A DNA stretch of 64,000 nucleotides. Origin: Streptomyces showdoensis (GTDB taxonomy: Bacteria > Actinomycetota > Actinomycetes > Streptomycetales > Streptomycetaceae). The notes below the pieces were generated by a model that did no database searches, was not told where the DNA came from, and worked only from the letters and a program-made list of their open reading frames with translations. Positions 1 through 64,000 of this stretch are shown here, in pieces; the first letter of the stretch is position 1; every line of letters starts with the position of its first letter. Both the position numbers and the translations under genes were made by a program. The DNA is taken from contig NZ_BAAAXG010000012.1 of the NCBI RefSeq assembly GCF_039535475.1, positions 372,001 through 436,000 on the forward strand. The letters are read 5' to 3'.

Positions 1-180
1 CGCCACCGCCGAGGTGGTCTCCGCGACCGGGTCCCGGGACCAGACCCGGACCCGCAGCCCCCGCTCCGCGAGCCGGATCGCCGTCGTCAGACCGACGACC
101 CCGCCGCCCACCACGACCACGCGGCCGTCCCCGGCGCCGCCCCTGCCCCTGCCGCTGTTCCTGTCCCTGTCCCTGTCCAT
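1..180 (-). CDS. D-amino-acid oxidase-like FAD enzyme (5' part only)
   Basis: The gene reads leftward and runs off the window edge, so only about 60 N-terminal residues are visible. After a low-complexity Arg/Asp/Gly start comes a dinucleotide-binding turn (VVVVGGGVVGL) followed by RLAERGLRV and a TTSAVA segment. That order is typical of the DAO family of FAD-dependent oxidases, which deaminate D-amino acids. The opening residues alternate Asp and Arg because the DNA is a 6-bp repeat. The ATG at 180 is the chosen start. It is transcribed divergently from the ABC-F gene. The fold is well supported; the substrate cannot be judged from this fragment. Confidence 0.7.
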   Translation of the reverse strand, partial: MDRDRDRNSGRGRGGAGDGRVVVVGGGVVGLTTAIRLAERGLRVRVWSRDPVAETTSAVA

Positions 181-343
181 GAACGGACCGTACCGACCCG
201 GGGAGCCCGGCACGGGAGGAATTCCGGTGGACGCGGGCGCGCCACCGGGGGCGCCGGCTCCCCGGCCCCCCACGTGCCGGCAGGACCGCCGTGACCGGCC
301 CCGCTCCACCCCGCGCCCGTCCTCACCTAGGATTCATCCCCTG

Positions 344-1981
344 ATGACTGCCACCCTCGTCGCCAAGAACCTCGCCGCCGGCCACGGCGACCGCTCCCTC
401 TTCTCCGGGCTCGACCTCGTCGTCGCCCCCGGGGACGTCATCGGCCTCGTCGGGGTCAACGGCGCCGGGAAGTCCACCCTGCTGCGGCTGCTCGCGGGCC
501 TCGACATCCCCGAGGACGGTGAGCTGCGGCTCTCGCCGCCCACCGCGACCGTCGGACACCTCCCGCAGGAGCCGGAGCGGCGCGAAGGGGAGACCGTCCG
601 GGAGTTCCTGGCCCGCCGCACCGGCGTCGCCGCCGCGCAGGCCGCGATGGACGAGGCCACCCAGGGGCTCGTCGACGGCACGCCCGGTGCCGACGACGCG
701 TACGCCGTGAGCCTGGAGCGCTGGCTCGACCTCGGCGGCGCCGACCTCGACGAGCGGGCCGAGGAGGTCGCCGCCTCCCTCGGCCTCACCGTCGGGCTCG
801 ACCAGCCCATGACGGGGCTCTCCGGCGGCCAGGCGGCCCGCGCCGGCCTCGCCTCCCTCCTGCTCTCCCGCTACGACGTCTTCCTCCTCGACGAACCCAC
901 CAACGACCTCGACCTCGACGGCCTGGAGCGCCTCGAAGCCTTCGTCCAGGGGCTGCGCGCGGGCACCGTGGTCATCAGCCACGACCGCGAGTTCCTCACC
1001 CGCACCGTCACCAAGGTCCTCGAACTCGATCTCGCCCAGCAGCAGATCACCCTCTACGGCGGCGGATACGAGGCCTACCTGGAGGAGCGGGACACCGCGC
1101 GGCGGCACGCCCGCGAGGACTTCGAGGAGTACGCCGACAAGAAGGCCGCCCTGGAGGGGCGCGCCCTCATGCAGCGCAACTGGATGGACAAGGGCGTGCG
1201 CAACGCCCGCCGCAAGTCCTCCGACAACGACAAGATCGGGCGCAAGCTGCGCGGCGAGTCCAGCGAGAAGCAGGCCGCGAAGGCCCGCCAGACGCAGCGC
1301 ATGATCGAGCGCCTGGACGTCGTCGAGGAGCCCCGCAAGGAGTGGGAGCTGCGCATGGAGATCGCGGCGGCCCCGCGCTCCGGCGCGGTCGTGGCCACCC
1401 TGCGCGAGGCGGAGGTGCGCCGCGGCGACTTCTCCTTCGGTCCCGTCTCCCTCCAGGTCGACTGGGCCGACAAGATCGCGATCACCGGCGCCAACGGGGC
1501 CGGCAAGTCGACCCTGCTCGCCGCGCTGCTCGGCCGGCTGCCGCTGGACGCGGGCGACGCGACGCTCGGCCCCGGTGTGGTGGTCGGCGAGGTCGACCAG
1601 GCCCGCAAGCTGTTCCACGGCACGGAGACGCTCCTGGACGCGTTCTGCGCGGCCGTCCCCGACACGGAGCCGGCGGAGGTCCGCACGCTGCTCGCCAAGT
1701 TCGGCCTCAAGGCGGACCACGTGCTGCGGCCCGCCACCACCCTGTCGCCCGGCGAGCGCACCCGCGCCGCCCTCGCCCTGCTCCAGGGCCGCGGGGTCAA
1801 CCTGCTCGTCCTGGACGAGCCGACCAACCACCTGGACCTGCCCGCGATCGAGCAGCTGGAGTCCGCGCTGGAGGCGTACGAGGGCACGCTGCTCCTCGTC
1901 ACCCACGACCGGCGGATGCTGGACGCGGTCCGCACGACCCGGCGCGTCGAGGTCGCCGACGGCAAGGTGACGGAGCTCTGA
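344..1981 (+). CDS. ABC-F family ATP-binding protein
   Basis: A 545-residue soluble protein with two ABC ATPase domains and no membrane segments, the ABC-F architecture of ribosome-associated translation factors and antibiotic-resistance proteins. Domain 1 has Walker A GVNGAGKST (about 37-45), signature LSGGQ (159-163) and Walker B LLDEPTNDLD (181-190). A charged linker rich in Lys and Arg follows, then Walker A GANGAGKST (about 383), the variant signature LSPGE (about 467) and LVLDEPTNHLD. The frame is open further upstream, but similarity begins at the ATG at 344. Its TGA overlaps the ATG of the next gene by one base, suggesting translational coupling. Whether it is a housekeeping or a resistance ABC-F cannot be told from motifs. 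Confidence 0.93.
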   Translation: MTATLVAKNLAAGHGDRSLFSGLDLVVAPGDVIGLVGVNGAGKSTLLRLLAGLDIPEDGELRLSPPTATVGHLPQEPERREGETVREFLARRTGVAAAQAAMDEATQGLVDGTPGADDAYAVSLERWLDLGGADLDERAEEVAASLGLTVGLDQPMTGLSGGQAARAGLASLLLSRYDVFLLDEPTNDLDLDGLERLEAFVQGLRAGTVVISHDREFLTRTVTKVLELDLAQQQITLYGGGYEAYLEERDTARRHAREDFEEYADKKAALEGRALMQRNWMDKGVRNARRKSSDNDKIGRKLRGESSEKQAAKARQTQRMIERLDVVEEPRKEWELRMEIAAAPRSGAVVATLREAEVRRGDFSFGPVSLQVDWADKIAITGANGAGKSTLLAALLGRLPLDAGDATLGPGVVVGEVDQARKLFHGTETLLDAFCAAVPDTEPAEVRTLLAKFGLKADHVLRPATTLSPGERTRAALALLQGRGVNLLVLDEPTNHLDLPAIEQLESALEAYEGTLLLVTHDRRMLDAVRTTRRVEVADGKVTEL

Positions 1982-2751
1982 TGACGGCCTCCTTCGGGTG
2001 GCCGGCCGCCGGGCAGGGGGTCTCCTTCGGCTGGGGGCCCGTCGAGGCCCGGGCCCTCGCCCCGGCCGCCGCCTGCGTGGTCGTCGTGGACGTGCTGTCG
2101 TTCACGACCGCCGTCGGCGTCGCCGTCGAGGGCGGCACGGCCGTCCACCCGTACCGGTGGCGGGACGCGAGCGCCCGGGCGTACGCCCGCGAGCGGGACG
2201 CCGTCCTGGCCGTCGGGCGGCGCGAGGCCGACGCCGCGCACCCCTGGTCGCTCTCCCCGGCCGCGCTGCGGGCCGCGCCCGCGCCCGACCGGCTCGTGCT
2301 GCCCTCGCCGAACGGCTCCACGATCGCGGTCGAGGCCGCGGCCGGCCGGGCCACCGTGGTCGCCGCCGCGCTGCGCAACCGCACCGCCGTCGCCCACTGG
2401 CTCGCCGCCCGCGGCCACGGCTCCGCCGAGCGCCCCCTCGCGGTGATCGCCGCCGGCGAACGATGGCCGGACGGCTCGCTGCGCCCCGCCCTGGAGGACC
2501 TGCTCGGCGCGGGCGCGGTCCTCGCCGCGCTGCGGGCCGCCGTGCCGGGGCTCACCCTGACGCCCGAGGCGACCGCGGCGGCCACGCTGTGGGACGCCAC
2601 GGAGGACCCGGCCGCCGCCTTGCGGGGCTGCGACTCGGGCCGTGAACTGTACGAGTACGGCTATCCGCAGGACGTGGAGGTGGCCGCCGAGACCGACTCC
2701 TCGACCACGGTCCCCGTCCTCGTGGACGGCGCATTCCAGGAGGCACCATGA
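1981..2751 (+). CDS. comB: 2-phosphosulfolactate phosphatase (ComB) family protein
   Basis: 256 residues matching the ComB fold: an early VVVVDVLSFTTA strand-turn with an acidic metal-ligand candidate, a central LPSPNGS segment, and AAGERW further on. In methanogens ComB hydrolyses 2-phosphosulfolactate in coenzyme M synthesis. Streptomyces does not make coenzyme M, so the natural substrate here is probably a different phosphoester. The ATG overlaps the stop of the ABC-F gene (TGATG) and the stop overlaps the next ATG (ATGA), so three genes are coupled. The frame stays open upstream inside the ABC-F gene, but that part is only a shadow. Family assignment is firm; function is inferred. Confidence 0.85.
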   Translation: MTASFGWPAAGQGVSFGWGPVEARALAPAAACVVVVDVLSFTTAVGVAVEGGTAVHPYRWRDASARAYARERDAVLAVGRREADAAHPWSLSPAALRAAPAPDRLVLPSPNGSTIAVEAAAGRATVVAAALRNRTAVAHWLAARGHGSAERPLAVIAAGERWPDGSLRPALEDLLGAGAVLAALRAAVPGLTLTPEATAAATLWDATEDPAAALRGCDSGRELYEYGYPQDVEVAAETDSSTTVPVLVDGAFQEAP

Positions 2752-3152
2752 CCGACGACCGCGTGACCCGGCTGATCGAGATGCTCGACGACCTCGAGGC
2801 CGACGTCGACGAGACCATCGACCTCGCCGACGCCATCGCGGCCTCCGGCGACCTCGGCCTGCTGCCGCGCCTGGAGTCCGAGCTGGACCGGGCGGTCGCG
2901 GACCGCAACGCCTACGGCCGCGAGCTCCTCGGCGGCGTCGTCGCGGCCCTCGGCGGCCCGGACCGGCTGCCGGTCCTGATCCGCGCCTCCGCCGTCGACC
3001 TGGGCGACGACCAGGACGGGCTGGCCGCCGAGATCGTCGACCTGGTCCAGGCCGACCCGAAGACCGCCCGGCGCCTCCTCCAGCCCCTGACGGAGGACGA
3101 CGACCTGACGGTCGCCAACCGCGCGGACTGGGCGCTGCGCTTCGCGCCGTAA
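2748..3152 (+). CDS. Conserved hypothetical acidic helical protein
   Basis: 134 residues starting at an ATG that overlaps the stop of the ComB-like gene by four bases. The sequence is acidic and helix-rich, with repeated hydrophobic/acidic heptads that resemble HEAT-like helices (GDLGLLPRLESEL and ADPKTARRLLQPL segments). I see no signal peptide, membrane segment or catalytic motif. I do not recognise a named family. Its position as the last gene of a coupled trio, right before a perfect hairpin terminator, supports real expression. It may act with the ComB-like phosphatase, but this is guesswork from context. Confidence 0.75.
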   Translation: MTDDRVTRLIEMLDDLEADVDETIDLADAIAASGDLGLLPRLESELDRAVADRNAYGRELLGGVVAALGGPDRLPVLIRASAVDLGDDQDGLAAEIVDLVQADPKTARRLLQPLTEDDDLTVANRADWALRFAP

Positions 3153-3164
3153 CCCTCCCGGCGA

Positions 3165-3240
3165 GACACACCCGCCACGCCCGTCACGCCCGGCGGGACA
3201 CAACCGGCACACCCGCCACGCCCGGCGGGACACCCGCCGC
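3165..3240. repeat. Imperfect direct repeat in intergenic DNA
   Basis: Two copies of a roughly 30-bp block built on ACACCCGCCACGCCC followed by GGCGGGACAC sit between the hypothetical gene and the terminator hairpin. GC-rich slippage repeat; no function proposed. Confidence 0.5.
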
Positions 3241-3270
3241 ACTCGGCATACCGGCGACGCGCCGGCCACG

Positions 3271-3311
3271 CGCCGACGGGGCCCGGCCGCACCGGCCGGG
3301 CCCCGTCGGCG
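3271..3311. terminator. Bidirectional hairpin terminator
   Basis: Perfect inverted repeat: 18-bp arms (3271-3288 and 3294-3311) around a 5-base loop, between the convergent ends of the 2748 gene and tex. There is no T tract, as is common in Streptomyces terminators. Confidence 0.85.
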
Positions 3312-3317
3312 TTCACG

Positions 3318-5732
3318 TCACCGTCCGCGGCGCTTCCCGCCGCCACCGCCCTCGCCGAGCAGCCCCGCCTTGCGCAGGGCGTCCGCCATCGCGCTGTTCG
3401 AGGGGGCCGGGGCCGCCGGGCCGCCCTGGGGCTGGCCGCGCCGCTGCTGCGGCGGACGGCCGCCGCGCTCGCCACGGTCGCGGCGCTCGCCGCCGCCCCC
3501 GCGCTCGCCGCGGTCCCGCTTCGGGCCGGAGGCGGAGGGCTCCGCCGTCGCCTCGTCGTCCAGGCGGAGGGTCAGGGAGATGCGCTTGCGCGGGATGTCG
3601 ACGTCCAGGACCTTCACCCGCACCACGTCGCCCGGCTTCACCACGTCCCGCGGGTCCTTGACGAAGGTCTTGGACATGGCGGAGACGTGCACGAGGCCGT
3701 CCTGGTGCACGCCGACGTCCACGAACGCGCCGAAGGCGGCCACATTGGTGACGACACCCTCCAGGACCATGCCCGCCACCAGGTCGCCGATCTTCTCGAC
3801 GCCCTCCTTGAACGTGGCCGTGCGGAACGCGGGACGCGGGTCGCGGCCCGGCTTCTCCAGCTCCCGCAGGATGTCGTTGACCGTCGGCAGACCGAAGGTC
3901 TCGTCCACGAACTCGTCGGCCCGCAGCGAGCGCAGCACGCCCGTGTTGCCGATCAGCGCGCCGACCTCGCCGCCCGCCGTCTTCACCATCCGCCGCACCA
4001 CCGGGTAGGCCTCGGGGTGCACCGCCGACGCGTCCAGCGGGTCGTCGCCGCCGCGGATCCGCAGGAAGCCCGCGCACTGCTCGTACGCCTTCGGTCCGAG
4101 CCGCGACACGTCCTTCAGCGCGCGCCGGGAGCGGAACGGGCCGTTGGCGTCGCGGTGGGACACGATGTTCTCGGCGAGTCCCGCGCTGATGCCGGAGACC
4201 CGCGAGAGCAGCGGCGCGGAGGCCGTGTTGACGTCGACGCCGACGCCGTTCACACAGTCCTCGACCACCGCGTCCAGGGAGCGCGAGAGCTTCACCTCGG
4301 ACAGGTCGTGCTGGTACTGGCCGACGCCGATCGACTTCGGGTCGATCTTCACGAGCTCGGCCAGCGGGTCCTGGAGCCGCCGCGCGATCGACACCGCGCC
4401 GCGCAGGGACACGTCCAGGCCCGGGAGTTCCTGCGAGGCGAACGCGGACGCCGAGTACACCGAAGCGCCGGCCTCCGACACCATCACCTTGGTGAGCGAC
4501 AACTCCGGGTGCTTCGCGATGAGTTCGGCGGCAAGCTTGTCCGTCTCGCGGGACGCGGTGCCGTTGCCGATGGCGACCAGCTCGACCGCGTGCTCCTTGG
4601 CGAGCCGGGCCAGCTTCGCGAGCGACTCGTCCCACCTGTTCGCCGGGACGTGCGGGTAGACCGTGTCGGTGGCGACGACCTTGCCGGTCCCGTCGACCAC
4701 GGCCACCTTCACACCGGTGCGGAAACCGGGGTCGAGGCCCAGCGTCGCCCGGGTCCCGGCCGGCGCGGCCAGCAGCAGGTCGCGCAGGTTCGCCGCGAAG
4801 ACCCGGACCGCCTCGTCCTCGGCGGCCGTGCGCAGCCGCAGCCGCAGGTCGATGCCGAGGTGCACCAGGATGCGGGTCCGCCAGGCCCAGCGGACCGTGT
4901 CCAGCAGCCACTTGTCGCCGGGGCGGCCGCGGTCGGCCACGCCGAAGCGGTGCGCGACGATCGGCTCGTACGAGGAGGAGGCCGGGCCGGCGGTGACCTC
5001 GGCGGGCTCCTCCGGTTCGAGCTCCAGGCTGAGCACGTCCTCCTTCTCGCCGCGCAGCATCGCGAGGATCCGGTGCGAGGGCAGCGCCGTGAACGGCTCG
5101 GCGAAGTCGAAGTAGTCGGCGAACTTCGCGCCCGCCTCCTCGTTCCCCTCCCGCACCTTGGCCATCAGTCGGCCCCGGCCCCACATCCGCTCGCGCAGCT
5201 CGCCGATCAGGTCGGCGTCCTCCGAGAACCGCTCGGTGAGGATCGCCCGCGCGCCCTCCAGGGCCGCGGCCGGGTCGGCCACGCCCTTGTCCGCGTCCAC
5301 GAACGCGGCGGCCGCCGCGAGCGGTTCCACGGACGGGTCGGCGAGCAGCCCCTCGGCGAGCGGCGCGAGACCGGCCTCGCGGGCGATCTGCGCCTTGGTC
5401 CGCCGCTTCGGCTTGAACGGCAGGTAGATGTCCTCCAGCCGCGCCTTGGTGTCGGCGGCGAGGATCAGCGCCTCCAGCTCGGGGGTCAGCTTGCCCTGCT
5501 CCCGTACGGAGTCGAGGACGGAGCTCCGCCGGTCCTCCAGCTCGCGGAGGTACCGCAGCCGCTCCTCCAGCGTGCGCAGCTGCGCGTCGTCGAGGAGCTC
5601 GGTCGCCTCCTTGCGGTAGCGCGCGATGAACGGCACGGTCGAACCGCCGTCCAGCAGTTCGACGGCCGCCCTCACCTGTCGCTCGCGTACGCCGAGCTCC
5701 TCGGCGATCCTTGCTTCGATGGACGTCGTCAC
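3318..5732 (-). CDS. tex: Tex family S1 RNA-binding transcription accessory protein
   Basis: About 804 residues, the normal length for Tex. In order: helical N-terminal region, YqgF/RNase H-like domain (GLDPGFRTG), helix-hairpin-helix motifs (VNTASAPLLSRVSGI), then an S1 domain near residues 645-715 (GMVLEGVVTNVAAFGAFVDVG). It ends in a Gly/Arg/Gln-rich basic tail. Tex binds nucleic acid and affects transcription and RNA turnover. I chose the GTG at 5732 because AGAAGGCGG lies about ten bases upstream and homologues begin near TTSIEARIAEELG. The frame is open for 20 more codons upstream. It stands alone as a transcription unit ending at the hairpin shared with the convergent gene. Confidence 0.95.
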   Translation of the reverse strand: MTTSIEARIAEELGVRERQVRAAVELLDGGSTVPFIARYRKEATELLDDAQLRTLEERLRYLRELEDRRSSVLDSVREQGKLTPELEALILAADTKARLEDIYLPFKPKRRTKAQIAREAGLAPLAEGLLADPSVEPLAAAAAFVDADKGVADPAAALEGARAILTERFSEDADLIGELRERMWGRGRLMAKVREGNEEAGAKFADYFDFAEPFTALPSHRILAMLRGEKEDVLSLELEPEEPAEVTAGPASSSYEPIVAHRFGVADRGRPGDKWLLDTVRWAWRTRILVHLGIDLRLRLRTAAEDEAVRVFAANLRDLLLAAPAGTRATLGLDPGFRTGVKVAVVDGTGKVVATDTVYPHVPANRWDESLAKLARLAKEHAVELVAIGNGTASRETDKLAAELIAKHPELSLTKVMVSEAGASVYSASAFASQELPGLDVSLRGAVSIARRLQDPLAELVKIDPKSIGVGQYQHDLSEVKLSRSLDAVVEDCVNGVGVDVNTASAPLLSRVSGISAGLAENIVSHRDANGPFRSRRALKDVSRLGPKAYEQCAGFLRIRGGDDPLDASAVHPEAYPVVRRMVKTAGGEVGALIGNTGVLRSLRADEFVDETFGLPTVNDILRELEKPGRDPRPAFRTATFKEGVEKIGDLVAGMVLEGVVTNVAAFGAFVDVGVHQDGLVHVSAMSKTFVKDPRDVVKPGDVVRVKVLDVDIPRKRISLTLRLDDEATAEPSASGPKRDRGERGGGGERRDRGERGGRPPQQRRGQPQGGPAAPAPSNSAMADALRKAGLLGEGGGGGKRRGR

Positions 5733-5810
5733 GATGTCCGACCCGCCTTCTCGTGCCACTGGGTTGCGCAAACATTCTGCCCGGTCGCTCACCCGTACGC
5801 GGCAACCGAC

Positions 5811-5850
5811 CCGCCCCGACCCGCCCCGGCCCGCCCCGACCCGCCCCGGC
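5811..5850. repeat. 10-bp tandem repeat, four units
   Basis: Alternating units CCGCCCCGAC and CCGCCCCGGC, two copies of each, upstream of tex and downstream of the SCO6745-like gene. Simple slippage repeat with no clear role. Confidence 0.8.
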
Positions 5851-5931
5851 CCGCGCCCCGGCGGTGCCGGGGCCGGCCGGTCGGGCGGTCAGGCCCTGAC
5901 GGTTCAGACCTGTCCGGTCGGCCCCTGACGG

Positions 5932-6801
5932 TCAGACCTTGCCGGTCAGGTCGGCCGGGAACGCGCCCGCGCCCGCCGCCGCGACCAGGAAGCCCTTCGC
6001 CAGCTCGGTGAGCCGGGCCACCCCGTCCGCGCCGAGCCGCTCGTACGGGGCCGCGTCCAGGCGGTCCGTCTCGTCCTCCAGCGCCTCGCGCAGGGCCGTG
6101 CCCGCGTCCGTCAGCTCCAGTTCGTCCCCGTCGTCCAGCAGCCCGCGCCCGCGCAGCCGCTCCACGGCCGCGTCCCAGTCCGCGCGCCGCCAGCCGCGGG
6201 TGGAGAGGAGCCAGCGGGGGCTCATGCCCCGGCCGGTGGCGGTGTGGCTGACCAGCGCCTCCACCGGGTCGAGCCCGGCGGCCAGCAGGGCCGCCAGGTG
6301 TCCGTCGCCGCGGTGCTCGCGCAGCAGCGTCGTCGCGTGCCAGAGGCGCAGGTGCGGGGCGTCGGGGACGGGCAGATCGGCATTGCCGGAGTAGAGCGGG
6401 CGGGCGTGCCGCGCACAGCCCTCGGCGGCGCGCAGCGCGAGTTCGGCGGCCTCCGCCATCTCGGGCGAGGCGAGGACCTCGGTGCCCAGCAGCCGGTTCA
6501 GGGTGGTGTCGATCGCGCGCAGCCGGGCGTCGAGCACGGCGGCGGGGGAGGCGGTCTCCCAGACGGCCGGCAGGTGCCGGGCCAGCAGCTCGTGGTGGTA
6601 GTTGTAGAAGGTCGCGGCGACGGTCCCGGCTCCCACGGCCCCGAGCGGGGCGCTGCGCGCGGCCAGCCGCATCGCGTTCGGGTCCTCGATGCCGAGCCCC
6701 TTGAACTCGGCGTCCAGGTCGGGCGAGAAGAAGAGCGTCGCGTGCAGCAGGTTCATCGAGTGGGCGCAACGTCGGCCCGCGCGGGGCGGCAGGTTCGTCA
6801 T
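5932..6801 (-). CDS. SCO6745-family protein
   Basis: 289 residues. The N-terminal half is helical with conserved FYNYHHEL and LPAVWETASP segments. The C-terminal half (SPRWLLSTRGWRRADWDAAVERLRGRGLL) looks like a winged-helix fold ending in a small hydrophobic helix. It belongs to the actinobacterial family annotated after SCO6745, whose biochemical role I do not know. ATG at 6801 has an AAGG about eight bases upstream. A short palindrome lies 16 bp before the start. The last few codons and stop appear duplicated just downstream. DNA binding is plausible from the winged-helix-like region but not shown. Confidence 0.8.
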   Translation of the reverse strand: MTNLPPRAGRRCAHSMNLLHATLFFSPDLDAEFKGLGIEDPNAMRLAARSAPLGAVGAGTVAATFYNYHHELLARHLPAVWETASPAAVLDARLRAIDTTLNRLLGTEVLASPEMAEAAELALRAAEGCARHARPLYSGNADLPVPDAPHLRLWHATTLLREHRGDGHLAALLAAGLDPVEALVSHTATGRGMSPRWLLSTRGWRRADWDAAVERLRGRGLLDDGDELELTDAGTALREALEDETDRLDAAPYERLGADGVARLTELAKGFLVAAAGAGAFPADLTGKV

Positions 6802-6816
6802 GCCGCGCACCTTACC

Positions 6817-6828
6817 TACCGGTCGGTA
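6817..6828. promoter_or_regulatory. Short palindrome, TetR-type operator candidate
   Basis: TACCG-GT-CGGTA, a perfect inverted repeat 16 bp upstream of the SCO6745-like start and about 95 bp upstream of the divergent GlxA gene. It resembles TetR-family operator cores with central ACCGGT-like sequence. The cognate regulator is unknown. Confidence 0.4.
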
Positions 6829-6923
6829 CGGAGGGAACGCCGGGAACGGTCACACCGCGCATGGCAGGAAAGGTGGGCTTTCCGTCATTGCGGCCGCGCC
6901 CGACCGGGGCGAAGGATGGGGGC

Positions 6924-7901
6924 ATGCCCCGACGCCCCGTCCTCGTCGTCCTCTTCGACGGCGTACAGAGCCTCGACGTCACCGGCCCGGTCGAGGTCTT
7001 CTCCGGTGCCGGCCGCGCCGCGGGCGACCCGGACGCCTACCCGGTCCGCACCGCCTCCCTCGACGGCCGCCCGGTCCGAACGGACAGCGGGCTGCGCCTG
7101 CTCCCCGACTCCACGCTCGCCGAGGCGGTCGCCGACGGGCCGCCGCACACCCTGCTCGTCCCGGGTGGCGCGGGCACCCGCCGGGGGGACCCGGCCCTCG
7201 TCGACTGGCTGCGCGCCCACGGCGCGCGGACCGAGCGGCTGGTCTCCGTGTGCACCGGGGCGCTGCTGCTGGCCGAGGCGGGGCTGCTCGACGGACACCG
7301 GGTCACCACCCACTGGGTCGCCTGCGAGCAGCTCGCCCGCGACCACCCCGCCGTCGAGGTGGACCCCGACCCGATCTTCGTCCGGGACGGCCGGATCGCC
7401 ACCTCGGCCGGAGTGACCGCGGGCATCGACCTGGCGCTCGCCCTCGTCGAGGAGGACCTGGGCCGCCACATCGCCCTGACCGTCTCCCGCTACCTGGTGG
7501 TCTTCCTGCGCAGGCCCGGCAACCAGGCCCAGTTCAGCGCCCAGCTGTCCGCCCAGACCGCGCGCCGGGAACCGCTGCGCGAGCTCCAGCACTGGATCAC
7601 CGAGCACCCCTGCGACGACCTGTCGGTCGAGGCGCTCGCCGCCCGCGCCCGCCTCTCGCCCCGGCACTTCGCCCGCGCCTTCCAGGCCGAGACCGGCACC
7701 ACCCCGGGGCGCTACGTGGACCGGGTCCGCCTCGAACACGCCCGCCGGCTCCTGGAGGACACCGGCCGGGGGGTCGAGGAGGTCTCCCGGGCGGCCGGTT
7801 ACGGCACGCCCGAGGCCATGCGCCGCGCCTTCCTCAAGACCCTCGGCACCGCCCCGGCGGAGTACCGCCGCCGCTTCCACGCCCCGGTCGGCCGGACCTG
7901 A
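6924..7901 (+). CDS. GlxA family transcriptional regulator (DJ-1/PfpI plus AraC HTH)
   Basis: 325 residues. Residues about 5-190 form a DJ-1/PfpI amidotransferase-like domain with the nucleophile-elbow Cys in VSVCTGALLL (about residue 110). Residues about 225-315 are an AraC/XylS double HTH (LSVEALAARARLSPRHFARAF and GVEEVSRAAGYGTPEAMRRAF). GlxA-type proteins activate nearby genes in response to a metabolite sensed by the N-terminal domain. ATG at 6924 follows GAAGGA by seven bases. The next gene on the same strand encodes a stand-alone DJ-1/PfpI protein, the likely target or partner. Ligand unknown. Confidence 0.93.
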   Translation: MPRRPVLVVLFDGVQSLDVTGPVEVFSGAGRAAGDPDAYPVRTASLDGRPVRTDSGLRLLPDSTLAEAVADGPPHTLLVPGGAGTRRGDPALVDWLRAHGARTERLVSVCTGALLLAEAGLLDGHRVTTHWVACEQLARDHPAVEVDPDPIFVRDGRIATSAGVTAGIDLALALVEEDLGRHIALTVSRYLVVFLRRPGNQAQFSAQLSAQTARREPLRELQHWITEHPCDDLSVEALAARARLSPRHFARAFQAETGTTPGRYVDRVRLEHARRLLEDTGRGVEEVSRAAGYGTPEAMRRAFLKTLGTAPAEYRRRFHAPVGRT

Positions 7902-7932
7902 CCCCGCGTCCGACCCCGAACCCGTACGCCGG

Positions 7933-8000
7933 TACGGACCACGGACCCGTACGGACCACGGACCCGTGACGTCCACGGACCCGCACAGACCACGGACCCG
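7933..8000. repeat. 17-bp tandem repeat, four units
   Basis: Two identical units (TACGGACCACGGACCCG) at 7933-7949 and 7950-7966, then two diverged units at 7967-7983 and 7984-8000, filling most of the gap between the GlxA gene and the DJ-1 gene. The period is not a multiple of three. Confidence 0.9.
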
Positions 8001-8031
8001 CCCACCGCACCGCTTACCGAAAGGGAACGGC

Positions 8032-8652
8032 ATGCAGATCGCCGTCGTGCTCTACGACCGCTTCACCACCCTCGACGCCATCGGCCCGTACGAGCTGCTG
8101 GGCCGGCTGCCCGGGGCCGAGACCGTCTTCGTGGCCAAGGAGGCCGGGCCGGTCAGGAACGACCAGGGCAACCTCGCGCTCATCGCCGACAAGACCCTCG
8201 CCGAGGTGCCGCGCCCCGACATCGTCCTGGTCCCCGGCGGCCCCGGCGACAACGAGGTCAAGCGGGATCCCGAGCTCCTCGCCTGGCTGCGCGCCGCCGA
8301 CGCGACCAGCACCTGGACGACCTCGGTGTGCACCGGCTCGCTGATCCTCGCCTCGGCGGGGCTGCTGAAGGGGCGCCGGGCCACCAGCCACTGGCTCGCC
8401 CTCGAGGAACTGGCGGGGCTCGGCGCCGAGTCCACCGGCGAGCGGGTGGTGTTCGACGGCAAGTACGTCACGGCCGCCGGCGTCTCCTCCGGCATCGACA
8501 TGGCGCTGCACCTGATCGGCCGGATCGCCGGCGACGAGACCGCGCAGTCGATCCAGCTGCTCACCGAGTACGACCCGCAGCCGCCCTACGACGCGGGCTC
8601 CCCGGAGAAGGCCCCGGCCTCGATCGTCGCCCACTGGCGCGGCCGGGCCTAG
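8032..8652 (+). CDS. DJ-1/PfpI family protein
   Basis: 206 residues, a single DJ-1/PfpI domain: IAVVLYDRFTTLDAIGPYE start, GGPGDNE loop, nucleophile-elbow Cys in TTSVCTGSLILASAGLL (about residue 101) and SHWLALEEL. This pattern is shared with isonitrile-hydratase-like and other GATase1-like proteins. ATG at 8032 follows AAAGGGAA at good spacing, which decides against the longer open frame. It directly follows the GlxA regulator across the 17-bp repeat array, so regulation by that protein is likely. The catalytic activity is not established from sequence; hydratase, glyoxalase or chaperone roles are all known in the superfamily. Confidence 0.9.
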   Translation: MQIAVVLYDRFTTLDAIGPYELLGRLPGAETVFVAKEAGPVRNDQGNLALIADKTLAEVPRPDIVLVPGGPGDNEVKRDPELLAWLRAADATSTWTTSVCTGSLILASAGLLKGRRATSHWLALEELAGLGAESTGERVVFDGKYVTAAGVSSGIDMALHLIGRIAGDETAQSIQLLTEYDPQPPYDAGSPEKAPASIVAHWRGRA

Positions 8653-8677
8653 GCCCAGTCCTGCGGATCAGGCCGTA

Positions 8678-9421
8678 TCAGAGCCCGTACGTGAAGCGGG
8701 CCGCGCGGCGCTCCAGGAAGGCGGCGACCCCCTCGGCGGTGTCGCCGCTGCCGCGCGCCTGCTCCGTCCAGTGCGCGTCCCGGTCGGTCCGCCCGTCCGC
8801 GAACTCCTTGGCCGCGGCCTGGGTGAGCAGCGAGCGGGAGACGAGGGTGCGGGTGAACTCGGCCACCCGCTTGTCGAGTTCGCCCACCGGGTGGACCTCG
8901 TCGACCAGACCGGTCCGCAGCGCCCGGTCGGTGTCGACCAACTCGCCGGAGAACAGCAGGTGCTTGGCCGCGGAGGGCCCCACCAGGGCGGCGAGCCGCC
9001 GGGTGGAGGAGGAGGGGTAGACGATGCCGAGCTTCGCCGGGGTCACCCCGAAGCGGGCGCCCTCCTCGGCGAAGCGCAGGTCGCAGGCGGCGGCGAGCTG
9101 GCTGCCGCCGCCCACGCAGTAGCCGCGGACGGCCGCCAGGGTCGGCTTGGCGAAGGCGGCGAGCGCCTCCTCGGCCCGTACCGCGAGGGCCTGCTGCTCG
9201 TCGCCCGGTTCGCGCAGCGTGGAGATGTCGGCCCCGGCGCAGAAGGTCCCGCCCTCGCCCGTCAGGACCAGGGCGCGCACGGCGGGGTCGGCGGCGAGCG
9301 GGGCGAGCAGCTCCGGCAGCGCCCGCCACATCCCGGCGGTCATGGCGTTGCGCTTGGCCGGGTTCGCGATGACGACGGTGGCGACCTCGTCGGCGACGGT
9401 GACGGTCAGCTGGGGCTCCAT
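8678..9421 (-). CDS. Enoyl-CoA hydratase/isomerase family protein
   Basis: 247 residues with the crotonase fold: ANPAKRNAMTAGMW, the first oxyanion-hole segment GTFCAGADIS (about 58-67), and the second glycine-rich segment VRGYCVGGGSQLAAACDLRFA. The position usually holding a catalytic Glu in hydratases falls near KLGIVYPSSSTRRL, where no clear Glu is present, so an isomerase or other crotonase reaction is possible. It converges on the DJ-1 gene with 25 bp between stops and is divergent from the anti-sigma-type ATPase gene. No operon partner. Confidence 0.9.
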   Translation of the reverse strand: MEPQLTVTVADEVATVVIANPAKRNAMTAGMWRALPELLAPLAADPAVRALVLTGEGGTFCAGADISTLREPGDEQQALAVRAEEALAAFAKPTLAAVRGYCVGGGSQLAAACDLRFAEEGARFGVTPAKLGIVYPSSSTRRLAALVGPSAAKHLLFSGELVDTDRALRTGLVDEVHPVGELDKRVAEFTRTLVSRSLLTQAAAKEFADGRTDRDAHWTEQARGSGDTAEGVAAFLERRAARFTYGL

Positions 9422-9604
9422 GCGCCGGATGCTATCCGGGCGGCAGTATCGTCACACCGGCGCACCCTCCGAAGGTGTCAGCCGGGGGTCAAGAGCAGTC
9501 GCACAACTGACGTTGGCATACTCACCCGATCAGAACCCGGTCGATAAGTGTCGACTTCTGGTCAGTAGCCCGGTGGGCCCCGGTGGATTATCAAGACTCG
9601 ACCC

Positions 9605-10213
9605 GTGGCGACAATCGAGCACGAGGGCGGGAACCGGATGATGGAGAGCCGCGGGAGCGTCCCCGCCCGGCCCCCGTCCTACGAAGGGGTCTGGCGCTTC
9701 ACCGCTCCCGCGGTCGACGTTTCCGTCCCGCAGGCCCGGCACGCGGTGCGCGACCTGCTGGCCCGGCAGGCCGTACCCGTCCACGAGGACACCCTCCAGG
9801 GGCTGCTCCTCATCGTTTCCGAACTGGTCACCAACGCGGTCAAGCACGCCGCGCTGCTCTCCCCGGAGATAGCGGTGGAGGTGGCGATCGGGGCGGAGTG
9901 GATCCGGGTGTCCGTCGAGGACAACCATCCCTACCGTCCCAAGGCGCTGGAGGCCGACTGGGGCCAGACCGGCGGCCGCGGACTGCTGCTGGTGCGCGAG
10001 ATCGCCCTGGAGTCGGGCGGTGCCTGCGACGTCGAGCACACCGCGAGCGGCGGCAAGATCATCTGGGCCGCGCTGCCGCTGAACCCGTTCGTGCCCGGTC
10101 AGGTGCCGACGGGACCGGTGGTGCACGGCCTGACGGCGCCGGGCGCGGTGCCCGGCGCCGTCCAGGGGATCCCCGGGATCACCAGCCCCCGGCCGGACCC
10201 GTCAGCTCCCTGA
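9605..10213 (+). CDS. Anti-sigma-factor-like ATP-binding protein (HATPase_c_2)
   Basis: 202 residues. The GHKL-type ATP site is seen in the N box ELVTNAVKHA, the VEDNHPY turn and GGRGLLLVREIAL. These small RsbW/SpoIIAB-like kinases are abundant in Streptomyces and act in partner-switch control of sigma factors or as free-standing ATPases. The start is a GTG at 9605, with an ATG at 9638 as the alternative. The C-terminal 40 residues are Pro/Gly-rich and probably disordered. Its last 35 bases overlap the convergent idi gene, so transcription of the two may interfere. No sigma or anti-anti-sigma gene is adjacent. Confidence 0.88.
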   Translation: MATIEHEGGNRMMESRGSVPARPPSYEGVWRFTAPAVDVSVPQARHAVRDLLARQAVPVHEDTLQGLLLIVSELVTNAVKHAALLSPEIAVEVAIGAEWIRVSVEDNHPYRPKALEADWGQTGGRGLLLVREIALESGGACDVEHTASGGKIIWAALPLNPFVPGQVPTGPVVHGLTAPGAVPGAVQGIPGITSPRPDPSAP

Positions 10214-10787
10214 TCGCCGGACGCGCCGCGTCGAGCACCGTCATGAACCAGGCGGAGAACGGCGCGGACGCGTGGCGCTCGGCCAGCTCGGCCGCGGTCA
10301 CGAAGGCGGTCTCGCCGACCTCCTCCGGATCCGGCCGCGGCCCGGACTGCACCAGGCCGACGAAGAGGTGGTTGAACTCCTGCTCCACCAGGCCCGAGGC
10401 CGGGTCCGGGTGGTTGTAGCGGACCGTGCCCGCCTCCGCCATCAGCGAGGGCGAGACGCCCAGCTCCTCGAAGGTGCGCCGGGCGGCCGCCGCGAACGGC
10501 GCCTCGCCCGGGTACGGGTGGCCGCAGCAGGTGTTGGACCAGACGCCGGGGGAGTGGTACTTGCCCAGCGCCCGGCGCTGCAGCAGCAGCCGGCCCGCCT
10601 CGTCGAAGAGGAAGACGGAGAAGGCGCGGTGCAGCTGCCCCGGCGCCTGGTGGGCGGCCAGCTTCTCCGCCGTGCCGATCGTGACGCCGTCCTCGTCGAC
10701 CAGTTCGAGCATGATCGACGCGTCGGCCGCGGTCGGCTGCACGCCGTTCGACGCGCTGTGGTCCACGGTGGCTGGTGTGATCGGCAT
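10179..10787 (-). CDS. idi: Isopentenyl-diphosphate delta-isomerase, type I
   Basis: 202 residues with a Nudix-like fold: SVFLFDEAGRLLLQRRA, the catalytic-Cys segment SNTCCGHPYPGE, ARRTFEELG, and a C-terminal SAWFM helix. It interconverts IPP and DMAPP using Mg/Mn and sets the starter/extender ratio for prenyl synthesis. It sits about 11 kb from the hopanoid operon and in the same window as the MIB locus, both consumers of these units. ATG at 10787 is preferred because GAAGG lies six bases upstream; an ATG two codons earlier is too close to that site. It overlaps the convergent ATPase gene by 35 bp. Confidence 0.95.
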   Translation of the reverse strand: MPITPATVDHSASNGVQPTAADASIMLELVDEDGVTIGTAEKLAAHQAPGQLHRAFSVFLFDEAGRLLLQRRALGKYHSPGVWSNTCCGHPYPGEAPFAAAARRTFEELGVSPSLMAEAGTVRYNHPDPASGLVEQEFNHLFVGLVQSGPRPDPEEVGETAFVTAAELAERHASAPFSAWFMTVLDAARPAIRELTGPAGGW

Positions 10788-10877
10788 ACCCATCCTTCGC
10801 TTCGGTCCTCGCCCTCGCGGGGGCGACCTCAGTCTGCCGTACAAAAGCGGCTTGTCCGTACTTCGGCGGCCTGACAT

Positions 10878-10924
10878 GGCCGCTCCCACCGCGCCGGGAG
10901 TGCCCCGGTGCGGCGGGAGCGGCC
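10878..10924 (-). terminator. Hairpin terminator after the methyltransferase-acetyltransferase gene
   Basis: Outer 10-bp perfect arms (10878-10887 and 10915-10924) enclose a second GC-rich stem with GT pairs, starting seven bases beyond the stop at 10931. Confidence 0.7.
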
Positions 10925-10930
10925 GGCGCG

Positions 10931-12196
10931 TCAGACCCCGAAAGCCGCCGGATAGGAGATCGTGCCCCTGGTCACGGCTCCGGAACCGTCGAGATCCAGA
11001 GCCATCATCGCCTCGTCCGGAACCTCGAAGGTCGGCCGGATTCCATACTCGGACGCACGTGCGAACCCGAACCGCGGGTAGTACTCCGGATGGCCCAGCA
11101 CCAGCACGAGCCGCTCGCCGCGCAGCCGCGCCGCGTCGAGCACCGCGCGCACGACGGCCTGCCCGGCGCCCGTGCGCTGGTACGCGGGAGCCACCGCGAC
11201 CGGCGCCAGGGCGGCCGCCGGGGCGCCGTCCACGTGGCAGCGGGTGATCAGGGCGTACGCGGCGACCGTGCCGTCCGGCGCCTCCGCGACATAGCTGAGC
11301 CCGGGCAGCCAGGCCGCCCGGTCCCCGCGCAGTGCGTCGACGAGACCGGCCTCGTCCGGCGTGGCGAAGGCCGCCGCGTTGATCTCCCGTACGAGGGGGA
11401 CGTCGGCCGCGGTCTCCTCGCGGGTCCGCCACCTCGGGTCCGCGGGCCGCAGCGCGAAGCCGGCGTAGCCGTACTCCGCGCCGTGCTCGCGGCGCAGTGC
11501 GATCTCGGCGCGGGCCCCGGACACGGCCTCGGCCATGCCGGGCACCGAGAGGTCCGCCGCGTCCGCGTGCGCGGCGAGCGGAGCGTAGTACTCGTCCCAG
11601 TCCTCCTCCGGCTGGAGGACGGTGCCCAGGACGTGGAAGCCGGCCTCGACGGCGGCGGCGGCGTTCCCGGCGACGGTGCGGAGCCGGTAGTGCTCCTCCC
11701 AGAAGCCGCGGGCGGTCTCGCCCGGCTCCTCGGTGGTCCAGACGCACTCGGTGAGCACCAGGGTGCCGCCGGGGGCCAGGAGCCGGCGCCACTCGGCGAG
11801 CGCCCGGTCGAAGCCGATCACCCAGGCCGAGCTCTCGGCCCAGACGAGGTCGAAGGAGCCGTCGGGCAGCTCCTCCAGCGCGCCCATGTCGGCGCGCAGG
11901 GTGTGGATCCGCTCGTCGAGACCGCGGGCGGCGGCCGTGCGGCGCAGCTCGGCCAGGAACGGCTCGTGCAGGTCGACGGCGGTCACCTCGGCGCCCGCCT
12001 CCGCGGCGAGCAGCAGCGCGGAGCGGCCCGGGCCGCAGCCCAGGTCGAGCACGCGCGGGCGCTCGGGAAGCGGGCCGGCCAGCGACAGCAGGCGGCGGGT
12101 GGTGGTGTCGGAGCCCGGGCCCTGCCGCGGCAGACCGTGGTGCAGGGCGAAGAAGGCGTCGTGGAGCGCGGTGGTGGTGATGTCGTTGTCGGACAA
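10931..12196 (-). CDS. Bifunctional class I SAM methyltransferase / GNAT acetyltransferase
   Basis: 421 residues joining two enzymes. Residues about 1-250 are a Rossmann methyltransferase (motif I VLDLGCGPGRSALLLA at 49-64, then AVDLHEPFL and LAPGGTLVLTE). Residues about 255-421 are a GNAT domain (VAPAYQRTGAGQAVVRAVLD as the acetyl-CoA loop, GHPEYYPRFGF). Substrates are unknown. The start codon is TTG at 12196, with AAGGG about ten bases upstream. A 23-codon ORF with a good ribosome site lies 51 bp upstream and might be a leader. Fusions of these folds occur in Streptomyces, so this is unlikely to be an assembly join. Confidence 0.9.
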   Translation of the reverse strand: MSDNDITTTALHDAFFALHHGLPRQGPGSDTTTRRLLSLAGPLPERPRVLDLGCGPGRSALLLAAEAGAEVTAVDLHEPFLAELRRTAAARGLDERIHTLRADMGALEELPDGSFDLVWAESSAWVIGFDRALAEWRRLLAPGGTLVLTECVWTTEEPGETARGFWEEHYRLRTVAGNAAAAVEAGFHVLGTVLQPEEDWDEYYAPLAAHADAADLSVPGMAEAVSGARAEIALRREHGAEYGYAGFALRPADPRWRTREETAADVPLVREINAAAFATPDEAGLVDALRGDRAAWLPGLSYVAEAPDGTVAAYALITRCHVDGAPAAALAPVAVAPAYQRTGAGQAVVRAVLDAARLRGERLVLVLGHPEYYPRFGFARASEYGIRPTFEVPDEAMMALDLDGSGAVTRGTISYPAAFGV

Positions 12197-12247
12197 CGTG
12201 GGAAACCCTTGTGTGAGAGAAGGGTCCCGGCCGACGGTGAAGTCAGG

Positions 12248-12319
12248 TCAGCCGGAGACCCGGAGGCTGAGGGACGACCGGGCGCTGCCGCTGCGGGCAG
12301 CCTCCATCGCGACGGTCAT
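12248..12319 (-). CDS. Possible 23-residue leader peptide
   Basis: A short ORF starting MTVAMEAARSGSARSS, preceded by AAGGAG nine bases before the ATG. It lies between the CDF exporter and the methyltransferase-acetyltransferase gene on the same strand, 51 bp ahead of the latter's TTG start. No homologue is recognised. It could be a translated leader or a chance ORF. Confidence 0.35.
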   Translation of the reverse strand: MTVAMEAARSGSARSSLSLRVSG

Positions 12320-12369
12320 CAACCTCAGCTCCTTCCACACTCGCGTTCGGACATCGCCCAGGCTAACAG

Positions 12370-13311
12370 TCACAGGCACAGCTTGGCCTCGTGCTCGGCG
12401 TGGCCGGCCGGCTCCAGCTGGAAGGTGCAGTGCTCGACGTCGAAGTGCGAGCCCAGGCAGCCCTGGAGGTCGTGCAGCATCTTCTCGTGGCCGATGGCGT
12501 CCAGCGTGTCCTGGCTCACGACCACGTGCGCCGACAGCACCGGCATGCCCGAGGTGATCGTCCAGGCGTGCAGGTCGTGCACGTCCTCGACGCCCGGCAG
12601 GGCCAGGACGTGCGCGCGCACCTCGGCCATGTCCACGCCCTTGGGGGCCGCCTCCAGGAGCACGTCCAGGGTTTCCCGCAGCAGCTTCACCGTGCGCGGC
12701 ACGATCATCAGGCCGATCACGATCGAGGCGATCGGGTCCGCGTACGACCAGCCGGTGGCCAGGATGATGCCCGCCGCGACCAGTACCGTCACCGAGCCCA
12801 GGGCGTCGGCCAGCACCTCCAGGTAGGCGCCGCGGACGTTGAGGCTCTCCTTCTGGCCGCGCATCAGCAGCGACAGCGAGACGATGTTGGCGACCAGGCC
12901 GATCAGGGCGAAGACGATGGTCAGTCCGCCCTTGGTCTCGGCCGGCTCCATGAAGCGCTGGATCGCCTCGTACAGCACGTAGCCGCCGACGCCGAGCAGG
13001 AGGAGACAGTTCGCGAGCGCGGCGAGGATCTCGGCCCGGGCGTAGCCGTAGGTGCGGTTGACCGACGGCGGCCGGTTGGCGAAGTGGATCGCGAGCAGCG
13101 CCATCCCGAGGCCGAGGGCGTCGGTGGCCATGTGGGCCGCGTCGGCGATCAGCGCGAGCGAGTCGGACAGCACGCCACCGATGATCTCGACGACCATCAC
13201 GGAGAGCGTGATGCCGAGTGCGATGCGCAGCCGGCTCTTGTAGGCCGCGGCCGCGGTGCCCGTGGGCGGCGGTCCGCCGTGGCTGTGTCCGTGGTCGTGT
13301 CCAGCCCCCAT
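12370..13311 (-). CDS. Cation diffusion facilitator (CDF) family exporter
   Basis: 313 residues with a His-rich N-terminus (GHDHGHSHGG), six hydrophobic segments and a cytoplasmic C-terminal domain. The transport-site pair is visible: SLALIADAAHMATDALG in TM2 (HxxxD) and LADALGSVTVLVAAG in TM5 (DxxxS/N-like). CDF proteins exchange Zn, Co or Cd for protons. ATG at 13311 has GGGAGG seven bases upstream. No metal-responsive regulator gene is adjacent. An inverted repeat about 87 bp upstream (13398-13414) could be an operator. Family sure; metal not determined, though the His-rich tail suggests zinc. Confidence 0.94.
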   Translation of the reverse strand: MGAGHDHGHSHGGPPPTGTAAAAYKSRLRIALGITLSVMVVEIIGGVLSDSLALIADAAHMATDALGLGMALLAIHFANRPPSVNRTYGYARAEILAALANCLLLLGVGGYVLYEAIQRFMEPAETKGGLTIVFALIGLVANIVSLSLLMRGQKESLNVRGAYLEVLADALGSVTVLVAAGIILATGWSYADPIASIVIGLMIVPRTVKLLRETLDVLLEAAPKGVDMAEVRAHVLALPGVEDVHDLHAWTITSGMPVLSAHVVVSQDTLDAIGHEKMLHDLQGCLGSHFDVEHCTFQLEPAGHAEHEAKLCL

Positions 13312-13730
13312 GACAAGGCCTCCCGGTCGTGTCGTCCATCAGCGTCGGTCAGGTGCTCCGATTCGCAAGTGAACTACGGGTGGGGGGTATGTGCAACACG
13401 GTACTGAACACCGTTGTCATATGCTCTGACCTGCGCTTATGCAGATCGGCCAGGAGGTGTCGCGAAACATGCGCCGCCCCCCGTCCGGACGCGGTTTGTG
13501 GGCCGGGCGGGCGATCGCCCATGATGATCTCCACAGGACGCGGCGCACGCGCGGGGACGCGGGTGGGCCCGGGGGAGTCCGTACCGCGAAACCTCGGTGA
13601 ACTCGCGCTTCCGTTCATCCGATAGCCTCAGCCGACGTGCCGCGCCCGGGTGCCGGGCCGCACCGCCGCGCCCGGGGCCGTGCCGTGGGCCCCGCCGGCC
13701 CGTCCGTCAGCTCCAAGGAGTGAGTTCGTC
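13312..13730. other. 419-bp gene-free divergent promoter region
   Basis: It separates the minus-strand CDF gene from the plus-strand phospho-polymer operon. On the left is ACGGT-N7-ACCGT (13398-13414), a possible operator. Short open frames on both strands have no ribosome site or recognisable product. A strong AAGGAG lies at 13715-13720. I see no RNA gene. Confidence 0.6.
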
Positions 13731-15557
13731 CTGTCGACCGCCATCCTCACCGGTCCGCCGGTACCCGGATCGTCGCTCGACGCCGATCTGCGGGCCCTCG
13801 GCTTCCACGTCGAGGTCGCCTCCGGTCCGCACGAGACGAGCGGCCTGCTGGCCGCCGTACCGGCCGGACAGCGCGTCGCCGTCGTGGACCCCCGCTTCGT
13901 CGGGCACCTGCACGCCCTGCGGCTCGCCCTCACCGACCCCCGCTTCCCGGCCGCCGCCGCCCCCGGCGCCCTCACCGCGCAGCCCGAGGCCCGCCCGGCC
14001 CTGGCCCGCGCGCTGGCGGCAGACCCGGACGGCACCCCGGCCGGGGCCGCGCCGGACGCCCCGTACGGCGTCGTGGACAACCTCCCCGACACCCTCGCCG
14101 CCGCGCTCGACGCCGACGGCGTCGCCGTGCACCGGCCGGCGCTCGGCACCCTCGTCGCCGCCGTCCCCGAGGACGCCGAGGCCCGCCACCAGGCGCGGGC
14201 CGGCGTCGCGGCCGTCGACGAGGAGGCGGTCCGGCTGCGCTCCGCCGTGAAGGCCCACGACGGCTTCTTCACCACCTTCTTCATCAGCCCGTACTCGCGC
14301 TACATCGCCCGCTGGTGCGCGCGCCGCGGCCTGACCCCCAACCAGGTCACCACCGCCTCGCTGCTCACCGCGCTGATCGCGGCCGGCTGCGCCGCCACCG
14401 GCGAGCGCGGCGGCTACGTCGCGGCCGGCGTGCTGCTCCTCGTCTCCTTCGTGCTCGACTGCACCGACGGGCAGCTCGCCCGCTACGCGCTCAAGTACTC
14501 GACGATGGGCGCCTGGCTCGACGCCACCTTCGACCGCGCCAAGGAGTACGCCTTCTACGCCGGCCTCGCCCTCGGCGCGGCCGGGAACGGCGACGACGTC
14601 TGGGCCCTCGCGCTCGGCGCGATGGTCCTCATGACCTGCCGGCACGTCGTGGACTTCTCCTTCAACGAGGCGAACGCCGAGAGCACGGGCGCCGCGGCCA
14701 AGACCAGCCTGGCCCTCTCCAGCAGGCTGGACGGCGTCGGCTGGACCGTCTGGGCCCGGCGCATGATCATCCTGCCGATCGGCGAGCGCTGGGCGATGAT
14801 CGCCGTCCTCACCGCCGTCACCACCCCCCGGATCGTCTTCTGGGCCCTGATCGTCGGCTGCGCCTTCGGCGCCTGCTACACCACCGCCGGCCGCGTGCTG
14901 CGCTCGCTGACCCGCAAGACCCCCCGCACCGACCGCGCCGCCCGGGCCCTGGCCGACCTCGCGGACTCCGGCCCGCTCGCCGAGCTCCAGGCCCGGCTGC
15001 TCCGCGGCCGGGCCGGCGCGGTCGCCCCGGTCGTCGTGGCCGCCCTCGGCGCCGTCCTGATGCTCGCGGGCGCGCTCGTCCTGCCGTTCGGCGACGCCCG
15101 GCTGATCGCCGTCGCGGTGGTCTACGCGATGGCGGCGGGCCTCACCGTCTCCCGCCCCCTCAAGGGCGCCCTCGACTGGCTGGTCCCGCCCCTCTTCCGG
15201 GCGGCCGAGTACGGCACCGTCCTCGTCCTCGCCGCCAAGGCCGACTCCGCCCAGGCCCTCCCCGCCGCATTCGGGCTGGTCGCGGCGGTCGCCTACCATC
15301 ACTACGACACGGTGTACCGCATCCGCGGCGGCACCGGCGCGCCGCCCGCGTGGCTGGTGCGCACCGTCGGCGGCCACGAGGGACGCACGCTCGTGGTGGC
15401 CGTACTCGCCGCCCTGCTGGCGAACCGCGGCAACGACTTCACCTCGGCGCTCACCGCTCTCGCGGTCGCCGTCGGCCTCGTGGTCCTCGTGGAGTCCATC
15501 CGCTTCTGGGTCTCCTCCGGAGCACCCGCCGTACACGACGAAGGAGAGACAGCATGA
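13731..15557 (+). CDS. DUF5941-type protein with CDP-alcohol phosphatidyltransferase domain
   Basis: About 608 residues. A roughly 180-residue N-terminal domain with an alpha/beta look precedes a membrane CDP-alcohol phosphatidyltransferase domain. Its full motif D-x2-DG-x2-AR-x8-G-x3-D-x3-D is intact (DCTDGQLARY through WLDATFD, about residues 243-268). A second hydrophobic half with several helices follows, making this much longer than simple phosphatidyltransferases. Such enzymes move a phospho-alcohol from a CDP carrier to an acceptor at the membrane. Start choice is awkward: AAGGAG at 13715-13720 points to a CTG at 13731 (STAILTGPP), while a GTG at 13650 lacks a ribosome site. It overlaps the next gene by ATGA. 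Confidence 0.88.
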   Translation: MSTAILTGPPVPGSSLDADLRALGFHVEVASGPHETSGLLAAVPAGQRVAVVDPRFVGHLHALRLALTDPRFPAAAAPGALTAQPEARPALARALAADPDGTPAGAAPDAPYGVVDNLPDTLAAALDADGVAVHRPALGTLVAAVPEDAEARHQARAGVAAVDEEAVRLRSAVKAHDGFFTTFFISPYSRYIARWCARRGLTPNQVTTASLLTALIAAGCAATGERGGYVAAGVLLLVSFVLDCTDGQLARYALKYSTMGAWLDATFDRAKEYAFYAGLALGAAGNGDDVWALALGAMVLMTCRHVVDFSFNEANAESTGAAAKTSLALSSRLDGVGWTVWARRMIILPIGERWAMIAVLTAVTTPRIVFWALIVGCAFGACYTTAGRVLRSLTRKTPRTDRAARALADLADSGPLAELQARLLRGRAGAVAPVVVAALGAVLMLAGALVLPFGDARLIAVAVVYAMAAGLTVSRPLKGALDWLVPPLFRAAEYGTVLVLAAKADSAQALPAAFGLVAAVAYHHYDTVYRIRGGTGAPPAWLVRTVGGHEGRTLVVAVLAALLANRGNDFTSALTALAVAVGLVVLVESIRFWVSSGAPAVHDEGETA

Positions 15558-16303
15558 TTGGCCTCGTACTGGCAGCCGGTGCCGGACGGCGTCTGCGCCC
15601 CTACACCGACACGCTTCCGAAGGCCCTCGTGCCCGTGGACCGCGAGGGCGACGGTTCCCTGACCGTCCTCGACCTCACGCTGAAGAACTTCGCCGAGGTC
15701 GGCCTCACCGAGGTCGCGATCGTCGTCGGCTACCGCAAGGAGGCCGTGTACGCGCGCAAGGAGGCCCTGGAGGCGAAGTACGGCGTCTCGATCACGCTGA
15801 TCGACAACGACAAGGCCGAGGAGTGGAACAACGCCTACTCCCTGTGGTGCGCCCGTGAGGTCCTGAAGAAGGGCGTCATCCTCGCCAACGGCGACACCGT
15901 GCACCCGGTCTCCGTCGAGAAGACCCTGCTCGCCGCCCGCGGCCAGGGCCAGAAGATCATCCTCGCCCTCGACACGGTGAAGAACCTCGCCGACGAGGAG
16001 ATGAAGGTCGTCACCGCCGAGGGCAAGGGCGTCCAGAAGATCACCAAGCTGATGGACCCGGCCGACGCGACCGGCGAGTACATCGGTGTCACCCTCATCG
16101 AGGCCGAGGCCGCCGAGGAGCTGGCCGACGCCCTGCAGACCACCTTCGAGCGCGACCCCGACCTCTACTACGAGGACGGCTACCAGGAGCTCGTCAACCG
16201 CGGCTTCACCGTCGACGTGGCGCCGATCGGCGACGTGAAGTGGGTGGAGATCGACAACCACGACGACCTGGCGAAGGGCCGTGACATCGCGTGCCAGTAC
16301 TGA
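15554..16303 (+). CDS. Sugar-phosphate/polyol-phosphate nucleotidyltransferase
   Basis: 249 residues, a single-domain nucleotidyltransferase: GLVLAAGAGRRLRPYT with the PKALVPV lysine near residue 24 forms the NTP-binding signature, and ANGDTVHP supplies a metal-binding Asp. The small size and the phosphatidyltransferase neighbours fit a CTP-dependent enzyme that makes CDP-polyol or CDP-choline-like products rather than a dTDP-sugar enzyme. Its ATG overlaps the upstream stop by four bases, and its stop overlaps the next gene by 13 bases. I infer that it activates the alcohol later used by the flanking phosphatidyltransferases. The base (CTP versus others) cannot be read from sequence. Confidence 0.88.
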   Translation: MIGLVLAAGAGRRLRPYTDTLPKALVPVDREGDGSLTVLDLTLKNFAEVGLTEVAIVVGYRKEAVYARKEALEAKYGVSITLIDNDKAEEWNNAYSLWCAREVLKKGVILANGDTVHPVSVEKTLLAARGQGQKIILALDTVKNLADEEMKVVTAEGKGVQKITKLMDPADATGEYIGVTLIEAEAAEELADALQTTFERDPDLYYEDGYQELVNRGFTVDVAPIGDVKWVEIDNHDDLAKGRDIACQY

Positions 16304-17352
16304 CCCGGCTCATCCCGTCGCCGGTCGTCGTCGACATCCGCGGTGGAGCGCTGGACGACCTGTCCGCGCTCCTCGCGGACCAGCGGATCTCCAGCAACGG
16401 CCGGATCGCCGTCGCCATCAGCGGCGGCTCCGGCCTGAAGCTCCGTGACCGCTTCGCCCCCGAGCTCCCGGACGCCGACTGGTACCCGGTCGCCGGCGGC
16501 ACCATCGACGAGGCCGTCAAGCTCGCCGACGCCATGCGCGGCAAGCGGTACGACGCGGTCGTGGCCCTCGGTGGCGGCAAGATCATCGACGTGACGAAGT
16601 ACGCGGCGGCCCGGGTGGGCCTGCCGCTCGTCGCGATCGCCACCAACCTGTCGCACGACGGGATCTGCTCGCCGATCTCCACCCTGGACAACGACAACGG
16701 CCGGGGCTCCTACGGCGTGCCGACCCCGATCGCGCTGGTCATCGACCTCGACGTGATCCGGGACGCCCCGGCGCGCTTCGTGCGCTCCGGCATCGGCGAC
16801 GCGATCTCCAACCTCTCCGCCATCGCCGACTGGGAGCTCTCCCACCGCGAGACCGGCGAGAAGGTCGACGGCCTGGCCGCCGCCATGGCCCGCAGCGCCG
16901 GCGAGGCCGTGCTCCGGCACCCCGGCGGCGTCGGCGACGACGACTTCCTGGTCACCCTCTCCGAGGGCCTGGTGATGTCCGGCATCGCCATGTCGATCAG
17001 CGGTGACAGCCGCCCCTCCTCGGGCGCCTGCCACGAGATCAGCCACGCCTTCGACCTGCTCTACCCGGCCCGGGCGGCCAGCCACGGCGAGCAGTGCGGC
17101 CTCGGCGCCGCCTTCGCCATGCACCTGCGCGGCGCCGCCGAGGAGTCCGCGCAGATGGTCGCCACGCTGCGGCGGCACGGCCTGCCCGTGCTCCCGGAGG
17201 AGATGGGCTTCAGCGTGGACGAGTTCGTCCGCGCGGTGGAGTTCGCCCCGCAGACCCGGCCCGGCCGGTTCACCATCCTCGAGCACCTCGACCTGTCCAC
17301 AGACCAGATCAGGGACGCGTACGCCGACTATGCAAAAGCCATCGGTAGCTGA
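16291..17352 (+). CDS. Glycerol-1-phosphate dehydrogenase-like (EgsA/AraM) protein
   Basis: 353 residues of the iron-containing-alcohol-dehydrogenase superfamily in the branch holding sn-glycerol-1-phosphate dehydrogenases: VVALGGGKIIDVTKYAA (NAD loop), ATNLSHDGICSP, SGDSRPSSGACHEISHAFD (metal His) and ASHGEQCGLG (second metal His). The branch reduces DHAP to G1P, the archaeal-type stereoisomer, and is known in some bacteria. Here it could feed the adjacent nucleotidyltransferase with a polyol phosphate. GTG at 16291 overlaps the previous gene, and GAAGGG about 13 bases upstream is a weak site. It overlaps the next gene by 23 bases. Substrate is inferred from family only. Confidence 0.87.
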   Translation: MPVLTRLIPSPVVVDIRGGALDDLSALLADQRISSNGRIAVAISGGSGLKLRDRFAPELPDADWYPVAGGTIDEAVKLADAMRGKRYDAVVALGGGKIIDVTKYAAARVGLPLVAIATNLSHDGICSPISTLDNDNGRGSYGVPTPIALVIDLDVIRDAPARFVRSGIGDAISNLSAIADWELSHRETGEKVDGLAAAMARSAGEAVLRHPGGVGDDDFLVTLSEGLVMSGIAMSISGDSRPSSGACHEISHAFDLLYPARAASHGEQCGLGAAFAMHLRGAAEESAQMVATLRRHGLPVLPEEMGFSVDEFVRAVEFAPQTRPGRFTILEHLDLSTDQIRDAYADYAKAIGS

Positions 17353-18109
17353 GCTCCGCCCGGTCGTCCACCCCCCGGGTGTGAAGGACCGGCGGAGCGG
17401 CGAACACTGGGGCGGCCGCCTCTACATGCGGGAGATCTCGCTGCGGATCACCCGCCAGCTGGCGAACACCCGCGTCACGCCGAACCAGCTGACGTACCTG
17501 ATGACCCTGGCCGGTGTGCTCGCCGCCCCCGCCCTGCTGATCCCCGGGATCCCCGGGGCGCTGCTCGGCGTGCTCATGGTCCAGCTCTACCTGCTCCTCG
17601 ACTGCGTCGACGGCGAGCTGGCCCGCTGGAAGAAGCAGTACTCGCTGGCCGGCGTCTACCTGGACCGGGTCGGCGCCTACCTGTGCGACGCGGCCGTCCT
17701 GGTCGGCTTCGGCCTGCGCGCCGCCGACCTGTGGGGCAGCGGCCGGATCGACTGGCTGTGGGCCTTCCTCGGCACGCTCGCCGCGCTCGGCGCCATCCTG
17801 ATCAAGGCCGAGACCGACCTGGTCGGCCTCGCCCGGCACCAGGGCGGACTGCCGCCGGTCAAGGAGTCGGCGTCCGAGCCGCGCTCCTCCGGCATGGCGC
17901 TGGCCCGCCGGGCGGCCGGAGCGCTCAAGTTCCACCGGCTGATCCTCGGGATCGAGGCCTCCCTGCTGATCCTGGTGCTCGCGGTCGCCGACCAGGTCCG
18001 GGGCGACCTGTTCTTCTCGCGGCTCGGCGTCGCCGTGCTCGCCGGCATCGCGCTCCTGCAGACCGTGCTGCACCTGGTGTCGATCCTGGCCTCCAGCAGG
18101 CTGAAGTGA
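17330..18109 (+). CDS. CDP-alcohol phosphatidyltransferase family membrane protein, motif variant
   Basis: 259 residues, several hydrophobic helices. The signature region reads DCVDGELARW, eight residues, G, then YLDRVGAYLCD. It matches the family pattern except the fourth Asp, where Ala is present. That Asp is generally considered catalytic, so this paralogue may use a shifted acidic residue (a Cys-Asp pair lies a few residues on) or serve another role. The N-terminal part (LRITRQLANTRVTPNQLTYLM) matches the amphipathic helix before TM1. ATG at 17330 lies inside the previous gene. Context suggests it works with the first phosphatidyltransferase in the same pathway. Confidence 0.88.
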   Translation: MQKPSVAELRPVVHPPGVKDRRSGEHWGGRLYMREISLRITRQLANTRVTPNQLTYLMTLAGVLAAPALLIPGIPGALLGVLMVQLYLLLDCVDGELARWKKQYSLAGVYLDRVGAYLCDAAVLVGFGLRAADLWGSGRIDWLWAFLGTLAALGAILIKAETDLVGLARHQGGLPPVKESASEPRSSGMALARRAAGALKFHRLILGIEASLLILVLAVADQVRGDLFFSRLGVAVLAGIALLQTVLHLVSILASSRLK

Positions 18110-18120
18110 GGGCCGCGACC

Positions 18121-19005
18121 GTGACCGAGCCGATGAAGCTGGGCGCCGTCGTCATCACGATGGGCAACCGGCCCGACGACCTGCGGGCCCTGCTCGACTC
18201 GGTCGCCGGGCAGGACGGCCCGCCGGTCGAGGTCGTGGTCGTCGGCCAGGGCGTCGAGATCACCGACGTACCCGAGGGCGTCCGCACGGTCTGCCTGCCG
18301 GAGAACGTCGGCATCCCGGCCGGCCGCAACGTCGGCATCGAGGCCTTCGGCCCCGGCGGCACCGACGTCGACGCGCTGCTCTTCCTCGACGACGACGGCC
18401 TGCTCGCCAACGCCGACACCGCGGAACTGGTCCGCCAGGCCTTCACGGCCGATCCGAAGCTGGGCATCATCAGCTTCCGGATCGCCGACCCGGAGACCGG
18501 GCTCACCCAGCGCCGGCACGTGCCGCGGCTGCGCGCCTCGGACCCGATGCGCTCCTCGCGGGTGACCACCTTCCTCGGTGGCGCCAACGCCGTGCGCACC
18601 AAGGTCTTCGCCGAGGTGGGCGGTCTTCCGGACGCGTTCTTCTACGCGCACGAGGAGACCGATCTGGCCTGGCGGGCGCTCGACGCCGACTGGATGATCG
18701 ACTACCGTTCCGACATGGTGCTGCTGCACCCCACCACCCCGCCGTCCCGGCACGCGACGTACCACTTCAACGTGGCCCGCAACCGCGTGTGGCTGGCACG
18801 TCGCAATCTGCCCGCACCCCTGGTGCCGGCCTATCTCGGCGTCTGGCTGCTCCTCACCCTGGCACGGCGACCCTCCGTATCCGCGCTCAAGGCCTGGTTC
18901 GGCGGTTTCCGGGAGGGCTGGACCGCCCCCTGCGGGCCCCGGAACCCCATGAGGTGGCGTACGGTGTGGCGGCTGACCCGACTGGGTCGCCCGCCCGTGG
19001 TCTGA
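18121..19005 (+). CDS. Glycosyltransferase family 2
   Basis: About 294 residues with a GT-A fold: VVITMGNRPDDLRALLDSV nucleotide-binding start, PENVGIPAGRNVGIE, the LFLDDDG metal-binding motif, GGANAVRTKVF and the HEETDLAWR acceptor segment, typical of rhamnosyl- and other wall-polymer glycosyltransferases. The C-terminus is hydrophobic then basic, suggesting membrane association. GTG at 18121 has GAGGG seven bases upstream; a GTG overlapping the upstream stop (18106) is the alternative. Placed between the phosphatidyltransferase and ABC exporter genes, it probably adds a sugar to the polymer or lipid made here. Donor sugar unknown. Confidence 0.9.
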   Translation: MTEPMKLGAVVITMGNRPDDLRALLDSVAGQDGPPVEVVVVGQGVEITDVPEGVRTVCLPENVGIPAGRNVGIEAFGPGGTDVDALLFLDDDGLLANADTAELVRQAFTADPKLGIISFRIADPETGLTQRRHVPRLRASDPMRSSRVTTFLGGANAVRTKVFAEVGGLPDAFFYAHEETDLAWRALDADWMIDYRSDMVLLHPTTPPSRHATYHFNVARNRVWLARRNLPAPLVPAYLGVWLLLTLARRPSVSALKAWFGGFREGWTAPCGPRNPMRWRTVWRLTRLGRPPVV

Positions 19006-19056
19006 CATCGTGGTACCCGACTTGCCGCGCATCTTGAACACGAAAGTTTTCGACTT

Positions 19057-19986
19057 GTGAGTGACACATCCCAGGACGGTGGGGTCGTGACGAGCACCCG
19101 GCCGTCCGCAGACGACGGCCTGAGCGCGGCCGAGCTGGCCGCCAAGCACGGCCTCTCGGTCAGCGGCGCCCGGCCGGGGCTCGCGGAGTACGTCCGCCAG
19201 CTGTGGGGCCGCCGGCACTTCATCCTGGCCTTCTCCCAGGCGAAGCTCACCGCGCAGTACAGCCAGGCGAAGCTGGGCCAGGTGTGGCAGGTGGTCACCC
19301 CCCTGCTCAACGCGATGGTCTACTTCCTGATCTTCGGCCTGATCCTCGAAGCGGACCGGGGCATGTCACGGTCCGTGTACATCCCGTTCCTGGTGACGGG
19401 CGTGTTCGTGTTCACCTTCACCCAGAGCTCCGTGATGGCCGGCGTCCGCGCGATCTCCGGCAACCTCGGCCTGGTGCGGGCGCTGCACTTCCCCCGGGCC
19501 TCGCTGCCGATCTCCTTCTGTCTCCAGCAGCTCCAGCAGCTGCTGTTCTCGATGGTCGTGCTGGTCGTCATCGCGGTCGCCTTCGGCAGCTACCCGTCGG
19601 CGTCCTGGCTGCTGCTCGTCCCGGCCCTGGTGCTCCAGTTCGTCTTCAACGCCGGCCTCGCCATGATCGTGGCGCGGATGGGCGCCAAGACCCCGGACCT
19701 GGCGCAGCTGATGCCGTTCATCATGCGCACCTGGATGTACGCCTCCGGCGTCATGTTCTCCATCCCGGTGATGCTGGAGGACAAGCCGGCCTGGCTGTCC
19801 GACCTGCTCCAGTACAACCCGGCCGCCCTCCACATGGACCTGGTCCGGTTCGCGCTCATCGACGGCTACGGTGGGTCCAACCTTCCGCCGCACGTCTGGT
19901 TCGTGACCCTCGCCTGGTCCGTCGTGATCGGCGTGGGGGGCTTCGTCTACTTCTGGAAGGCCGAGGAGAGGTACGGCCGTGGCTGA
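19057..19986 (+). CDS. TagG/RfbA-type ABC-2 transporter permease
   Basis: 309 residues: a 60-residue cytoplasmic N-terminus, the interface helix (FSQAKLTAQYSQAKLGQVWQVVTPLLNA), then six hydrophobic segments. This matches ABC-2 permeases exporting teichoic acids, O-antigens and other undecaprenyl-linked or lipid-linked polymers. GTG at 19057. The ATPase gene overlaps its end by eight bases. The exporter closes the operon, so the product of the upstream enzymes is probably finished in the cytoplasm and then flipped out. Confidence 0.92.
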   Translation: MSDTSQDGGVVTSTRPSADDGLSAAELAAKHGLSVSGARPGLAEYVRQLWGRRHFILAFSQAKLTAQYSQAKLGQVWQVVTPLLNAMVYFLIFGLILEADRGMSRSVYIPFLVTGVFVFTFTQSSVMAGVRAISGNLGLVRALHFPRASLPISFCLQQLQQLLFSMVVLVVIAVAFGSYPSASWLLLVPALVLQFVFNAGLAMIVARMGAKTPDLAQLMPFIMRTWMYASGVMFSIPVMLEDKPAWLSDLLQYNPAALHMDLVRFALIDGYGGSNLPPHVWFVTLAWSVVIGVGGFVYFWKAEERYGRG

Positions 19987-20767
19987 CCACGACACCGAGG
20001 GCCGGGTGCCCACCGTCATCGCGGACGACGTCCACATCGTCTACCGCGTCAACGGCGCGGGCGGCGGCAAGGGCAGCGCCACCGCCGCCCTGAGCCGCAT
20101 CATCAAGCGGAAGAAGGGCGACGCCGAGCGCGGCGTGCGCAAGGTGCACGCGGTGCGCGGCGTCTCCTTCACCGCGTACCGGGGCGAGGCCATCGGACTG
20201 ATCGGCACCAACGGCTCCGGCAAGTCGACCCTGCTGCGCGCCATCGCGGGCCTGCTGCCCACCGAGAGCGGCAAGGTCTACACCGACGGCCAGCCCTCGC
20301 TGCTCGGCGTCAACGCGGCGCTGATGAGCGACCTGACCGGCGAGCGCAACGTGATCCTCGGCGGCCTCGCCATGGGCATGAGCCGCGAAGAGGTCAAGAG
20401 CCGTTATCAGGACATCGTCGACTTCTCCGGGATCAACGAGAAGGGCGACTTCATCTCGCTCCCGATGCGGACCTACTCGTCCGGCATGGGTGCCCGGCTC
20501 CGCTTCGCCATCGCCGCCGCCAAGCAGCACGACGTCCTCATGATCGACGAGGCCCTGGCGACCGGCGACCGCAAGTTCCAGATCCGCTCCGAGCAGCGGA
20601 TCCGCGAGCTGCGCAAGGAGGCCGGCACCGTCTTCCTGGTCAGCCACAGCAACAAGTCGATCAGGGACACCTGCGACCGCGTGCTCTGGCTGGAGAAGGG
20701 CGAGCTGCTCATGGACGGCCCGACCGACGAGGTCATCGCCGCCTACGAGCGCGAGACCGGCAAGTAG
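19979..20767 (+). CDS. TagH/RfbB-type ABC transporter ATP-binding protein
   Basis: 262 residues, one ABC ATPase domain: Walker A GTNGSGKST (about 79-87), signature YSSGMGARLRFAIA, Walker B VLMIDEALATGD and the switch His in VSHSN. The wide first loop and short C-terminus match ATPases of polysaccharide exporters without an added carbohydrate-binding domain. GTG at 19979 is preceded by GAGGAGAGG. It is the last gene of the seven-gene cluster and is followed by a hairpin terminator with a T5 tract. Confidence 0.94.
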   Translation: MADHDTEGRVPTVIADDVHIVYRVNGAGGGKGSATAALSRIIKRKKGDAERGVRKVHAVRGVSFTAYRGEAIGLIGTNGSGKSTLLRAIAGLLPTESGKVYTDGQPSLLGVNAALMSDLTGERNVILGGLAMGMSREEVKSRYQDIVDFSGINEKGDFISLPMRTYSSGMGARLRFAIAAAKQHDVLMIDEALATGDRKFQIRSEQRIRELRKEAGTVFLVSHSNKSIRDTCDRVLWLEKGELLMDGPTDEVIAAYERETGK

Positions 20768-20795
20768 CACCCCCGGGTTCCCGGGACGCGACGCG

Positions 20796-20838
20796 GCCGC
20801 CCCACCGGTATGACCGGTGCGGGCGGCTGACGCTTTTT
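20796..20838 (+). terminator. Intrinsic terminator of the phospho-polymer operon
   Basis: Arms 20796-20809 and 20813-20827 pair with a single bulged base around an ATG loop, followed by TTTTT at 20834-20838. A T tract is uncommon in this genome, making this a convincing intrinsic terminator. Confidence 0.88.
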
Positions 20839-20895
20839 GCGCGTGGCGGGACCGCCCGGAATGTTCATGCGGTCAACATCGGGCAGGATGAGCAC

Positions 20896-21552
20896 ATGCC
20901 AGCGATCTCGGGAGGCAAGACCTACCACCACGGCGACCTGCGCAACGCCCTCATCTGCGCGGCCGTCGACCTCGCCACCGAAGGAGGCCCCGAGCGGGTC
21001 GTGCTGCGCGAGGCGGCCCGGCGGGTCGGCGTCTCGCCCACCGCGGCCTACCGGCACTTCGACGGCCGCGGCGAGCTCCTCGCGGCGGTCCGGGACCACG
21101 CCCGCCGCGCCCTCGCCGACTCCATGGAACGGGCCGCCGTCCGGGCCCCCGGGGCCGACGACCCGGCGCTCGCCGCCGAGTCCCGGCTCGCCGCCCTCTG
21201 CCGCGGCTACGTGGCCTTCGCCGTCGACCAGCCCGGCCTCTACCGGTCGGCCTTCAGCACCCCCCGTACGGCCTCCGCGGCCGGCTCGGGCGACAGCGGT
21301 CCCGAGGCCGAGGGCGGCTGCGTCGAGGTGCGCGCCTTCACCCTGCTCGCCGACGCCCTCGACGCCCTCGCGGCGACCGCCCGGCCGCCGCGGGTGCCCC
21401 GCCCGGCCGCCGAGGCCGCCGCGTGGTCGGCCGTGCACGGACTGTCACTCCTGCTGCTCGACGGCCCCCTGCGCCGGCTGCCGGCCCAGCGCCGTGCCGA
21501 CGTCGTCGAGTCCACCCTCGCCATGGTGGTCTCCGGGACCCGCGCGCCATGA
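20896..21552 (+). CDS. TetR family regulator with WHG C-terminal domain
   Basis: 218 residues. Residues about 10-60 are a TetR HTH (KTYHHGDLRNALICAAVDL, then VVLREAARRVGVSPTAAYRHF). The C-terminal ligand domain shows the AWSAVHGLSLLLLDG segment that names the WHG type. ATG at 20896 follows a GGATGAG. The gene lies alone between the polymer-operon terminator and the hopanoid operon, transcribed toward the latter. Which of the two it controls, if either, is open; I found no palindromic site good enough to decide. Confidence 0.92.
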   Translation: MPAISGGKTYHHGDLRNALICAAVDLATEGGPERVVLREAARRVGVSPTAAYRHFDGRGELLAAVRDHARRALADSMERAAVRAPGADDPALAAESRLAALCRGYVAFAVDQPGLYRSAFSTPRTASAAGSGDSGPEAEGGCVEVRAFTLLADALDALAATARPPRVPRPAAEAAAWSAVHGLSLLLLDGPLRRLPAQRRADVVESTLAMVVSGTRAP

Positions 21553-21805
21553 GGGTCAAGGGAACGTCAACTACCGCCGCGTACGGGAAGGTTGGGAGCA
21601 CCTCCCGCGTTGTCGCGGAGCGCCCGGCCCCCGGGCGCGGCCCGGAGTCCCGTACGACGTAAGCTGGACCGGTCTGTTTCGCGGCAAGTGGGGTGATACC
21701 CCTCGGCGCCCCGACCGCCGGGCGGTGAGCCACGGGCAGAGGTCGGCGGCGTGTCCGAAATAGGATGGATTGGATCCGCAGTGTAGAACGGGAGATGTGA
21801 CGGCC
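21553..21805. other. Leader and promoter region of the hopanoid operon
   Basis: 253 bp without a supported gene, between the TetR stop and the 20-codon leader ORF. Part is less GC-rich (AAATAGGATGGATTGG near 21758-21773), which could hold a -10 element. I see no clear -35/-10 pair, RNA element or palindrome. Confidence 0.4.
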
Positions 21806-21868
21806 ATGACGCAGAATCTCCAGCTCCACGAGGGTGTCGCCGTCCTCGCGTCGGGCAGCGGCCGGTGA
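21806..21868 (+). CDS. 20-residue leader ORF coupled to hpnC
   Basis: ATG at 21806 opens MTQNLQLHEGVAVLASGSGR, and its TGA overlaps the GTG of hpnC in a GTGA junction. GGGAG lies about 11 bases upstream of the ATG, whereas hpnC has no good ribosome site of its own within this overlap. The arrangement predicts that hpnC translation depends on translation of this leader. No homology recognised; it may be a pure coupling device or a small protein. Confidence 0.5.
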   Translation: MTQNLQLHEGVAVLASGSGR

Positions 21869-22785
21869 CGGGAACCCGGCAGGTGCACCCCGACACCTCC
21901 TCGCGCACGACGCTCGGCAAGGCCGCGGACGAGAACTTCCCCGTGGCCCCCTTCTTCCTGCCACGCGCCTGGCGCGACGACCTGATGGCCGTCTACGGCT
22001 TCGCCCGGCTCGTCGACGACATCGGCGACGGCGACCTCGCCCCCGGCGGCGCCGACGCCCGCCTGCTCGGCGTCGCACCCGAGCGGGCCGACGACCGGCT
22101 CGCGATGCTCGACGCCTTCGAGACCGACCTGCTGCGCGTCTTCGCCCCCGCCGACGGCGAGCCGCGCCACCCGCTGCTGCGGGCCCTGCGTCCCACCGTC
22201 GAGCGGTGCCGGCTCACCCCCGGGCCGTTCCTCGGCCTCGTCGCCGCCAACCGGCAGGACCAGCTGGTCCGTCGCTACGAGAGCTACGACGAGCTCCTCG
22301 CCTACTGCGAGCTCTCCGCCAACCCCGTCGGCCGGCTCGTGCTCGCCATCACCGGCACCGCCACCCCCGAACGACTGCGCCGCTCCGACGAGATCTGCAC
22401 CGCGCTGCAGATCGTCGAGCACCTCCAGGACGTCGCCGAGGACCTGGCGCGCGACCGGATCTACCTGCCCGCCGAGGACATGAAGCGTTTCCACGTCACC
22501 GAGGACGACCTGGCCCGGCCCACCGCCGGCGCCTCGGTCCGCGCCCTGATCGCCTTCGAGGCCGACCGGGCCCGCGCCCTGCTCGACGCGGGCGCCCCGC
22601 TGGTCGGCAGCGTCCGCGGCCGGCTGCGGCTGCTGCTCGCCGGGTTCACCGCCGGGGGGTACGCGGCGCTGGACGCCGTCGCCGGCGCCGGCTACGACGT
22701 CCTGCCCGGGCCGCCGAAGGCCGCCAAACCGAGTCTGATGCGCCGGGCGGGTGCCGTCCTGCTCACGGCACGGAGAGAGGGGTGA
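21865..22785 (+). CDS. hpnC: Squalene synthase HpnC
   Basis: 306 residues of the squalene/phytoene synthase fold. The first acidic motif is FARLVDDIGD, and the second is HLQDVAEDLARDRIYLPAEDM, matching the two Asp-rich Mg sites. In hopanoid loci HpnC converts presqualene diphosphate to hydroxysqualene. It is the first enzyme gene of the operon, and its stop overlaps the GTG of hpnD. The order hpnC-hpnD-hpnE is the usual three-step replacement for eukaryotic squalene synthase. Cytoplasmic or membrane-associated. Confidence 0.94.
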   Translation: MTGTRQVHPDTSSRTTLGKAADENFPVAPFFLPRAWRDDLMAVYGFARLVDDIGDGDLAPGGADARLLGVAPERADDRLAMLDAFETDLLRVFAPADGEPRHPLLRALRPTVERCRLTPGPFLGLVAANRQDQLVRRYESYDELLAYCELSANPVGRLVLAITGTATPERLRRSDEICTALQIVEHLQDVAEDLARDRIYLPAEDMKRFHVTEDDLARPTAGASVRALIAFEADRARALLDAGAPLVGSVRGRLRLLLAGFTAGGYAALDAVAGAGYDVLPGPPKAAKPSLMRRAGAVLLTARREG

Positions 22786-23735
22786 TCCGGACCGTGGAGG
22801 AACAGCCGCAGCCGTCCGCACCGGTACAGGCCGCGTACAGCTACTGCGAGGCCGTGACCGGGCAGCAGGCCCGCAACTTCGCGTACGGGATCCGACTCCT
22901 GCCGATCGACAAGCGGCAGGCCATGTCGGCGCTCTACGCCTTCTCGCGCCGCGTCGACGACATCGGCGACGGGCCGCTCGCGCCCGAGGAGAAGGACCGG
23001 CGCCTGGAGGCGACCCGGGCGCTGCTCGGCCGCGTCCGCGCCGGCGAGGTCGAGGAGGACGACACCGACCCGGTCGCCGTCGCCCTCGCCGACGCTGCCC
23101 GCCGCTTCCCGATCCCGCTCGGCGGGCTCGACGAACTCATCGACGGCGTCCTCATGGACGTGCGCGGCGAGACCTACGAGACCTGGGACGACCTCAAGGT
23201 CTACTGCCGCTGCGTCGCCGGGGCCATCGGCCGGCTCTCGCTCGGCGTCTTCGGCACCCAGCCCGGCGCCCACGGCGCCGACCGGGCCGGCGAGTACGCC
23301 GACACCCTGGGGCTCGCCCTCCAGCTGACCAACATCCTCCGGGACGTACGGGAGGACGCCGGCAACGGGCGCACCTACCTGCCCGCCGACGACCTGGCCA
23401 AGTTCGGCTGCTCCGACGGCTTCGGCAGCGACACCCCGCCCGCCGGCAGCGACTTCGACGGGCTCGTCCACTACGAAGTGCGGCGCGCCCGGGCGCTGTT
23501 CGCCGAGGGGTACCGGCTGCTGCCCATGCTGGACCGGCGCAGCGGCGCCTGTGTCGCCGCCATGGCCGGGATCTACCGACGGCTGCTCGACCGCATCGAG
23601 CGCGACCCCTCCGCGGTGCTGCGCGGCCGGGTCTCGCTCCCCGGGCGCGAGAAGGCCTACGTCGCGGTGCGGGGCCTGTCGGGGCTCGACGCCCGGCACA
23701 TCTCGCGGCGGACCACCGTCAGGAGGCCGGCGTGA
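22782..23735 (+). CDS. hpnD: Presqualene diphosphate synthase HpnD
   Basis: 317 residues, same fold as HpnC: AYCEAV-like start YSYCEAVTG, FSRRVDDIGD (first Asp motif), CRCVAGAIGRLSLGVFG, and LTNILRDVREDAGNGRTYLP (second Asp motif). HpnD condenses two farnesyl diphosphates to presqualene diphosphate, the entry step. GTG at 22782 overlaps the hpnC stop; a GTG four codons later is possible and would have better spacing from GAGAGG. A 29-codon ORF overlaps its stop (GTGA) before hpnE. Confidence 0.94.
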   Translation: MIRTVEEQPQPSAPVQAAYSYCEAVTGQQARNFAYGIRLLPIDKRQAMSALYAFSRRVDDIGDGPLAPEEKDRRLEATRALLGRVRAGEVEEDDTDPVAVALADAARRFPIPLGGLDELIDGVLMDVRGETYETWDDLKVYCRCVAGAIGRLSLGVFGTQPGAHGADRAGEYADTLGLALQLTNILRDVREDAGNGRTYLPADDLAKFGCSDGFGSDTPPAGSDFDGLVHYEVRRARALFAEGYRLLPMLDRRSGACVAAMAGIYRRLLDRIERDPSAVLRGRVSLPGREKAYVAVRGLSGLDARHISRRTTVRRPA

Positions 23736-23821
23736 GGCCGGCCGCGGACCGGGCGCGGACAACCCGTGCCGCCCGTTCCGCGTCCCTGACCATGACGTTC
23801 GCAGGGGAGGCTGCCGCATGA
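23732..23821 (+). CDS. 29-residue coupled ORF between hpnD and hpnE (DUF6380-like candidate)
   Basis: GTG at 23732 overlaps the hpnD stop, and the TGA at 23819-23821 overlaps the hpnE ATG, so it is joined on both sides. The peptide is basic with a RAARSASLTMTF core and GEAAA end. From memory, Streptomyces hopanoid loci carry a small protein of the DUF6380 kind here with a similar Arg-rich/SLT pattern; the match is weak and unverified. The double overlap is the main evidence that it is translated. Confidence 0.5.
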   Translation: MRPAADRARTTRAARSASLTMTFAGEAAA

Positions 23822-25242
23822 CCGCCGATCAGCGCTGGGCCACGGCCGGGGACACCGCCGTCGGCGGCGGCCCGCGGCCGCACGCCGTCGTGGTCGGCGG
23901 CGGCCTCGCCGGCGTCACCAGCGCCCTCCAGCTGGCCGACGCCGGGGTGCGGGTCACCCTGCTGGAAGGGCGCCCCCGGCTGGGCGGCCTCGCCTTCTCG
24001 TTCAAGCGCGGCGAGCTCACCGTCGACAACGGCCAGCACGTCTACCTGCGCTGCTGCACCGCCTACCGCTGGTTCCTCGACCGCGTCGAAGGCGCCCACC
24101 TCGCGCCCGTGCAGTCCCGGCTCGACGTGCCCGTGCTCGACGTCGGCCACCCGGCCGGGCCCCGGCTCGGACGGCTGCGGCGCACCGGCCTTCCGGTGCC
24201 CCTGCACCTCGCCAGGAGCCTCGCAACCTATCCGCACCTCTCGCTCGCCGAACGGGCGAGCGTCGGACGGGCCGCGCTCGCCCTCAGGAAGCTCGACCCC
24301 GCCGACCCCGCCCTCGACGGGATCGACTTCGCGACCTGGCTCGGCCGCCACGGGCAGTCCCCCCGCACCGTCGAGGCGCTGTGGGACCTCGTGGGCGTCG
24401 CCACCCTCAACGCCACCGCGCCGCACGCCTCCATGGGGCTCGCCGCGATGGTCTTCAAGACCGGCCTCCTCTCCGAGCCCGGCGCCGCCGACATCGGCTG
24501 GGCGCACGTCCCGCTCGGCGAGCTGCACGACACCCTCGCCCGCAAGGCCCTGGACACGGCCGGGGTGCGCGTCGAGGTGCGCGCCAAGGCCGAGCGGATC
24601 CTCCGGAACGACGGCGGCGGCTGGAGCGTCCACACCGCAGGGGAGACCCTGGAGGCCGACACCGTCGTCCTCGCCGTACCGCAGCGCGAGACCCGCGAGC
24701 TGCTGCCCGACGGGGCGCTCGACGACCCCGACAGGCTGCTCGACATCGGCACCGCGCCCATCCTCAACCTGCACGTCGTCTACGACCGCAAGGTGCTGCG
24801 GCAGCCCTTCTTCACCGCGCTCGGCTCCCCGGTCCAGTGGGTCTTCGACCGCACCGAGTCCTCCGGCCTGACCGGCGGCGGCCAGTACCTCGCCGTCTCC
24901 CAGTCCGCCGCCCAGGACGACATCGACGAGCCCGTCGCCGCGCTCCGCGAGCGCTACCTCCCGGAGCTGGAGCGGCTGCTGCCCGCCGCCCGCGGCGCCG
25001 GGATCCGCGACTTCTTCGTCACGCGGGAGCGCACCGCGACCTTCGCCCCGACCCCCGGCGTCGGGCGGCTCCGCCCCGGCGCCCGCACCCACGCCCCGGG
25101 CCTGTACCTGGCCGGCGCGTGGACCGCCACCGGCTGGCCCGCGACCATGGAGGGTGCGGTCCGCAGCGGCTTCAGCGCCGCGGGCGCCGCGCTCTCCGCC
25201 CTCGGCCGCCGTTACGACCATCCGCTGCAGGAGGCGGCATGA
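23818..25242 (+). CDS. hpnE: Hydroxysqualene dehydroxylase HpnE
   Basis: 474 residues of the amine-oxidase-like FAD family: VVVGGGLAGVTSALQLADAG (FAD-binding, about 23-42), LLEGRPRLGGLAFSF, and the C-terminal FAD segment LYLAGAWTATGWPATMEGAVRSG. HpnE reduces hydroxysqualene to squalene, completing the HpnCDE route. ATG at 23818 overlaps the tiny upstream ORF (ATGA), with GGGGAGG seven bases upstream. Its stop overlaps the ATG at 25239 of the polyprenyl synthase gene. Confidence 0.94.
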   Translation: MTADQRWATAGDTAVGGGPRPHAVVVGGGLAGVTSALQLADAGVRVTLLEGRPRLGGLAFSFKRGELTVDNGQHVYLRCCTAYRWFLDRVEGAHLAPVQSRLDVPVLDVGHPAGPRLGRLRRTGLPVPLHLARSLATYPHLSLAERASVGRAALALRKLDPADPALDGIDFATWLGRHGQSPRTVEALWDLVGVATLNATAPHASMGLAAMVFKTGLLSEPGAADIGWAHVPLGELHDTLARKALDTAGVRVEVRAKAERILRNDGGGWSVHTAGETLEADTVVLAVPQRETRELLPDGALDDPDRLLDIGTAPILNLHVVYDRKVLRQPFFTALGSPVQWVFDRTESSGLTGGGQYLAVSQSAAQDDIDEPVAALRERYLPELERLLPAARGAGIRDFFVTRERTATFAPTPGVGRLRPGARTHAPGLYLAGAWTATGWPATMEGAVRSGFSAAGAALSALGRRYDHPLQEAA

Positions 25243-26339
25243 GTGTGAGTACCGGAACTAGAGGAGAAACCGTGCCGACTGTGCCCCCGGGGAATCCGGC
25301 GGTCGACACCGCGGACGTCGCCGCACTGCTGGAACGGGGCCGCGCCCTGTCCACGCCCGTCATGCGGGCGGCCGTCGACCGCCTCGCGCCGCCCATGGAC
25401 ACCGTGGCCGCGTACCACTTCGGCTGGATCGACGCCCACGGCAACCCGGCCGAGGGCGACAGCGGCAAGGCCGTCCGCCCCGCGCTGGCCCTGATCTCCG
25501 CCGAGGCCGCGGGCGCCGCCCCCGAGGTCGGCATCCCCGGCGCCGTCGCCGTGGAGCTCGTGCACAACTTCTCGCTGCTCCACGACGACCTGATGGACGG
25601 CGACGAGCAGCGCAGGCACCGCGACACGGTGTGGAAGGTGCACGGCCCCGCCCAGGCCATCCTGGTCGGCGACGCCCTCTTCGCCCTCGCCAACGAACTG
25701 CTCCTCGAACTCGGCACCGTCGAGGCCGGCCGGGCCACCCGCCGGCTGACCACGGCCACCCGCAAGCTCATCGACGGGCAGGCCCAGGACATCTCGTACG
25801 AGCACCGCGAGCGGGTCACCGTCGAGGAGTGCCTGGAGATGGAGGGCAACAAGACCGGCGCCCTGCTCGCCTGCGCCGTCTCCATCGGCGCCGTCCTCGG
25901 CGGCGCGGACGACCGCACCGCCGACAAGCTGGAGGAGTACGGCTACCACCTCGGCCTCGCCTTCCAGGCCGTCGACGACCTGCTCGGCATCTGGGGCGAC
26001 CCGGAGTCCACCGGCAAGCAGACCTGGTCCGACCTGCGCCAGCGGAAGAAGTCCCTGCCGGTCGTCGCCGCCCTCGCGGCCGGCGGCCCCGCCTCCGAGC
26101 GGCTCGGCGAACTGCTCGCCGCCGACGCCAAGAGCAGCGACTTCGACAGCTTCTCCGAGGAGGAGTTCGCCACCCGCGCCGCCCTCATCGAGGAGGCCGG
26201 CGGGCGTGAGTGGACCTCCCAGGAGGCCCGCCGCCAGCACGCGATCGCCATCCGGGCCCTGCACGACGTGGAGCTGCCCGCCCACGTCCGTTCCCAGCTC
26301 ACGGCGCTGGCCGATTTCGTCGTCGTCCGGAAGAGATGA
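25239..26339 (+). CDS. Polyprenyl synthetase family protein
   Basis: 366 residues, all-helical trans-prenyltransferase: first Asp-rich motif LLHDDLMDGDEQRRHR, GKAVRPAL before it, and second motif FQAVDDLLGIWGDPE, which has Gly where many enzymes have the last Asp. In this operon it probably makes farnesyl diphosphate for HpnD. Two starts compete: ATG at 25239, coupled to hpnE, and GTG at 25272, which has GAGGAG at ideal spacing. The longer form adds 11 residues. A 128-bp gap to shc follows, long for this operon. Confidence 0.93.
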   Translation: MSVSTGTRGETVPTVPPGNPAVDTADVAALLERGRALSTPVMRAAVDRLAPPMDTVAAYHFGWIDAHGNPAEGDSGKAVRPALALISAEAAGAAPEVGIPGAVAVELVHNFSLLHDDLMDGDEQRRHRDTVWKVHGPAQAILVGDALFALANELLLELGTVEAGRATRRLTTATRKLIDGQAQDISYEHRERVTVEECLEMEGNKTGALLACAVSIGAVLGGADDRTADKLEEYGYHLGLAFQAVDDLLGIWGDPESTGKQTWSDLRQRKKSLPVVAALAAGGPASERLGELLAADAKSSDFDSFSEEEFATRAALIEEAGGREWTSQEARRQHAIAIRALHDVELPAHVRSQLTALADFVVVRKR

Positions 26340-26467
26340 TCACCATCACTCTGATATGAGTGCGCAGTCGCCGGCCGGTGCCTCCCGGCACCAGCCGACG
26401 GCAGACCCGAAGAAGCAGATCAACGCGGAAGTACGCCGAAGTACACCGACTGCACGAAGGGGAAGCC

Positions 26468-28463
26468 ATGACAGCGACGACCGACGGAAGCGCCGGGGCC
26501 GTGGGCCCCCGGGCAGCCGCGGCCAGCGACACCTCAGACCGCACCGACCGTGGGGGAGCGACCCTCGAAGCCTCCGCCGCCGAGGCCGCGGAACGCTCCG
26601 TACGGCACCTCCTCGGCCGCCAGGACCCCGAGGGCTGGTGGAAGGGCGACCTGGAGACCAACGTCACCATGGACGCCGAAGACCTCCTGCTGCGCCAGTT
26701 CCTCGGCATCCTGGACCCGGAGACCACCCGCGCCGCCGCCCTCTTCATCCGGGGCGAGCAGCGTGAGGACGGCACCTGGAGCACCTTCTACGGCGGGCCG
26801 GGCGAGCTCTCCGTCACCATCGAGGCCTACGTCGCCCTGCGACTGGCCGGAGACCTCCCCGACGCCCCGCACATGGCGCGCGCCGCCGCCTGGATCCGGG
26901 ACCGGGGCGGCATCGCCGCGGCCCGGGTCTTCACCCGGATCTGGCTCGCCCTGTTCGGCTGGTGGCGCTGGGAGGACCTGCCCGAGCTGCCGCCCGAGCT
27001 GATCTTCCTGCCCTCGTGGTTCCCGCTCAACATCTACGACTTCGGCTGCTGGGCCCGGCAGACGATCGTGCCGCTCACCGTCGTCTCGGCCAAGCGCCCG
27101 GTGCGGCCCGCGCCCTTCCCGCTGGACGAGCTGCACACCGACCCGGCCCGGCCGAACCCGGCGAAACGTCTCGCTTCCGTGGCCAGTTGGGACGGCTTCT
27201 TCCAGCGGGTCGACAAGGGGCTGCACCTCTACCGCAAGATCGCCCCCGCGCCGGCTGCGGAAGACCGCCATGGACGTCGCCGCCCGCTGGATCATCGAGC
27301 GGCAGGAGAACGACGGCTGCTGGGGCGGCATCCAGCCGCCGGCCGTCTACTCGGTGATCGCCCTCCACCTCCTCGGCTACCACCTGGACCACCCCGTCAT
27401 GCGGGCCGGGCTGGAGTCCCTCGACCGGTTCGCGGTCTGGCGCGAGGACGGCGCCCGGATGATCGAGGCCTGCCAGTCGCCGGTCTGGGACACCTGTCTG
27501 GCCACCATCGCCCTCGCCGACGCCGGGGTCCGCCCCGACGACCCGGCGCTGGTCAAGGCGGCCGACTGGATGCTCGGCGAGGAGATCGTGCGCACCGGCG
27601 ACTGGGCGGTGCGGCGGCCCGGACTCCCGCCGGGCGGCTGGGCGTTCGAGTTCCACAACGACAACTACCCGGACATCGACGACACCGCCGAGGTGATCCT
27701 CGCGCTGCGCCGGGTGAAGCACCCCGATCCGGAGCGGCTGGACGCGGCCGTCGCCCGCGCCGCCCGCTGGACCGGCGGCATGCAGTCGAAGAACGGGGCC
27801 TGGGGCGCCTTCGACGCCGACAACACCAGCCCCTTCCCCAACCGGCTGCCGTTCTGCGACTTCGGCGAGGTCATCGACCCGCCCTCCGCCGACGTCACCG
27901 CCCACGTGGTGGAGATGCTGGCGTACGAGGGCAAGGCCGGGCATCCGCGCACCCGCCGCGGCATCGAGTGGCTGCTCGCCGAACAGGAGCCGGGCGGCGC
28001 CTGGTTCGGCCGCTGGGGCGTCAACTACGTCTACGGCACGGGCTCGGTGGTGCCCGCCCTGACCGCCGCCGGGCTGCCCGTCGGCCACCCGGCGATCCGG
28101 CGGGCCGTCGCCTGGCTGGAGTCCGTCCAGAACGAGGACGGCGGCTGGGGCGAGGACCTGCGCTCCTACACCGAGCGCCAGTGGATCGGCCACGGCACCT
28201 CCACCGCCTCGCAGACCGCCTGGGCGCTGATCGCCCTGCTCGCGGCGGGCGAACGGGAGTCGGAGGCGGTCCGGCGGGGCGTCGCCTGGCTGGTCGGGAC
28301 CCAGAGGGAGGACGGCTCCTGGGACGAGCCGTACTTCACCGGTACGGGTTTCCCCTGGGACTTCTCCATCAACTACCACCTGTACCGGCAGGTCTTCCCG
28401 CTCACGGCGCTCGGCCGGTACGTGCACGGGGAGCCGGTGCTGCACGGCCCCGGGGGCGCCTGA
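26468..28463 (+). pseudogene. shc: Squalene-hopene cyclase, reading frame broken by +1 in a C run
   Basis: The cyclase starts at ATG 26468 (GAAGGGGAA upstream) and reads correctly for about 260 residues through KGLHLYRKIAP. It then loses frame at the CCCCC run at 27243-27247. Removing one C restores IAPRRLRKTAMDVAARW and the rest in the third frame to TGA at 28463, giving about 665 residues, the normal family size. The catalytic DxDDTA (DIDDTA, 27672-27689) and QW-type repeats (GGWAFEF, GAWGAFD, GGAWFGR) are intact. As written, ribosomes would run in the wrong frame without meeting a stop until the hpnG stop. SHC is an integral monotopic membrane enzyme that makes hopene. Read error is the leading explanation. 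Confidence 0.9.
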
Positions 28464-29179
28464 TGGCCCGGGACCCCGGCGGAGCCGCCGGATCCGGCAG
28501 CCCCGGTGGCCCCGGCAGCCCCGGTGTCCGCGGCGCGCCGGCCGCCGTGCCGCCGCTGCTCATCGCCTGCGCGCTCGGCATCGAGCAGCTGGCGCTGCGC
28601 AGCGGCGCGCGCGGGGAGCGGGCCGGGGCGCCCGCGCCGCTGACGGTGGTGCGGACCGGGATGGGCCCCGCGCACGCGCGCCGGACCGTCTCCCGGGCCC
28701 TGGAGCGCGAGGCCTGGCGGGACGCGGCCGTCATCGCCTCCGGCTTCTGCGCGGGGCTCGAACCAGGGATGCACCCCGGCGACCTCGTCGTCGCCGACGA
28801 GACCCGCGGCCCCGACGGGGTCACCCCCTGCACGGGCACCGAGCTGCTGGTGAAGGCGCTCGCCCGGGCGGTGCCGGGGCGAGCCGTCCACACCGGCCCG
28901 CTGACCGGCTCCGACCACGTGGTGCGCGGCCCCGAGCGGGCCGAGCTGCGGGCCGGCGGGGCGGTCGCCGTCGACATGGAGTCCGCCGCCACCCTGCGTA
29001 CGGCGGTGGCGGCCGGTCCCCGCCCGGTTGCGGCCGTACGGGTGGTCGTGGACGCTCCAGAACATGAACTGGTCCGGATCGGCACGGTACGCGGTGGAAT
29101 ATCGGCTTTCCGCGTTCTTCGTGCCGTCCTTCCCGCATTCTTCGAATGGCACCGTTCTTTGCTGCTCCCCAGGAGGTGA
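28463..29179 (+). CDS. hpnG: Hopanoid nucleosidase/phosphorylase HpnG
   Basis: 238 residues of the purine-nucleoside-phosphorylase superfamily: after a Gly/Pro-rich 30-residue head come PPLLIACALGIEQLAL, GMGPAHARRTV (phosphate/ribose loop) and AVAVDMESAATLRTA with the conserved DMES. HpnG removes adenine from adenosylhopane to give ribosylhopane or its phosphate. ATG at 28463 overlaps the shc stop (TGATG). Its frame is the same one that remains open through the broken shc gene. AGGAGGTGA at its end is the ribosome site for hpnH. Confidence 0.9.
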   Translation: MARDPGGAAGSGSPGGPGSPGVRGAPAAVPPLLIACALGIEQLALRSGARGERAGAPAPLTVVRTGMGPAHARRTVSRALEREAWRDAAVIASGFCAGLEPGMHPGDLVVADETRGPDGVTPCTGTELLVKALARAVPGRAVHTGPLTGSDHVVRGPERAELRAGGAVAVDMESAATLRTAVAAGPRPVAAVRVVVDAPEHELVRIGTVRGGISAFRVLRAVLPAFFEWHRSLLLPRR

Positions 29180-29186
29180 GCGAGTT

Positions 29187-30209
29187 ATGGCCATGCCGCT
29201 CCGTCAGTCCATCCGGGTCGGGACCTACCTCTTCGAACAGAAGCTCCGCAAGCGGGACAAGTTCCCGCTGATCGTCGAGCTGGAGCCGCTGTTCGCCTGC
29301 AACCTCAAGTGCGAGGGCTGCGGCAAGATCCAGCACCCGGCGGGCGTGCTCAAGCAGCGCATGCCGGTCGCCCAGGCCGTCGGGGCCGTCCTGGAGTCCG
29401 GGGCGCCGATGGTCTCCATCGCCGGCGGCGAGCCGCTGATGCACCCCCAGATCCACGAGATCGTGCGCCAGCTGGTGGCCAAGCGCAAGTACGTCTTCCT
29501 CTGCACCAACGCGATGCTGCTGCGCAAGAAGCTGGAGAACTTCACCCCCTCCCCGTACTTCGCCTTCGCCGTCCACATCGACGGACTGCGCGAACGGCAC
29601 GACGAATCGGTCGCCAAGGAGGGCGTGTTCGACGAGGCGGTGGCGGCGATCAAGGAGGCCAAGCGGCGCGGCTTCCGGGTCACCACCAATTCGACCTTCT
29701 TCAACACCGACACCCCCCAGACGATCATCGAGGTGCTGAACTTCCTCAACGACGACCTCCAGGTCGACGAGATGATGATCTCGCCCGCATACGCCTACGA
29801 AAAGGCCCCCGACCAGGAGCACTTCCTCGGCGTCGAGCAGACCAGGGAACTCTTCAAGAAGGCCTTCGCAGGCGGAAACCGGCGTCGTTGGCGGCTCAAC
29901 CACTCGCCGCTCTTCCTCGATTTCCTGGAAGGCAAGGCCGATTTCCCCTGCACCGCGTGGGCGATCCCGAACTACTCCCTCTTCGGGTGGCAGCGCCCCT
30001 GCTATCTGATGAGCGACGGCTACGTCCCCACGTACCGCGAGCTCATCGAGGAGACCGACTGGGACAAGTACGGCCGCGGCAAGGACCCGCGCTGCGCCAA
30101 CTGCATGGCGCACTGCGGCTACGAGCCCACCGCCGTCCTCGCCACCATGGGCTCGCTCAAGGAGTCCCTGCGCGCGGTCCGGGAGACGGTCCACGGGAAC
30201 AACGGGTGA
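29187..30209 (+). CDS. hpnH: Adenosyl-hopene transferase HpnH (radical SAM)
   Basis: 340 residues. The radical SAM cluster motif is CNLKCEGC (Cys 38, 42, 45), followed by SIAGGEPLMHP and later VTTNSTFFN. The C-terminal CANCMAHCGYEP adds four Cys/His and may hold a second cluster. HpnH adds the 5'-deoxyadenosyl radical to hopene, giving adenosylhopane, the first step of side-chain extension. The ribosome site AGGAGGTGAG at 29171-29180 is near-perfect and six bases from the ATG. Only seven bases separate its stop from the aminotransferase start. Confidence 0.95.
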   Translation: MAMPLRQSIRVGTYLFEQKLRKRDKFPLIVELEPLFACNLKCEGCGKIQHPAGVLKQRMPVAQAVGAVLESGAPMVSIAGGEPLMHPQIHEIVRQLVAKRKYVFLCTNAMLLRKKLENFTPSPYFAFAVHIDGLRERHDESVAKEGVFDEAVAAIKEAKRRGFRVTTNSTFFNTDTPQTIIEVLNFLNDDLQVDEMMISPAYAYEKAPDQEHFLGVEQTRELFKKAFAGGNRRRWRLNHSPLFLDFLEGKADFPCTAWAIPNYSLFGWQRPCYLMSDGYVPTYRELIEETDWDKYGRGKDPRCANCMAHCGYEPTAVLATMGSLKESLRAVRETVHGNNG

Positions 30210-30216
30210 GCCGGCC

Positions 30217-31656
30217 GTGACGGGCGGGACGGGCGAGCCCGGAGGACCGGGCGCTACCGGCGGAGCGGCCGGGGCCGGCGGCTTCGACCTGCGGGCGCTG
30301 CTCGCCGAGCGCGGGGGCGAGCGGTACGAGCTGCACGCCCGGTACCTCAACCACCAGCTCCCGCGCATGCTCCACACCATCGGCTTCGACAAGGTGTACG
30401 AGCGGGCCGAGGGCGCCCACTTCTGGGACGCGGACGGGGCGGACCACCTCGACATGCTCGCCGGCTTCGGCGTCATGGGCCTGGGCCGGCACCACCCGGT
30501 CGTCCGCAAGGCGCTGCACGACGTCCTCGACGCCGGGCTCGCCGACCTCACCCGCTTCGACTGCCAGCCGCTGCCCGGACTGCTCGCCGAGCGGCTGCTG
30601 GCCCACAGCCCCCACCTCGACCGGGTCTTCTTCGGCAACAGCGGCACCGAGGCCGTGGAGACCGCCCTCAAGTTCGCCCGTCACGCCACCGGGCGGCCGA
30701 GGGTCGTCTACTGCTCCCACGCCTTCCACGGGCTCACCGCCGGCTCGCTCTCCGTCAACGGCGAGAAGGGCTTCCGGGACGGCTTCGCCCCGCTGCTGCC
30801 CGACACGGAGATCGCGCTCGGCGACCTGGACGCGCTGGAGCGGGAGCTGCGCAGGGGGGACGTCGCCGCCTTCGTCGTGGAGCCGATCCAGGGCAAGGGC
30901 GTGCACGCGGCCCCGCCGGGCTTCCTGCGCGCCGCCCAGGAGCTGCTGCACCGGCACGGCGCGCTGCTCATCGTCGACGAGGTGCAGACCGGCCTCGGCC
31001 GGACCGGCGACTTCTACGCCTACCAGCACGAGGAGGGCGTCGAGCCGGACCTGGTCTGCGTCGCCAAGGCGCTCTCCGGCGGCTACGTGCCGGTCGGCGC
31101 CACGCTCGGCAAGGACTGGATCTTCAAGAAGGTCTACTCGTCGATGGACCGGGTCCTGGTCCACTCGGCCAGCTTCGGCTCGAACGCGCAGGCGATGGCC
31201 GCCGGGCTCGCCGTGCTCTCGGTGATGGAGTCCGAGGACACGGTCGCCCACGTACGGCGGATCGGCGACCTGCTGGCCGGCCGGCTGCGCGAGCTCGTGC
31301 CGCGCTACGAGCTGCTGAAGGAGATCCGGGGCCGCGGGCTGATGATCGGCATCGAGTTCGGCCGGCCGTCCTCGCTGGGCCTGCGCAGCCGCTGGACGAT
31401 GCTCCAGGCCGCCCGCAAGGGCCTCTTCGCCCAGATGGTCGTGGTGCCGCTGCTCCAGCGCCACCGGATCCTCACCCAGGTCTCGGGGGACCATCTGGAA
31501 GTGATCAAGCTGATCCCGCCGCTGATCATCGACGAGGCGGACGTGGACCGCTTCGTGACCGCCTTCACGGCGGTGATGGACGACGCCCACGGGGGTGGCG
31601 GGCTGATGTGGGACTTCGGGAAGACGCTGGTCAAGCAGGCGGTCGCACAGCGCTGA
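30217..31656 (+). CDS. Class III aminotransferase of the hopanoid operon (HpnO-like)
   Basis: 479 residues of PLP fold type I: FFGNSGTEAVETALKFAR (PLP phosphate), LIVDEVQTGLGRTG (Asp to the PLP ring), and CVAKALSGGYVPVGA with the Schiff-base Lys. The head is Gly-rich and low-complexity. In hopanoid loci this enzyme is thought to convert ribosylhopane to aminobacteriohopanetriol. GTG at 30217 follows hpnH closely. In the S. coelicolor locus as I recall it, ispG and dxs lie between these genes; here they do not. No hairpin terminator is obvious downstream before the XRE operator. Confidence 0.9.
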   Translation: MTGGTGEPGGPGATGGAAGAGGFDLRALLAERGGERYELHARYLNHQLPRMLHTIGFDKVYERAEGAHFWDADGADHLDMLAGFGVMGLGRHHPVVRKALHDVLDAGLADLTRFDCQPLPGLLAERLLAHSPHLDRVFFGNSGTEAVETALKFARHATGRPRVVYCSHAFHGLTAGSLSVNGEKGFRDGFAPLLPDTEIALGDLDALERELRRGDVAAFVVEPIQGKGVHAAPPGFLRAAQELLHRHGALLIVDEVQTGLGRTGDFYAYQHEEGVEPDLVCVAKALSGGYVPVGATLGKDWIFKKVYSSMDRVLVHSASFGSNAQAMAAGLAVLSVMESEDTVAHVRRIGDLLAGRLRELVPRYELLKEIRGRGLMIGIEFGRPSSLGLRSRWTMLQAARKGLFAQMVVVPLLQRHRILTQVSGDHLEVIKLIPPLIIDEADVDRFVTAFTAVMDDAHGGGGLMWDFGKTLVKQAVAQR

Positions 31657-31689
31657 CCGCACGGAGACCGGCCCGGACCCGAGGTCTTT

Positions 31690-31722
31690 TGCCTCTGGGG
31701 CAATAAACTTGCCTCAGAGGCA
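31690..31722. promoter_or_regulatory. Two tandem palindromic operators upstream of the XRE gene
   Basis: A perfect 13-bp palindrome TGCCTCAGAGGCA (31710-31722) and a near copy TGCCTCTGGGGCA (31690-31702), centred 20 bp apart, so on the same DNA face. Together they also form a 14-bp inverted repeat with a 5-bp spacer. They end about 20 bp before the XRE-cupin start, fitting autoregulation. Confidence 0.65.
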
Positions 31723-31743
31723 CGATCCTGGCGGAATGGACGC

Positions 31744-32397
31744 ATGGACCACGTCCCCGGGGAGACCTCCCCGGCCCCTGCCGCCCACGACGCCACCGGC
31801 GCCGACGGCCCCGGCGTCCTGCCGGACGTCGCCCCGCAGCTGCGGGCCCTGCGCCGCCGCCGGGGGCTCACCCTGGAGGCCGCCGCCCAGCGCGCCGGTC
31901 TCTCCCCGGCCCACCTGTCCCGGCTGGAGACGGGGAACCGGCAGCCCTCGCTGCCGATGCTGCTCGCCCTGTCCCGTATCTACGGTACGACGGTCTCCGA
32001 GCTCCTGGGCGAGATCCCGCCCGAGCGCGACCCGGTCGTCCGGGCCGGACGCTCCGAGCCGGTCGAGGCGGACGGCTGGATCTACCGCCAGGCCGGCGGC
32101 GCCGGGCGCGCCCTGCAGTGCCTGCGCGTGCACGTCCCCTACGCCACCCGCGCCGACATCGTGCGGGTCCACCCCGGCGAGGAGTGGATCCACGTCCTGG
32201 AGGGCCGGGTCCGGCTCGCCCTCGGCGACGCGGTGCACGTCCTCGATCCCGGGGACAGCGCGCACTTCGACTCGCTCACCCCGCACCGGATCGGCGCCGC
32301 CACCCGCTCCGGGGCCGAGCTGCTCTTCGTCCACACCCTGATGCAGAGTCCCGTCGCCGAGCTGTGCCTCGGCGACGGGACCCCGCACCGGCGCTGA
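31744..32397 (+). CDS. XRE family regulator with C-terminal cupin domain
   Basis: 217 residues. An HTH_3 domain (about 29-85: LRALRRRRGLTLEAAAQRAGLSPAHLSRLETGNRQP) is followed by a cupin-2 beta barrel (about 130-205: VHPGEEWIHVLEGRVRLALGD and HVLDPGDSAHFDS). Proteins of this build regulate transport or catabolic genes in response to a small molecule bound in the cupin. ATG at 31744. Two palindromes sit directly upstream. It is followed 33 bp later by a small membrane protein gene, the pair being conserved after hopanoid loci in Streptomyces as I recall. Confidence 0.92.
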   Translation: MDHVPGETSPAPAAHDATGADGPGVLPDVAPQLRALRRRRGLTLEAAAQRAGLSPAHLSRLETGNRQPSLPMLLALSRIYGTTVSELLGEIPPERDPVVRAGRSEPVEADGWIYRQAGGAGRALQCLRVHVPYATRADIVRVHPGEEWIHVLEGRVRLALGDAVHVLDPGDSAHFDSLTPHRIGAATRSGAELLFVHTLMQSPVAELCLGDGTPHRR

Positions 32398-32430
32398 CCC
32401 TTCGAGTCTCTTTACGTGGAAAGGACCGAC

Positions 32431-32592
32431 ATGTCTGAGATTCCCGCGAATTCCGTACCGGACACCGGCGAAGAGCGCGGCGGCGGCAAGTTCCCCAAGG
32501 GTCTGGTGCTCCGTCTGTTCGCCTACCTGATCGCCGGCCACCTCTTCGCAGGCTTCCTCTACCTGCTCTTCGAGATGGGCGGCAACCGGTAG
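32431..32592 (+). CDS. Small single-pass membrane protein (DUF6126-like)
   Basis: 53 residues: an acidic, Gly-rich head (MSEIPANSVPDTGEE) and then one hydrophobic helix of about 22 residues (LVLRLFAYLIAGHLFAGFLY). GGAAAGGA lies about six bases before the ATG. It resembles the small DUF6126 membrane proteins found after XRE-cupin regulators in Streptomyces. It is probably co-transcribed with the regulator, and it is tempting to see it as the regulated output. Function unknown. Confidence 0.8.
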   Translation: MSEIPANSVPDTGEERGGGKFPKGLVLRLFAYLIAGHLFAGFLYLLFEMGGNR

Positions 32593-32632
32593 GGGCCGGC
32601 CCGGCGGGCACGGAGCCGCGGGTGGCGGTGAC

Positions 32633-32666
32633 GGGGGCGGGAGGCTCGGGCGAGCCTCCCGCCCCC
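32633..32666. terminator. Bidirectional hairpin terminator
   Basis: 16-bp perfect arms (32633-32648, 32651-32666) separated by two bases, between the convergent ends of the small membrane protein gene and the tyrosine phosphatase gene. Confidence 0.85.
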
Positions 32667-32674
32667 GCCGCGTC

Positions 32675-33472
32675 CTACGCCTCGTCGAGCAGCCGCGCGC
32701 GCAGCTGGTCCCGGGTCTCCGGGGCGAGCCGCAGGCCCTCGGACAGGTAGGCGTCCACCGAGCCCCAGGTCCCCTCGATGGTGTCGAAGGCGGCCCGCAG
32801 GTACTCCACCCGCGCGTCGAACAGCGGGCTGAGCAGCTCCATCACCTCGGGCGACATGGCGTCCGCGGCGTCGGAGCCGCGCGTCACCTTGTAGCGCCGG
32901 TGCGGCTCGTTCGACTTCACGTAGTCCGCCTCGATCGCCTCGCGCTCGACGCCGAGGGCGAGCAGCGTGATCGCGATGGACAGGCCGGCGCGGTCCTTGC
33001 CGGCGGCGCAGTGCATCAGCGCCGGGAGGCTGTCCTCGGCCATGGCGTGCAGGATGCGGCTGTGCTCGGCCGTCCGCTCCACGATCATCTTCTGGTACGA
33101 CTCGGACATCCGGGCCGCGGCCTTGCCGTCGCCCAGGATCTCGTGCAGCTGGGCCAGGTCGCCGGTGCGCACCAGCTTCCAGAACTCCTTGCCGTCGGCC
33201 GGATCGTTCAGCGGTATGTTCACGTTCGTCACGCCGGGCAGTTCGACGTCCGCCCCCTCGATGCGCACGTCGGCCTCGTTGCGGAAGTCGAAGACGGTGT
33301 GCAGGTCGAGGGTGGCCAGAAACGTCGCGTCCTCCGGCGTGGCGTGCGCCAGGTGACCGCTGCGGAAGAGGCGTCCGGCGCGCACGCTCCGGCCGTCCAC
33401 CGTCGGCAGCCCGCCGAGGTCGCGGAAGTTGCGTACGCCGGTCAGCTCGGGCTCGGTCGTCGCTTGCGTCAC
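32675..33472 (-). CDS. Tyrosine-protein phosphatase (Y_phosphatase3 family)
   Basis: 265 residues. The catalytic P loop is MHCAAGKDRAG (Cys near residue 155). The N-terminal GVRNFRDLGGLPTVDGRSVRAGRLFRSG is diagnostic of the MptpB/LipA-like branch, which can remove phosphate from Tyr, Ser/Thr and phosphoinositides. GTG at 33472 has AGGAG six bases upstream and is preferred over the longer open frame. No signal peptide. It is alone on its strand and ends at the shared hairpin. Confidence 0.92.
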   Translation of the reverse strand: MTQATTEPELTGVRNFRDLGGLPTVDGRSVRAGRLFRSGHLAHATPEDATFLATLDLHTVFDFRNEADVRIEGADVELPGVTNVNIPLNDPADGKEFWKLVRTGDLAQLHEILGDGKAAARMSESYQKMIVERTAEHSRILHAMAEDSLPALMHCAAGKDRAGLSIAITLLALGVEREAIEADYVKSNEPHRRYKVTRGSDAADAMSPEVMELLSPLFDARVEYLRAAFDTIEGTWGSVDAYLSEGLRLAPETRDQLRARLLDEA

Positions 33473-33799
33473 GGATGCTCCTGGTCTCGAGATCGGTTCC
33501 TGGGGCAATCATCCAGGTGAGGGGCCCCGAACGCATCCCCTCTGGCAGGAATGAGCAATCTGTCCGAATTACGCCCTTAGGGGTAACGCGCCCTGATACC
33601 GGGGGAGATGGGATTCGGCGCGTGAGCAGCGTCATAAACGTGACGGACCGTGGCTGATCGTCTTTCCCAAATTCCCTTCCGGAAAGGGAAATCGAGGGAC
33701 CGTCATCCACGGAGGGTGACCGCAATTCCGGCCGGAAATCGCGCCCGTGCCGCCGTCGCGAAAACAGTGGCTTGTTCGTTCCCGCCCGCCTCGTCTAGC
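33473..33799. other. Gene-free region upstream of the riboswitch
   Basis: 327 bp between the phosphatase start and the riboswitch, partly less GC-rich (33655-33700). A short imperfect hairpin (CCCTTCCGGAAAGGG, 33678-33692) is present. The promoter for the M23 gene must lie near the right end, where TCTAGC (33794-33799) could be a -10 element. Confidence 0.4.
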
Positions 33800-33995
33800 G
33801 TCGCGCTCAATCCGGACGGACCGCCTAATCCTGCCGCCGACCGGAATCCGCACACCACCCGGACAAGGCAGGAGCGGGGGACCCAGGTAGTACGCCGATC
33901 CCTCGAAGAAGGACGGCTCGGGGTGAAGTCGCGCGACCGCGCGGCCGGACATCTCCAGTCCGAACCCGACAGCTCACCTCGCAGGCGACGGAGAG
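33800..33995 (+). promoter_or_regulatory. Cyclic-di-AMP (ydaO/yuaA) riboswitch
   Basis: The 5' leader of the LysM/M23 gene carries the conserved blocks of the class in the right order: CTCAATCCGGACGG and GCCTAATCCTGCC, then GGCAGGAGCGGGGGACC leading into CAGGTAG, GGGGTGAAG, and finally GAACCCGACAGCTCACC with GCAGGCG before the ribosome site. This class controls cell-wall hydrolase genes in Streptomyces; ligand binding usually turns expression off. Boundaries are approximate. Confidence 0.85.
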
Positions 33996-34004
33996 GAATT
34001 CGTC

Positions 34005-34979
34005 ATGCCCGCGAAGGGTAAGCACCGTCGTCCCAAGGCCAATCCGATCACCCGCGGCTTCGTCGCCGCCGGCACCGGTGGCGCCATCGTCGCCCTGCCG
34101 CTGATCGGCGCGACCGGCGCGCACGCCGCCGAGCAGGCCGCCCCGATCGCGAAGGCCCCGCAGGCCGTCGCCGCCGCGGCCCCCGCCCAGGCCCCGGCCG
34201 CCGCTCCCGCCGCCGCCCCGAAGGCGTACACCGTCGTCCGTGGCGACTACCTGTCGAAGATCGCCGACGAGCACCACCTCGCCGGCGGCTGGCAGAAGCT
34301 CTACCGCGACAACCGCCAGGTCGTCGGCGAGGACCCCTCACTGATCCTCCCCGGCATGAAGCTCACCTTCGGCGCCAAGAGCACCGGCAAGCACACCGGC
34401 AAGGCCCACCCGCCGAAGGCCGCCGCCCCCGCCCAGAGCAGCGGTGACGACACGCGTGCCTCCCGCGGCGGCGAGCGCTCCGCGGCCCCCGCCACCTCGG
34501 CCTCCTCCTCCGCGGCCGCTTCCTCCTCCTCCTCTTCGTCGTCCTCCTCCTCGGCGGGCGAGACCTCCTCCTCCGGCTGGGTCGCCCCGATAGCCGGCGG
34601 CGGTGTCTCCACCCCGTACCGCGCCTCCGGCTCGATGTGGTCCTCCGGCTACCACACCGGCGTCGACTTCATCGCCTCCACCGGCACCACCGTCCGCGCG
34701 GTCGGCCCGGGCACCGTCTACTCCGCCGGCGACGGCGGCGCGTACGGCAACCAGGTCGTCATCCAGCACGCCGACGGCACCTTCTCGCAGTACGCCCACC
34801 TGTCCTCGATCTCCGTCTCCGCCGGTCAGACCGTCACCGGCGGCCAGCAGATCGGCCTCTCCGGCGCGACCGGCAACGTCACCGGCCCGCACCTGCACTT
34901 CGAGATCCGCACCGGGCCGGAGTACGGCTCCGACATCGACCCGCTGGCCGCCCTGCGCGGGCACGGCGTCAGCATCTGA
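34005..34979 (+). CDS. Secreted LysM and M23 (LytM-type) peptidoglycan endopeptidase
   Basis: 324 residues. A signal peptide (basic KGKHRRPK, hydrophobic core, AHA-A cut near residue 42), an Ala/Pro linker, a LysM domain (about 74-124, YTVVRGDYLSKIADEHH), a Ser-rich linker (about 165-190) and an M23 domain (about 205-320). Metal ligands: HTGVD (His near 217, Asp near 221) and HLHFE. It cleaves peptide cross-bridges in the wall. Its long leader is a c-di-AMP riboswitch, tying wall remodelling to that second messenger. A 17-bp hairpin follows. Confidence 0.95.
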   Translation: MPAKGKHRRPKANPITRGFVAAGTGGAIVALPLIGATGAHAAEQAAPIAKAPQAVAAAAPAQAPAAAPAAAPKAYTVVRGDYLSKIADEHHLAGGWQKLYRDNRQVVGEDPSLILPGMKLTFGAKSTGKHTGKAHPPKAAAPAQSSGDDTRASRGGERSAAPATSASSSAAASSSSSSSSSSSAGETSSSGWVAPIAGGGVSTPYRASGSMWSSGYHTGVDFIASTGTTVRAVGPGTVYSAGDGGAYGNQVVIQHADGTFSQYAHLSSISVSAGQTVTGGQQIGLSGATGNVTGPHLHFEIRTGPEYGSDIDPLAALRGHGVSI

Positions 34980-35000
34980 CCCCGGAGACCCGTGGGTTCA

Positions 35001-35038
35001 CCCCGGAGGCCCGGCACCCGCGTGCCGGGCCTCCGGGG
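35001..35038 (+). terminator. Hairpin terminator after the M23 peptidase gene
   Basis: Perfect 17-bp arms (35001-35017, 35022-35038) around a four-base loop, 22 bp after the stop. Confidence 0.88.
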
Positions 35039-35140
35039 TATTCCGACTTGGGGGAATCTTTATGGGTGGCATATGTCACCCGCCGTCAACCCCTCCTTAC
35101 GGTCGCGTAGGTCACATCCGTAAAGGAAGGATGTGGTCTC

Positions 35141-35935
35141 GTGGCAGACGATTCGAGAACATCAGACAAGCACGCATTCGGGTCGTACGCGGCGATCGGT
35201 GACAGCTTCACGGAGGGCGTCGGTGACCCCGGGCCCGACGGGACGTACGTCGGATGGGCGGACAGGTTCGCGGTCCTCCTCGCCGACCAGCTGCCGGAGA
35301 ACGACGCCTTCCGCTACGCCAACCTGGCGGTGCGGGGGCGCCTTCTGGACCAGATCGTCGCGGAGCAGGTCCCCCGGGCGAAGGAACTCGCCCCCGACCT
35401 GGTGACCTTCTGCGCCGGCGGCAACGACATCATCCGCCCCGGCACCGACCCCGACGACGTGGCCGAGCGCTTCGAGCGCGCCGTCGCCGACCTGACCTCC
35501 GCCGTGGGCACCGTCATGGTGACGACCGGCTTCGACACGCGCGACGTGCCCGTCCTGAAGCACCTGCGCGGCAAGATCGCCACCTACACCGCCCACGTCC
35601 GGGCCATCGCGGACCGCTACGACTGCCCGGTGCTCGACCTGTGGTCGCTGAAGTCCGTCCAGGACCGGCGGGCCTGGGACGACGACCGGCTCCACCTGTC
35701 CGCCGAGGGGCACACCCGGGTCGCGCTGCGCGCCGCCCAGGTCCTCGGACTGCCGGTGCCGGCCGACCCGGACCAGCCGTGGCCGCCGCAGCCGCCCCGC
35801 GGCACGCTGGAGGTCCGCAAGGACGACATCCACTGGGCGAAGGAGTACCTGGTGCCCTGGATCGGGCGCCGGCTGCGCGGCGAGAGCTCCGGGGACCACG
35901 TCGAGGCCAAGCGCCCCGACCTCATGCCCCTGTAG
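35141..35935 (+). CDS. SGNH/GDSL hydrolase
   Basis: 264 residues with all four SGNH blocks: IGDSFTEG (nucleophile Ser near 22), the Gly block near NLAVRGRLLDQI, CAGGNDI (Asn), and DRLHLSAEGH (Asp and His). No signal peptide, so a cytoplasmic esterase or lipase. GTG at 35141, with GGAAGG about 12 bases upstream. The region before it (35090-35125) contains an imperfect inverted repeat TCCTTACGG/CCGTAAAGGA. It converges on the STM4011-type gene, whose stop overlaps its end by 14 bp. Confidence 0.93.
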   Translation: MADDSRTSDKHAFGSYAAIGDSFTEGVGDPGPDGTYVGWADRFAVLLADQLPENDAFRYANLAVRGRLLDQIVAEQVPRAKELAPDLVTFCAGGNDIIRPGTDPDDVAERFERAVADLTSAVGTVMVTTGFDTRDVPVLKHLRGKIATYTAHVRAIADRYDCPVLDLWSLKSVQDRRAWDDDRLHLSAEGHTRVALRAAQVLGLPVPADPDQPWPPQPPRGTLEVRKDDIHWAKEYLVPWIGRRLRGESSGDHVEAKRPDLMPL

Positions 35936-36788
35936 GGGCCCCGGGCGGACCGGCCGGGATCCGCTCCAGGACGCCGCCGGCGAACACGTCGTACAGCGGC
36001 AGCGTCTCCAGGTGGACGTAGCCGATGTGGCAGTCGCAAACGGCCAGCGGGCAGGACCGGGGGCGCAGCGCGGCCCGGTACGAGCCGTCGTAGAGGTTGC
36101 CGAGCTCGGCCCGTACGAAGTGGCAGCGCCGCACCGTCCCGTCGCCGTCCACCGAGACGACCGACTCGCCGGTGCGGCAGGGCAGCCCCGCCGAGCGGTG
36201 CGGATGCCTGCTGTACGGGAAGAGGGGGTCGAGGGCCGTCCAGTCCCCGGCCTCCTCGTCGGTGTAGGTGTGGCCCTCGGCCGCGTTCACCCACAGGTAG
36301 ACGCCCGCCGGGAGCTCGGCGCGCAGCCGCCGGGCGGCGGCCAGGTGGCCCGGGAGGCCGACGATCCCGACGCTGAACCGGATCCCCCGCGCCGCGAGCG
36401 CGCGGCACTTGCCGAGGAACCGCTCGTACGGGGTCTGGCCCGGGTGGTAGGTGCACCAGAGCGCCACCGTGTCCGGGTCGGCCTCGTCCAGCCACTCCGT
36501 GCGGCAGCTCAGGTTGGTCTGGATCGCCACCCGCTCCACGTGCGGCAGCCGGGAGAGCTCGACCAGCGCCCGCCGGTACCAGGACCGCACCAGGCCCTCG
36601 CCCCACGGGGTGAAGAGGATCCGCAGCCGGTCCTCCCGCCGCTCCGCCGCCCAGTGCGCGAAGCGCTCCAGGGCGGCCCGGTCCGCGGTCAGCGCCGCGC
36701 GGCTGTCGCGGCGCTTGGCGAAGGGGCAGTACGGGCAGTCGTAGTCGCAGGAGGCCAGCGGGCCCCGGTACAGCAGGGTCAGATCCAT
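35922..36788 (-). CDS. STM4011 family radical SAM protein
   Basis: 288 residues. Cluster motif CDYDCPYC (Cys 14, 18, 21) near the start, TPWGEGLVRSWYR, and a Cys-rich C-terminal part (PCRTG, RRCHF, SCPLAVCDCHIG) that could bind an auxiliary Fe-S cluster. Last gene of the five-gene STM4011-4015 operon, 11 bp after the STM4012-type gene. ATG at 36788 with GGAG six bases upstream. Radical SAM chemistry is sure from the motif; substrate and product are not known to me. Its 3' end overlaps the convergent GDSL gene by 14 bp. Confidence 0.9.
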   Translation of the reverse strand: MDLTLLYRGPLASCDYDCPYCPFAKRRDSRAALTADRAALERFAHWAAERREDRLRILFTPWGEGLVRSWYRRALVELSRLPHVERVAIQTNLSCRTEWLDEADPDTVALWCTYHPGQTPYERFLGKCRALAARGIRFSVGIVGLPGHLAAARRLRAELPAGVYLWVNAAEGHTYTDEEAGDWTALDPLFPYSRHPHRSAGLPCRTGESVVSVDGDGTVRRCHFVRAELGNLYDGSYRAALRPRSCPLAVCDCHIGYVHLETLPLYDVFAGGVLERIPAGPPGAPTGA

Positions 36789-36799
36789 CCCGTGCTCCG

Positions 36800-38179
36800 C
36801 TACTTCGCCTCGTACGCGGCCATCGCCGCCCGCACCGCCGGGGAGAACAGCTCGGGGCCGAGCCCGTCCGAGTGCGCCAGGCCCTCCGGGGAGAGCCGCA
36901 GCAGCCCGCCGGGCGCGTCCCCGTCCAGCCAGCCCAGCGCCTCGAAGCGGGCCAGTTCGGCCGGGAAGTCCGCGAAGGGCGAGGTGCCGAAGCGGGCCGC
37001 GTAGTCGGCCGTCTCCATGCCCTGGGCCTGGAGCAGCGACTGCAGCAGATGGCGGCGGCGCGCCTCGTCCGCGTCGGTCCACCGGCCCACCTCCGCCCGG
37101 GAGAAGTCCGCCGTCCCGGTGTAGGCGTCGATGATCGAGCGGATCTCGCGCATCCCGACCGCGTAGTCGAAGGAGTAGTGCAGCCGCGAGGTGTACGAGC
37201 GGGCGCCGCAGCCCAGGCCGATCATGCCGTCCGTCTGGCAGGCGTGGTCGTCGGGGCCGAGCGCCGGCGCGTCCGTACGGCGGAACATGCGCATCGACAC
37301 CTGCGTGTAGCCGCGGGCGAGGAGGTGGTCCCGGCCGTACCGGTAGAGCCGCAGCCGCTGCTCGTCCCACTCCCGGTCGGCGTCCTGCCCGGGGGCCTGC
37401 CGGCCGAGACCGGTGAGCGGGCGGACGTACAGCGGGTAGAGGTAGAGCTCCTCGGGCTCCCAGTGGAGCGCGGCGTCGAGCGAGCGGCGCCAGGACTCCT
37501 CGGTCTGGCCGTCGATGCCGTAGATCAGGTCGATGTTGAGGACCGGGACGCCGGTGTCCCGGATGCGGCCGAGGGCGGCCTCGACGTCCGCCCGGCGCTG
37601 CGGTCGCACGGCGGCCCGGGCCTCCGCCTCGACGAAGCTCTGCACGCCGATGCTCAGCCGGGTCGCGCCCCGCTCGGCGAGGACCGCGAGCCGGTCGGCG
37701 GTCGCCGTGGCCGGGGAGGTCTCCACGGACAGCGGCACCGCCCGCAGGTCCGCCCCCATCCGCCGCTCGGCGATGTCGCAGAGCCGCTCCAGTTCGGCGG
37801 CGGTCAGGTACGTGGGCGTGCCCCCGCCGAAGGCGGCCGTGGCGAACCGCACCGGAGCCGCGTCCCCCAGCGCCTCGCGCACCGCCGCGGCCTGCCGGTC
37901 CAGCGCGTCGAGATAGCGGGTGGTCAGCTCGCCCGGGGCGCCGATCCGGGTGAAGAGGTTGCAGAAGCCGCAGCGGACCTCGCAGAAGGGTATGTGGGCG
38001 TAGAGCGACAGCGCGTCCTTCGGCTCGTCCGCCCAGAGCGCGGCGAGCGGGGCCCGCTCGGACAGCGGACGGTAGGCCGTCTTGTGCGGGTAGGCGTAGA
38101 CGTAGCTGCGGTACGGGCGCGGGGTCCCGGCCGGGCGGGTCGTGCGGGTCGCGCGGGTCGGCGGGGTCGTGCGGGTCAT
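36800..38179 (-). CDS. STM4012 family radical SAM protein (HemN-like)
   Basis: 459 residues. After a Thr/Arg-rich head (MTRTTPPTRATRTTRP, encoded by a repeat) come YAHIPFCEVRCGFCNLF (Cys 66, 70, 73), GGGTPTYL, and RLSIGVQSF, all as in HemN/HemW coproporphyrinogen dehydrogenase relatives, with a HemN-type C-terminal helical domain. It lacks adjacent haem genes and belongs to the STM4012 branch, so it is probably not a haem enzyme; a methyltransferase- or chaperone-like role is possible. ATG at 38179 overlaps the STM4013 stop by four bases. Confidence 0.9.
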   Translation of the reverse strand: MTRTTPPTRATRTTRPAGTPRPYRSYVYAYPHKTAYRPLSERAPLAALWADEPKDALSLYAHIPFCEVRCGFCNLFTRIGAPGELTTRYLDALDRQAAAVREALGDAAPVRFATAAFGGGTPTYLTAAELERLCDIAERRMGADLRAVPLSVETSPATATADRLAVLAERGATRLSIGVQSFVEAEARAAVRPQRRADVEAALGRIRDTGVPVLNIDLIYGIDGQTEESWRRSLDAALHWEPEELYLYPLYVRPLTGLGRQAPGQDADREWDEQRLRLYRYGRDHLLARGYTQVSMRMFRRTDAPALGPDDHACQTDGMIGLGCGARSYTSRLHYSFDYAVGMREIRSIIDAYTGTADFSRAEVGRWTDADEARRRHLLQSLLQAQGMETADYAARFGTSPFADFPAELARFEALGWLDGDAPGGLLRLSPEGLAHSDGLGPELFSPAVRAAMAAYEAK

Positions 38180-39024
38180 GCGGTCTTCTCCATGCTGTCC
38201 GGGCCAGGCAGGATGAAATGTGCATACGGCACATTCCATACGCTCTCATGGCCCAGCCGGTGCCCGGTGAAGCCGTCCTCCCCGTACGCCGTGCCGTGGT
38301 CGGAGCAGACGACGGCGAAGCAGTCCCGGCGGCTGCTCATGGCCGCGAACAGGCGTCCGATGTGCCGGTCGACGTACTCCAGGGCGGCGGCGTGGGTGTC
38401 CCGGGTGTCGCCCGCCTCGCGGGTCGCGCCCGACCGGTGGAACCAGTTGGGCTGGTGCAGGGCCGAGACGTTGACGAAGAGGAAGAGGCGCCGGTCGCGC
38501 GGGAGCGCGGCGACGACCTCCTCGGCGCGCTCCACCTGGGACGCGAAGGAGGTCGGCGAGGCGACCCCGAACGAGGGCTCCCAGTGGCTCTCCTGGAACA
38601 GGCCGGGCAGGACCGTGCCGAGCGGCGGCAGCCGGTTGAAGAAGCCGACCCCGCCCACGCACACGGTCCGGTAGCCCTCGTGCGCCAGCGCGGACACCAG
38701 GTCGGGCGTGTCCCGGAAGACGTAGGTGCCCTCGGCGGTGGTCTCGCTGCCCGCGAACGAGGCGGCGAAGAGCCGCGGGTGCGGTCCCGGGGACGCCGGG
38801 GTGGGCAGGAAACCGGCGAAGATCGCCTGGTGGGAGGCGTAGGTGAAGCTCCCGGGCGCGTGCCGGCGCTCCCAGGCGCCGCCGGGCAGGTGCCGGGCCA
38901 GGTTCGGGATGCGGCCCTCGGCGGCGAGCTCGGCGGCCACGTCGTACCGCAGCGTGTCGAGCGTGACGAGGAGCAGATCGTGACTCCCGACGATCCGGTT
39001 CATGTCCAGCGCGGGCGGTGTCAC
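38176..39024 (-). CDS. STM4013/SEN3800 family alkaline-phosphatase-superfamily hydrolase
   Basis: 282 residues. The fold is seen in HDLLLVTLDTLRYDVA (first metal Asp and the nucleophile Thr region) and VVCSDHGTAYGEDGFTGHRLGHE (second metal site Asp-His). These enzymes hydrolyse phosphate or sulfate esters, or transfer phospho-groups. No signal peptide, so it is cytoplasmic, unlike most sulfatases. GTG at 39024 overlaps the STM4014 stop by GTGA, which decides for this start over the ATG at 39003. Part of the coupled five-gene operon. Confidence 0.88.
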   Translation of the reverse strand: MTPPALDMNRIVGSHDLLLVTLDTLRYDVAAELAAEGRIPNLARHLPGGAWERRHAPGSFTYASHQAIFAGFLPTPASPGPHPRLFAASFAGSETTAEGTYVFRDTPDLVSALAHEGYRTVCVGGVGFFNRLPPLGTVLPGLFQESHWEPSFGVASPTSFASQVERAEEVVAALPRDRRLFLFVNVSALHQPNWFHRSGATREAGDTRDTHAAALEYVDRHIGRLFAAMSSRRDCFAVVCSDHGTAYGEDGFTGHRLGHESVWNVPYAHFILPGPDSMEKTA

Positions 39025-40325
39025 GGCGTGCTCGTTCCTGTGGGTCGGGTCTCGTGGGGCTGGTGGTTCTGGTGGTTCTGGTGGTTCTGGTGGGTCTCGT
39101 GGGTTTCGCGGGTCCGGCGGAGGTCTCGGGTCCCGCGAGACTCGCGGGTCTCGGGGAGATCCCGGGTGTCGCGGGTCCGTCGGGCCGGGCGCCCCGGGTG
39201 CCCCGGTCGGCCCGGGCGGGCGGGTCGGGTACGGACGTACGCGGCGACCTGGGCCGCGTAGGTGTCCAGGCCCTCGGCCCCGCTCCCCGGCAGGCCGGTG
39301 AGACCGGGCAGCAGGTCGCCGAAGGCGTTGACCTCGCCGACCGCGAAGCGCCGCCAGCCGGCGGCGGGCAGCAGGTCGACCCCCACGCAGCGGGTGCCGG
39401 GGAAGGCCGCCGCGGCCCGCTCGCACACCTCCAGGGCGTCGGCGAACCGCCCGCCCGCGGCGGCGATCGCGGCCCGCGCCGCGTCCAGGTCTCCCCGGGC
39501 GCCGCCCAGGTGCAGGTTGGTCATGGGGGAGCGGCTGGTGCGCACGACGGCGTGGGTGGCCCGGCCGTCGACGACGACCACCCGCAGGTCGGCCGCCCGC
39601 CCGCCGAGGGAGGCCTTCGGCAGCCAGCGCTCCACGTGCAGCCCGTCCGGGGCGAGCGCGTCCACGACGGCCGCGATCTCGCGTTCGGAGGTGTAGCGGC
39701 GCACCCGCAGCGAGTTGTGCAGCCGCCCGTCGGCGCGGAGCTCGACCGAGGTGGTCGCCTGCGTCCGGCCGGAGGCGGACGTCTCCAGGGCGAGCACCCC
39801 GGAGGCCGAGGAGCCGTGAGCGAGCTTCACGAAGACCCGGCGCATCCCCGGCAGGTCCGTCAGCGCCCGGACGTCCTCCCACCCGCGCACGGGCGGGGCG
39901 GCCGGACCCGAGGTCGGCGCGGGCGGCACCGGGACCCCGGCCGCGAGGAGGCGGCCGTGCCCGAGCCGCTTGTCGAAGAGGACGGCGAGCTCGTCCGGAT
40001 CGCCGAGGAGGTCCGCGCCGGCCGACCGGACCCCGGCGGCGAGCCCGTGCGCCGCCGCCGTGAAGCGCGCGAACCAGCGCCCGGTGCCCTCGACCCGGGT
40101 CGGCTCCGGCACGCCCCGCAGCAGCCGGTCGACCTCCGGCTCCTCACCGGGGGAGTCCAGGCGCACCAGCTCCCCCGGGTGGAAGCGGGCCCCGCCCCGC
40201 AGCACGTCGAGCCACGGCACGACCCGCGGCCGGGGCAGCCCGGCGGCGAGCGCCGCGTCCAGGAAGAGCCGCACGCGGCGGCCTTCCGGGTTGCCGACGA
40301 CGGCGAGGGACGGGGCCGCGCTCAC
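39021..40325 (-). CDS. STM4014 family protein, ATP-grasp-like, with repeat tail
   Basis: 434 residues. The core (about 1-365) looks ATP-grasp-like: FDKRLGHGRLLAAGVPVPP, a VFVKLAHGSSASGVLAL Lys/Gly loop, DLRVVVVDGRATHAVVRTS, and FAVGEVNAFGDLLPG, where Glu and Asn would bind Mg. ATP-grasp enzymes join a carboxylate to an amine or thiol. The last 70 residues are a degenerate Arg/Thr/Asp then His/Gln/Asn repeat (HETHQNHQNHQNHQ), encoded by tandem DNA repeats and probably disordered. GTG at 40325 overlaps the STM4015 stop. Fold assignment is my reading of motifs. Confidence 0.85.
   Translation of the reverse strand: MSAAPSLAVVGNPEGRRVRLFLDAALAAGLPRPRVVPWLDVLRGGARFHPGELVRLDSPGEEPEVDRLLRGVPEPTRVEGTGRWFARFTAAAHGLAAGVRSAGADLLGDPDELAVLFDKRLGHGRLLAAGVPVPPAPTSGPAAPPVRGWEDVRALTDLPGMRRVFVKLAHGSSASGVLALETSASGRTQATTSVELRADGRLHNSLRVRRYTSEREIAAVVDALAPDGLHVERWLPKASLGGRAADLRVVVVDGRATHAVVRTSRSPMTNLHLGGARGDLDAARAAIAAAGGRFADALEVCERAAAAFPGTRCVGVDLLPAAGWRRFAVGEVNAFGDLLPGLTGLPGSGAEGLDTYAAQVAAYVRTRPARPGRPGHPGRPARRTRDTRDLPETRESRGTRDLRRTRETHETHQNHQNHQNHQPHETRPTGTSTP
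39050..39230. repeat. Degenerate tandem repeat encoding the STM4014 C-terminal tail
   Basis: Starts as 9-bp units (GGTTCTGGT) repeated four times near 39062-39096, then drifts to CGGGTCTCG-like units up to about 39200. It lies within the 3' end of the STM4014 gene. A related GCGGGTCG array (38125-38178) forms the first codons of the STM4012 gene. Confidence 0.8.
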
Positions 40326-41281
40326 TCGGCGACCGCCACGTACCGGTAGACCTCGCCGTCGCCCTCGTCCTCCGGCGTCTGCGGGTCGTCGAGGTCGACC
40401 GTCACCCCGTGCGGCGCGAGCGCGGCGGTCAGCCGTTCGGCCGTCTCCGGGGACAGGTAGTGGTGGGCGAGGCCGAGGCGGCGCAGATGGGTCAGCGGCT
40501 GCCCGGCGAGCAGCGCCGCCGCGCCCTCGTCGGTGAGCACGCCCATCGACAGGTCGAGTTCGTCGAGGCGGGCGACGACCGGCGCGCCGGCCACGGCCGC
40601 GGCGACCTCGTCCTGGATGTCGCTGTTGCGCAGTCCGAGCCGGCGCAGCGCGGGCAGCCGGGCCCCGGACAGCAGCGGCTCCAGGTCGGCGGGGGTCGTG
40701 TCCGCCCCGTACTCCTCGGTGCCGAGCCACAGGTCGAGCCGCTCCAGGGCGGGCAGCTCACTGGCCGCGACGCCCCGCACGACCTCGGCGCCCAGGCCGC
40801 CGCTCTCCAGCACCAGGGCGCGCAGGCCGGTGTGGTGCACGGGCGGGAAGACGAGCCCGCTGCCGCCGCGCACCCCGAGCTCCCGCAGCGCCGGGTAGGC
40901 GGCGAGCAGCGGGGTGACGTCCGACTGGATGATCCACGAGATCTCGCAGTCCTCCGAGGTCATGTCGCCGAGGAACACCGCCTCCAGGCCGGTGAGCCGG
41001 TCGTTGGCCCCGATCAGGGCCTTCACGATCGCGGCGGAGGAGGTGTCGTAGGCCTCGTCCCAGCCGCCGACGACCACGGCCCGCACCCGGGCGGTGTCCA
41101 CCGTCGCCAGGAAGCGCTCGAACAGCGGCTCCCACAGCTCGTCCTCGGGGTCGGAGTACGTCGGTGCGGAGAGCCGCCAGGCGACCGAGGCGGCGTCGGG
41201 CAGCTCGACCGTGGCGCCGGGCGCCGGGAACTCGTACACGGGCAGGCCGTGGAACTCCTGCAGGTGAACCCCAATGGTCAT
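40322..41281 (-). CDS. STM4015 family leucine-rich repeat protein
   Basis: 319 residues. The N-terminal 130 residues are mixed alpha/beta (EFHGLPVYEFPAPG). The rest shows leucine-rich repeats of the ribonuclease-inhibitor kind (LRRLGLRNSDI, LDELDLSMGVLTDEGAAALLAGQPL, LRRLGLAHHYLSPETAERL). LRRs make a curved binding surface, so this may present a protein substrate to the operon's enzymes. First gene of the operon. ATG at 41281 has GGAG five bases upstream. No signal peptide. Confidence 0.9.
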   Translation of the reverse strand: MTIGVHLQEFHGLPVYEFPAPGATVELPDAASVAWRLSAPTYSDPEDELWEPLFERFLATVDTARVRAVVVGGWDEAYDTSSAAIVKALIGANDRLTGLEAVFLGDMTSEDCEISWIIQSDVTPLLAAYPALRELGVRGGSGLVFPPVHHTGLRALVLESGGLGAEVVRGVAASELPALERLDLWLGTEEYGADTTPADLEPLLSGARLPALRRLGLRNSDIQDEVAAAVAGAPVVARLDELDLSMGVLTDEGAAALLAGQPLTHLRRLGLAHHYLSPETAERLTAALAPHGVTVDLDDPQTPEDEGDGEVYRYVAVAE

Positions 41282-41418
41282 GAGCGCTCCATACTCCGGA
41301 CACCACGCGGTGCCGATCGGCTGATGCCAGAAGTTCTACCAAGGGCCGCCGACAATCGGGTGCGGCGGGATAGGGTCCACCTCCCCCTCGAGATCCTCCA
41401 CGATCGGAGCGAACGGCC

Positions 41419-41871
41419 ATGGGCAAGACCGAAGACGGTGCGTACGAAGGGTTCTCGGCCGAGGAGCGGGCCGCGATGAAGGACCACGCCCAGGAGATGA
41501 GGAAGGCCTCGCGCCGTGCCTCGAAGGAGGAGAAGGCGGCGGAGGCGGAGCGGGACGTGCTCGCGAAGATCGCCGAGATGCCGGAAGCGGACCGGGCCAT
41601 GGCCGAGCGCGTCCACGCCGTGGTGACGGCCGCCGCGCCCGCACTCGGGGCGAAGCTCTGGTACGGGATGCCGGCCTACGCGCTGGACGGCAAGGTCGTC
41701 TGTTTCTTCCAGAGCGCGGAGAAGTTCAAGGCGCGCTACGCGACCCTGGGCTTCAGCGACCTGGCGCGGCTCGACGACGGCGCGATGTGGCCGGCCGCGT
41801 TCGCCCTGACCGAGGTGACCGCGGAGGTGGAGGCGCGCATCGCCGAGCTGGTGAAGCGGGCGGTGGGCTGA
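41419..41871 (+). CDS. DUF1801 / iron-chaperone-like protein
   Basis: 150 residues. A charged, probably coiled-coil N-terminus (residues 10-50, [32 protein letters not shown]) precedes a YdhG-like domain ([31 protein letters not shown]). Relatives have been linked to iron delivery to frataxin-like proteins, but evidence is thin. It stands alone, divergent from the STM4015 operon across 137 bp. Confidence 0.85.
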
Positions 41872-41932
41872 GTCCGCCGGAGTGACGGCGGGGCGGGGCC
41901 CGGTCCGGCCTTCGCGCGTGTCCGGGCCGATA

Positions 41933-41960
41933 TCCGACGATTCATCAGATAATCATCGGA
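41933..41960. promoter_or_regulatory. Inverted repeat upstream of the GH43-like gene
   Basis: 10-bp arms TCCGACGATT and AATCATCGGA with one mismatch and an 8-bp spacer, in an unusually AT-rich patch 56 bp before the ATG. Operator candidate for a carbohydrate regulator. Confidence 0.45.
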
Positions 41961-42015
41961 ATTGCTTGTCCCGTCGAGTGCCGACCGGTGTCCCCGGCAC
42001 GAGAGGAGGGGCACC

Positions 42016-43125
42016 ATGCCCGTCCGCCACGCCCTCACCACCCTGCTGCTCGCCCTGGCCGCGCTGCTCGTCCCCGGCGCCGGCGCCGCGGCCGCACGCG
42101 CCCCGCTCCCGCCCGCGTTCACCATCTCGGGCCTCGACCTCCACGACACCCAGCTCGCCCGGTTCGGCGACACCTACTACCTCTACGGCTCGATGTACGG
42201 CTGCGGCTACGAGTGGTACGTGGCCGACACCCCCTGGTGCGGCTTCGGCGTCTCCACCGCCCCGAGCCCCCAGGGGCCCTGGAGCACCCCCCGGCCGCTC
42301 TTCGACCCCACCACGGTCGACCCCTGGACCGACGACTCCTGGCAGGTCACCTGCGGCGGCACCGGCCAGGGCTGCTTCAACCCGCGGATGATCCGCCGCA
42401 GCGGATGGGGCCGCGACGACGGCGTCTTCATCCTCTGGTTCAACAGCCCCCGGCACTACACCGTCGACAACAGGACGAACGCCTACAACGCGATGGGCTG
42501 CGCCTCGGCGGCCGGACCCTGCGGTCCCGGCGTCACCCCCAACGGCTCGTACAACAAGCCCACCCTCAAGATCTGCGCGGGCAACGGCGACTTCGGCTTC
42601 ATCGCCTCCGGCACCCCCGGCGGGCGGCCCGCCCTCGTCTGCACCCTCCCCGGAGCGGCGCAGCTCAACATCGAGGAACTCGACCAGTGGGGGAGCGGCG
42701 GCCGGGCCGTCGGCGTCCGCCAGGTCGCCGGACTGCGCAACGTCGAAGGGCCCGGCGGCTACTGGGACCCCGTCGCGCGCCGGTACGTCCTCACCTACGC
42801 CGACCCCGCCTGCGGCTACTGCGCCGGCACCCCGATCGGCTACGCCACCGCGCCCTCGCTGTACTCGGGCTGGACCGCGCCCGGCAACGTGGGCTGGAGC
42901 GCGCCCCTCAACGGGCGCCGCGTCTTCAACGGCAACAGCTGCGGCGGCCAGCCGCGCACCGTGACCGTCCTCGACGGACAGCCCTGGCAGATCATCGACC
43001 TGTGGCTCGGCACCCGCAACGAGACCGCCGCCGCCACCCATCTCGTCCCGCTGTCCTACACCCCCTCGCCCGGCGTCGCCGGCGACGGCCGGGTCTGGCG
43101 CCCGCCGCTCGCCCTCGCCTGCTGA
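42016..43125 (+). CDS. Secreted GH43-like beta-propeller protein
   Basis: 369 residues with a signal peptide (HALTTLLLALAALLVPGAGAAAA). The sequence then shows repeated blades typical of family 43-like five-bladed propellers: HDTQLARFGDTYYLYGSMYGCG (Asp as possible base), GCFNPRMIRRSGWG, NVEGPGGYWDPVARRYVLTYAD. Eleven or so Cys residues suggest several disulfides. Such enzymes cut arabinose- or galactose-containing polymers. I cannot identify all three catalytic acids with certainty. GAGAGGAGGGG lies just before the ATG. Monocistronic, with an inverted repeat upstream. Confidence 0.8.
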   Translation: MPVRHALTTLLLALAALLVPGAGAAAARAPLPPAFTISGLDLHDTQLARFGDTYYLYGSMYGCGYEWYVADTPWCGFGVSTAPSPQGPWSTPRPLFDPTTVDPWTDDSWQVTCGGTGQGCFNPRMIRRSGWGRDDGVFILWFNSPRHYTVDNRTNAYNAMGCASAAGPCGPGVTPNGSYNKPTLKICAGNGDFGFIASGTPGGRPALVCTLPGAAQLNIEELDQWGSGGRAVGVRQVAGLRNVEGPGGYWDPVARRYVLTYADPACGYCAGTPIGYATAPSLYSGWTAPGNVGWSAPLNGRRVFNGNSCGGQPRTVTVLDGQPWQIIDLWLGTRNETAAATHLVPLSYTPSPGVAGDGRVWRPPLALAC

Positions 43126-43254
43126 CGTCGCGCGGCGGCGCCCGCGCCGCGTCCGGAGAGGTGAAGGCCCGCCCGCCCCAGGAGTGGCGCTGCGCCGACC
43201 GGGGCGGGTCCTGGTGGGATGTGCGCGCCGAACACCACCCCGAAGGGACCGCCC

Positions 43255-44046
43255 ATGACCCCTCGTCACCCCGCGAGCCGGCCCGCCCGCATCCCCGCCC
43301 GCACCGGGCGCGCGCTCGCCGTCGCGGCCGGCCTGGGCGCGCTGCTGCTCGGTGCCGCGGCCCCCGCCGTCGCCGCCGCCCCCGGCGCGACGGTCCGGCA
43401 CACCGCCGTACGGGCCGCCGCGCCCGCCACCGTCACGGTCAGCGGAAGCGGCCGGGCGTCCGCCGCGCCCGACCTGGCCGTGGTCTCGGTCGGCGTGGAG
43501 GCGACGCGCCCGACGGCCAAGGAGGCGATGGCCGCCCAGAGCACGGCGGCCACGGCGCTCCTGGACGCCCTGCGGGGACAGGGCATCGCCGACCGCGACG
43601 TCCGCACCGAGAACCTGTCCCTCTCGCCGGTCTACACCCAGACCGCCGAGGGCGAGAGCAAGGTGACGGGCTATCAGGCCGGGCAGAGCTTCTCGGTGAA
43701 GGTCCGCGACGTCGACAAGGCGGGCCAGGTCGTCGGGGCGGTCGGCGACGCCACCGGCGACGCGGGCCGGGTCAACGGCGTCTCCTTCGACGTCTCCGAC
43801 CCGACCGCGCTGCGGGCCAAGGCCCGCGAGGCCGCCTTCCGCGACGCACGCGCCAAGGCCGCCCAGCACGCCGAGCTCAGCGGCCACCGGCTCGGCCGCC
43901 TGGTGTCCCTGACCGAGGGCGAGGCCGTCCGCCCCGGCACCGGCGCCGTCCCCGGCGCCCCCGCCGACGGCGGCGCCAGCGTGCCGCTCGCCCCCGGCGA
44001 GATCGAGGAGCACGTGACGGTCACGGTGGTCTACGAGCTGATCTGA
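43255..44046 (+). CDS. SIMPL domain-containing (DUF541) secreted protein
   Basis: 263 residues with a signal peptide (RALAVAAGLGALLLGAAAPAVAAAP) and a SIMPL domain: TVTVSGSGRASAAPDLAVVSVGVEA, then ENLSLSPVYTQTAEGESKVTGYQAGQSFSV, and EIEEHVTVTVVYEL at the end. The family is linked to oxidative stress in E. coli, and its molecular role is unclear. ATG at 43255 has AAGGGA seven bases upstream and is preferred over an upstream in-frame start. It converges on and overlaps the TetR gene by 16 bp. Confidence 0.9.
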   Translation: MTPRHPASRPARIPARTGRALAVAAGLGALLLGAAAPAVAAAPGATVRHTAVRAAAPATVTVSGSGRASAAPDLAVVSVGVEATRPTAKEAMAAQSTAATALLDALRGQGIADRDVRTENLSLSPVYTQTAEGESKVTGYQAGQSFSVKVRDVDKAGQVVGAVGDATGDAGRVNGVSFDVSDPTALRAKAREAAFRDARAKAAQHAELSGHRLGRLVSLTEGEAVRPGTGAVPGAPADGGASVPLAPGEIEEHVTVTVVYELI

Positions 44047-44807
44047 GGAGGACCGGGCGGCTCGTCCGGCCCCGCCGGCCCGCCCGCTTCGCTTGCGCCC
44101 TCCGTGCCCTCCGTGCCGTCTGTGCCGCCCGTGCCGCCCGTGCCGTCTGTGCCGTCTGTGCCGCCCGTGCCCTCCGTGTCGCCCGCGCCCTCCGCGCCCT
44201 CCGCGCCGTCCAGGGACGCCAGCCCCAGCTCCCGCGCCAGCGCCCCGTCCGCCCACTCCAGCATCGTCGCGCGGGGCAGCGGACCGGCGTACGCGGTCGT
44301 CTGGACCGCCAGGCCGTCCAGGAACGCGGTGAGGCGCCAGGCCGCCGCGGCCGGGTCCGGACAGGCGAACTCCCCGGCCGCCGCGCCCTCGGCGATCACC
44401 CGGGCCAGCGCGGCCTTCCACTCCCGGTCCAGCGAACCGGCGACCTCGCGCAGCGCCGGTTCGCGCAGCGAGGCCGCCCAGCCCTCGATCCACAGCCGCC
44501 AGCCCTTGGCCCGGCCGGTCGGCGCGTACCAGCGGACCGCCGCCCGGAGCCGGCGCACGGCCGTGGTCCGGCGGTCCAGCACCCGGCGCAGCCGGACCAG
44601 GTCCTGCTCGGCCGCGTGCGCGAAGGCCGCCGCGACCAGCTGCTCCTTGCTCGCGAAGTGATACAGGACCAGCGCGTTGCTGACCCCCAGCTCCGCCGCC
44701 ACGTCCGCGATCCGGACCGCCGCGACCCCCTTGGCCTCGATCCGGCCGACGGCCGCCCGGAGCAGCGCCTCGCGCCGCTCCGCCACGCCCAGCCGCACTC
44801 TCGCCAT
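44031..44807 (-). CDS. TetR/AcrR family regulator with acidic repeat tail
   Basis: 258 residues. HTH at about 10-55 (RREALLRAAVGRIEAKG, IADVAAELGVSNALVLYHFASKEQL). The ligand domain resembles the BetI-like group (LRRVLDRRTTAVRRL, REVAGSLDREWKAAL). The last 55 residues are a Gly/Thr/Asp/Glu repeat (TGGTDGTDGTGGTGGTDGTE) made by a 9-bp DNA repeat. ATG at 44807 is chosen; a GTG three codons earlier is possible. Co-directional with the amino-acid dehydrogenase gene, so it probably regulates that operon through the 46115-46134 palindrome. Confidence 0.9.
   Translation of the reverse strand: MARVRLGVAERREALLRAAVGRIEAKGVAAVRIADVAAELGVSNALVLYHFASKEQLVAAAFAHAAEQDLVRLRRVLDRRTTAVRRLRAAVRWYAPTGRAKGWRLWIEGWAASLREPALREVAGSLDREWKAALARVIAEGAAAGEFACPDPAAAAWRLTAFLDGLAVQTTAYAGPLPRATMLEWADGALARELGLASLDGAEGAEGAGDTEGTGGTDGTDGTGGTGGTDGTEGTEGASEAGGPAGPDEPPGPPQISS
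44085..44215. repeat. Tandem repeat encoding the TetR C-terminal tail
   Basis: Roughly fourteen 9-bp units of the form GTGCCSTCY or GTGCCGCCC in the plus strand. The period of nine keeps the frame, so copy number could vary without breaking the protein. Confidence 0.8.
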
Positions 44808-44818
44808 GTCCCGCACCC

Positions 44819-44915
44819 GTCCCGTCAGTGCCCGTCCGCCCCGCGTCCGGACCCGTCAGCACCCGTCAGTACTCGTCGTCAGTACTCGTCAGTAACCCTC
44901 AGTGCCCCTCAGTAC
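44819..44915. repeat. Degenerate CGTCAGTRCC repeat between the TetR and dehydrogenase genes
   Basis: About eight diverged copies of a 10-bp element containing GTCAGTAC or CTCAGTGC, filling the gap and running into the last codons of the dehydrogenase. No hairpin evident. Confidence 0.65.
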
Positions 44916-46087
44916 CAGCCGTACCGCTCGGCGATCACCGGCAGCCGCTCCTCCACCAGCGCGTGCGCCGCCGCGCGCGGGGTCGTGCCGTCCGCCTCCG
45001 CCCGGTCCAGCATCAGGCCCACGAGCTCCCGCATCGCCCGCCTGACCCGGTCGAAGGCCGCCTCCGCGTCCGCCTCGACGTCGCCGAAGAGCGTCCACCA
45101 CCACCAGGCGTTCGTGCCCGAATTGACCACCACGTCCGGCAGCACGGTCACCCCGCGCGCCGCGAGCAGCTGCTCCGCCTCCGGGAGCACCGGCATGTTG
45201 GCGGCCTCGACGATCAGCCGGGCCCGCACCCGCTCCTGGTTCGCCGCGTCCACGGCGTACGAGACGGCGGCCGGCACCAGGACCTCCACGTCCGCCGCCA
45301 GCCAGGCGTCCCCGGGCTCCTCGCGGTCCCCGGGCCGCAGCACCGCCCGGTCCACCGCGCCGTGCGCGTCGCGCGCCGCGAGCAGCGCCTCCACGTCCAG
45401 GCCCTCCGGGTTCACGATCGTGCCCTTCACGTCGGCCACGGCGACCACCCGCAGCCCCGCCCGGGCCAGGAAGCGCGCCGTGGCCCCGCCCATCGTCCCG
45501 AAGCCCTGCACGGAGACGCGCGCGCCCCCGTACGGCGTTCCCGCCCGGTCGAGGGCCGCCAGGGCCGCCTCGGCCACCCCGCAGCCGCCGACGAGCTCGT
45601 CCAGGCCGATCCCGTCCACCTCCAGGGCGAACGCGTCGGCCAGCCGCGCCCGGGCCGCCGCCTCGTCGTCCAGCAGCGGGTACACGGCCTGGACCGAGGA
45701 GACCAGACCCGCCTCGGCCGCCGCCCGGTCCACCAGGTCCTGGGTCAGCCCCAGGTCCTCGCCGGTGGTCCAGAAGCGCTCGATGTACGGGCGCATCGCC
45801 CGCAGGTAGCGCACGAGCACCCCGTACGCCTCGGGGGAGCGCGGATCGCAGTCGATGCCGCCCTTGGCGCCGCCCAGCGGCACGTAGCGGGCCGAGGGGT
45901 CGTAGTGCAGGGCCTCCTTCATGGTCATCCCGCGGGCCAGCCCCGCGACCTCCTCGGCCGTGCACCCCTCCCGCATCCGCAGGCCGCCGCTGGCCACCCC
46001 GCGCACCAGCCGGTCCACGACCAGATGGCCGCGGCGGCCCGTGACGTGATCGGTCCATCCGACGCTCAACAGGGGGGCGGTGCTCAT
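44909..46087 (-). CDS. Glu/Leu/Phe/Val dehydrogenase family protein
   Basis: 392 residues. The catalytic Lys motif is PLGGAKGGID, and the NAD(P) Rossmann segment is VSVQGFGTMGGATARFLARAGLRVVAVAD, followed by LIVEAANMPV and NSGTNAWWWW. Length and motifs fit oxidative deamination of branched-chain or glutamate-like amino acids. ATG at 46087 has GAGGAG seven bases upstream. A strong palindrome lies 28 bp upstream of the start, and the co-directional TetR gene follows, which suggests regulation by a product of amino-acid breakdown. Exact substrate not decided. Confidence 0.88.
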   Translation of the reverse strand: MSTAPLLSVGWTDHVTGRRGHLVVDRLVRGVASGGLRMREGCTAEEVAGLARGMTMKEALHYDPSARYVPLGGAKGGIDCDPRSPEAYGVLVRYLRAMRPYIERFWTTGEDLGLTQDLVDRAAAEAGLVSSVQAVYPLLDDEAAARARLADAFALEVDGIGLDELVGGCGVAEAALAALDRAGTPYGGARVSVQGFGTMGGATARFLARAGLRVVAVADVKGTIVNPEGLDVEALLAARDAHGAVDRAVLRPGDREEPGDAWLAADVEVLVPAAVSYAVDAANQERVRARLIVEAANMPVLPEAEQLLAARGVTVLPDVVVNSGTNAWWWWTLFGDVEADAEAAFDRVRRAMRELVGLMLDRAEADGTTPRAAAHALVEERLPVIAERYGWY

Positions 46088-46114
46088 CGGCACACTCCTC
46101 GGTACTCCCGTTCT

Positions 46115-46134
46115 TACTGAATAGCGGTTCAGTA
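46115..46134. promoter_or_regulatory. TetR-type operator upstream of the amino-acid dehydrogenase
   Basis: TACTGAA-TAGCGG-TTCAGTA: perfect 7-bp arms with a 6-bp spacer, 28 bp before the dehydrogenase ATG and 73 bp before the divergent MBL gene. The nearest regulator is the TetR gene of the same operon. Confidence 0.65.
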
Positions 46135-46206
46135 TGGCTGATCGTCCGGGCGCCGGAGGCCGCGGGCCGCCCATAATGAAAAGATCCTCGACTTTCAGGA
46201 GGTCCT

Positions 46207-47484
46207 GTGACCGGCACTGGCCCCGACCACTCACTGCGGGCACGGCTGCGCGCGCTGCGCCCCGAGGCCTTCGGCGCCGACCCGACCGGGGAGCGCCTGG
46301 AGCGCATCCGCCGTTCCCCGAACTTCGCGGACGGGGTGTTCGTGAATCCGGAGCGGGCCCGGCACCGGCCGTCCGGCTCGACGGTCGAGTTCGCGAAGAT
46401 CTACTTCGAGAAGGAGGCACGGGCGCGCCGAGCCCCCACCGGCACGATCCCCGTCCACCCGACCACCCTGGCCGACCTGGCCCGGCCGCCGGCCTCGGGG
46501 CTCCGGATCACCTGGATGGGGCACTCCAGCGTCCTCGCCGAGATCGACGGCCGCCGGGTGCTCTTCGACCCGGTCTGGGGCGACCGCTGCTCGCCCTTCG
46601 CCTTCGCCGGCCCCAAGCGCCTGCACCCCGTCCCCGTCCCGCTGGCGGCGCTCGGCCCGGTCGACGTCGTGGTGATCTCGCACGACCACTACGACCACCT
46701 GGACCTGCCCACGGTCAAGGCGCTGGCCGGCACGGACACCCTCTTCGCGGTGCCGCTCGGGGTCGGCGCCCACCTGGAGCGCTGGGGCGTGGCCGCCTCC
46801 CGGCTGCGCGAGCTGGACTGGACCGAGTCCACCGAGGTCGGCGACCTGCGGCTGACCGCGAACCCGGCCCGGCACTTCTGCGGCCGGGGCCTGCGCAACC
46901 AGCAGCACACCCTCTGGGCCTCCTGGACCGTCGAGGGGCCCGAGCACCGGATCTACCACAGCGGCGACACCGGCTACTTCTCCGGTTTCGAGGACATCGG
47001 CGCGGCCCACGGCCCCTTCGACGTCACCATGATCCAGATCGGCGCCTACTCCGAGTACTGGCCCGACATCCACATGACCCCGGCCGAGGGCGTCCGCGCC
47101 CACCTCGACCTCCAGGGCGGCCGCCCGCACGGCGTCATGCTGCCCATCCACTGGGGCACCTTCAACCTCGCACCGCACCCGTGGGCGGAGCCGGGGGAGG
47201 GCACCGTGGCGGCCGGCGCGGAGGCCGGACAGCGGCTCGCGCTGCCGCGGCCCGGCGAGCCCTTCGAACCGGGCGCGGCCGTGCTTCCCGAGGCCCCTTG
47301 GTGGCGCGCCGTCGCGCACGCCCCCGAGGGCGGCTGGGGCGGCGCGGGCGGTGCGGACCGCCACGGCGTGCGCGCCGGCGGCGGCGACGCGAACGCGAAC
47401 GCGCACACGGGCGTCGTGGACGTCGCCGGGGAGCGGCACGCGGACAGCGGGCGGAGCGCGCAGGAGGCGGCGCCCACCCCGTAG
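46207..47484 (+). CDS. MBL-fold metallo-hydrolase (NAPE-PLD/UlaG-like)
   Basis: 425 residues. Metal-binding HDHYDHLD after VDVVVISH, then the downstream His in ARHFCGRG, the bridging Asp in YHSGDTGYF, and LPIHWGTFNLAPHPW near the end. This order matches the N-acylphosphatidylethanolamine phospholipase D-like and UlaG-like branch. GTG at 46207 has AGGAGG five bases upstream. The C-terminal 60 residues (Gly/Ala/Asn-rich) are likely disordered. Cytoplasmic; phosphodiester or lactone hydrolysis is likely, substrate unknown. A hairpin follows the gene. Confidence 0.9.
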   Translation: MTGTGPDHSLRARLRALRPEAFGADPTGERLERIRRSPNFADGVFVNPERARHRPSGSTVEFAKIYFEKEARARRAPTGTIPVHPTTLADLARPPASGLRITWMGHSSVLAEIDGRRVLFDPVWGDRCSPFAFAGPKRLHPVPVPLAALGPVDVVVISHDHYDHLDLPTVKALAGTDTLFAVPLGVGAHLERWGVAASRLRELDWTESTEVGDLRLTANPARHFCGRGLRNQQHTLWASWTVEGPEHRIYHSGDTGYFSGFEDIGAAHGPFDVTMIQIGAYSEYWPDIHMTPAEGVRAHLDLQGGRPHGVMLPIHWGTFNLAPHPWAEPGEGTVAAGAEAGQRLALPRPGEPFEPGAAVLPEAPWWRAVAHAPEGGWGGAGGADRHGVRAGGGDANANAHTGVVDVAGERHADSGRSAQEAAPTP

Positions 47485-47528
47485 TCGATGGTCCCCGCAC
47501 CGGATTCCGGTCGCGGGCGTTTCCCGTG

Positions 47529-47560
47529 GAGGGCGGAGGCGTGCACACGCCTCCGCCCTC
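47529..47560 (+). terminator. Hairpin terminator after the MBL-fold gene
   Basis: 15-bp perfect arms (47529-47543, 47546-47560), followed by TTCCGTTCC, 44 bp after the stop. Confidence 0.8.
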
Positions 47561-47808
47561 TTCCGTTCCCGCCGCCGAAGCGGGTGCGTCGGGTTTCGGC
47601 CGACAGGTCTCGGCCGGTCGCGCGAGGGGTGCTAGCAGACCGGGGCTCCGCACGGGGTAAGTTTGCCAACTGCGCACCGCACATGAACGGTTGACGACTA
47701 CAGTGGGTGCTTGGTGATCATCGGTAGGCTCATCACACACACGTAGTCATCCTCTCCGTAGTGCACCCCCGTAGTACGCCGATTCCTGGGCACGTACCAA
47801 GGACACTC
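47561..47808. other. Conservon promoter region
   Basis: About 250 bp with no supported gene. A TTGACG at 47691-47696 is a candidate -35, but no convincing -10 lies at the right spacing. No palindrome stands out. Confidence 0.4.
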
Positions 47809-49692
47809 ATGTCTCAACTTCGCGCACCCGCCCCGCGGTCCGAACGCCGCGAGGGCGGGCGCCACGGCCGGTCGGGCGCCCGCGGCGCCGCCGGTCCCGC
47901 CGGCGCCGGTTCCGTACAGTCCCCCGCGCCGCTTCCCGCCGAGGCGCGCATACGACCCCAACTGCTGCGTACCTCCGTTCTTCCGGCCGTCGCCGTCGCG
48001 CTCGGCGGCGCCGCCGCCGTGCTGTTCACCATCCGTTCCACCGGGGCCGAGGTCACGCCCGGCCTCTGGGCCGCCCTCACCGGGGCCGCCGCGCTCACGG
48101 TCGCCTCGGTGACCGCCGCCGCGCTCGGAGCCGACCGGGCCGCCAAGGCCGTCCTCGACCGCGCCAACGCCCTGCGCCGCAGCAGCGCCCGCAGTCAGAG
48201 CGAACTGCGTACGGTCGTCGAACAGTTGCGCAGGGGCGAGATGCCGGAAGCCCGGCCCGCCACCCCGGCCGGCACCGGATCGAGTGATGAATTCGACCTG
48301 CTCGCCCACGAACTGACGCGCTCTCACGAAGCCGCCGTCAGCGCCGTCGTGCAGGCCTCCCGGCTCTCCAGCAGCGTCGGAAACGAACAGAAGGTCGAGG
48401 TCTTCGTCAACCTCGCCCGCCGGCTCCAGTCCCTCGTCCACCGCGAGATCCAGCTCCTCGACGAGCTGGAGAACGAGGTCGAGGACCCCGAGCTGCTCAA
48501 GGGCCTGTTCCACGTCGACCACCTCGCGACCCGCATCCGCCGGCACGCGGAGAACCTCGCCGTCCTCGGCGGTGCCATCTCCCGCCGCCAGTGGTCCAAC
48601 CCGGTCACCATGACCGAGGTCCTGCGCTCCTCCATCGCCGAGGTCGAGCAGTACCCGCGGGTGAAGCTGGTGCCGCCGATCGACGGTACGCTGCGGGGCC
48701 ATGCCGTGGCCGACGTCATCCACCTGCTCGCCGAACTGGTCGAGAACGCCACCGTGTTCTCCGCCCCGCACACCACGGTGCTGCTGCGCGCCCAGTACGT
48801 CACGGCCGGCCTCGCCATCGAGGTCGAGGACCGCGGCCTGGGGATGCCCGTCACCGAGCAGAACAAGATGAACGCCCTGCTCGCCGACCCCGACCAGGTC
48901 AACGTCGCGCACCTGCTCCAGGACGGACGCATCGGACTCTTCGTGGTCTCGGCCCTCGCCCGGCGCCACGGCATCGCCGTCCGGCTCCAGTCCAACATCT
49001 ACGGCGGCGTCCAGGCCGTCCTCGTGCTGCCGCAGGGACTCCTCGGCTCCGACCCCGAGGGCCTGGCCCGCGCCGGCGACCGGAGCACGGCCGCCGCACC
49101 GGCCGCCGCCCCGCAGGTCCAGGCCGCGCCCCCGGCGGCCCCGGCCGTCCCCGCACCCGCCCCGATCCCGGCGGTCGCACCCCTCCCGGCCCCCGCCCCG
49201 GCGGCGCCCGCGCCCCCGCACGTACCCGCGCCCGCGCACGTACCCGCCCCGGCCCCCGTACCGGTGCAGGCACACGCGCCGGCGCAGGCGCACGCACCCG
49301 CGCACCCGGCGGGGCAGGCGCCCGGGCAGGCACCGCTCCCGCCCCGCCCGGTCTACGCCGAAGCGGCCCCCGCCGCGCCCGGCCTGCCGGGTGTCCCGCC
49401 CCAGCCCAGCCACGCCGAGCCCACCGGGCACGGCACCGCCTTCCCCGCCCCGGCGCCCGAGGTCCCCCCGGCCCCGCGCACCGGAGCACCGGGCAGGCCC
49501 GTCCTCCCCAAGCGGCGCGCCCAGGAACACCTCGTCCCGCAGCTGCGCGACGAGCCCACGGCCCGCAGGCCCGAGGAGCACGCCCTGCACGACCCGGGTC
49601 TGATGGCCGCGTTCCAGCGCGGCATCGGACTCGCCGAATCCCAGCCCTCCCCCCGTGAACCGCTGCGTCCAGGCGACGCGCACAAGGAGTAG
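47809..49692 (+). CDS. cvnA: CvnA-type sensor ATPase of a conservon
   Basis: 627 residues. A disordered N-terminus, two hydrophobic segments (about 64-110), a dimer/coiled region, then a histidine-kinase-like ATPase domain: N box LLAELVENATVFSAP, DRGLGMP (G1), DGRIGLFVVSALARRHG (G2). No typical phospho-acceptor H box is obvious. The C-terminal 200 residues are Pro/Ala repeats. CvnA proteins sit at the membrane with the CvnB-C-D module in a eukaryote-like GPCR/G-protein arrangement. ATG at 47809 with AAGGA six bases upstream. AAGGAG at its end serves cvnB. Confidence 0.93.
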   Translation: MSQLRAPAPRSERREGGRHGRSGARGAAGPAGAGSVQSPAPLPAEARIRPQLLRTSVLPAVAVALGGAAAVLFTIRSTGAEVTPGLWAALTGAAALTVASVTAAALGADRAAKAVLDRANALRRSSARSQSELRTVVEQLRRGEMPEARPATPAGTGSSDEFDLLAHELTRSHEAAVSAVVQASRLSSSVGNEQKVEVFVNLARRLQSLVHREIQLLDELENEVEDPELLKGLFHVDHLATRIRRHAENLAVLGGAISRRQWSNPVTMTEVLRSSIAEVEQYPRVKLVPPIDGTLRGHAVADVIHLLAELVENATVFSAPHTTVLLRAQYVTAGLAIEVEDRGLGMPVTEQNKMNALLADPDQVNVAHLLQDGRIGLFVVSALARRHGIAVRLQSNIYGGVQAVLVLPQGLLGSDPEGLARAGDRSTAAAPAAAPQVQAAPPAAPAVPAPAPIPAVAPLPAPAPAAPAPPHVPAPAHVPAPAPVPVQAHAPAQAHAPAHPAGQAPGQAPLPPRPVYAEAAPAAPGLPGVPPQPSHAEPTGHGTAFPAPAPEVPPAPRTGAPGRPVLPKRRAQEHLVPQLRDEPTARRPEEHALHDPGLMAAFQRGIGLAESQPSPREPLRPGDAHKE

Positions 49693-49699
49693 ATGCACC

Positions 49700-50134
49700 A
49701 TGGCGAGCAATGGGCCGCACGGCCATTCCTCGGATCTCGACTGGCTGCTGAGCGGTCTGGTTCAGCGGGTCCCCTACACCCGCAACGCCGTTCTGCTCTC
49801 CTCCGACGGCCTCGTGAAATCCGTCCACGGCCTCGACCCCGACGCGGCCGACCACATGGCCGCGCTGGCCTCCGGGCTCTACTCGCTCGGGCGCAGCGCC
49901 GGAGCGCGGTTCGGCGACGGCGGTGAAGTGCGCCAGGTGGTGGTCGAGCTGGACTCCACCCTGCTCTTCGTCTCCACCGCCGGGTCCGGCACCTGTCTCG
50001 CCGTCCTGGCGGGCCGCGAGGCGGACGCCGCCGTGCTCGGCTACGAGATGGCGATGCTCGTCAAGAGCGTGCGGCCGTATCTGGTCACCCCGGCCAGACA
50101 GGCCGCCGGCGCGGCGGGCAGTGCGGGGCAGTGA
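49700..50134 (+). CDS. cvnB: CvnB roadblock/LC7 domain protein
   Basis: 144 residues with a roadblock/LC7 fold: LDWLLSGLVQRVPYTRNAVLLSSDGLVKSVHGLD then VVVELDSTLLFVSTAGSGTCLAVLAG. Roadblock proteins dimerise and regulate small GTPases, such as CvnD here. ATG at 49700 with AAGGAG upstream. Its stop overlaps the cvnC GTG. Confidence 0.94.
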   Translation: MASNGPHGHSSDLDWLLSGLVQRVPYTRNAVLLSSDGLVKSVHGLDPDAADHMAALASGLYSLGRSAGARFGDGGEVRQVVVELDSTLLFVSTAGSGTCLAVLAGREADAAVLGYEMAMLVKSVRPYLVTPARQAAGAAGSAGQ

Positions 50135-50508
50135 CCATGGGGTCCCACCAGGAAGGACCCTGGCTGGACGACGCGGCAGGCCGGCTGATCCGCCCGTACA
50201 CCGTGAGCGGTGGCCGGACCAAGCCGACCGCCGCGCTCGACCTGCTCTCCATGGTGATGGCCACCGGCAGCAGCCCCCAGCCGCACATGGGCCCCGAGCA
50301 CAGCCTGGCCCTGGGGCTGTGCGGCGGACCCACCTCGGTGGCGGAGATCGCGGCGCACTTACGGCTCCCGGCCGTCGTCACCAAGGTCCTGCTCTCCGAC
50401 CTCGTGGACTGCGGGGCGATCACCGCCCGCGCGCCCCGCTTCCACGCCAACCCAACCGACCGTTCCTTGCTGGAGGCAGTGCTCGATGGCCTACGACAAC
50501 GGCTCTGA
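50131..50508 (+). CDS. cvnC: CvnC DUF742 protein, contains a TTA codon
   Basis: 125 residues of the DUF742 family: RLIRPYTVSGGRT, then a winged-helix-like part (SVAEIAAHLRLPAVVTKVLLSDLVDCGAI). Leu 77 is encoded by TTA (50359-50361), read only by the bldA tRNA in Streptomyces. I saw no other in-frame TTA in the window's genes. GTG at 50131 overlaps the cvnB stop, and the 3' end overlaps cvnD by 23 bp. Confidence 0.94.
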   Translation: MTMGSHQEGPWLDDAAGRLIRPYTVSGGRTKPTAALDLLSMVMATGSSPQPHMGPEHSLALGLCGGPTSVAEIAAHLRLPAVVTKVLLSDLVDCGAITARAPRFHANPTDRSLLEAVLDGLRQRL

Positions 50509-51106
50509 GCGCCACGATTTCGCCGCCGACCCCTTTCCCACCGCGCTGAAGATCCTGGTGGCGGGCGGGTTCGGCGTGGGCAAGACGACCTTCGTGGGCG
50601 CGGTCAGCGAGATCGAACCGCTGAGCACCGAAGAGCTGCTGACCTCGGTCAGCGCGGCCACCGACAGCCTGGAGGGCGTGGAGTCCAAGACCACGACCAC
50701 CGTCGCCATGGACTTCGGACGCATCACCCTCGACGACCGCAACGTGCTCTACCTGTTCGGCACCCCCGGCCAGGAGCGCTTCTGGTTCATGTGGGACGAG
50801 CTCTCCGAGGGTGCGCTCGGAGCGGTCGTCCTCGCCGACACCCGGCGTCTCCAGGAGTGCTTCTCCGCCATCGACTTCTTCGAGCGGCGCGGCATCGGAT
50901 TCGTGGTCGCCGTCAACGAGTTCGACGGGGCCTTCCGCTACGACCCCGACGAGGTGCGGTCGGCGCTCGACCTCAAGCCGACGGTCCCGGTGCTGCTCTG
51001 CGACGCCCGGATCTCCAGCTCCGGCATCCGCACCCTGCTGACCCTCGTCCAGCACCTCCTGACCACCATCCCGGCCGCCGTGCCGAGCTACGGAGCCACG
51101 ACATGA
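50486..51106 (+). CDS. cvnD: CvnD small GTPase (ATP/GTP-binding protein)
   Basis: 206 residues, Ras-like: Walker A AGGFGVGKTT (about 26-35), TTTTVAMDFG switch segment, LFGTPGQERFWFMW (G3; DxxG replaced by FGTPGQ as usual in CvnD), and VAVNEFDGA (in place of NKxD). The ATG lies inside cvnC, and the stop overlaps the GAF gene start (ATGA). Confidence 0.94.
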   Translation: MAYDNGSERHDFAADPFPTALKILVAGGFGVGKTTFVGAVSEIEPLSTEELLTSVSAATDSLEGVESKTTTTVAMDFGRITLDDRNVLYLFGTPGQERFWFMWDELSEGALGAVVLADTRRLQECFSAIDFFERRGIGFVVAVNEFDGAFRYDPDEVRSALDLKPTVPVLLCDARISSSGIRTLLTLVQHLLTTIPAAVPSYGATT

Positions 51107-51675
51107 CCTACGACCCGACCGGTCATATGCTGCTCACCCCCATCGACAACGAGGCGCCCACCCGGGTCCGCCGTCTGCGCGAACTGGGGTTCGGCGAGCA
51201 GCCCGACCCGGCCTTCGACGAATTCGCCCGGCGGCTGGCCGAGGTGACCGGCGCGCCCTTCTCGATGGTCAACTTCATCGACGAGAACCGGCAGTTCTTC
51301 GCCGGACTGCACACCCCGGCCGGCACCCACTCGGGCTCCGACCTGGGCGCGGCCGCGGCGGGCAGCGGCGGAGTCGGCCGCTACATGGCCCGCGACCACG
51401 GCTACTGCCCGCACGTGGTGGTGCGCCGCAAGGCGCTGGTCCTGGAGGACGTCTGCGACTATCCGCGGTTCGCGGGCAACCCGGTCGTCGACGAGATCGG
51501 CATCCGTTCGTACATGGGAGCGCCGCTGATCGACCGGACCGGCGTCGCCCTGGGCACGATCTGCGTGGTGGACACCGACGTGCACCCCTGGGGGCGGGTC
51601 GGTCTGGAGACGATCAAGACGATGGCGGCCGAGCTGGTGGAGCAGATCCACCGTCGCGAGGACGGCATGATCTGA
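51103..51675 (+). CDS. GAF domain protein ending the conservon
   Basis: 190 residues, a single GAF domain (about 25-180): FSMVNFIDENRQFFAGLHTPAG, GYCPHVVVRRKALVLEDVCDYPRFAGNPVV, GAPLIDRTGVALGTICVVD. GAF domains bind small ligands or haem. Genes like this extend some conservons. It is translationally coupled to cvnD and followed by a large hairpin. Confidence 0.92.
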   Translation: MTYDPTGHMLLTPIDNEAPTRVRRLRELGFGEQPDPAFDEFARRLAEVTGAPFSMVNFIDENRQFFAGLHTPAGTHSGSDLGAAAAGSGGVGRYMARDHGYCPHVVVRRKALVLEDVCDYPRFAGNPVVDEIGIRSYMGAPLIDRTGVALGTICVVDTDVHPWGRVGLETIKTMAAELVEQIHRREDGMI

Positions 51676-51700
51676 CGGCGCGGGCCGCCGTCACGTACGG

Positions 51701-51740
51701 GTGCCCCGGTGTTCGGCTCCCTTGCCGGACCCCGGGGCAC
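51701..51740. terminator. Hairpin terminator of the conservon
   Basis: 9-bp perfect outer arms (51701-51709, 51732-51740) continue after one mismatch into a 7-bp inner stem with one GT pair. Shared with the convergent acyl-CoA-dehydrogenase-like gene. Confidence 0.82.
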
Positions 51741-51759
51741 GGTTCTTCGGTGGACGCCG

Positions 51760-52959
51760 TCAGCAGCCCGCGGGCTCCAGACGGACCAGCTCGGACAGGC
51801 GCTCCGACCAGCTGCCCTTGTCCTGTCCGAGGGCGACCTCGGCCAGGCGCAGGAGCTGGATGTCGGAGGTGCCCGCGGGGGCGAAGATGTGGTGTGCGTC
51901 GCGGAGATAGCGCTCGATGGGGCGGTTGACGAAGAGGCCCGCGGCGGCGTGGATCTCCATGGCGTTGCGGCCCGAGTCGATGGCGGACTCGACGTTCACC
52001 AGCTTGGCGTTCATCAGCTCGGTGTCGCAGGACATGCCCTGGTCGAGGAGATGGACCGCGTGGTAGGCGGCGAGCCTGGCCGTCATCAGACGCGACTGCA
52101 TCTGGCCCAACTTGAGCTTGACGGTAGGGAGTTCGGCGAGCGGTGCGCCGTAGCGGATCCGTTCGGTGGCGAACCGGGTGGTCTCCTCCAGGATGGCCTG
52201 ATGGATACCCAGCGACACGGCCGTCAGGTTGGCCCTGCCGTAGAGGACGCTGGAGGAGTAGGCGACGGCGAGGCCGTCCCCCTCGTCGCCGAGCCGGTTG
52301 GAGGCCGGAACCCGGCAGTTCTCGAAGATGAGTTCGCCGAAACTGAACCCGTGGAGGCCCATCGCGGGCTGTTGCGGACCGGTCCTGAACCCCGGGCGAT
52401 CGGATTCGACCAGGAAAGCGGTGAGTCCCTTCGAACCGGGACCGGTCCTGACCACGACCCCGTGGAGATCGCCCACGTGGCTGTTGCCGACGTACACCTT
52501 GCTGCCGTTCAGGATGTAGTCGTCGCCGTCCCGCTCGGCGGTCGCGGACATGCCGAGGACATGGCCCCCGGATTCCGGTTCGGTGACCGCGATGGTCGGC
52601 AGGCACTCGCCGGCGGCGATGGCCGGAAGCCAGGTCTTGCGCTGTTCGTCGCTCCCGAAGTGCACGATCTTGGCCGTGCCCAGCTGTGAGGCCTGGACCA
52701 TGGCGCCCATGGCGCCGCTGACCCGGGACAGCTCCTCGATGATGATGGTTTTGGCCAGGTGGCCGGCGCCCATCCCGCCGTACTCATGGCTGATAGTCGC
52801 CCCGAGCCACCCCTGTTCGGCGATGTATCGGGACAGTTCGTGGTGGACCGAGCGTGACGCTTCCATCTCCGGTATCCGTGGCCGAACCTCACGCTCTGCG
52901 AAGTCCCGCACGGTCTCACGGAGTTGATGATGCAGTCGGCTGCTGAAGTAGCCGTCCAT
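51760..52959 (-). CDS. Acyl-CoA dehydrogenase-like protein lacking the usual catalytic Glu
   Basis: 399 residues with the ACAD order: N-terminal helices, the flavin/substrate segment TIAVTEPESGGHVLGMSAT, VYVGNSHVGDLHGVV, and the C-terminal ERYLRDAHHIFAPAGTSDIQ. In medium-chain enzymes the catalytic Glu lies in a YEGT motif, here PAGT. The isovaleryl-type alternative Glu on helix G aligns with VLYGRANL, also without Glu. It may be a non-dehydrogenase flavoenzyme from a tailoring pathway. ATG at 52959 with GGGGAGGA upstream. The DNA upstream is less GC-rich than the rest, so the gene may have been acquired. Confidence 0.85.
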   Translation of the reverse strand: MDGYFSSRLHHQLRETVRDFAEREVRPRIPEMEASRSVHHELSRYIAEQGWLGATISHEYGGMGAGHLAKTIIIEELSRVSGAMGAMVQASQLGTAKIVHFGSDEQRKTWLPAIAAGECLPTIAVTEPESGGHVLGMSATAERDGDDYILNGSKVYVGNSHVGDLHGVVVRTGPGSKGLTAFLVESDRPGFRTGPQQPAMGLHGFSFGELIFENCRVPASNRLGDEGDGLAVAYSSSVLYGRANLTAVSLGIHQAILEETTRFATERIRYGAPLAELPTVKLKLGQMQSRLMTARLAAYHAVHLLDQGMSCDTELMNAKLVNVESAIDSGRNAMEIHAAAGLFVNRPIERYLRDAHHIFAPAGTSDIQLLRLAEVALGQDKGSWSERLSELVRLEPAGC

Positions 52960-53507
52960 ACGAGTCCTCCCCTGCGAAACTCCCGCTCGTCTAGTGGTCC
53001 GAGCAGGTGGTGCATCGGCAGTGGTCCCGTCCCGAACAGGCCGACCACTTCATGGTGTTGATCTTTCTCGGACGGATCAATATCGCCACCAAGTTTGTCT
53101 GAAACAGGAACGGTTGACGATTGTTTCCGACTGTGTTTCGCGAGATGTTGGCCTGCTCAGTCCGGTTCGAAGGTCATTCCCCGAGGGCATCTTTCTGCCA
53201 CATGCCAACGGCAAAGCTTTGGTGGGCATATGGCGTCGAGGCCGGTCGGGACGCCCCATAGACCCCTTCTTCACCGAAGGGACATCATTCCGGAAGCACC
53301 CCCCGAGGCGCACACGGCCCGGAAACACTGGGCCCTGGCCACCTCACGCCTTCCCGGCGGGCCTCGCGCGCCTCCGCAGGGGCGCGTGGAAGCATTGCCC
53401 GGCGCGAGGGCGCGTCACAGGGAGTGAGGGGAGCCGGTGACGGTACGTGCGCGGGCGCGTACGCCGTTCCGGGCTCGTCGCCCGCCGGGAGGCCGTACGG
53501 TCGGAGC
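52960..53507. other. 548-bp gene-free region of lower GC
   Basis: The stretch 53035-53290 is visibly less GC-rich than its surroundings, with an AT-rich core around ATCAATATCGCC and ACGATTGTTTCCG. One short hairpin is present (CCCTTC-TTCACC-GAAGGG, 53263-53281). Short open frames have no ribosome site or familiar product. Possibly decayed foreign DNA. Confidence 0.5.
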
Positions 53508-53876
53508 ATGGCCACTTCCGACGACGTGCGCAGGATCGCCCTCTCCCTGCCCGAGGCGGTCGAGAAACTCGCCTGGGGCATGCCCACCTTCCGCGCGGGC
53601 GCCGGCGGACGGATCTTCGCCTCGCTGGACGACGACGACCAGGCGATCGGCGTGAAGTGCCCGAAGGAGGACCGGGACGAGCTGATCGCCGCCGAGCCGG
53701 CGAAGTTCTTCCTGCGCGAGGGACACGACGACGGCTACGCGTGGATCAGGGTCCGGCTCGGCGCCCTCGACGACGAGGCCGAACTCCGCGCGATCCTGTC
53801 CGACTCCTGGCGCCAGGCGGCGACGCGCAAGCTGGCGGACCGCCATCCGGAGGTGGGGCGGGTGGAGGGGGAGTAG
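53508..53876 (+). CDS. MmcQ/YjbR family protein
   Basis: 122 residues: DDVRRIALSLPEAVEKLAWGMPTFRAG, FASLDDDDQAIGVKC, EGHDDGYAWIRVRLG and a C-terminal RQAATRKLADRH, as in the YjbR cyclic-domain family with a DNA-binding-like double-wing fold. Function unknown. ATG at 53508 is chosen from the start of similarity; GGAG lies very close, so the ribosome site is poor. Confidence 0.85.
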   Translation: MATSDDVRRIALSLPEAVEKLAWGMPTFRAGAGGRIFASLDDDDQAIGVKCPKEDRDELIAAEPAKFFLREGHDDGYAWIRVRLGALDDEAELRAILSDSWRQAATRKLADRHPEVGRVEGE

Positions 53877-53917
53877 GGAACGGTAAGGGGGGAACGCGGG
53901 ACCCGACGGTCCCGCCC

Positions 53918-53963
53918 CCGATCCCACCGCCGATCCCGCCCCGATCCCACCGCCGATCCCGCC
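53918..53963. repeat. Exact 23-bp tandem duplication
   Basis: Two identical adjacent copies (53918-53940 and 53941-53963), each containing CGATCCCACCGCCGATCCC, between the YjbR gene and the transketolase gene end. Confidence 0.9.
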
Positions 53964-53967
53964 CCCG

Positions 53968-54862
53968 TCACCGGACGAAGGCGTCGATCCGTGCCCGCAG
54001 GGCGGCCGGGTCCAGGCCCTGCCCGGCCAGGTGCTCCTCGACCGTCCCGTACCGGCGCAGCTCGCTGCGCCCGATGCCGAGCCCGAGTACCCGGTGGGGC
54101 ACCTCGGACAGTGCGTCGTTGGCGGCGGCCGTCGAGGTCCCTTCGAGGTACGGCTCCACCAGGACGACGTCCGGCCGGGCCGCGGCGACCGCCCGGCGCA
54201 GCGTGTCGCCGTCGAAGGGGCGCACGGTGGTCGCGTACAGCACGCTGACGTCGAGCCCTTCCGTCGCCGCCAGCACGTTGTCGAGCATCGGCCCGACCGC
54301 GACGACGACGCCCCGCGAGCCCTCGCGCACCACGCTGAACCCGCTCCGGGTGCGCGGCCGTGCGGTGGCGTTCGCGTGCACCGACAGGCGGACGTACACG
54401 GAACCGTCCCCCCGCCACCGCCTCCCGCACCAGGGTCTCCGCCTCGTCGGGGTGTCCCGGCACGTGGATGGTCCAGCCGTCGAGGGTGTCCATCAGGGCG
54501 ACGTCTCCGGGCGACATGTGGGTGAACCCGCCGGCCGGCCAGTCGTACGAGCCGCCGGCGCTGACCAGGACGCCGTGCACGCCCTGGTGCCCGAAGTCCA
54601 GCTTCAGCTGCTCGAAGGGCCGCTCGACCAGGAAGCTGGCGAAGGTGTGCATGACCGGCCGCATCCCGGTGAGGGCGAGCCCGCCGCCCGCGCCGATGAG
54701 CAGCTGCTCGCGGATGCCGACGTTGAGCACGCGGTCGGGGTGCCGTTCGAGTGCCTGCTGGAAGCCGTCCTTGCTGATCTCGGCGAGCACGACCGCGAGC
54801 CGCGGGTCCTCGTCGAGCAGCCGGCTGGTGGTGGCGATGAAACGATCACGCATGGTGTCCAT
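53968..54862 (-). pseudogene. Transketolase C-terminal subunit, reading frame broken in a G run
   Basis: Reads MDTMRDRFIATTSRLLDED, then VVLAEISKDGF, NVGIREQLLIGAGGGLALTGMRPV (PP/Pyr domain with the catalytic Glu) and DTLDGWTIHVPGHPDEAETLVREAVAG. The frame fails at a six-C run on the plus strand (54408-54413). Removing one base restores AGDGSVYVRLSV and the transketolase C-terminal domain (GVVVAVGPMLDNVLAA) to TGA at 53968. Intact length would be about 297 residues. It pairs with the N-terminal subunit gene 92 bp upstream. As written, it would give a truncated pyrimidine-domain protein with a wrong tail. Read error is quite possible, since this is a homopolymer. Confidence 0.85.
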
Positions 54863-54954
54863 GGAAGGGGCTCTCCTCGGGAGGGCGGGGTGACGGGGGG
54901 ATGAAGGGTGGCGGTGGCGGGGGGAGGCCGGGGCGGCGGGGGTGGCCGGCGCGC

Positions 54955-55668
54955 TCAGGCGCCCTTGGGCTCGACGCGGGCGACGACGGCGCGCGGCCGG
55001 CCGGGGTGCGGGGCGGTGAAGGCCGCGTACAGCGCTTCGTGATCACGCCCGTCGACGGTCTCGGCGGACCAGCCGGCGGCCTCGAAGCGGGAGGCGATGC
55101 CGCCGGGCCAGCCGTAGGAGGCGGAACCGTTGTCGATCACCAGGGTGTGCAGCTGCTCCAGGCCGGCGGGCCCGGCGTAACCGATGGCCTCGTGGTTGCT
55201 GCCCTCGTCGAGCTCGGCGTCGCCGATCAGCACCCACACCCGCGGATCGGTGAGCCCCTGGGCCCGCAGCCCGAGCACGCTCCCCACCGCGAGCGGCAGC
55301 CCGTGCCCGAGCGACCCGCTCCCGATCTCGGCGCCCGGCACGAGCGTCCGGTCCGGGTGGTGCCCGAGCGGCGAGCCGTACTCCCCGAACCCGCCGAGCA
55401 GCTCCTCGCCGAAGAACCCCTTGGCGGCCAGCACGGCGAAGTACGCCATGGGCCCGTGCCCCTTCGACAGCAGGAACCGGTCCCGCCCCCGGTCGTCCGC
55501 GGTCCCGGGCGAGACCCGCAGGACGCGGTCGTAGAGGACCCAGAGCGCGTCGAGGGTGGAGGTGGCGGCGGTGGAGTGCTTCTCGTCCCCGGTCATCAGG
55601 GCCATCAGACGGTGCAGCTCGCGGACGGCGGCCTCGGGCGCCGACGGTGTGTACGTCGTGTTCGTCAT
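54955..55668 (-). CDS. Transketolase N-terminal subunit (TPP-binding)
   Basis: 237 residues, the short N-terminal half of split transketolases: DALWVLYDRVLRV, FLLSKGHGPMAYFAVLAAKGFF, GSGSLGHGLPLAVGSVLGL and the TPP motif VWVLIGDAELDEGSNHEAIG. It partners with the next gene to move C2 units between sugars. ATG at 55668 has no good ribosome site, so initiation may be leaderless or weak. A 20-bp SoxR-like palindrome lies 16 bp upstream of the start. Being a split pair, not the main tktA, it may serve a specialised sugar or stress pathway. Confidence 0.9.
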   Translation of the reverse strand: MTNTTYTPSAPEAAVRELHRLMALMTGDEKHSTAATSTLDALWVLYDRVLRVSPGTADDRGRDRFLLSKGHGPMAYFAVLAAKGFFGEELLGGFGEYGSPLGHHPDRTLVPGAEIGSGSLGHGLPLAVGSVLGLRAQGLTDPRVWVLIGDAELDEGSNHEAIGYAGPAGLEQLHTLVIDNGSASYGWPGGIASRFEAAGWSAETVDGRDHEALYAAFTAPHPGRPRAVVARVEPKGA

Positions 55669-55683
55669 GCTCTACACGGTGCT

Positions 55684-55703
55684 ACCTCAAGCGCGCTTGA
55701 GGT
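55684..55703 (-). promoter_or_regulatory. SoxR/MerR-type operator upstream of the split transketolase genes
   Basis: A perfect 20-bp palindrome ACCTCAAGCGCGCTTGAGGT. The outer CCTCAAG and CTTGAGG halves are those of E. coli SoxR boxes, with CGCG at the centre. On the minus strand TTGACC overlaps its left edge as a -35, as is usual for MerR-family promoters. No MerR or SoxR gene is in the window. Confidence 0.7.
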
Positions 55704-55793
55704 CAAGCCTCGAACTGGTTCGTGACCACCCGGGGAAGTGCGGTATGGTTCTCATGCGCGTTCGGCCGGGGAAACCCCAGGTCAGACGGGCAC

Positions 55794-55867
<74 letters not shown>

Positions 55868-55884
55868 CTCGAAAGAGTCGTTGA

Positions 55885-55930
55885 TCGAGGGGCCGTTTCA
55901 GAGAGATCTGAAACGGCCCCTCGACCGTTT
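55885..55930 (+). terminator. Hairpin terminator after tRNA-Pro
   Basis: Perfect 18-bp arms (55885-55902, 55907-55924) with a GAGA loop, followed by a short TTTT (55927-55930). Confidence 0.9.
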
Positions 55931-56128
55931 TCTGCCGGAGCCTGTCCGCCGCCCGGACCCGGTGCAGGTGGACGAGGACGTCGTAGGCGCGGCCCAGGGC
56001 GACGGTGTCGCGGGTCTGCCGCAGCCCGGACTCGGTCCGGCCGCACACCCGGGACAAGGTCCTGGACTGCGCCGGGGCGTGCTCGGGCGGGGGCGGGTCG
56101 GCGCGGCGGGGTCGGTCCGGCCGTGGGC
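55931..56128. other. Gene-free stretch after the tRNA terminator
   Basis: About 200 bp between the tRNA terminator and the beta-propeller gene end. Open frames here lack ribosome sites, and one merely reads through the antisense of the tRNA. No second tRNA or attachment-like repeat seen. Confidence 0.5.
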
Positions 56129-57166
56129 CTACCGCCCCGCCCCGCCCAGCACCACCGGTGCCAGCCCCGCCGACAGGAGCCGGGCCGGGGTGCCGGAGCC
56201 GTCGGCCGGGGCGGTGTAGAGGTCGGAGCCGTAGTCGCCCGGGAGGGCGTAGGCGACCGTGTGGTCGTCCAGCCAGACCGCCTGGTCGTCGACGCTGCGG
56301 CGGTCCGCGAGCGGGGTCTCGCGCAGCGTGGCCAGGTCGAGGGCGTACAGCCGCCAGGGCGCGTCGGCGGGGGCTCCGGCGACCCGCTTCTTGTAGACGA
56401 TCCGGGTCTCGTCGGGGGAGAGGGACGGGCACTCGACGTTCTGGTGGAGGGTCGTGACGGTCCGCGCGGCGAGGTCGCCCCGCACCAGGTAGGTCTTCCC
56501 GCCGGTCGCCATCGTCGCGTAGAAGTGCCGGTCGTCGCGGGAGAAGGTGACGCCCCAGAAGTTGGTGTCGGCGGCGTGGTGGCCCTTGCCGTCCTTGACC
56601 ACCGCGAACTCCTCCAGGGAGGCCGTGAGCCGGTTCGTCCCGGTGTCCAGGACGGCGGTACGGGTCGAGAAGTCCGTGCCCGCGTACGAGTCGCCACCGA
56701 CGAACACCGTCCAGGCCACGAAGCGGCCCGAGGGGGAGACCCGGGCCCGGGTGGGGATGCCGGGCAGCGGGTAGCGGGCCCGCTCCTTGAGGGCGGCGTC
56801 CAGGACCACCGCCCGGTAGGCGTCCTCCACCGTGCCGCGCTCGGCCTGGAGGCAGATCCCGGTGCCGGCGGCGGCGTGGAAGCGCAGGCACTTCACCCCG
56901 GACGCGGTGCGCGGACCCGTCGGCGCCGCGGCCGGGACGGTCGTCAGCTCGTCGCGGTGCGGCCCCCAGGCCATGTTGCGGAAGGCGAGCAGGCGGGCCG
57001 CGCCGGGCGCGAGCGAGACCTGCCCGGACGTGACCGGCGGACCGCCCGCCTGCGTACGGTCCTTCTCGGCGGCCCGGTCCGCGGCGTGCAGCAGCGAGGC
57101 AGCGGCGACGCCGCCGAGGACGGCCAGCGCCGTCAGCAGGACGAGCAGTTTGACGCGCAGGGTCAT
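56129..57166 (-). CDS. Secreted or membrane-anchored TolB/WD40-like beta-propeller protein
   Basis: 345 residues. An N-terminal hydrophobic segment (LLVLLTALAVLGGVAAASLLHA) anchors or exports it. The rest shows propeller repeats: RVSPSGRFVAWTVF, TFSRDDRHFYATMATGGKTYLV, PSLSPDETRIVYKKR, VDDQAVWLDDHTVAYAL, as in TolB-like domains. ATG at 57166 overlaps the stop of the MFS gene (ATGA), with AAGGAACAGG upstream. It is the last gene of a phosphoesterase-MFS-propeller operon. No enzyme motif; probably a binding or sensing role. Confidence 0.85.
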   Translation of the reverse strand: MTLRVKLLVLLTALAVLGGVAAASLLHAADRAAEKDRTQAGGPPVTSGQVSLAPGAARLLAFRNMAWGPHRDELTTVPAAAPTGPRTASGVKCLRFHAAAGTGICLQAERGTVEDAYRAVVLDAALKERARYPLPGIPTRARVSPSGRFVAWTVFVGGDSYAGTDFSTRTAVLDTGTNRLTASLEEFAVVKDGKGHHAADTNFWGVTFSRDDRHFYATMATGGKTYLVRGDLAARTVTTLHQNVECPSLSPDETRIVYKKRVAGAPADAPWRLYALDLATLRETPLADRRSVDDQAVWLDDHTVAYALPGDYGSDLYTAPADGSGTPARLLSAGLAPVVLGGAGR

Positions 57167-57933
57167 GCGGCCTGTTCCTTCGGGTCGGACGGGCCCTCCG
57201 GCGCGGTGCTCCGGGAGGGCGCGGGGAGGAGTGCGAACGCCACTGCCACGCACACCGCCAGCGCGGCGGTCGCCGTGCCGAGCGCCGTGCGGTCGCCCCA
57301 GGCGGTCCAGGCGGCGCCGAACGCGATCGAGCAGCCGAAGCGGGCGAGCGCCTGGCCCGTCTGGACCAACGCCGGCCCGGAGGAGCGGAGTCCGTCCGGG
57401 ACCGCACCGGCGGCCGCCGCCATCAGGACGCCGGCGGTGTCCATCGCCCGGTGCACGCCGAACGCGCGCCCGCGGGCATCGGCCGGCGAGGCGAGCGAGA
57501 TCAGGGCGTCGCGCGGCGCGGTCCGCAGGCCCTTGCCGGTGCGGTCGGCGGCCGGCACGGCGCCGATCAGCGGCACTGAACCCGCCACCTGGAGAAGGGG
57601 TTTGCACAGCGCCGACAGGCCGTAGCCGAGCACGGCCACCGTCTTGTGGCGGCCGCCGCGGTCGGCGAGGTGTCCGCCGACGAGCCGGACGAGCGCGCTG
57701 AAGCCGTTGTAGACCCCGTCGAGCAGGCCGAAGCCGAGCGGCGACAGGCCGAGCCCCGCGACCGGGTAGAGCGGCAGCACGGCCGTGACCATCTCCGAGG
57801 ACACGTCCGTGATCAGGCTGACCGTGCCGAGTGCCGGCACGGTGGGGGCGACGGCGGCCCGCCGGCCGGAGCGGTCGCTCCGGCCGGCGGACGCGGGTGT
57901 CGCGGGGGTGCCGCGACTGTCCGCTACGTACAC
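57163..57933 (-). CDS. MFS transporter, internally shortened
   Basis: 256 residues. It starts like a normal major facilitator: LITDVSSEMVTAVLPLYP (TM1), LVRLVGGHLADRGGRHKTVAVLGYG (the DRxGRK loop after TM2), and ADRTGKGLRTAPRDALISLASP. After PADARGRAFGVHRAMDTAGVLMAA it jumps to QALARFGCSIAFGAAWTAWGDR, a C-terminal TM11-12-like end. Typical members have about 400 residues, so roughly 150, probably TM6-TM10, are missing. No frameshift is needed to explain it; an in-frame deletion seems to have joined the ends. Probably not a working transporter. GTG at 57933. Confidence 0.75.
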   Translation of the reverse strand: MYVADSRGTPATPASAGRSDRSGRRAAVAPTVPALGTVSLITDVSSEMVTAVLPLYPVAGLGLSPLGFGLLDGVYNGFSALVRLVGGHLADRGGRHKTVAVLGYGLSALCKPLLQVAGSVPLIGAVPAADRTGKGLRTAPRDALISLASPADARGRAFGVHRAMDTAGVLMAAAAGAVPDGLRSSGPALVQTGQALARFGCSIAFGAAWTAWGDRTALGTATAALAVCVAVAFALLPAPSRSTAPEGPSDPKEQAA

Positions 57934-57934
57934 G

Positions 57935-58813
57935 TCACGAGGTCCAGATGCCCGTGATCGGGGTCGCGTTGGCGGCCTGTCCGGCGTGCGAGGTCCCGTG
58001 CATGTCCTCGAGGGTGCGGAGCAGGTTGTAGTGGTTGTACGTCGTGGACGAGGTCGAGCCCGGGGTGACCTGCTGGCCGTAGAGCACGGTCGGGATCTTG
58101 TTCCCGGCGAGCCTGTTGTCCTCGTCGAAGGTGACCACGAGCAGGCTGTTGTGGGTCTTCGCCCAGGTCGCGTAGGCGCCGAGGTTGTTCTTCAGCCAGG
58201 TGTCGCCGGTGCCGACCGAGCAGTCGTGCATGTCGCTGCACAGGTTCGGGACGACGAAGGACACCTGTGGCAGCTTGGTGTAGTCGGTCGGGAACTGGGC
58301 GAAGGTGTACGCCGACGAGGTGGGGACGTTGGAGAAGCCGAACCACGGATTGTGCTTCCGGGCGTACTTGCCGCTGCTGCACGTGGTCGAACCCTGGCTG
58401 GGCAGCGTCTCGTTGTAGCTGGCCCAGGTCTTGCCCGCGGCGATCAGCTCGGAGGCCAGGTTGGGCGCGGACGAGAAGCCGGGGGTGTAGCAGCTGTCGT
58501 CCGTGATGCCCTGGGTGGAGCCCGAGAACAGGGCGAAGTAGTTGGGCTGGCTCGGGTGGGTCTCGCCGTACGACTGGGTCAGGTTGGCGCCGCCGGTCTT
58601 CAACGAGTTGATGTACGGGGCGCTGGAGCTTCCGATGACCTGGCTGTAGGCGTGGTTCTCGAAGACCACGACCACCACGTGGTCCGGGGTGGGAACGGTC
58701 GCCGCGGCCTGGGCCGAGGTACCGCCGAGTCCGGCCCAGAGGCCGAGCGAGGCGGCCGCGAGGCCGAGGGCGGAGAGAAGGGCGGTGCGGCGTTGTCTGG
58801 GCGCGCCGGACAC
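57935..58813 (-). CDS. Secreted phosphoesterase-family (acid phosphatase / phospholipase C-like) protein
   Basis: 292 residues with a signal peptide (RRTALLSALGLAAASLG, then TSAQAAA). The catalytic start HVVVVVFENHAYSQVIGSSSAPYIN and the second site SLLVVTFDEDNRLAG are typical of the PF04185 phosphoesterase family, related to phospholipase C and acid phosphatases. GTG at 58813 has GGAGG four bases upstream and fits the signal peptide start, so the long open extension upstream is rejected. First gene of the three-gene operon with the MFS and propeller genes. Acts outside the cell; substrate likely an organic phosphate. Confidence 0.9.
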   Translation of the reverse strand: MSGAPRQRRTALLSALGLAAASLGLWAGLGGTSAQAAATVPTPDHVVVVVFENHAYSQVIGSSSAPYINSLKTGGANLTQSYGETHPSQPNYFALFSGSTQGITDDSCYTPGFSSAPNLASELIAAGKTWASYNETLPSQGSTTCSSGKYARKHNPWFGFSNVPTSSAYTFAQFPTDYTKLPQVSFVVPNLCSDMHDCSVGTGDTWLKNNLGAYATWAKTHNSLLVVTFDEDNRLAGNKIPTVLYGQQVTPGSTSSTTYNHYNLLRTLEDMHGTSHAGQAANATPITGIWTS

Positions 58814-59383
58814 GGTACCTCCGGTTGAGGGGGGATGGCTGGGGGCGGTGCAACCGAAGGGTAGGAGTGTCCATGCCAACCGGGAAGGCGCCGGATGTGA
58901 AGACCCGGGGAACGTCTCGTGGCGCATGCACCTTCTCCTGGCGGGGCCTCCGGGGGTGAGGTGAGGGGCATCGGAAGGTGGCGCGGAGGCACCGCGAGCG
59001 CCCCCCGTGCGTCCCTTTCGCCGACTCCCAGGCACGGCACGGCCGTTCGACGGGGGTGAAACCTCGTCGCGCGCCCCTTGGCCGGATCCGGCGCTCACGC
59101 ACGTGCCGCCCTCCCCGGGTGGCCCGGACTTTGACGCGGTGTGCCGGCCGAGGCTTCCGCCGCATGGCCGGAATGCCGATGTCCACCCCGTTAAACCCCG
59201 CATGAAGCAAGATCACCGCTTCGAGGTAATGCCCCCCGTCTGGCTGGGTGATCCGGTCGTGCAGGCCGTTACTGTTCCCCGGGATCTGGGGCGATTCCCA
59301 GAGATTTCCACCTCTACATCCCTCTTATGGCGATCGGTACGAGTATGTTCCGGTCGCCTCCTTCGCGAAGGAGAGCTCGCCCG
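58814..59383. other. 570-bp divergent regulatory region before the encapsulin gene
   Basis: It separates the phosphoesterase operon from the 2-MIB locus. Near the encapsulin gene lies TCTGGG-GCGATT-CCCAGA (59285-59302), an inverted repeat with 6-bp arms 82 bp before the ATG. AAGGAG at 59368-59373 is the ribosome site. No gene supported. Confidence 0.5.
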
Positions 59384-60799
59384 ATGACCGTTGACACCGG
59401 CGCGGAAGCCCAGCTGGAGCCATCCCGGCCGCAGTCCAGCCTGAGCACCGCGGCTGCCCGCAACCTCGCCACCACGACCAAGTCCGCCCCGCAGATGCAG
59501 GAGATCACCTCCCGCTGGCTGCTGCGGATGCTTCCCTGGGTGGAGACCAAGGGCGGCGCCTACCGGGTGAACCGCCGGCTGAGCTACACCGTCGGCGACG
59601 GGCGCATCGAGTTCGTCCAGGACGGCGCCACGGTCCGGGTCATCCCCCGGGAGCTCGGCGAACTCGCCCTGCTGCGCGGCTTCGAGGACGTGGACGTGCT
59701 GACCGCCCTGGCCGGCCGCTGCGAGCAGCGGGAGTTCCGCGCCGGTGAGGTGCTGGTCGAGCGGGGGACCCCCGCCGAGAAGATCCACCTGATCGCCCAC
59801 GGCCGGATCAGCCAGACCTCCGCCGGCAAGTACGGCGACGAGATCGCGGTCGCCGTCCTCGCCGACGGCGAGCAGTTCGGCGAGAACGCCCTTCTGGACG
59901 CCGATGCCAGGTGGGACTACACGGCCACCGCCGAGACCTCGGGCGTCCTGCTCACGCTCTCCCGGGACGACTTCGCCTCGGTGCTCTCCTCGGCACCGAG
60001 CCTCCAGGCCCACATCCAGGACTTCAGCTCCCTCCCGCTCCAGCGGCAGAACAAGCACGGCGAGGCCGAGATCGCCATGTCGGCGGGCCACGTCGGCGAG
60101 TACGAGCTCCCCGGCGCCTTCGTGGACTACGAGCTCAAGCCGCGCGAGTACGAACTCTCCGTCGCCCAGACCGTGCTGAAGGTCCACACGAGGGTCGCCG
60201 ACCTCTACAACGGGCCGATGAACCAGACCGAGGAACAGCTCCGGCTCACCATCGAGGCGCTGCGTGAGCGCCAGGAGTACGAGCTGATCAACAACCGGGA
60301 GTTCGGCCTGCTCCACAACGCCGACTTCAAGCAGCGCATCCAGACCCACTCCGGACCGCCCACCCCCGACGACCTGGACGAGCTGCTCTGCCGCCGCCGC
60401 GGCACCAAGCTGCTCCTCGCCCACCCGCGCACCATCGCGGCGATCGGGCGCGAGTTCAACGCCCGCGGGCTCTACCCGGACCACGTCGACCTCGGCGGCC
60501 AGGCGGTCCCGGCCTGGCGCGGGGTGCCGATCCTGCCCTGCGGCAAGATCCCGATCAGCAAGGACAACACCAGCTCCGTCATCGCCATGCGCACCGGCGA
60601 GGAGAACCAGGGCGTCATCGGCCTGCGCCAGACCGGCCTGCCCGAGGAGTACGAGCCCGGCCTGTCCGTGCGGTTCATGGGCATCAGCGAGCAGGCGATC
60701 ATCTCGTACCTGGTCACCACCTACTACTCCGCCGCCGTCCTCGTGCCCGACGCGCTCGGCGTGCTGGAGAACGTGCAGATCGCCCGCCGCCGCGACTGA
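59384..60799 (+). CDS. Family 2B encapsulin shell protein with cyclic-nucleotide-binding domain (EshA-like)
   Basis: 471 residues. After about 50 flexible residues comes a segment ([24 protein letters not shown]) typical of family 2 encapsulins, then an inserted CNB-like domain (about 95-225: [56 protein letters not shown]). The HK97-type shell part follows ([69 protein letters not shown]). It is followed by 2-MIB synthase, the known cargo class of these shells. ATG at 59384, AAGGAG ten bases upstream. Predicted to build a nanocompartment around the synthase. Confidence 0.93.
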
Positions 60800-60939
60800 G
60801 CGGCGCGAAGGAAGCGCGCGACCGGAGGGCGCGACCGAAGGATCCGCCCGCGGTCCGCGACACGGCCCGGACCTTCCCGGGCCGGGCGAGCACGCCCGGG
60901 AGCCGGGGACAGCCCACTCACCTCAGCAAGGAGCCACGG

Positions 60940-62274
60940 ATGCCCGACCCCGGGCTTTCCCCCCTTCCCCCCGACTCCCCTCCCGCCCCACCGGAAGTAC
61001 CGGTCGCACCGGCCGCGCCGCTCTCGGCGATCGAGCGGATCCTGCGCGGGCCCAGCGGCCTCGGCACGAGCACGCTGTCCCTGGCCCGCCGCACGGGGCC
61101 GCCCGCGGTGCCGGCGCCGCCGGCGCCGATCGAGGCGCCCGCGGCACCCGCTCCGCACGCGGCGGTGGTACCGGCGGCACCAGTGGCTCCGGTACCACCA
61201 TTGGCCCCGGTGGCCCCGGTGGCTCCGGTGACCCCGGTGGCTCCGGCGGCCCCGGTGGTCCTGGCGGCCCCGGCGGCACCAGTGGCCCCGGTGGACGCGC
61301 TGCACATCCCGGGCCTCTACTACCACCCCGTCCCGGAGCCCGACCCCGTACGGGTGGCGGAGCTCAGCCGTCGGATCAAGGACTGGGCGGTCGACGAGGT
61401 CCAGCTGTTCCCCGACGACTGGGAGGGCGAGTTCGACGGCTTCTCCGTCGGGCGCTACATGGTCGCCTGCCACCCGGACGCGCCCACCATCGACCACCTG
61501 ATGATCGCCACCCGGCTGATGGTCGCAGAGAACGCCGTCGACGACATGTACTGCGAGAACCACGGGGGTTCGCCCGTCGGCCTCGGCGGGCGGCTGCTCC
61601 TCGCGCACTCCGCCCTGGACCCGCTGGCCGCGCCCGCGGAGTACCAGCCGCGCTGGGCGGAGTCGCTCGGCGCGGACGCCCCGCGGCGCTCGTACCGCTC
61701 CGCCATGGAGTACTTCGTCAAGCAGGCCACCCCCTCCCAGGCCGACCGGTTCCGGCACGACATGGCCCGGCTGCACATGGGATACCTCGCGGAAGCGGCC
61801 TGGACCGAGACGGACCACATGCCGGAGGTGTGGGAGTACCTGGTGATGCGGCAGTTCAACAACTTCCGCCCCTGCCCCACCATCACCGACACGGTCGGCG
61901 GCTACGAACTGCCGACCGACCTGCACGCCCTGCCCGCCATGCAGCGGGTGCTCGCGCTCGCCGGGAACGCCAGCACCATCGTGAACGACCTCTACTCCTA
62001 CACCAAGGAGCTGGACACCCCCGGCAAGCACCTGAACCTGCCCGTGGTGATCGCCGAGCGCGAGGGCCTCTCCGAGAAGGACGCCTATCTGAAGGCGATC
62101 GAGGTCCACAACGACCTGATGCACGCCTTCGAGGCCGAGAGCGCCGAGCTGGCCGCCGCCTGCCCCGTACCGAGCGTGCTGCGCTTCCTGCGCGGCGTGG
62201 CCGTGTGGGTCGACGGCAACCACTACTGGCACCAGACCAACACCTATCGATACAGCCTGCCCGACTTCTGGTAG
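60940..62274 (+). CDS. 2-methylisoborneol synthase with disordered N-terminal cargo domain
   Basis: 444 residues. The catalytic terpene synthase part (about 115-444) carries VDDMYCE (DDxxxE metal motif, about residue 201) and NDLYSYTKE (NSE-type motif, about residue 348), plus the C-terminal HYWHQTNTYRY. It cyclises 2-methyl-GPP to the musty odorant 2-MIB. Residues 1-115 are Pro/Ala-rich and disordered, with one ordered-looking patch SAIERILRGPSGLG (29-42) that may direct loading into the encapsulin. Residues 75-112 are APV repeats encoded by 6-12-bp DNA repeats. AAGGAG seven bases before the ATG. Confidence 0.95.
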   Translation: MPDPGLSPLPPDSPPAPPEVPVAPAAPLSAIERILRGPSGLGTSTLSLARRTGPPAVPAPPAPIEAPAAPAPHAAVVPAAPVAPVPPLAPVAPVAPVTPVAPAAPVVLAAPAAPVAPVDALHIPGLYYHPVPEPDPVRVAELSRRIKDWAVDEVQLFPDDWEGEFDGFSVGRYMVACHPDAPTIDHLMIATRLMVAENAVDDMYCENHGGSPVGLGGRLLLAHSALDPLAAPAEYQPRWAESLGADAPRRSYRSAMEYFVKQATPSQADRFRHDMARLHMGYLAEAAWTETDHMPEVWEYLVMRQFNNFRPCPTITDTVGGYELPTDLHALPAMQRVLALAGNASTIVNDLYSYTKELDTPGKHLNLPVVIAEREGLSEKDAYLKAIEVHNDLMHAFEAESAELAAACPVPSVLRFLRGVAVWVDGNHYWHQTNTYRYSLPDFW

Positions 62275-62281
62275 TCAAAGA

Positions 62282-64000
<1,719 letters not shown>

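Follow-up and report, generated by a model that had tools for sequence, protein, structure and literature searches.

The STM4011–STM4015 operon of Streptomyces carries an LRR protein with a conserved Glu-ending tail, a candidate site of modification

LysX, ArgX–LysW and RimK join amino acids to the C-terminal Glu or the C terminus of a protein (PMC10433800; PMC10092738). The LysW acceptor is described in PMC10433800 as a small Zn-binding Cys protein with an EDWGE tail. GSWGR has been described as the motif by which ArgX and LysX recognize the LysW tail. The STM4011–STM4015 set is already named in databases, and no function for it was found in the open-access literature, a result that does not prove absence from print and that agrees with a preliminary description of this DNA, which could link the set to no known pathway. 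Among the open-access papers searched, two name the genes, once each: a study of positive selection tabulates STM4015 as a 'hypothetical protein' (PMC2784778), and a list of sigma54 binding sites includes STM4013.S (PMC3844500). PRK08208 (another name of the STM4012 family) has a single mention in PMC11964587, and the main text of a paper on CDC123/R2K-clade ATP-grasp proteins (PMC4431377) contains neither LRR, WGR nor 'radical'. We report here a conserved Glu-ending tail on STM4015, a new observation that narrows the puzzle to one question for mass spectrometry: does STM4015 carry a modification on its terminal Glu, and does STM4014 put it there? We tentatively favour a reading in which this is a protein-modification operon that acts on its own LRR protein, with STM4014 loading the C-terminal Glu.

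The window (the whole stretch of DNA analysed, 64,000 nt) belongs to a Streptomyces showdoensis genome of 8.5 Mb and holds all five ORFs of the set on the minus strand at 35922..41281, as first described. Each product exceeds the cut-off of its NCBIfam family, three of these families being typed 'hypoth_equivalog': the LRR protein STM4015, the candidate substrate or carrier (319 aa; 40322..41281; 397.1 bits versus 275); STM4014, a predicted LysX/RimK-like ATP-grasp ligase with a GTG start (434 aa; 39021..40325; NF038074, 441.8 versus 175); STM4013, an alkaline-phosphatase-superfamily hydrolase (275 aa; 38176..39003; NF038075, 417.4 versus 250); STM4012, a HemN-like radical SAM enzyme (459 aa; 36800..38179; NF006067, 642.4 versus 380); and STM4011, a second radical SAM enzyme (288 aa; 35922..36788; NF038073, 418.7 versus 200). 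The preliminary description had neighbouring genes overlapping by a start/stop quartet or lying 11 bp apart, which holds for three of the four junctions (GTGA overlap at 4015/4014, ATGA overlap at 4013/4012 and an 11-bp gap at 4012/4011) and fails for 4014/4013, where the gap is 17 bp. A tight five-gene Streptomyces operon is thereby confirmed. Ten neighbouring ORFs were scanned against Pfam; six gave matches, none operon-related, and four gave none. The matches were to tyrosine phosphatase, M23 peptidase with LysM, GDSL lipase, SIMPL and TetR, with DUF1801 below its cut-off.

The gene order 4015-4014-4013-4012-4011 recurs in annotated plasmid and genome records of Salmonella, Paenibacillus, Deinococcus (three), Methylobacterium and Streptomyces, as well as in one Bacteroides-type contig and E. 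coli NRG 857C. The whole operon was found in five phyla including the window's own, and STM4015 in six, bearing out the earlier statement that the set is kept across distant phyla. Of the 536 relatives in the genome-contig scan, the best 80 were used; since these loci are all Actinomycetes by title, the cross-phylum evidence comes from plasmid, E. coli, IMG/VR and PDB records. All five genes are present in 74 of these best 80 loci, in the 4015→4011 order in 74/74. Among the six incomplete ones, a contig end interrupts four (L053, L070, L094 and L098), L077 has STM4014 alone beside STM4011, and L100 is without 4015 and 4014. A deletion spans 4013 and 4012 in the Bacteroides finegoldii record, and operon DNA, detected by DNA similarity to four of its genes, occurs in 154 of 5,426 E. 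coli genomes. Genome surveys covered Actinomycetota plus 14 named control genomes. Of 296 Actinomycetes genomes, 40 have STM4015 over its cut-off, and these are also the 40 that have STM4011 over its own (tables compared by eye), with no case of STM4015 over cut-off without STM4011 among the 296; in the 14 controls none of STM4015, STM4014 and STM4011 is over cut-off, with weak matches to the last two in five and two genomes, respectively. Conservation of the operon well above chance is confirmed.

Among viral contigs (IMG/VR), STM4015 and STM4014 match one contig only (L191/L192), in which an integrase-like ORF lies close to an operon of the Bacteroides type. Six weak STM4011 matches (L185–L190; 21–31% identity) were also seen in viral contigs, and five phage records (four Salmonella, one Escherichia) contain STM4015-like stretches, each covering less than 80% of the query. 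A module for phage defence or stress response, with the LRR proteins as sensors, would fit the patchy distribution, the plasmid copies, the tandem diverged LRR copies described below and the N-terminal WGR domain of the Bacteroides STM4015. We consider this very improbable, as a PADLOC scan of eight proteins returned just two partial matches, at 27.2 bits (radical SAM domain) and 19.9 bits (WGR), and the operon has no nuclease or membrane effector.

Structure models were used for STM4014 and STM4015, whereas the assignments of STM4011, STM4012 and STM4013 rest on sequence. STM4014 had been called ATP-grasp-like, and the AF2 model (residues 1–364; pLDDT 91.7) agrees, with ATP-grasp folds on top and LysX, ArgX–LysW and RimK as the nearest solved folds. 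Its predicted metal-site motif, E331-V-N333 (39327..39335, minus strand), aligns with the EVN of RimK and is invariant in one homologue alignment, with Glu or Asp at its first position in another; K167, D317 and N333 are invariant in the latter. By modelled fold and aligned residues, STM4014 is an ATP-grasp enzyme with its catalytic residues intact. A low-complexity C-terminal extension (residues 365–434; 39024..39233, minus strand) lies outside the predicted fold and is absent or different in aligned homologues.

The same comparisons also yield points against the favoured reading. Other ATP-grasp folds score nearly as well against the predicted structure as LysX and RimK do: DcsG, PurK and Ddl, which act on small molecules, lie within about 1–3 Z units of LysX, and the inositol-phosphate kinase PPIP5K2 ranks second in Foldseek. 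At the sequence level, similarity to LysX and RimK is weak and the GSWGR recognition motif is missing, both of which speak against it. The PDB profile search gave a significant stretch from biotin carboxylase and no LysX or RimK stretch that was significant alone. Scores stayed far under the NCBIfam LysX cut-off (best 22.5 bits among three STM4014 proteins; cut-off 275.6) and the RimK TIGR00768 cut-off (20 bits for the window's protein, 32 and 35.6 bits for two others; cut-off 143.4), and the window's STM4014 falls under all Pfam ATP-grasp cut-offs, of which the Salmonella homologue passes three. After the ATP-binding Lys, 108 of 110 STM4014 proteins carry GS[SG]A[SAG]G. A single one of the 110 contains GSWGR, and it has the usual motif too; we take the GSWGR of LysX to sit at the place of GS[SG]A[SAG]G, where the alignment matches just the GS of LysX.

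The C terminus of STM4015 is the feature on which the favoured reading turns. In the window the tail reads R313-Y-V-A-V-A-E319 (40325..40345, minus strand), with E319 as the proposed modification site, and follows an acidic linker at about residues 298–310 (40352..40390, minus strand); the family consensus is about R[YF]xA[VL][SGAT]E, again after an acidic linker. Among 163 distinct STM4015 sequences (mostly Actinomycetes; six phyla, with twelve different sequences for the five others), 162 have Glu as their last residue, precisely at the modal column, the sole exception, which runs past the Glu, being a broken ORF in locus L083. A smaller first count gave a terminal Glu in 156 of 157 distinct ends, and after clustering at 50% identity 13 of 14 clusters have the Glu end, the exception again being the broken ORF. 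The other motif positions vary more than the Glu does: the strict pattern R[YF]..[VLIA][SGAT]E fits just 146 of the 163 sequences; a lax form fits 156. Asp and Glu make up 45% of the linker (positions −22 to −9) compared with 17% over whole STM4015 proteins, and 52–70 residues separate the last GAxxLL-type repeat motif from the end in the 122 of 163 sequences in which the motif was found. A DNA pattern of tail plus stop codon gave 37 matches, spread over 23 of the 40 operon genomes; all 37 lie at STM4015 ends and none in another protein (tables compared by eye), and the reversed pattern matched 6 places; tail variants could be missed because the pattern is strict, and 17 of the 40 genomes have no exact match.

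One enzyme set is accompanied by one to five STM4015 copies. Some genomes (G244, G440) have five beside one set, and the count of three at L083 reflects pieces of a broken operon counted apart. Copies at the same locus share on average 56% identity over the whole protein and 5.4 of the last 7 residues (n = 45 pairs, overlapping loci included). The possibility that the Glu codon is forced by the GTGA/ATGA overlap with STM4014, a translational-coupling artefact, was rejected because copies without a following STM4014 keep the Glu and both GAG and GAA are used. The preliminary description proposed that the LRR protein presents a protein or peptide for modification by the ATP-grasp and radical SAM enzymes; this is supported in part. 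The ATP-grasp and radical SAM assignments hold, and the presenter role gives way, since the invariant Glu tail, the one to five copies per enzyme set and the co-occurrence with STM4011 make STM4015 more likely a substrate or carrier. STM4015 itself is probably what the operon modifies or loads.

The tail may instead be a structural cap, as the AF2 model gives it an ordered conformation (pLDDT about 90) and it is apparently visible in 2ra8, a crystal structure of an STM4015-family member (chain residues 7–357); such order counts against the favoured reading. The corresponding alternative is a small-molecule or cofactor operon, in which STM4014 would ligate free small substrates and the LRR protein would be a scaffold whose tail docks the enzymes or caps the fold. 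We regard this as rather unlikely: a cap or dock need not forbid extension past a single Glu in 162 of 163 proteins, and up to five diverged LRR copies per enzyme set suit substrates better than a scaffold.

A fixed end is in itself no mark of a modification site, since it is shared by DUF6745 (69/69 at the modal column), a protein of about 100 aa (73/74) and nearly by STM4012 (87/92); the ends of STM4014 (29/111), STM4013 (30/92) and STM4011 (13/104) are ragged. DUF6745 and the ~100-aa protein have invariant ends of their own, the modal last residue being Thr in 66 of 69 and Asp in 74 of 74, respectively, and this too counts against the favoured reading. In 62 of the 74 complete loci (from the best 80 of 536 relatives) both genes lie next to the operon and on the opposite strand, and both also stand beside it in Deinococcus and Methylobacterium (on the same strand in Methylobacterium). 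That one of these two proteins is the true substrate would suit such neighbourhoods and fixed ends. We judge it improbable, given that only half of the operon genomes (20/40) have full-length DUF6745 (in 20/20 at a distance of about 5 kb or less from the operon, judged by eye), that DUF6745 has no match in the window's own genome, and that a six-frame profile search found neither protein at the Salmonella, Paenibacillus and Bacteroides finegoldii loci, nor is either annotated near the E. coli operon. Overall, DUF6745 is over cut-off in 29 of 296 genomes, with weaker or partial matches also in operon-less genomes. The same search found neither partner beside the window's operon, in line with the earlier remark that no precursor peptide is visible there; the likely precursor is STM4015 itself. 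In enterobacteria a Cof-type HAD hydrolase gene overlaps STM4011, and the STM4011 of Bacteroides carries a fused HAD domain, so a second phosphatase accompanies the set in some lineages. The set thus exceeds five genes in many genomes, by DUF6745 and the ~100-aa protein or by a Cof-type HAD hydrolase.

Both enzymes taken for radical SAM proteins, one of them with a Cys-rich tail, have conserved motifs. The CX3CX2C of STM4011 (C14, C18 and C21; 36726..36749, minus strand) is invariant in 9/9 aligned members and that of STM4012 (C66, C70 and C73; 37961..37984, minus strand) in 8/8. SPASM/twitch radical SAM enzymes combine CX3CX2C with CX9-15GX4C, and STM4011 has this combination in 9/9, its C-terminal Cys set (C204-x12-G217-x4-C222 ... 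C246-x4-C251-x-C253; 36030..36179, minus strand) being invariant. In place of the second SPASM cluster, CX2CX5CX3C, it has CX4CXC. STM4011 matches the C-terminal, auxiliary-cluster region of SkfB (6efn; E = 0.00023) and scores 12.7 bits with PF13186, under the cut-off of 21.5, as does a Bacteroides homologue (18.3 bits). The profile of STM4012 matches HemN (1olt; E = 1e-52) and the radical SAM methyltransferase NocN (9p2u; E = 1.4e-32). HemN is thus its best solved relative, and several NCBIfam coproporphyrinogen oxidase models match it below cut-off, as would be expected if STM4012 were a coproporphyrinogen or heme enzyme. We give a role in heme metabolism almost no credence, because STM4012 stays under the cut-offs for HemN (TIGR00538; 130.7 bits versus 324.95) and HemW (124.6 versus 205.4), lacks the fourth Cys of the HemN cluster motif CX3CX2CXC, and has no heme genes among its operon partners.

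STM4013 scores 40.9 bits with PF00884 (cut-off 25), consistent with its first description as an alkaline-phosphatase-superfamily hydrolase. D16, T54, D235 and H236 are invariant in 8/8 members, and the best PDB profile matches are nucleotide phosphodiesterases, followed by sulfatases. Formylglycine sulfatases carry Cys or Ser in C/S-x-P-S-R; STM4013 has an invariant Thr54 in FT[YW][AP][AS]H instead (8/8), the putative nucleophile.

On the favoured reading, STM4014 would be a LysX/RimK-like carboxylate-amine ligase acting on STM4015: it would activate the free Glu at the C terminus and couple an amine, such as an amino acid, to this residue. Either the added group or the conserved tail would next be remodelled by STM4011, which has a SPASM/twitch-like extra Cys cluster, and by the HemN-like STM4012, and STM4013 would remove or transfer phosphate in the same pathway, helped in some lineages by the HAD hydrolase. 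The operon, its families, the modelled folds, the active-site residues, the invariant tail and the co-occurrence are observed, whereas ligation by STM4014, the Glu as acceptor, the order of steps and the product are what we infer here. The modified tail could remain on the protein and function there, the LRR serving to target it, or, as in the LysW system, come off as a small molecule; we slightly favour a permanent end group, given that as many as five diverged LRR copies share a single enzyme set. A further step, speculative and in our view unlikely, would make it a new ribosomally encoded end group, the ligase-extended Glu becoming a radical SAM-made protein-bound cofactor or reactive group that tandem paralogues aim at different targets, with the ~100-aa protein and DUF6745 perhaps as further substrates or readers. 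If the favoured reading is true, radical SAM modification of a residue that is bound to a carrier or ends a protein would form a new branch beside LysW and RimK.

The crystal structure 2ra8 (Q64V53_BACFR) is a structural genomics entry for an 'uncharacterized protein', a Bacteroides fragilis member of the STM4015 family whose native end is ...YPMITE and whose WGR-type N terminus is presumed from relatives. Its C-terminal end is not free, because the crystallized chain extends eight residues past the Glu (362 versus 354), presumably as a tag. STM4015 resembles the acceptor of LysX and ArgX–LysW in its C-terminal Glu (162/163), its own acceptor role being putative, and differs in being an LRR protein instead of a small Zn protein, with an EDWGE end in 0/163; STM4014 differs in having no GSWGR at the corresponding place. 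The partners of the LysW pathway are a kinase, a reductase, an aminotransferase and a peptidase, whereas the STM operon has radical SAM enzymes and a phosphoesterase. In contrast to RimK and its substrate S6 (RpsF), STM4014 scores under the TIGR00768 cut-off, the proposed acceptor is a dedicated LRR protein and the partners are radical SAM enzymes. The operon also resembles RiPP systems, through the auxiliary-cluster match of STM4011 to the SPASM/twitch enzyme SkfB and the match of STM4012 to the class C HemN-like enzyme NocN. It differs from them in that no short leader-bearing precursor was seen among ORFs of at least 80 aa, the range of the screen, and in that the substrate proposed here, an LRR protein of about 280–360 aa, is folded.

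Many loci carry two accessory genes beside the operon, encoding a DUF6745 protein and a protein of ~100 amino acids (for example, L036:6363–7827, L122:6127–7749 and L033:16130–17439 among the loci gathered for comparison, and further loci too). DUF6745 was found with the operon in 20 of the 40 operon genomes surveyed. The ~100-aa protein contains the motifs GE[VL]TGH[SA]H and H[ED]EH, and the C-terminal end is invariant in both proteins (Thr or Ala in DUF6745, Asp in the ~100-aa protein). Within the operon of the window, STM4014, the ATP-grasp protein, has a low-complexity C-terminal extension (39024–39233) enriched in T, R, H, N and Q, which its aligned homologues do not share.

STM4014 adjoins STM4011 in Streptomyces sp. 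NRRL S-31 (L077), without STM4013 or STM4012 in between, and a contig of Streptomyces sp. WAC06614 (L100) has a shortened STM4013 and lacks STM4014 and STM4015. A solitary STM4012-family gene (588 bits) lies on a plasmid of Streptomyces sp. SAT1 (L194:13941–15323), ~10 kb from NRPS-type genes; this plasmid was not among the matches listed in the STM4014 and STM4015 searches. An STM4015-like protein on a Calothrix plasmid (L119:2014–3288; 259 bits, below the cut-off of 275) differs in its N-terminal region and ends in the tail ...DRYCSVAE, and a search for operon genes beside its gene found none.

Among Bacteroides-type operons, a Bacteroides finegoldii plasmid record has a deletion that runs from within STM4013 to within STM4012 (L034:12600–13020); STM4015, STM4014 and the STM4011–HAD fusion are retained. 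The operon is intact on an 18.7-kb IMG/VR contig filed as viral (L191/L192), where STM4015 is of the WGR–LRR type, STM4011 is a HAD fusion and an integrase-like ORF lies a few kb away; this contig may represent a mobile element or host DNA. The Bacteroides fragilis structure PDB 2ra8, a structural-genomics entry titled 'uncharacterized protein' and named in none of the open-access papers searched, belongs to the STM4015 family.
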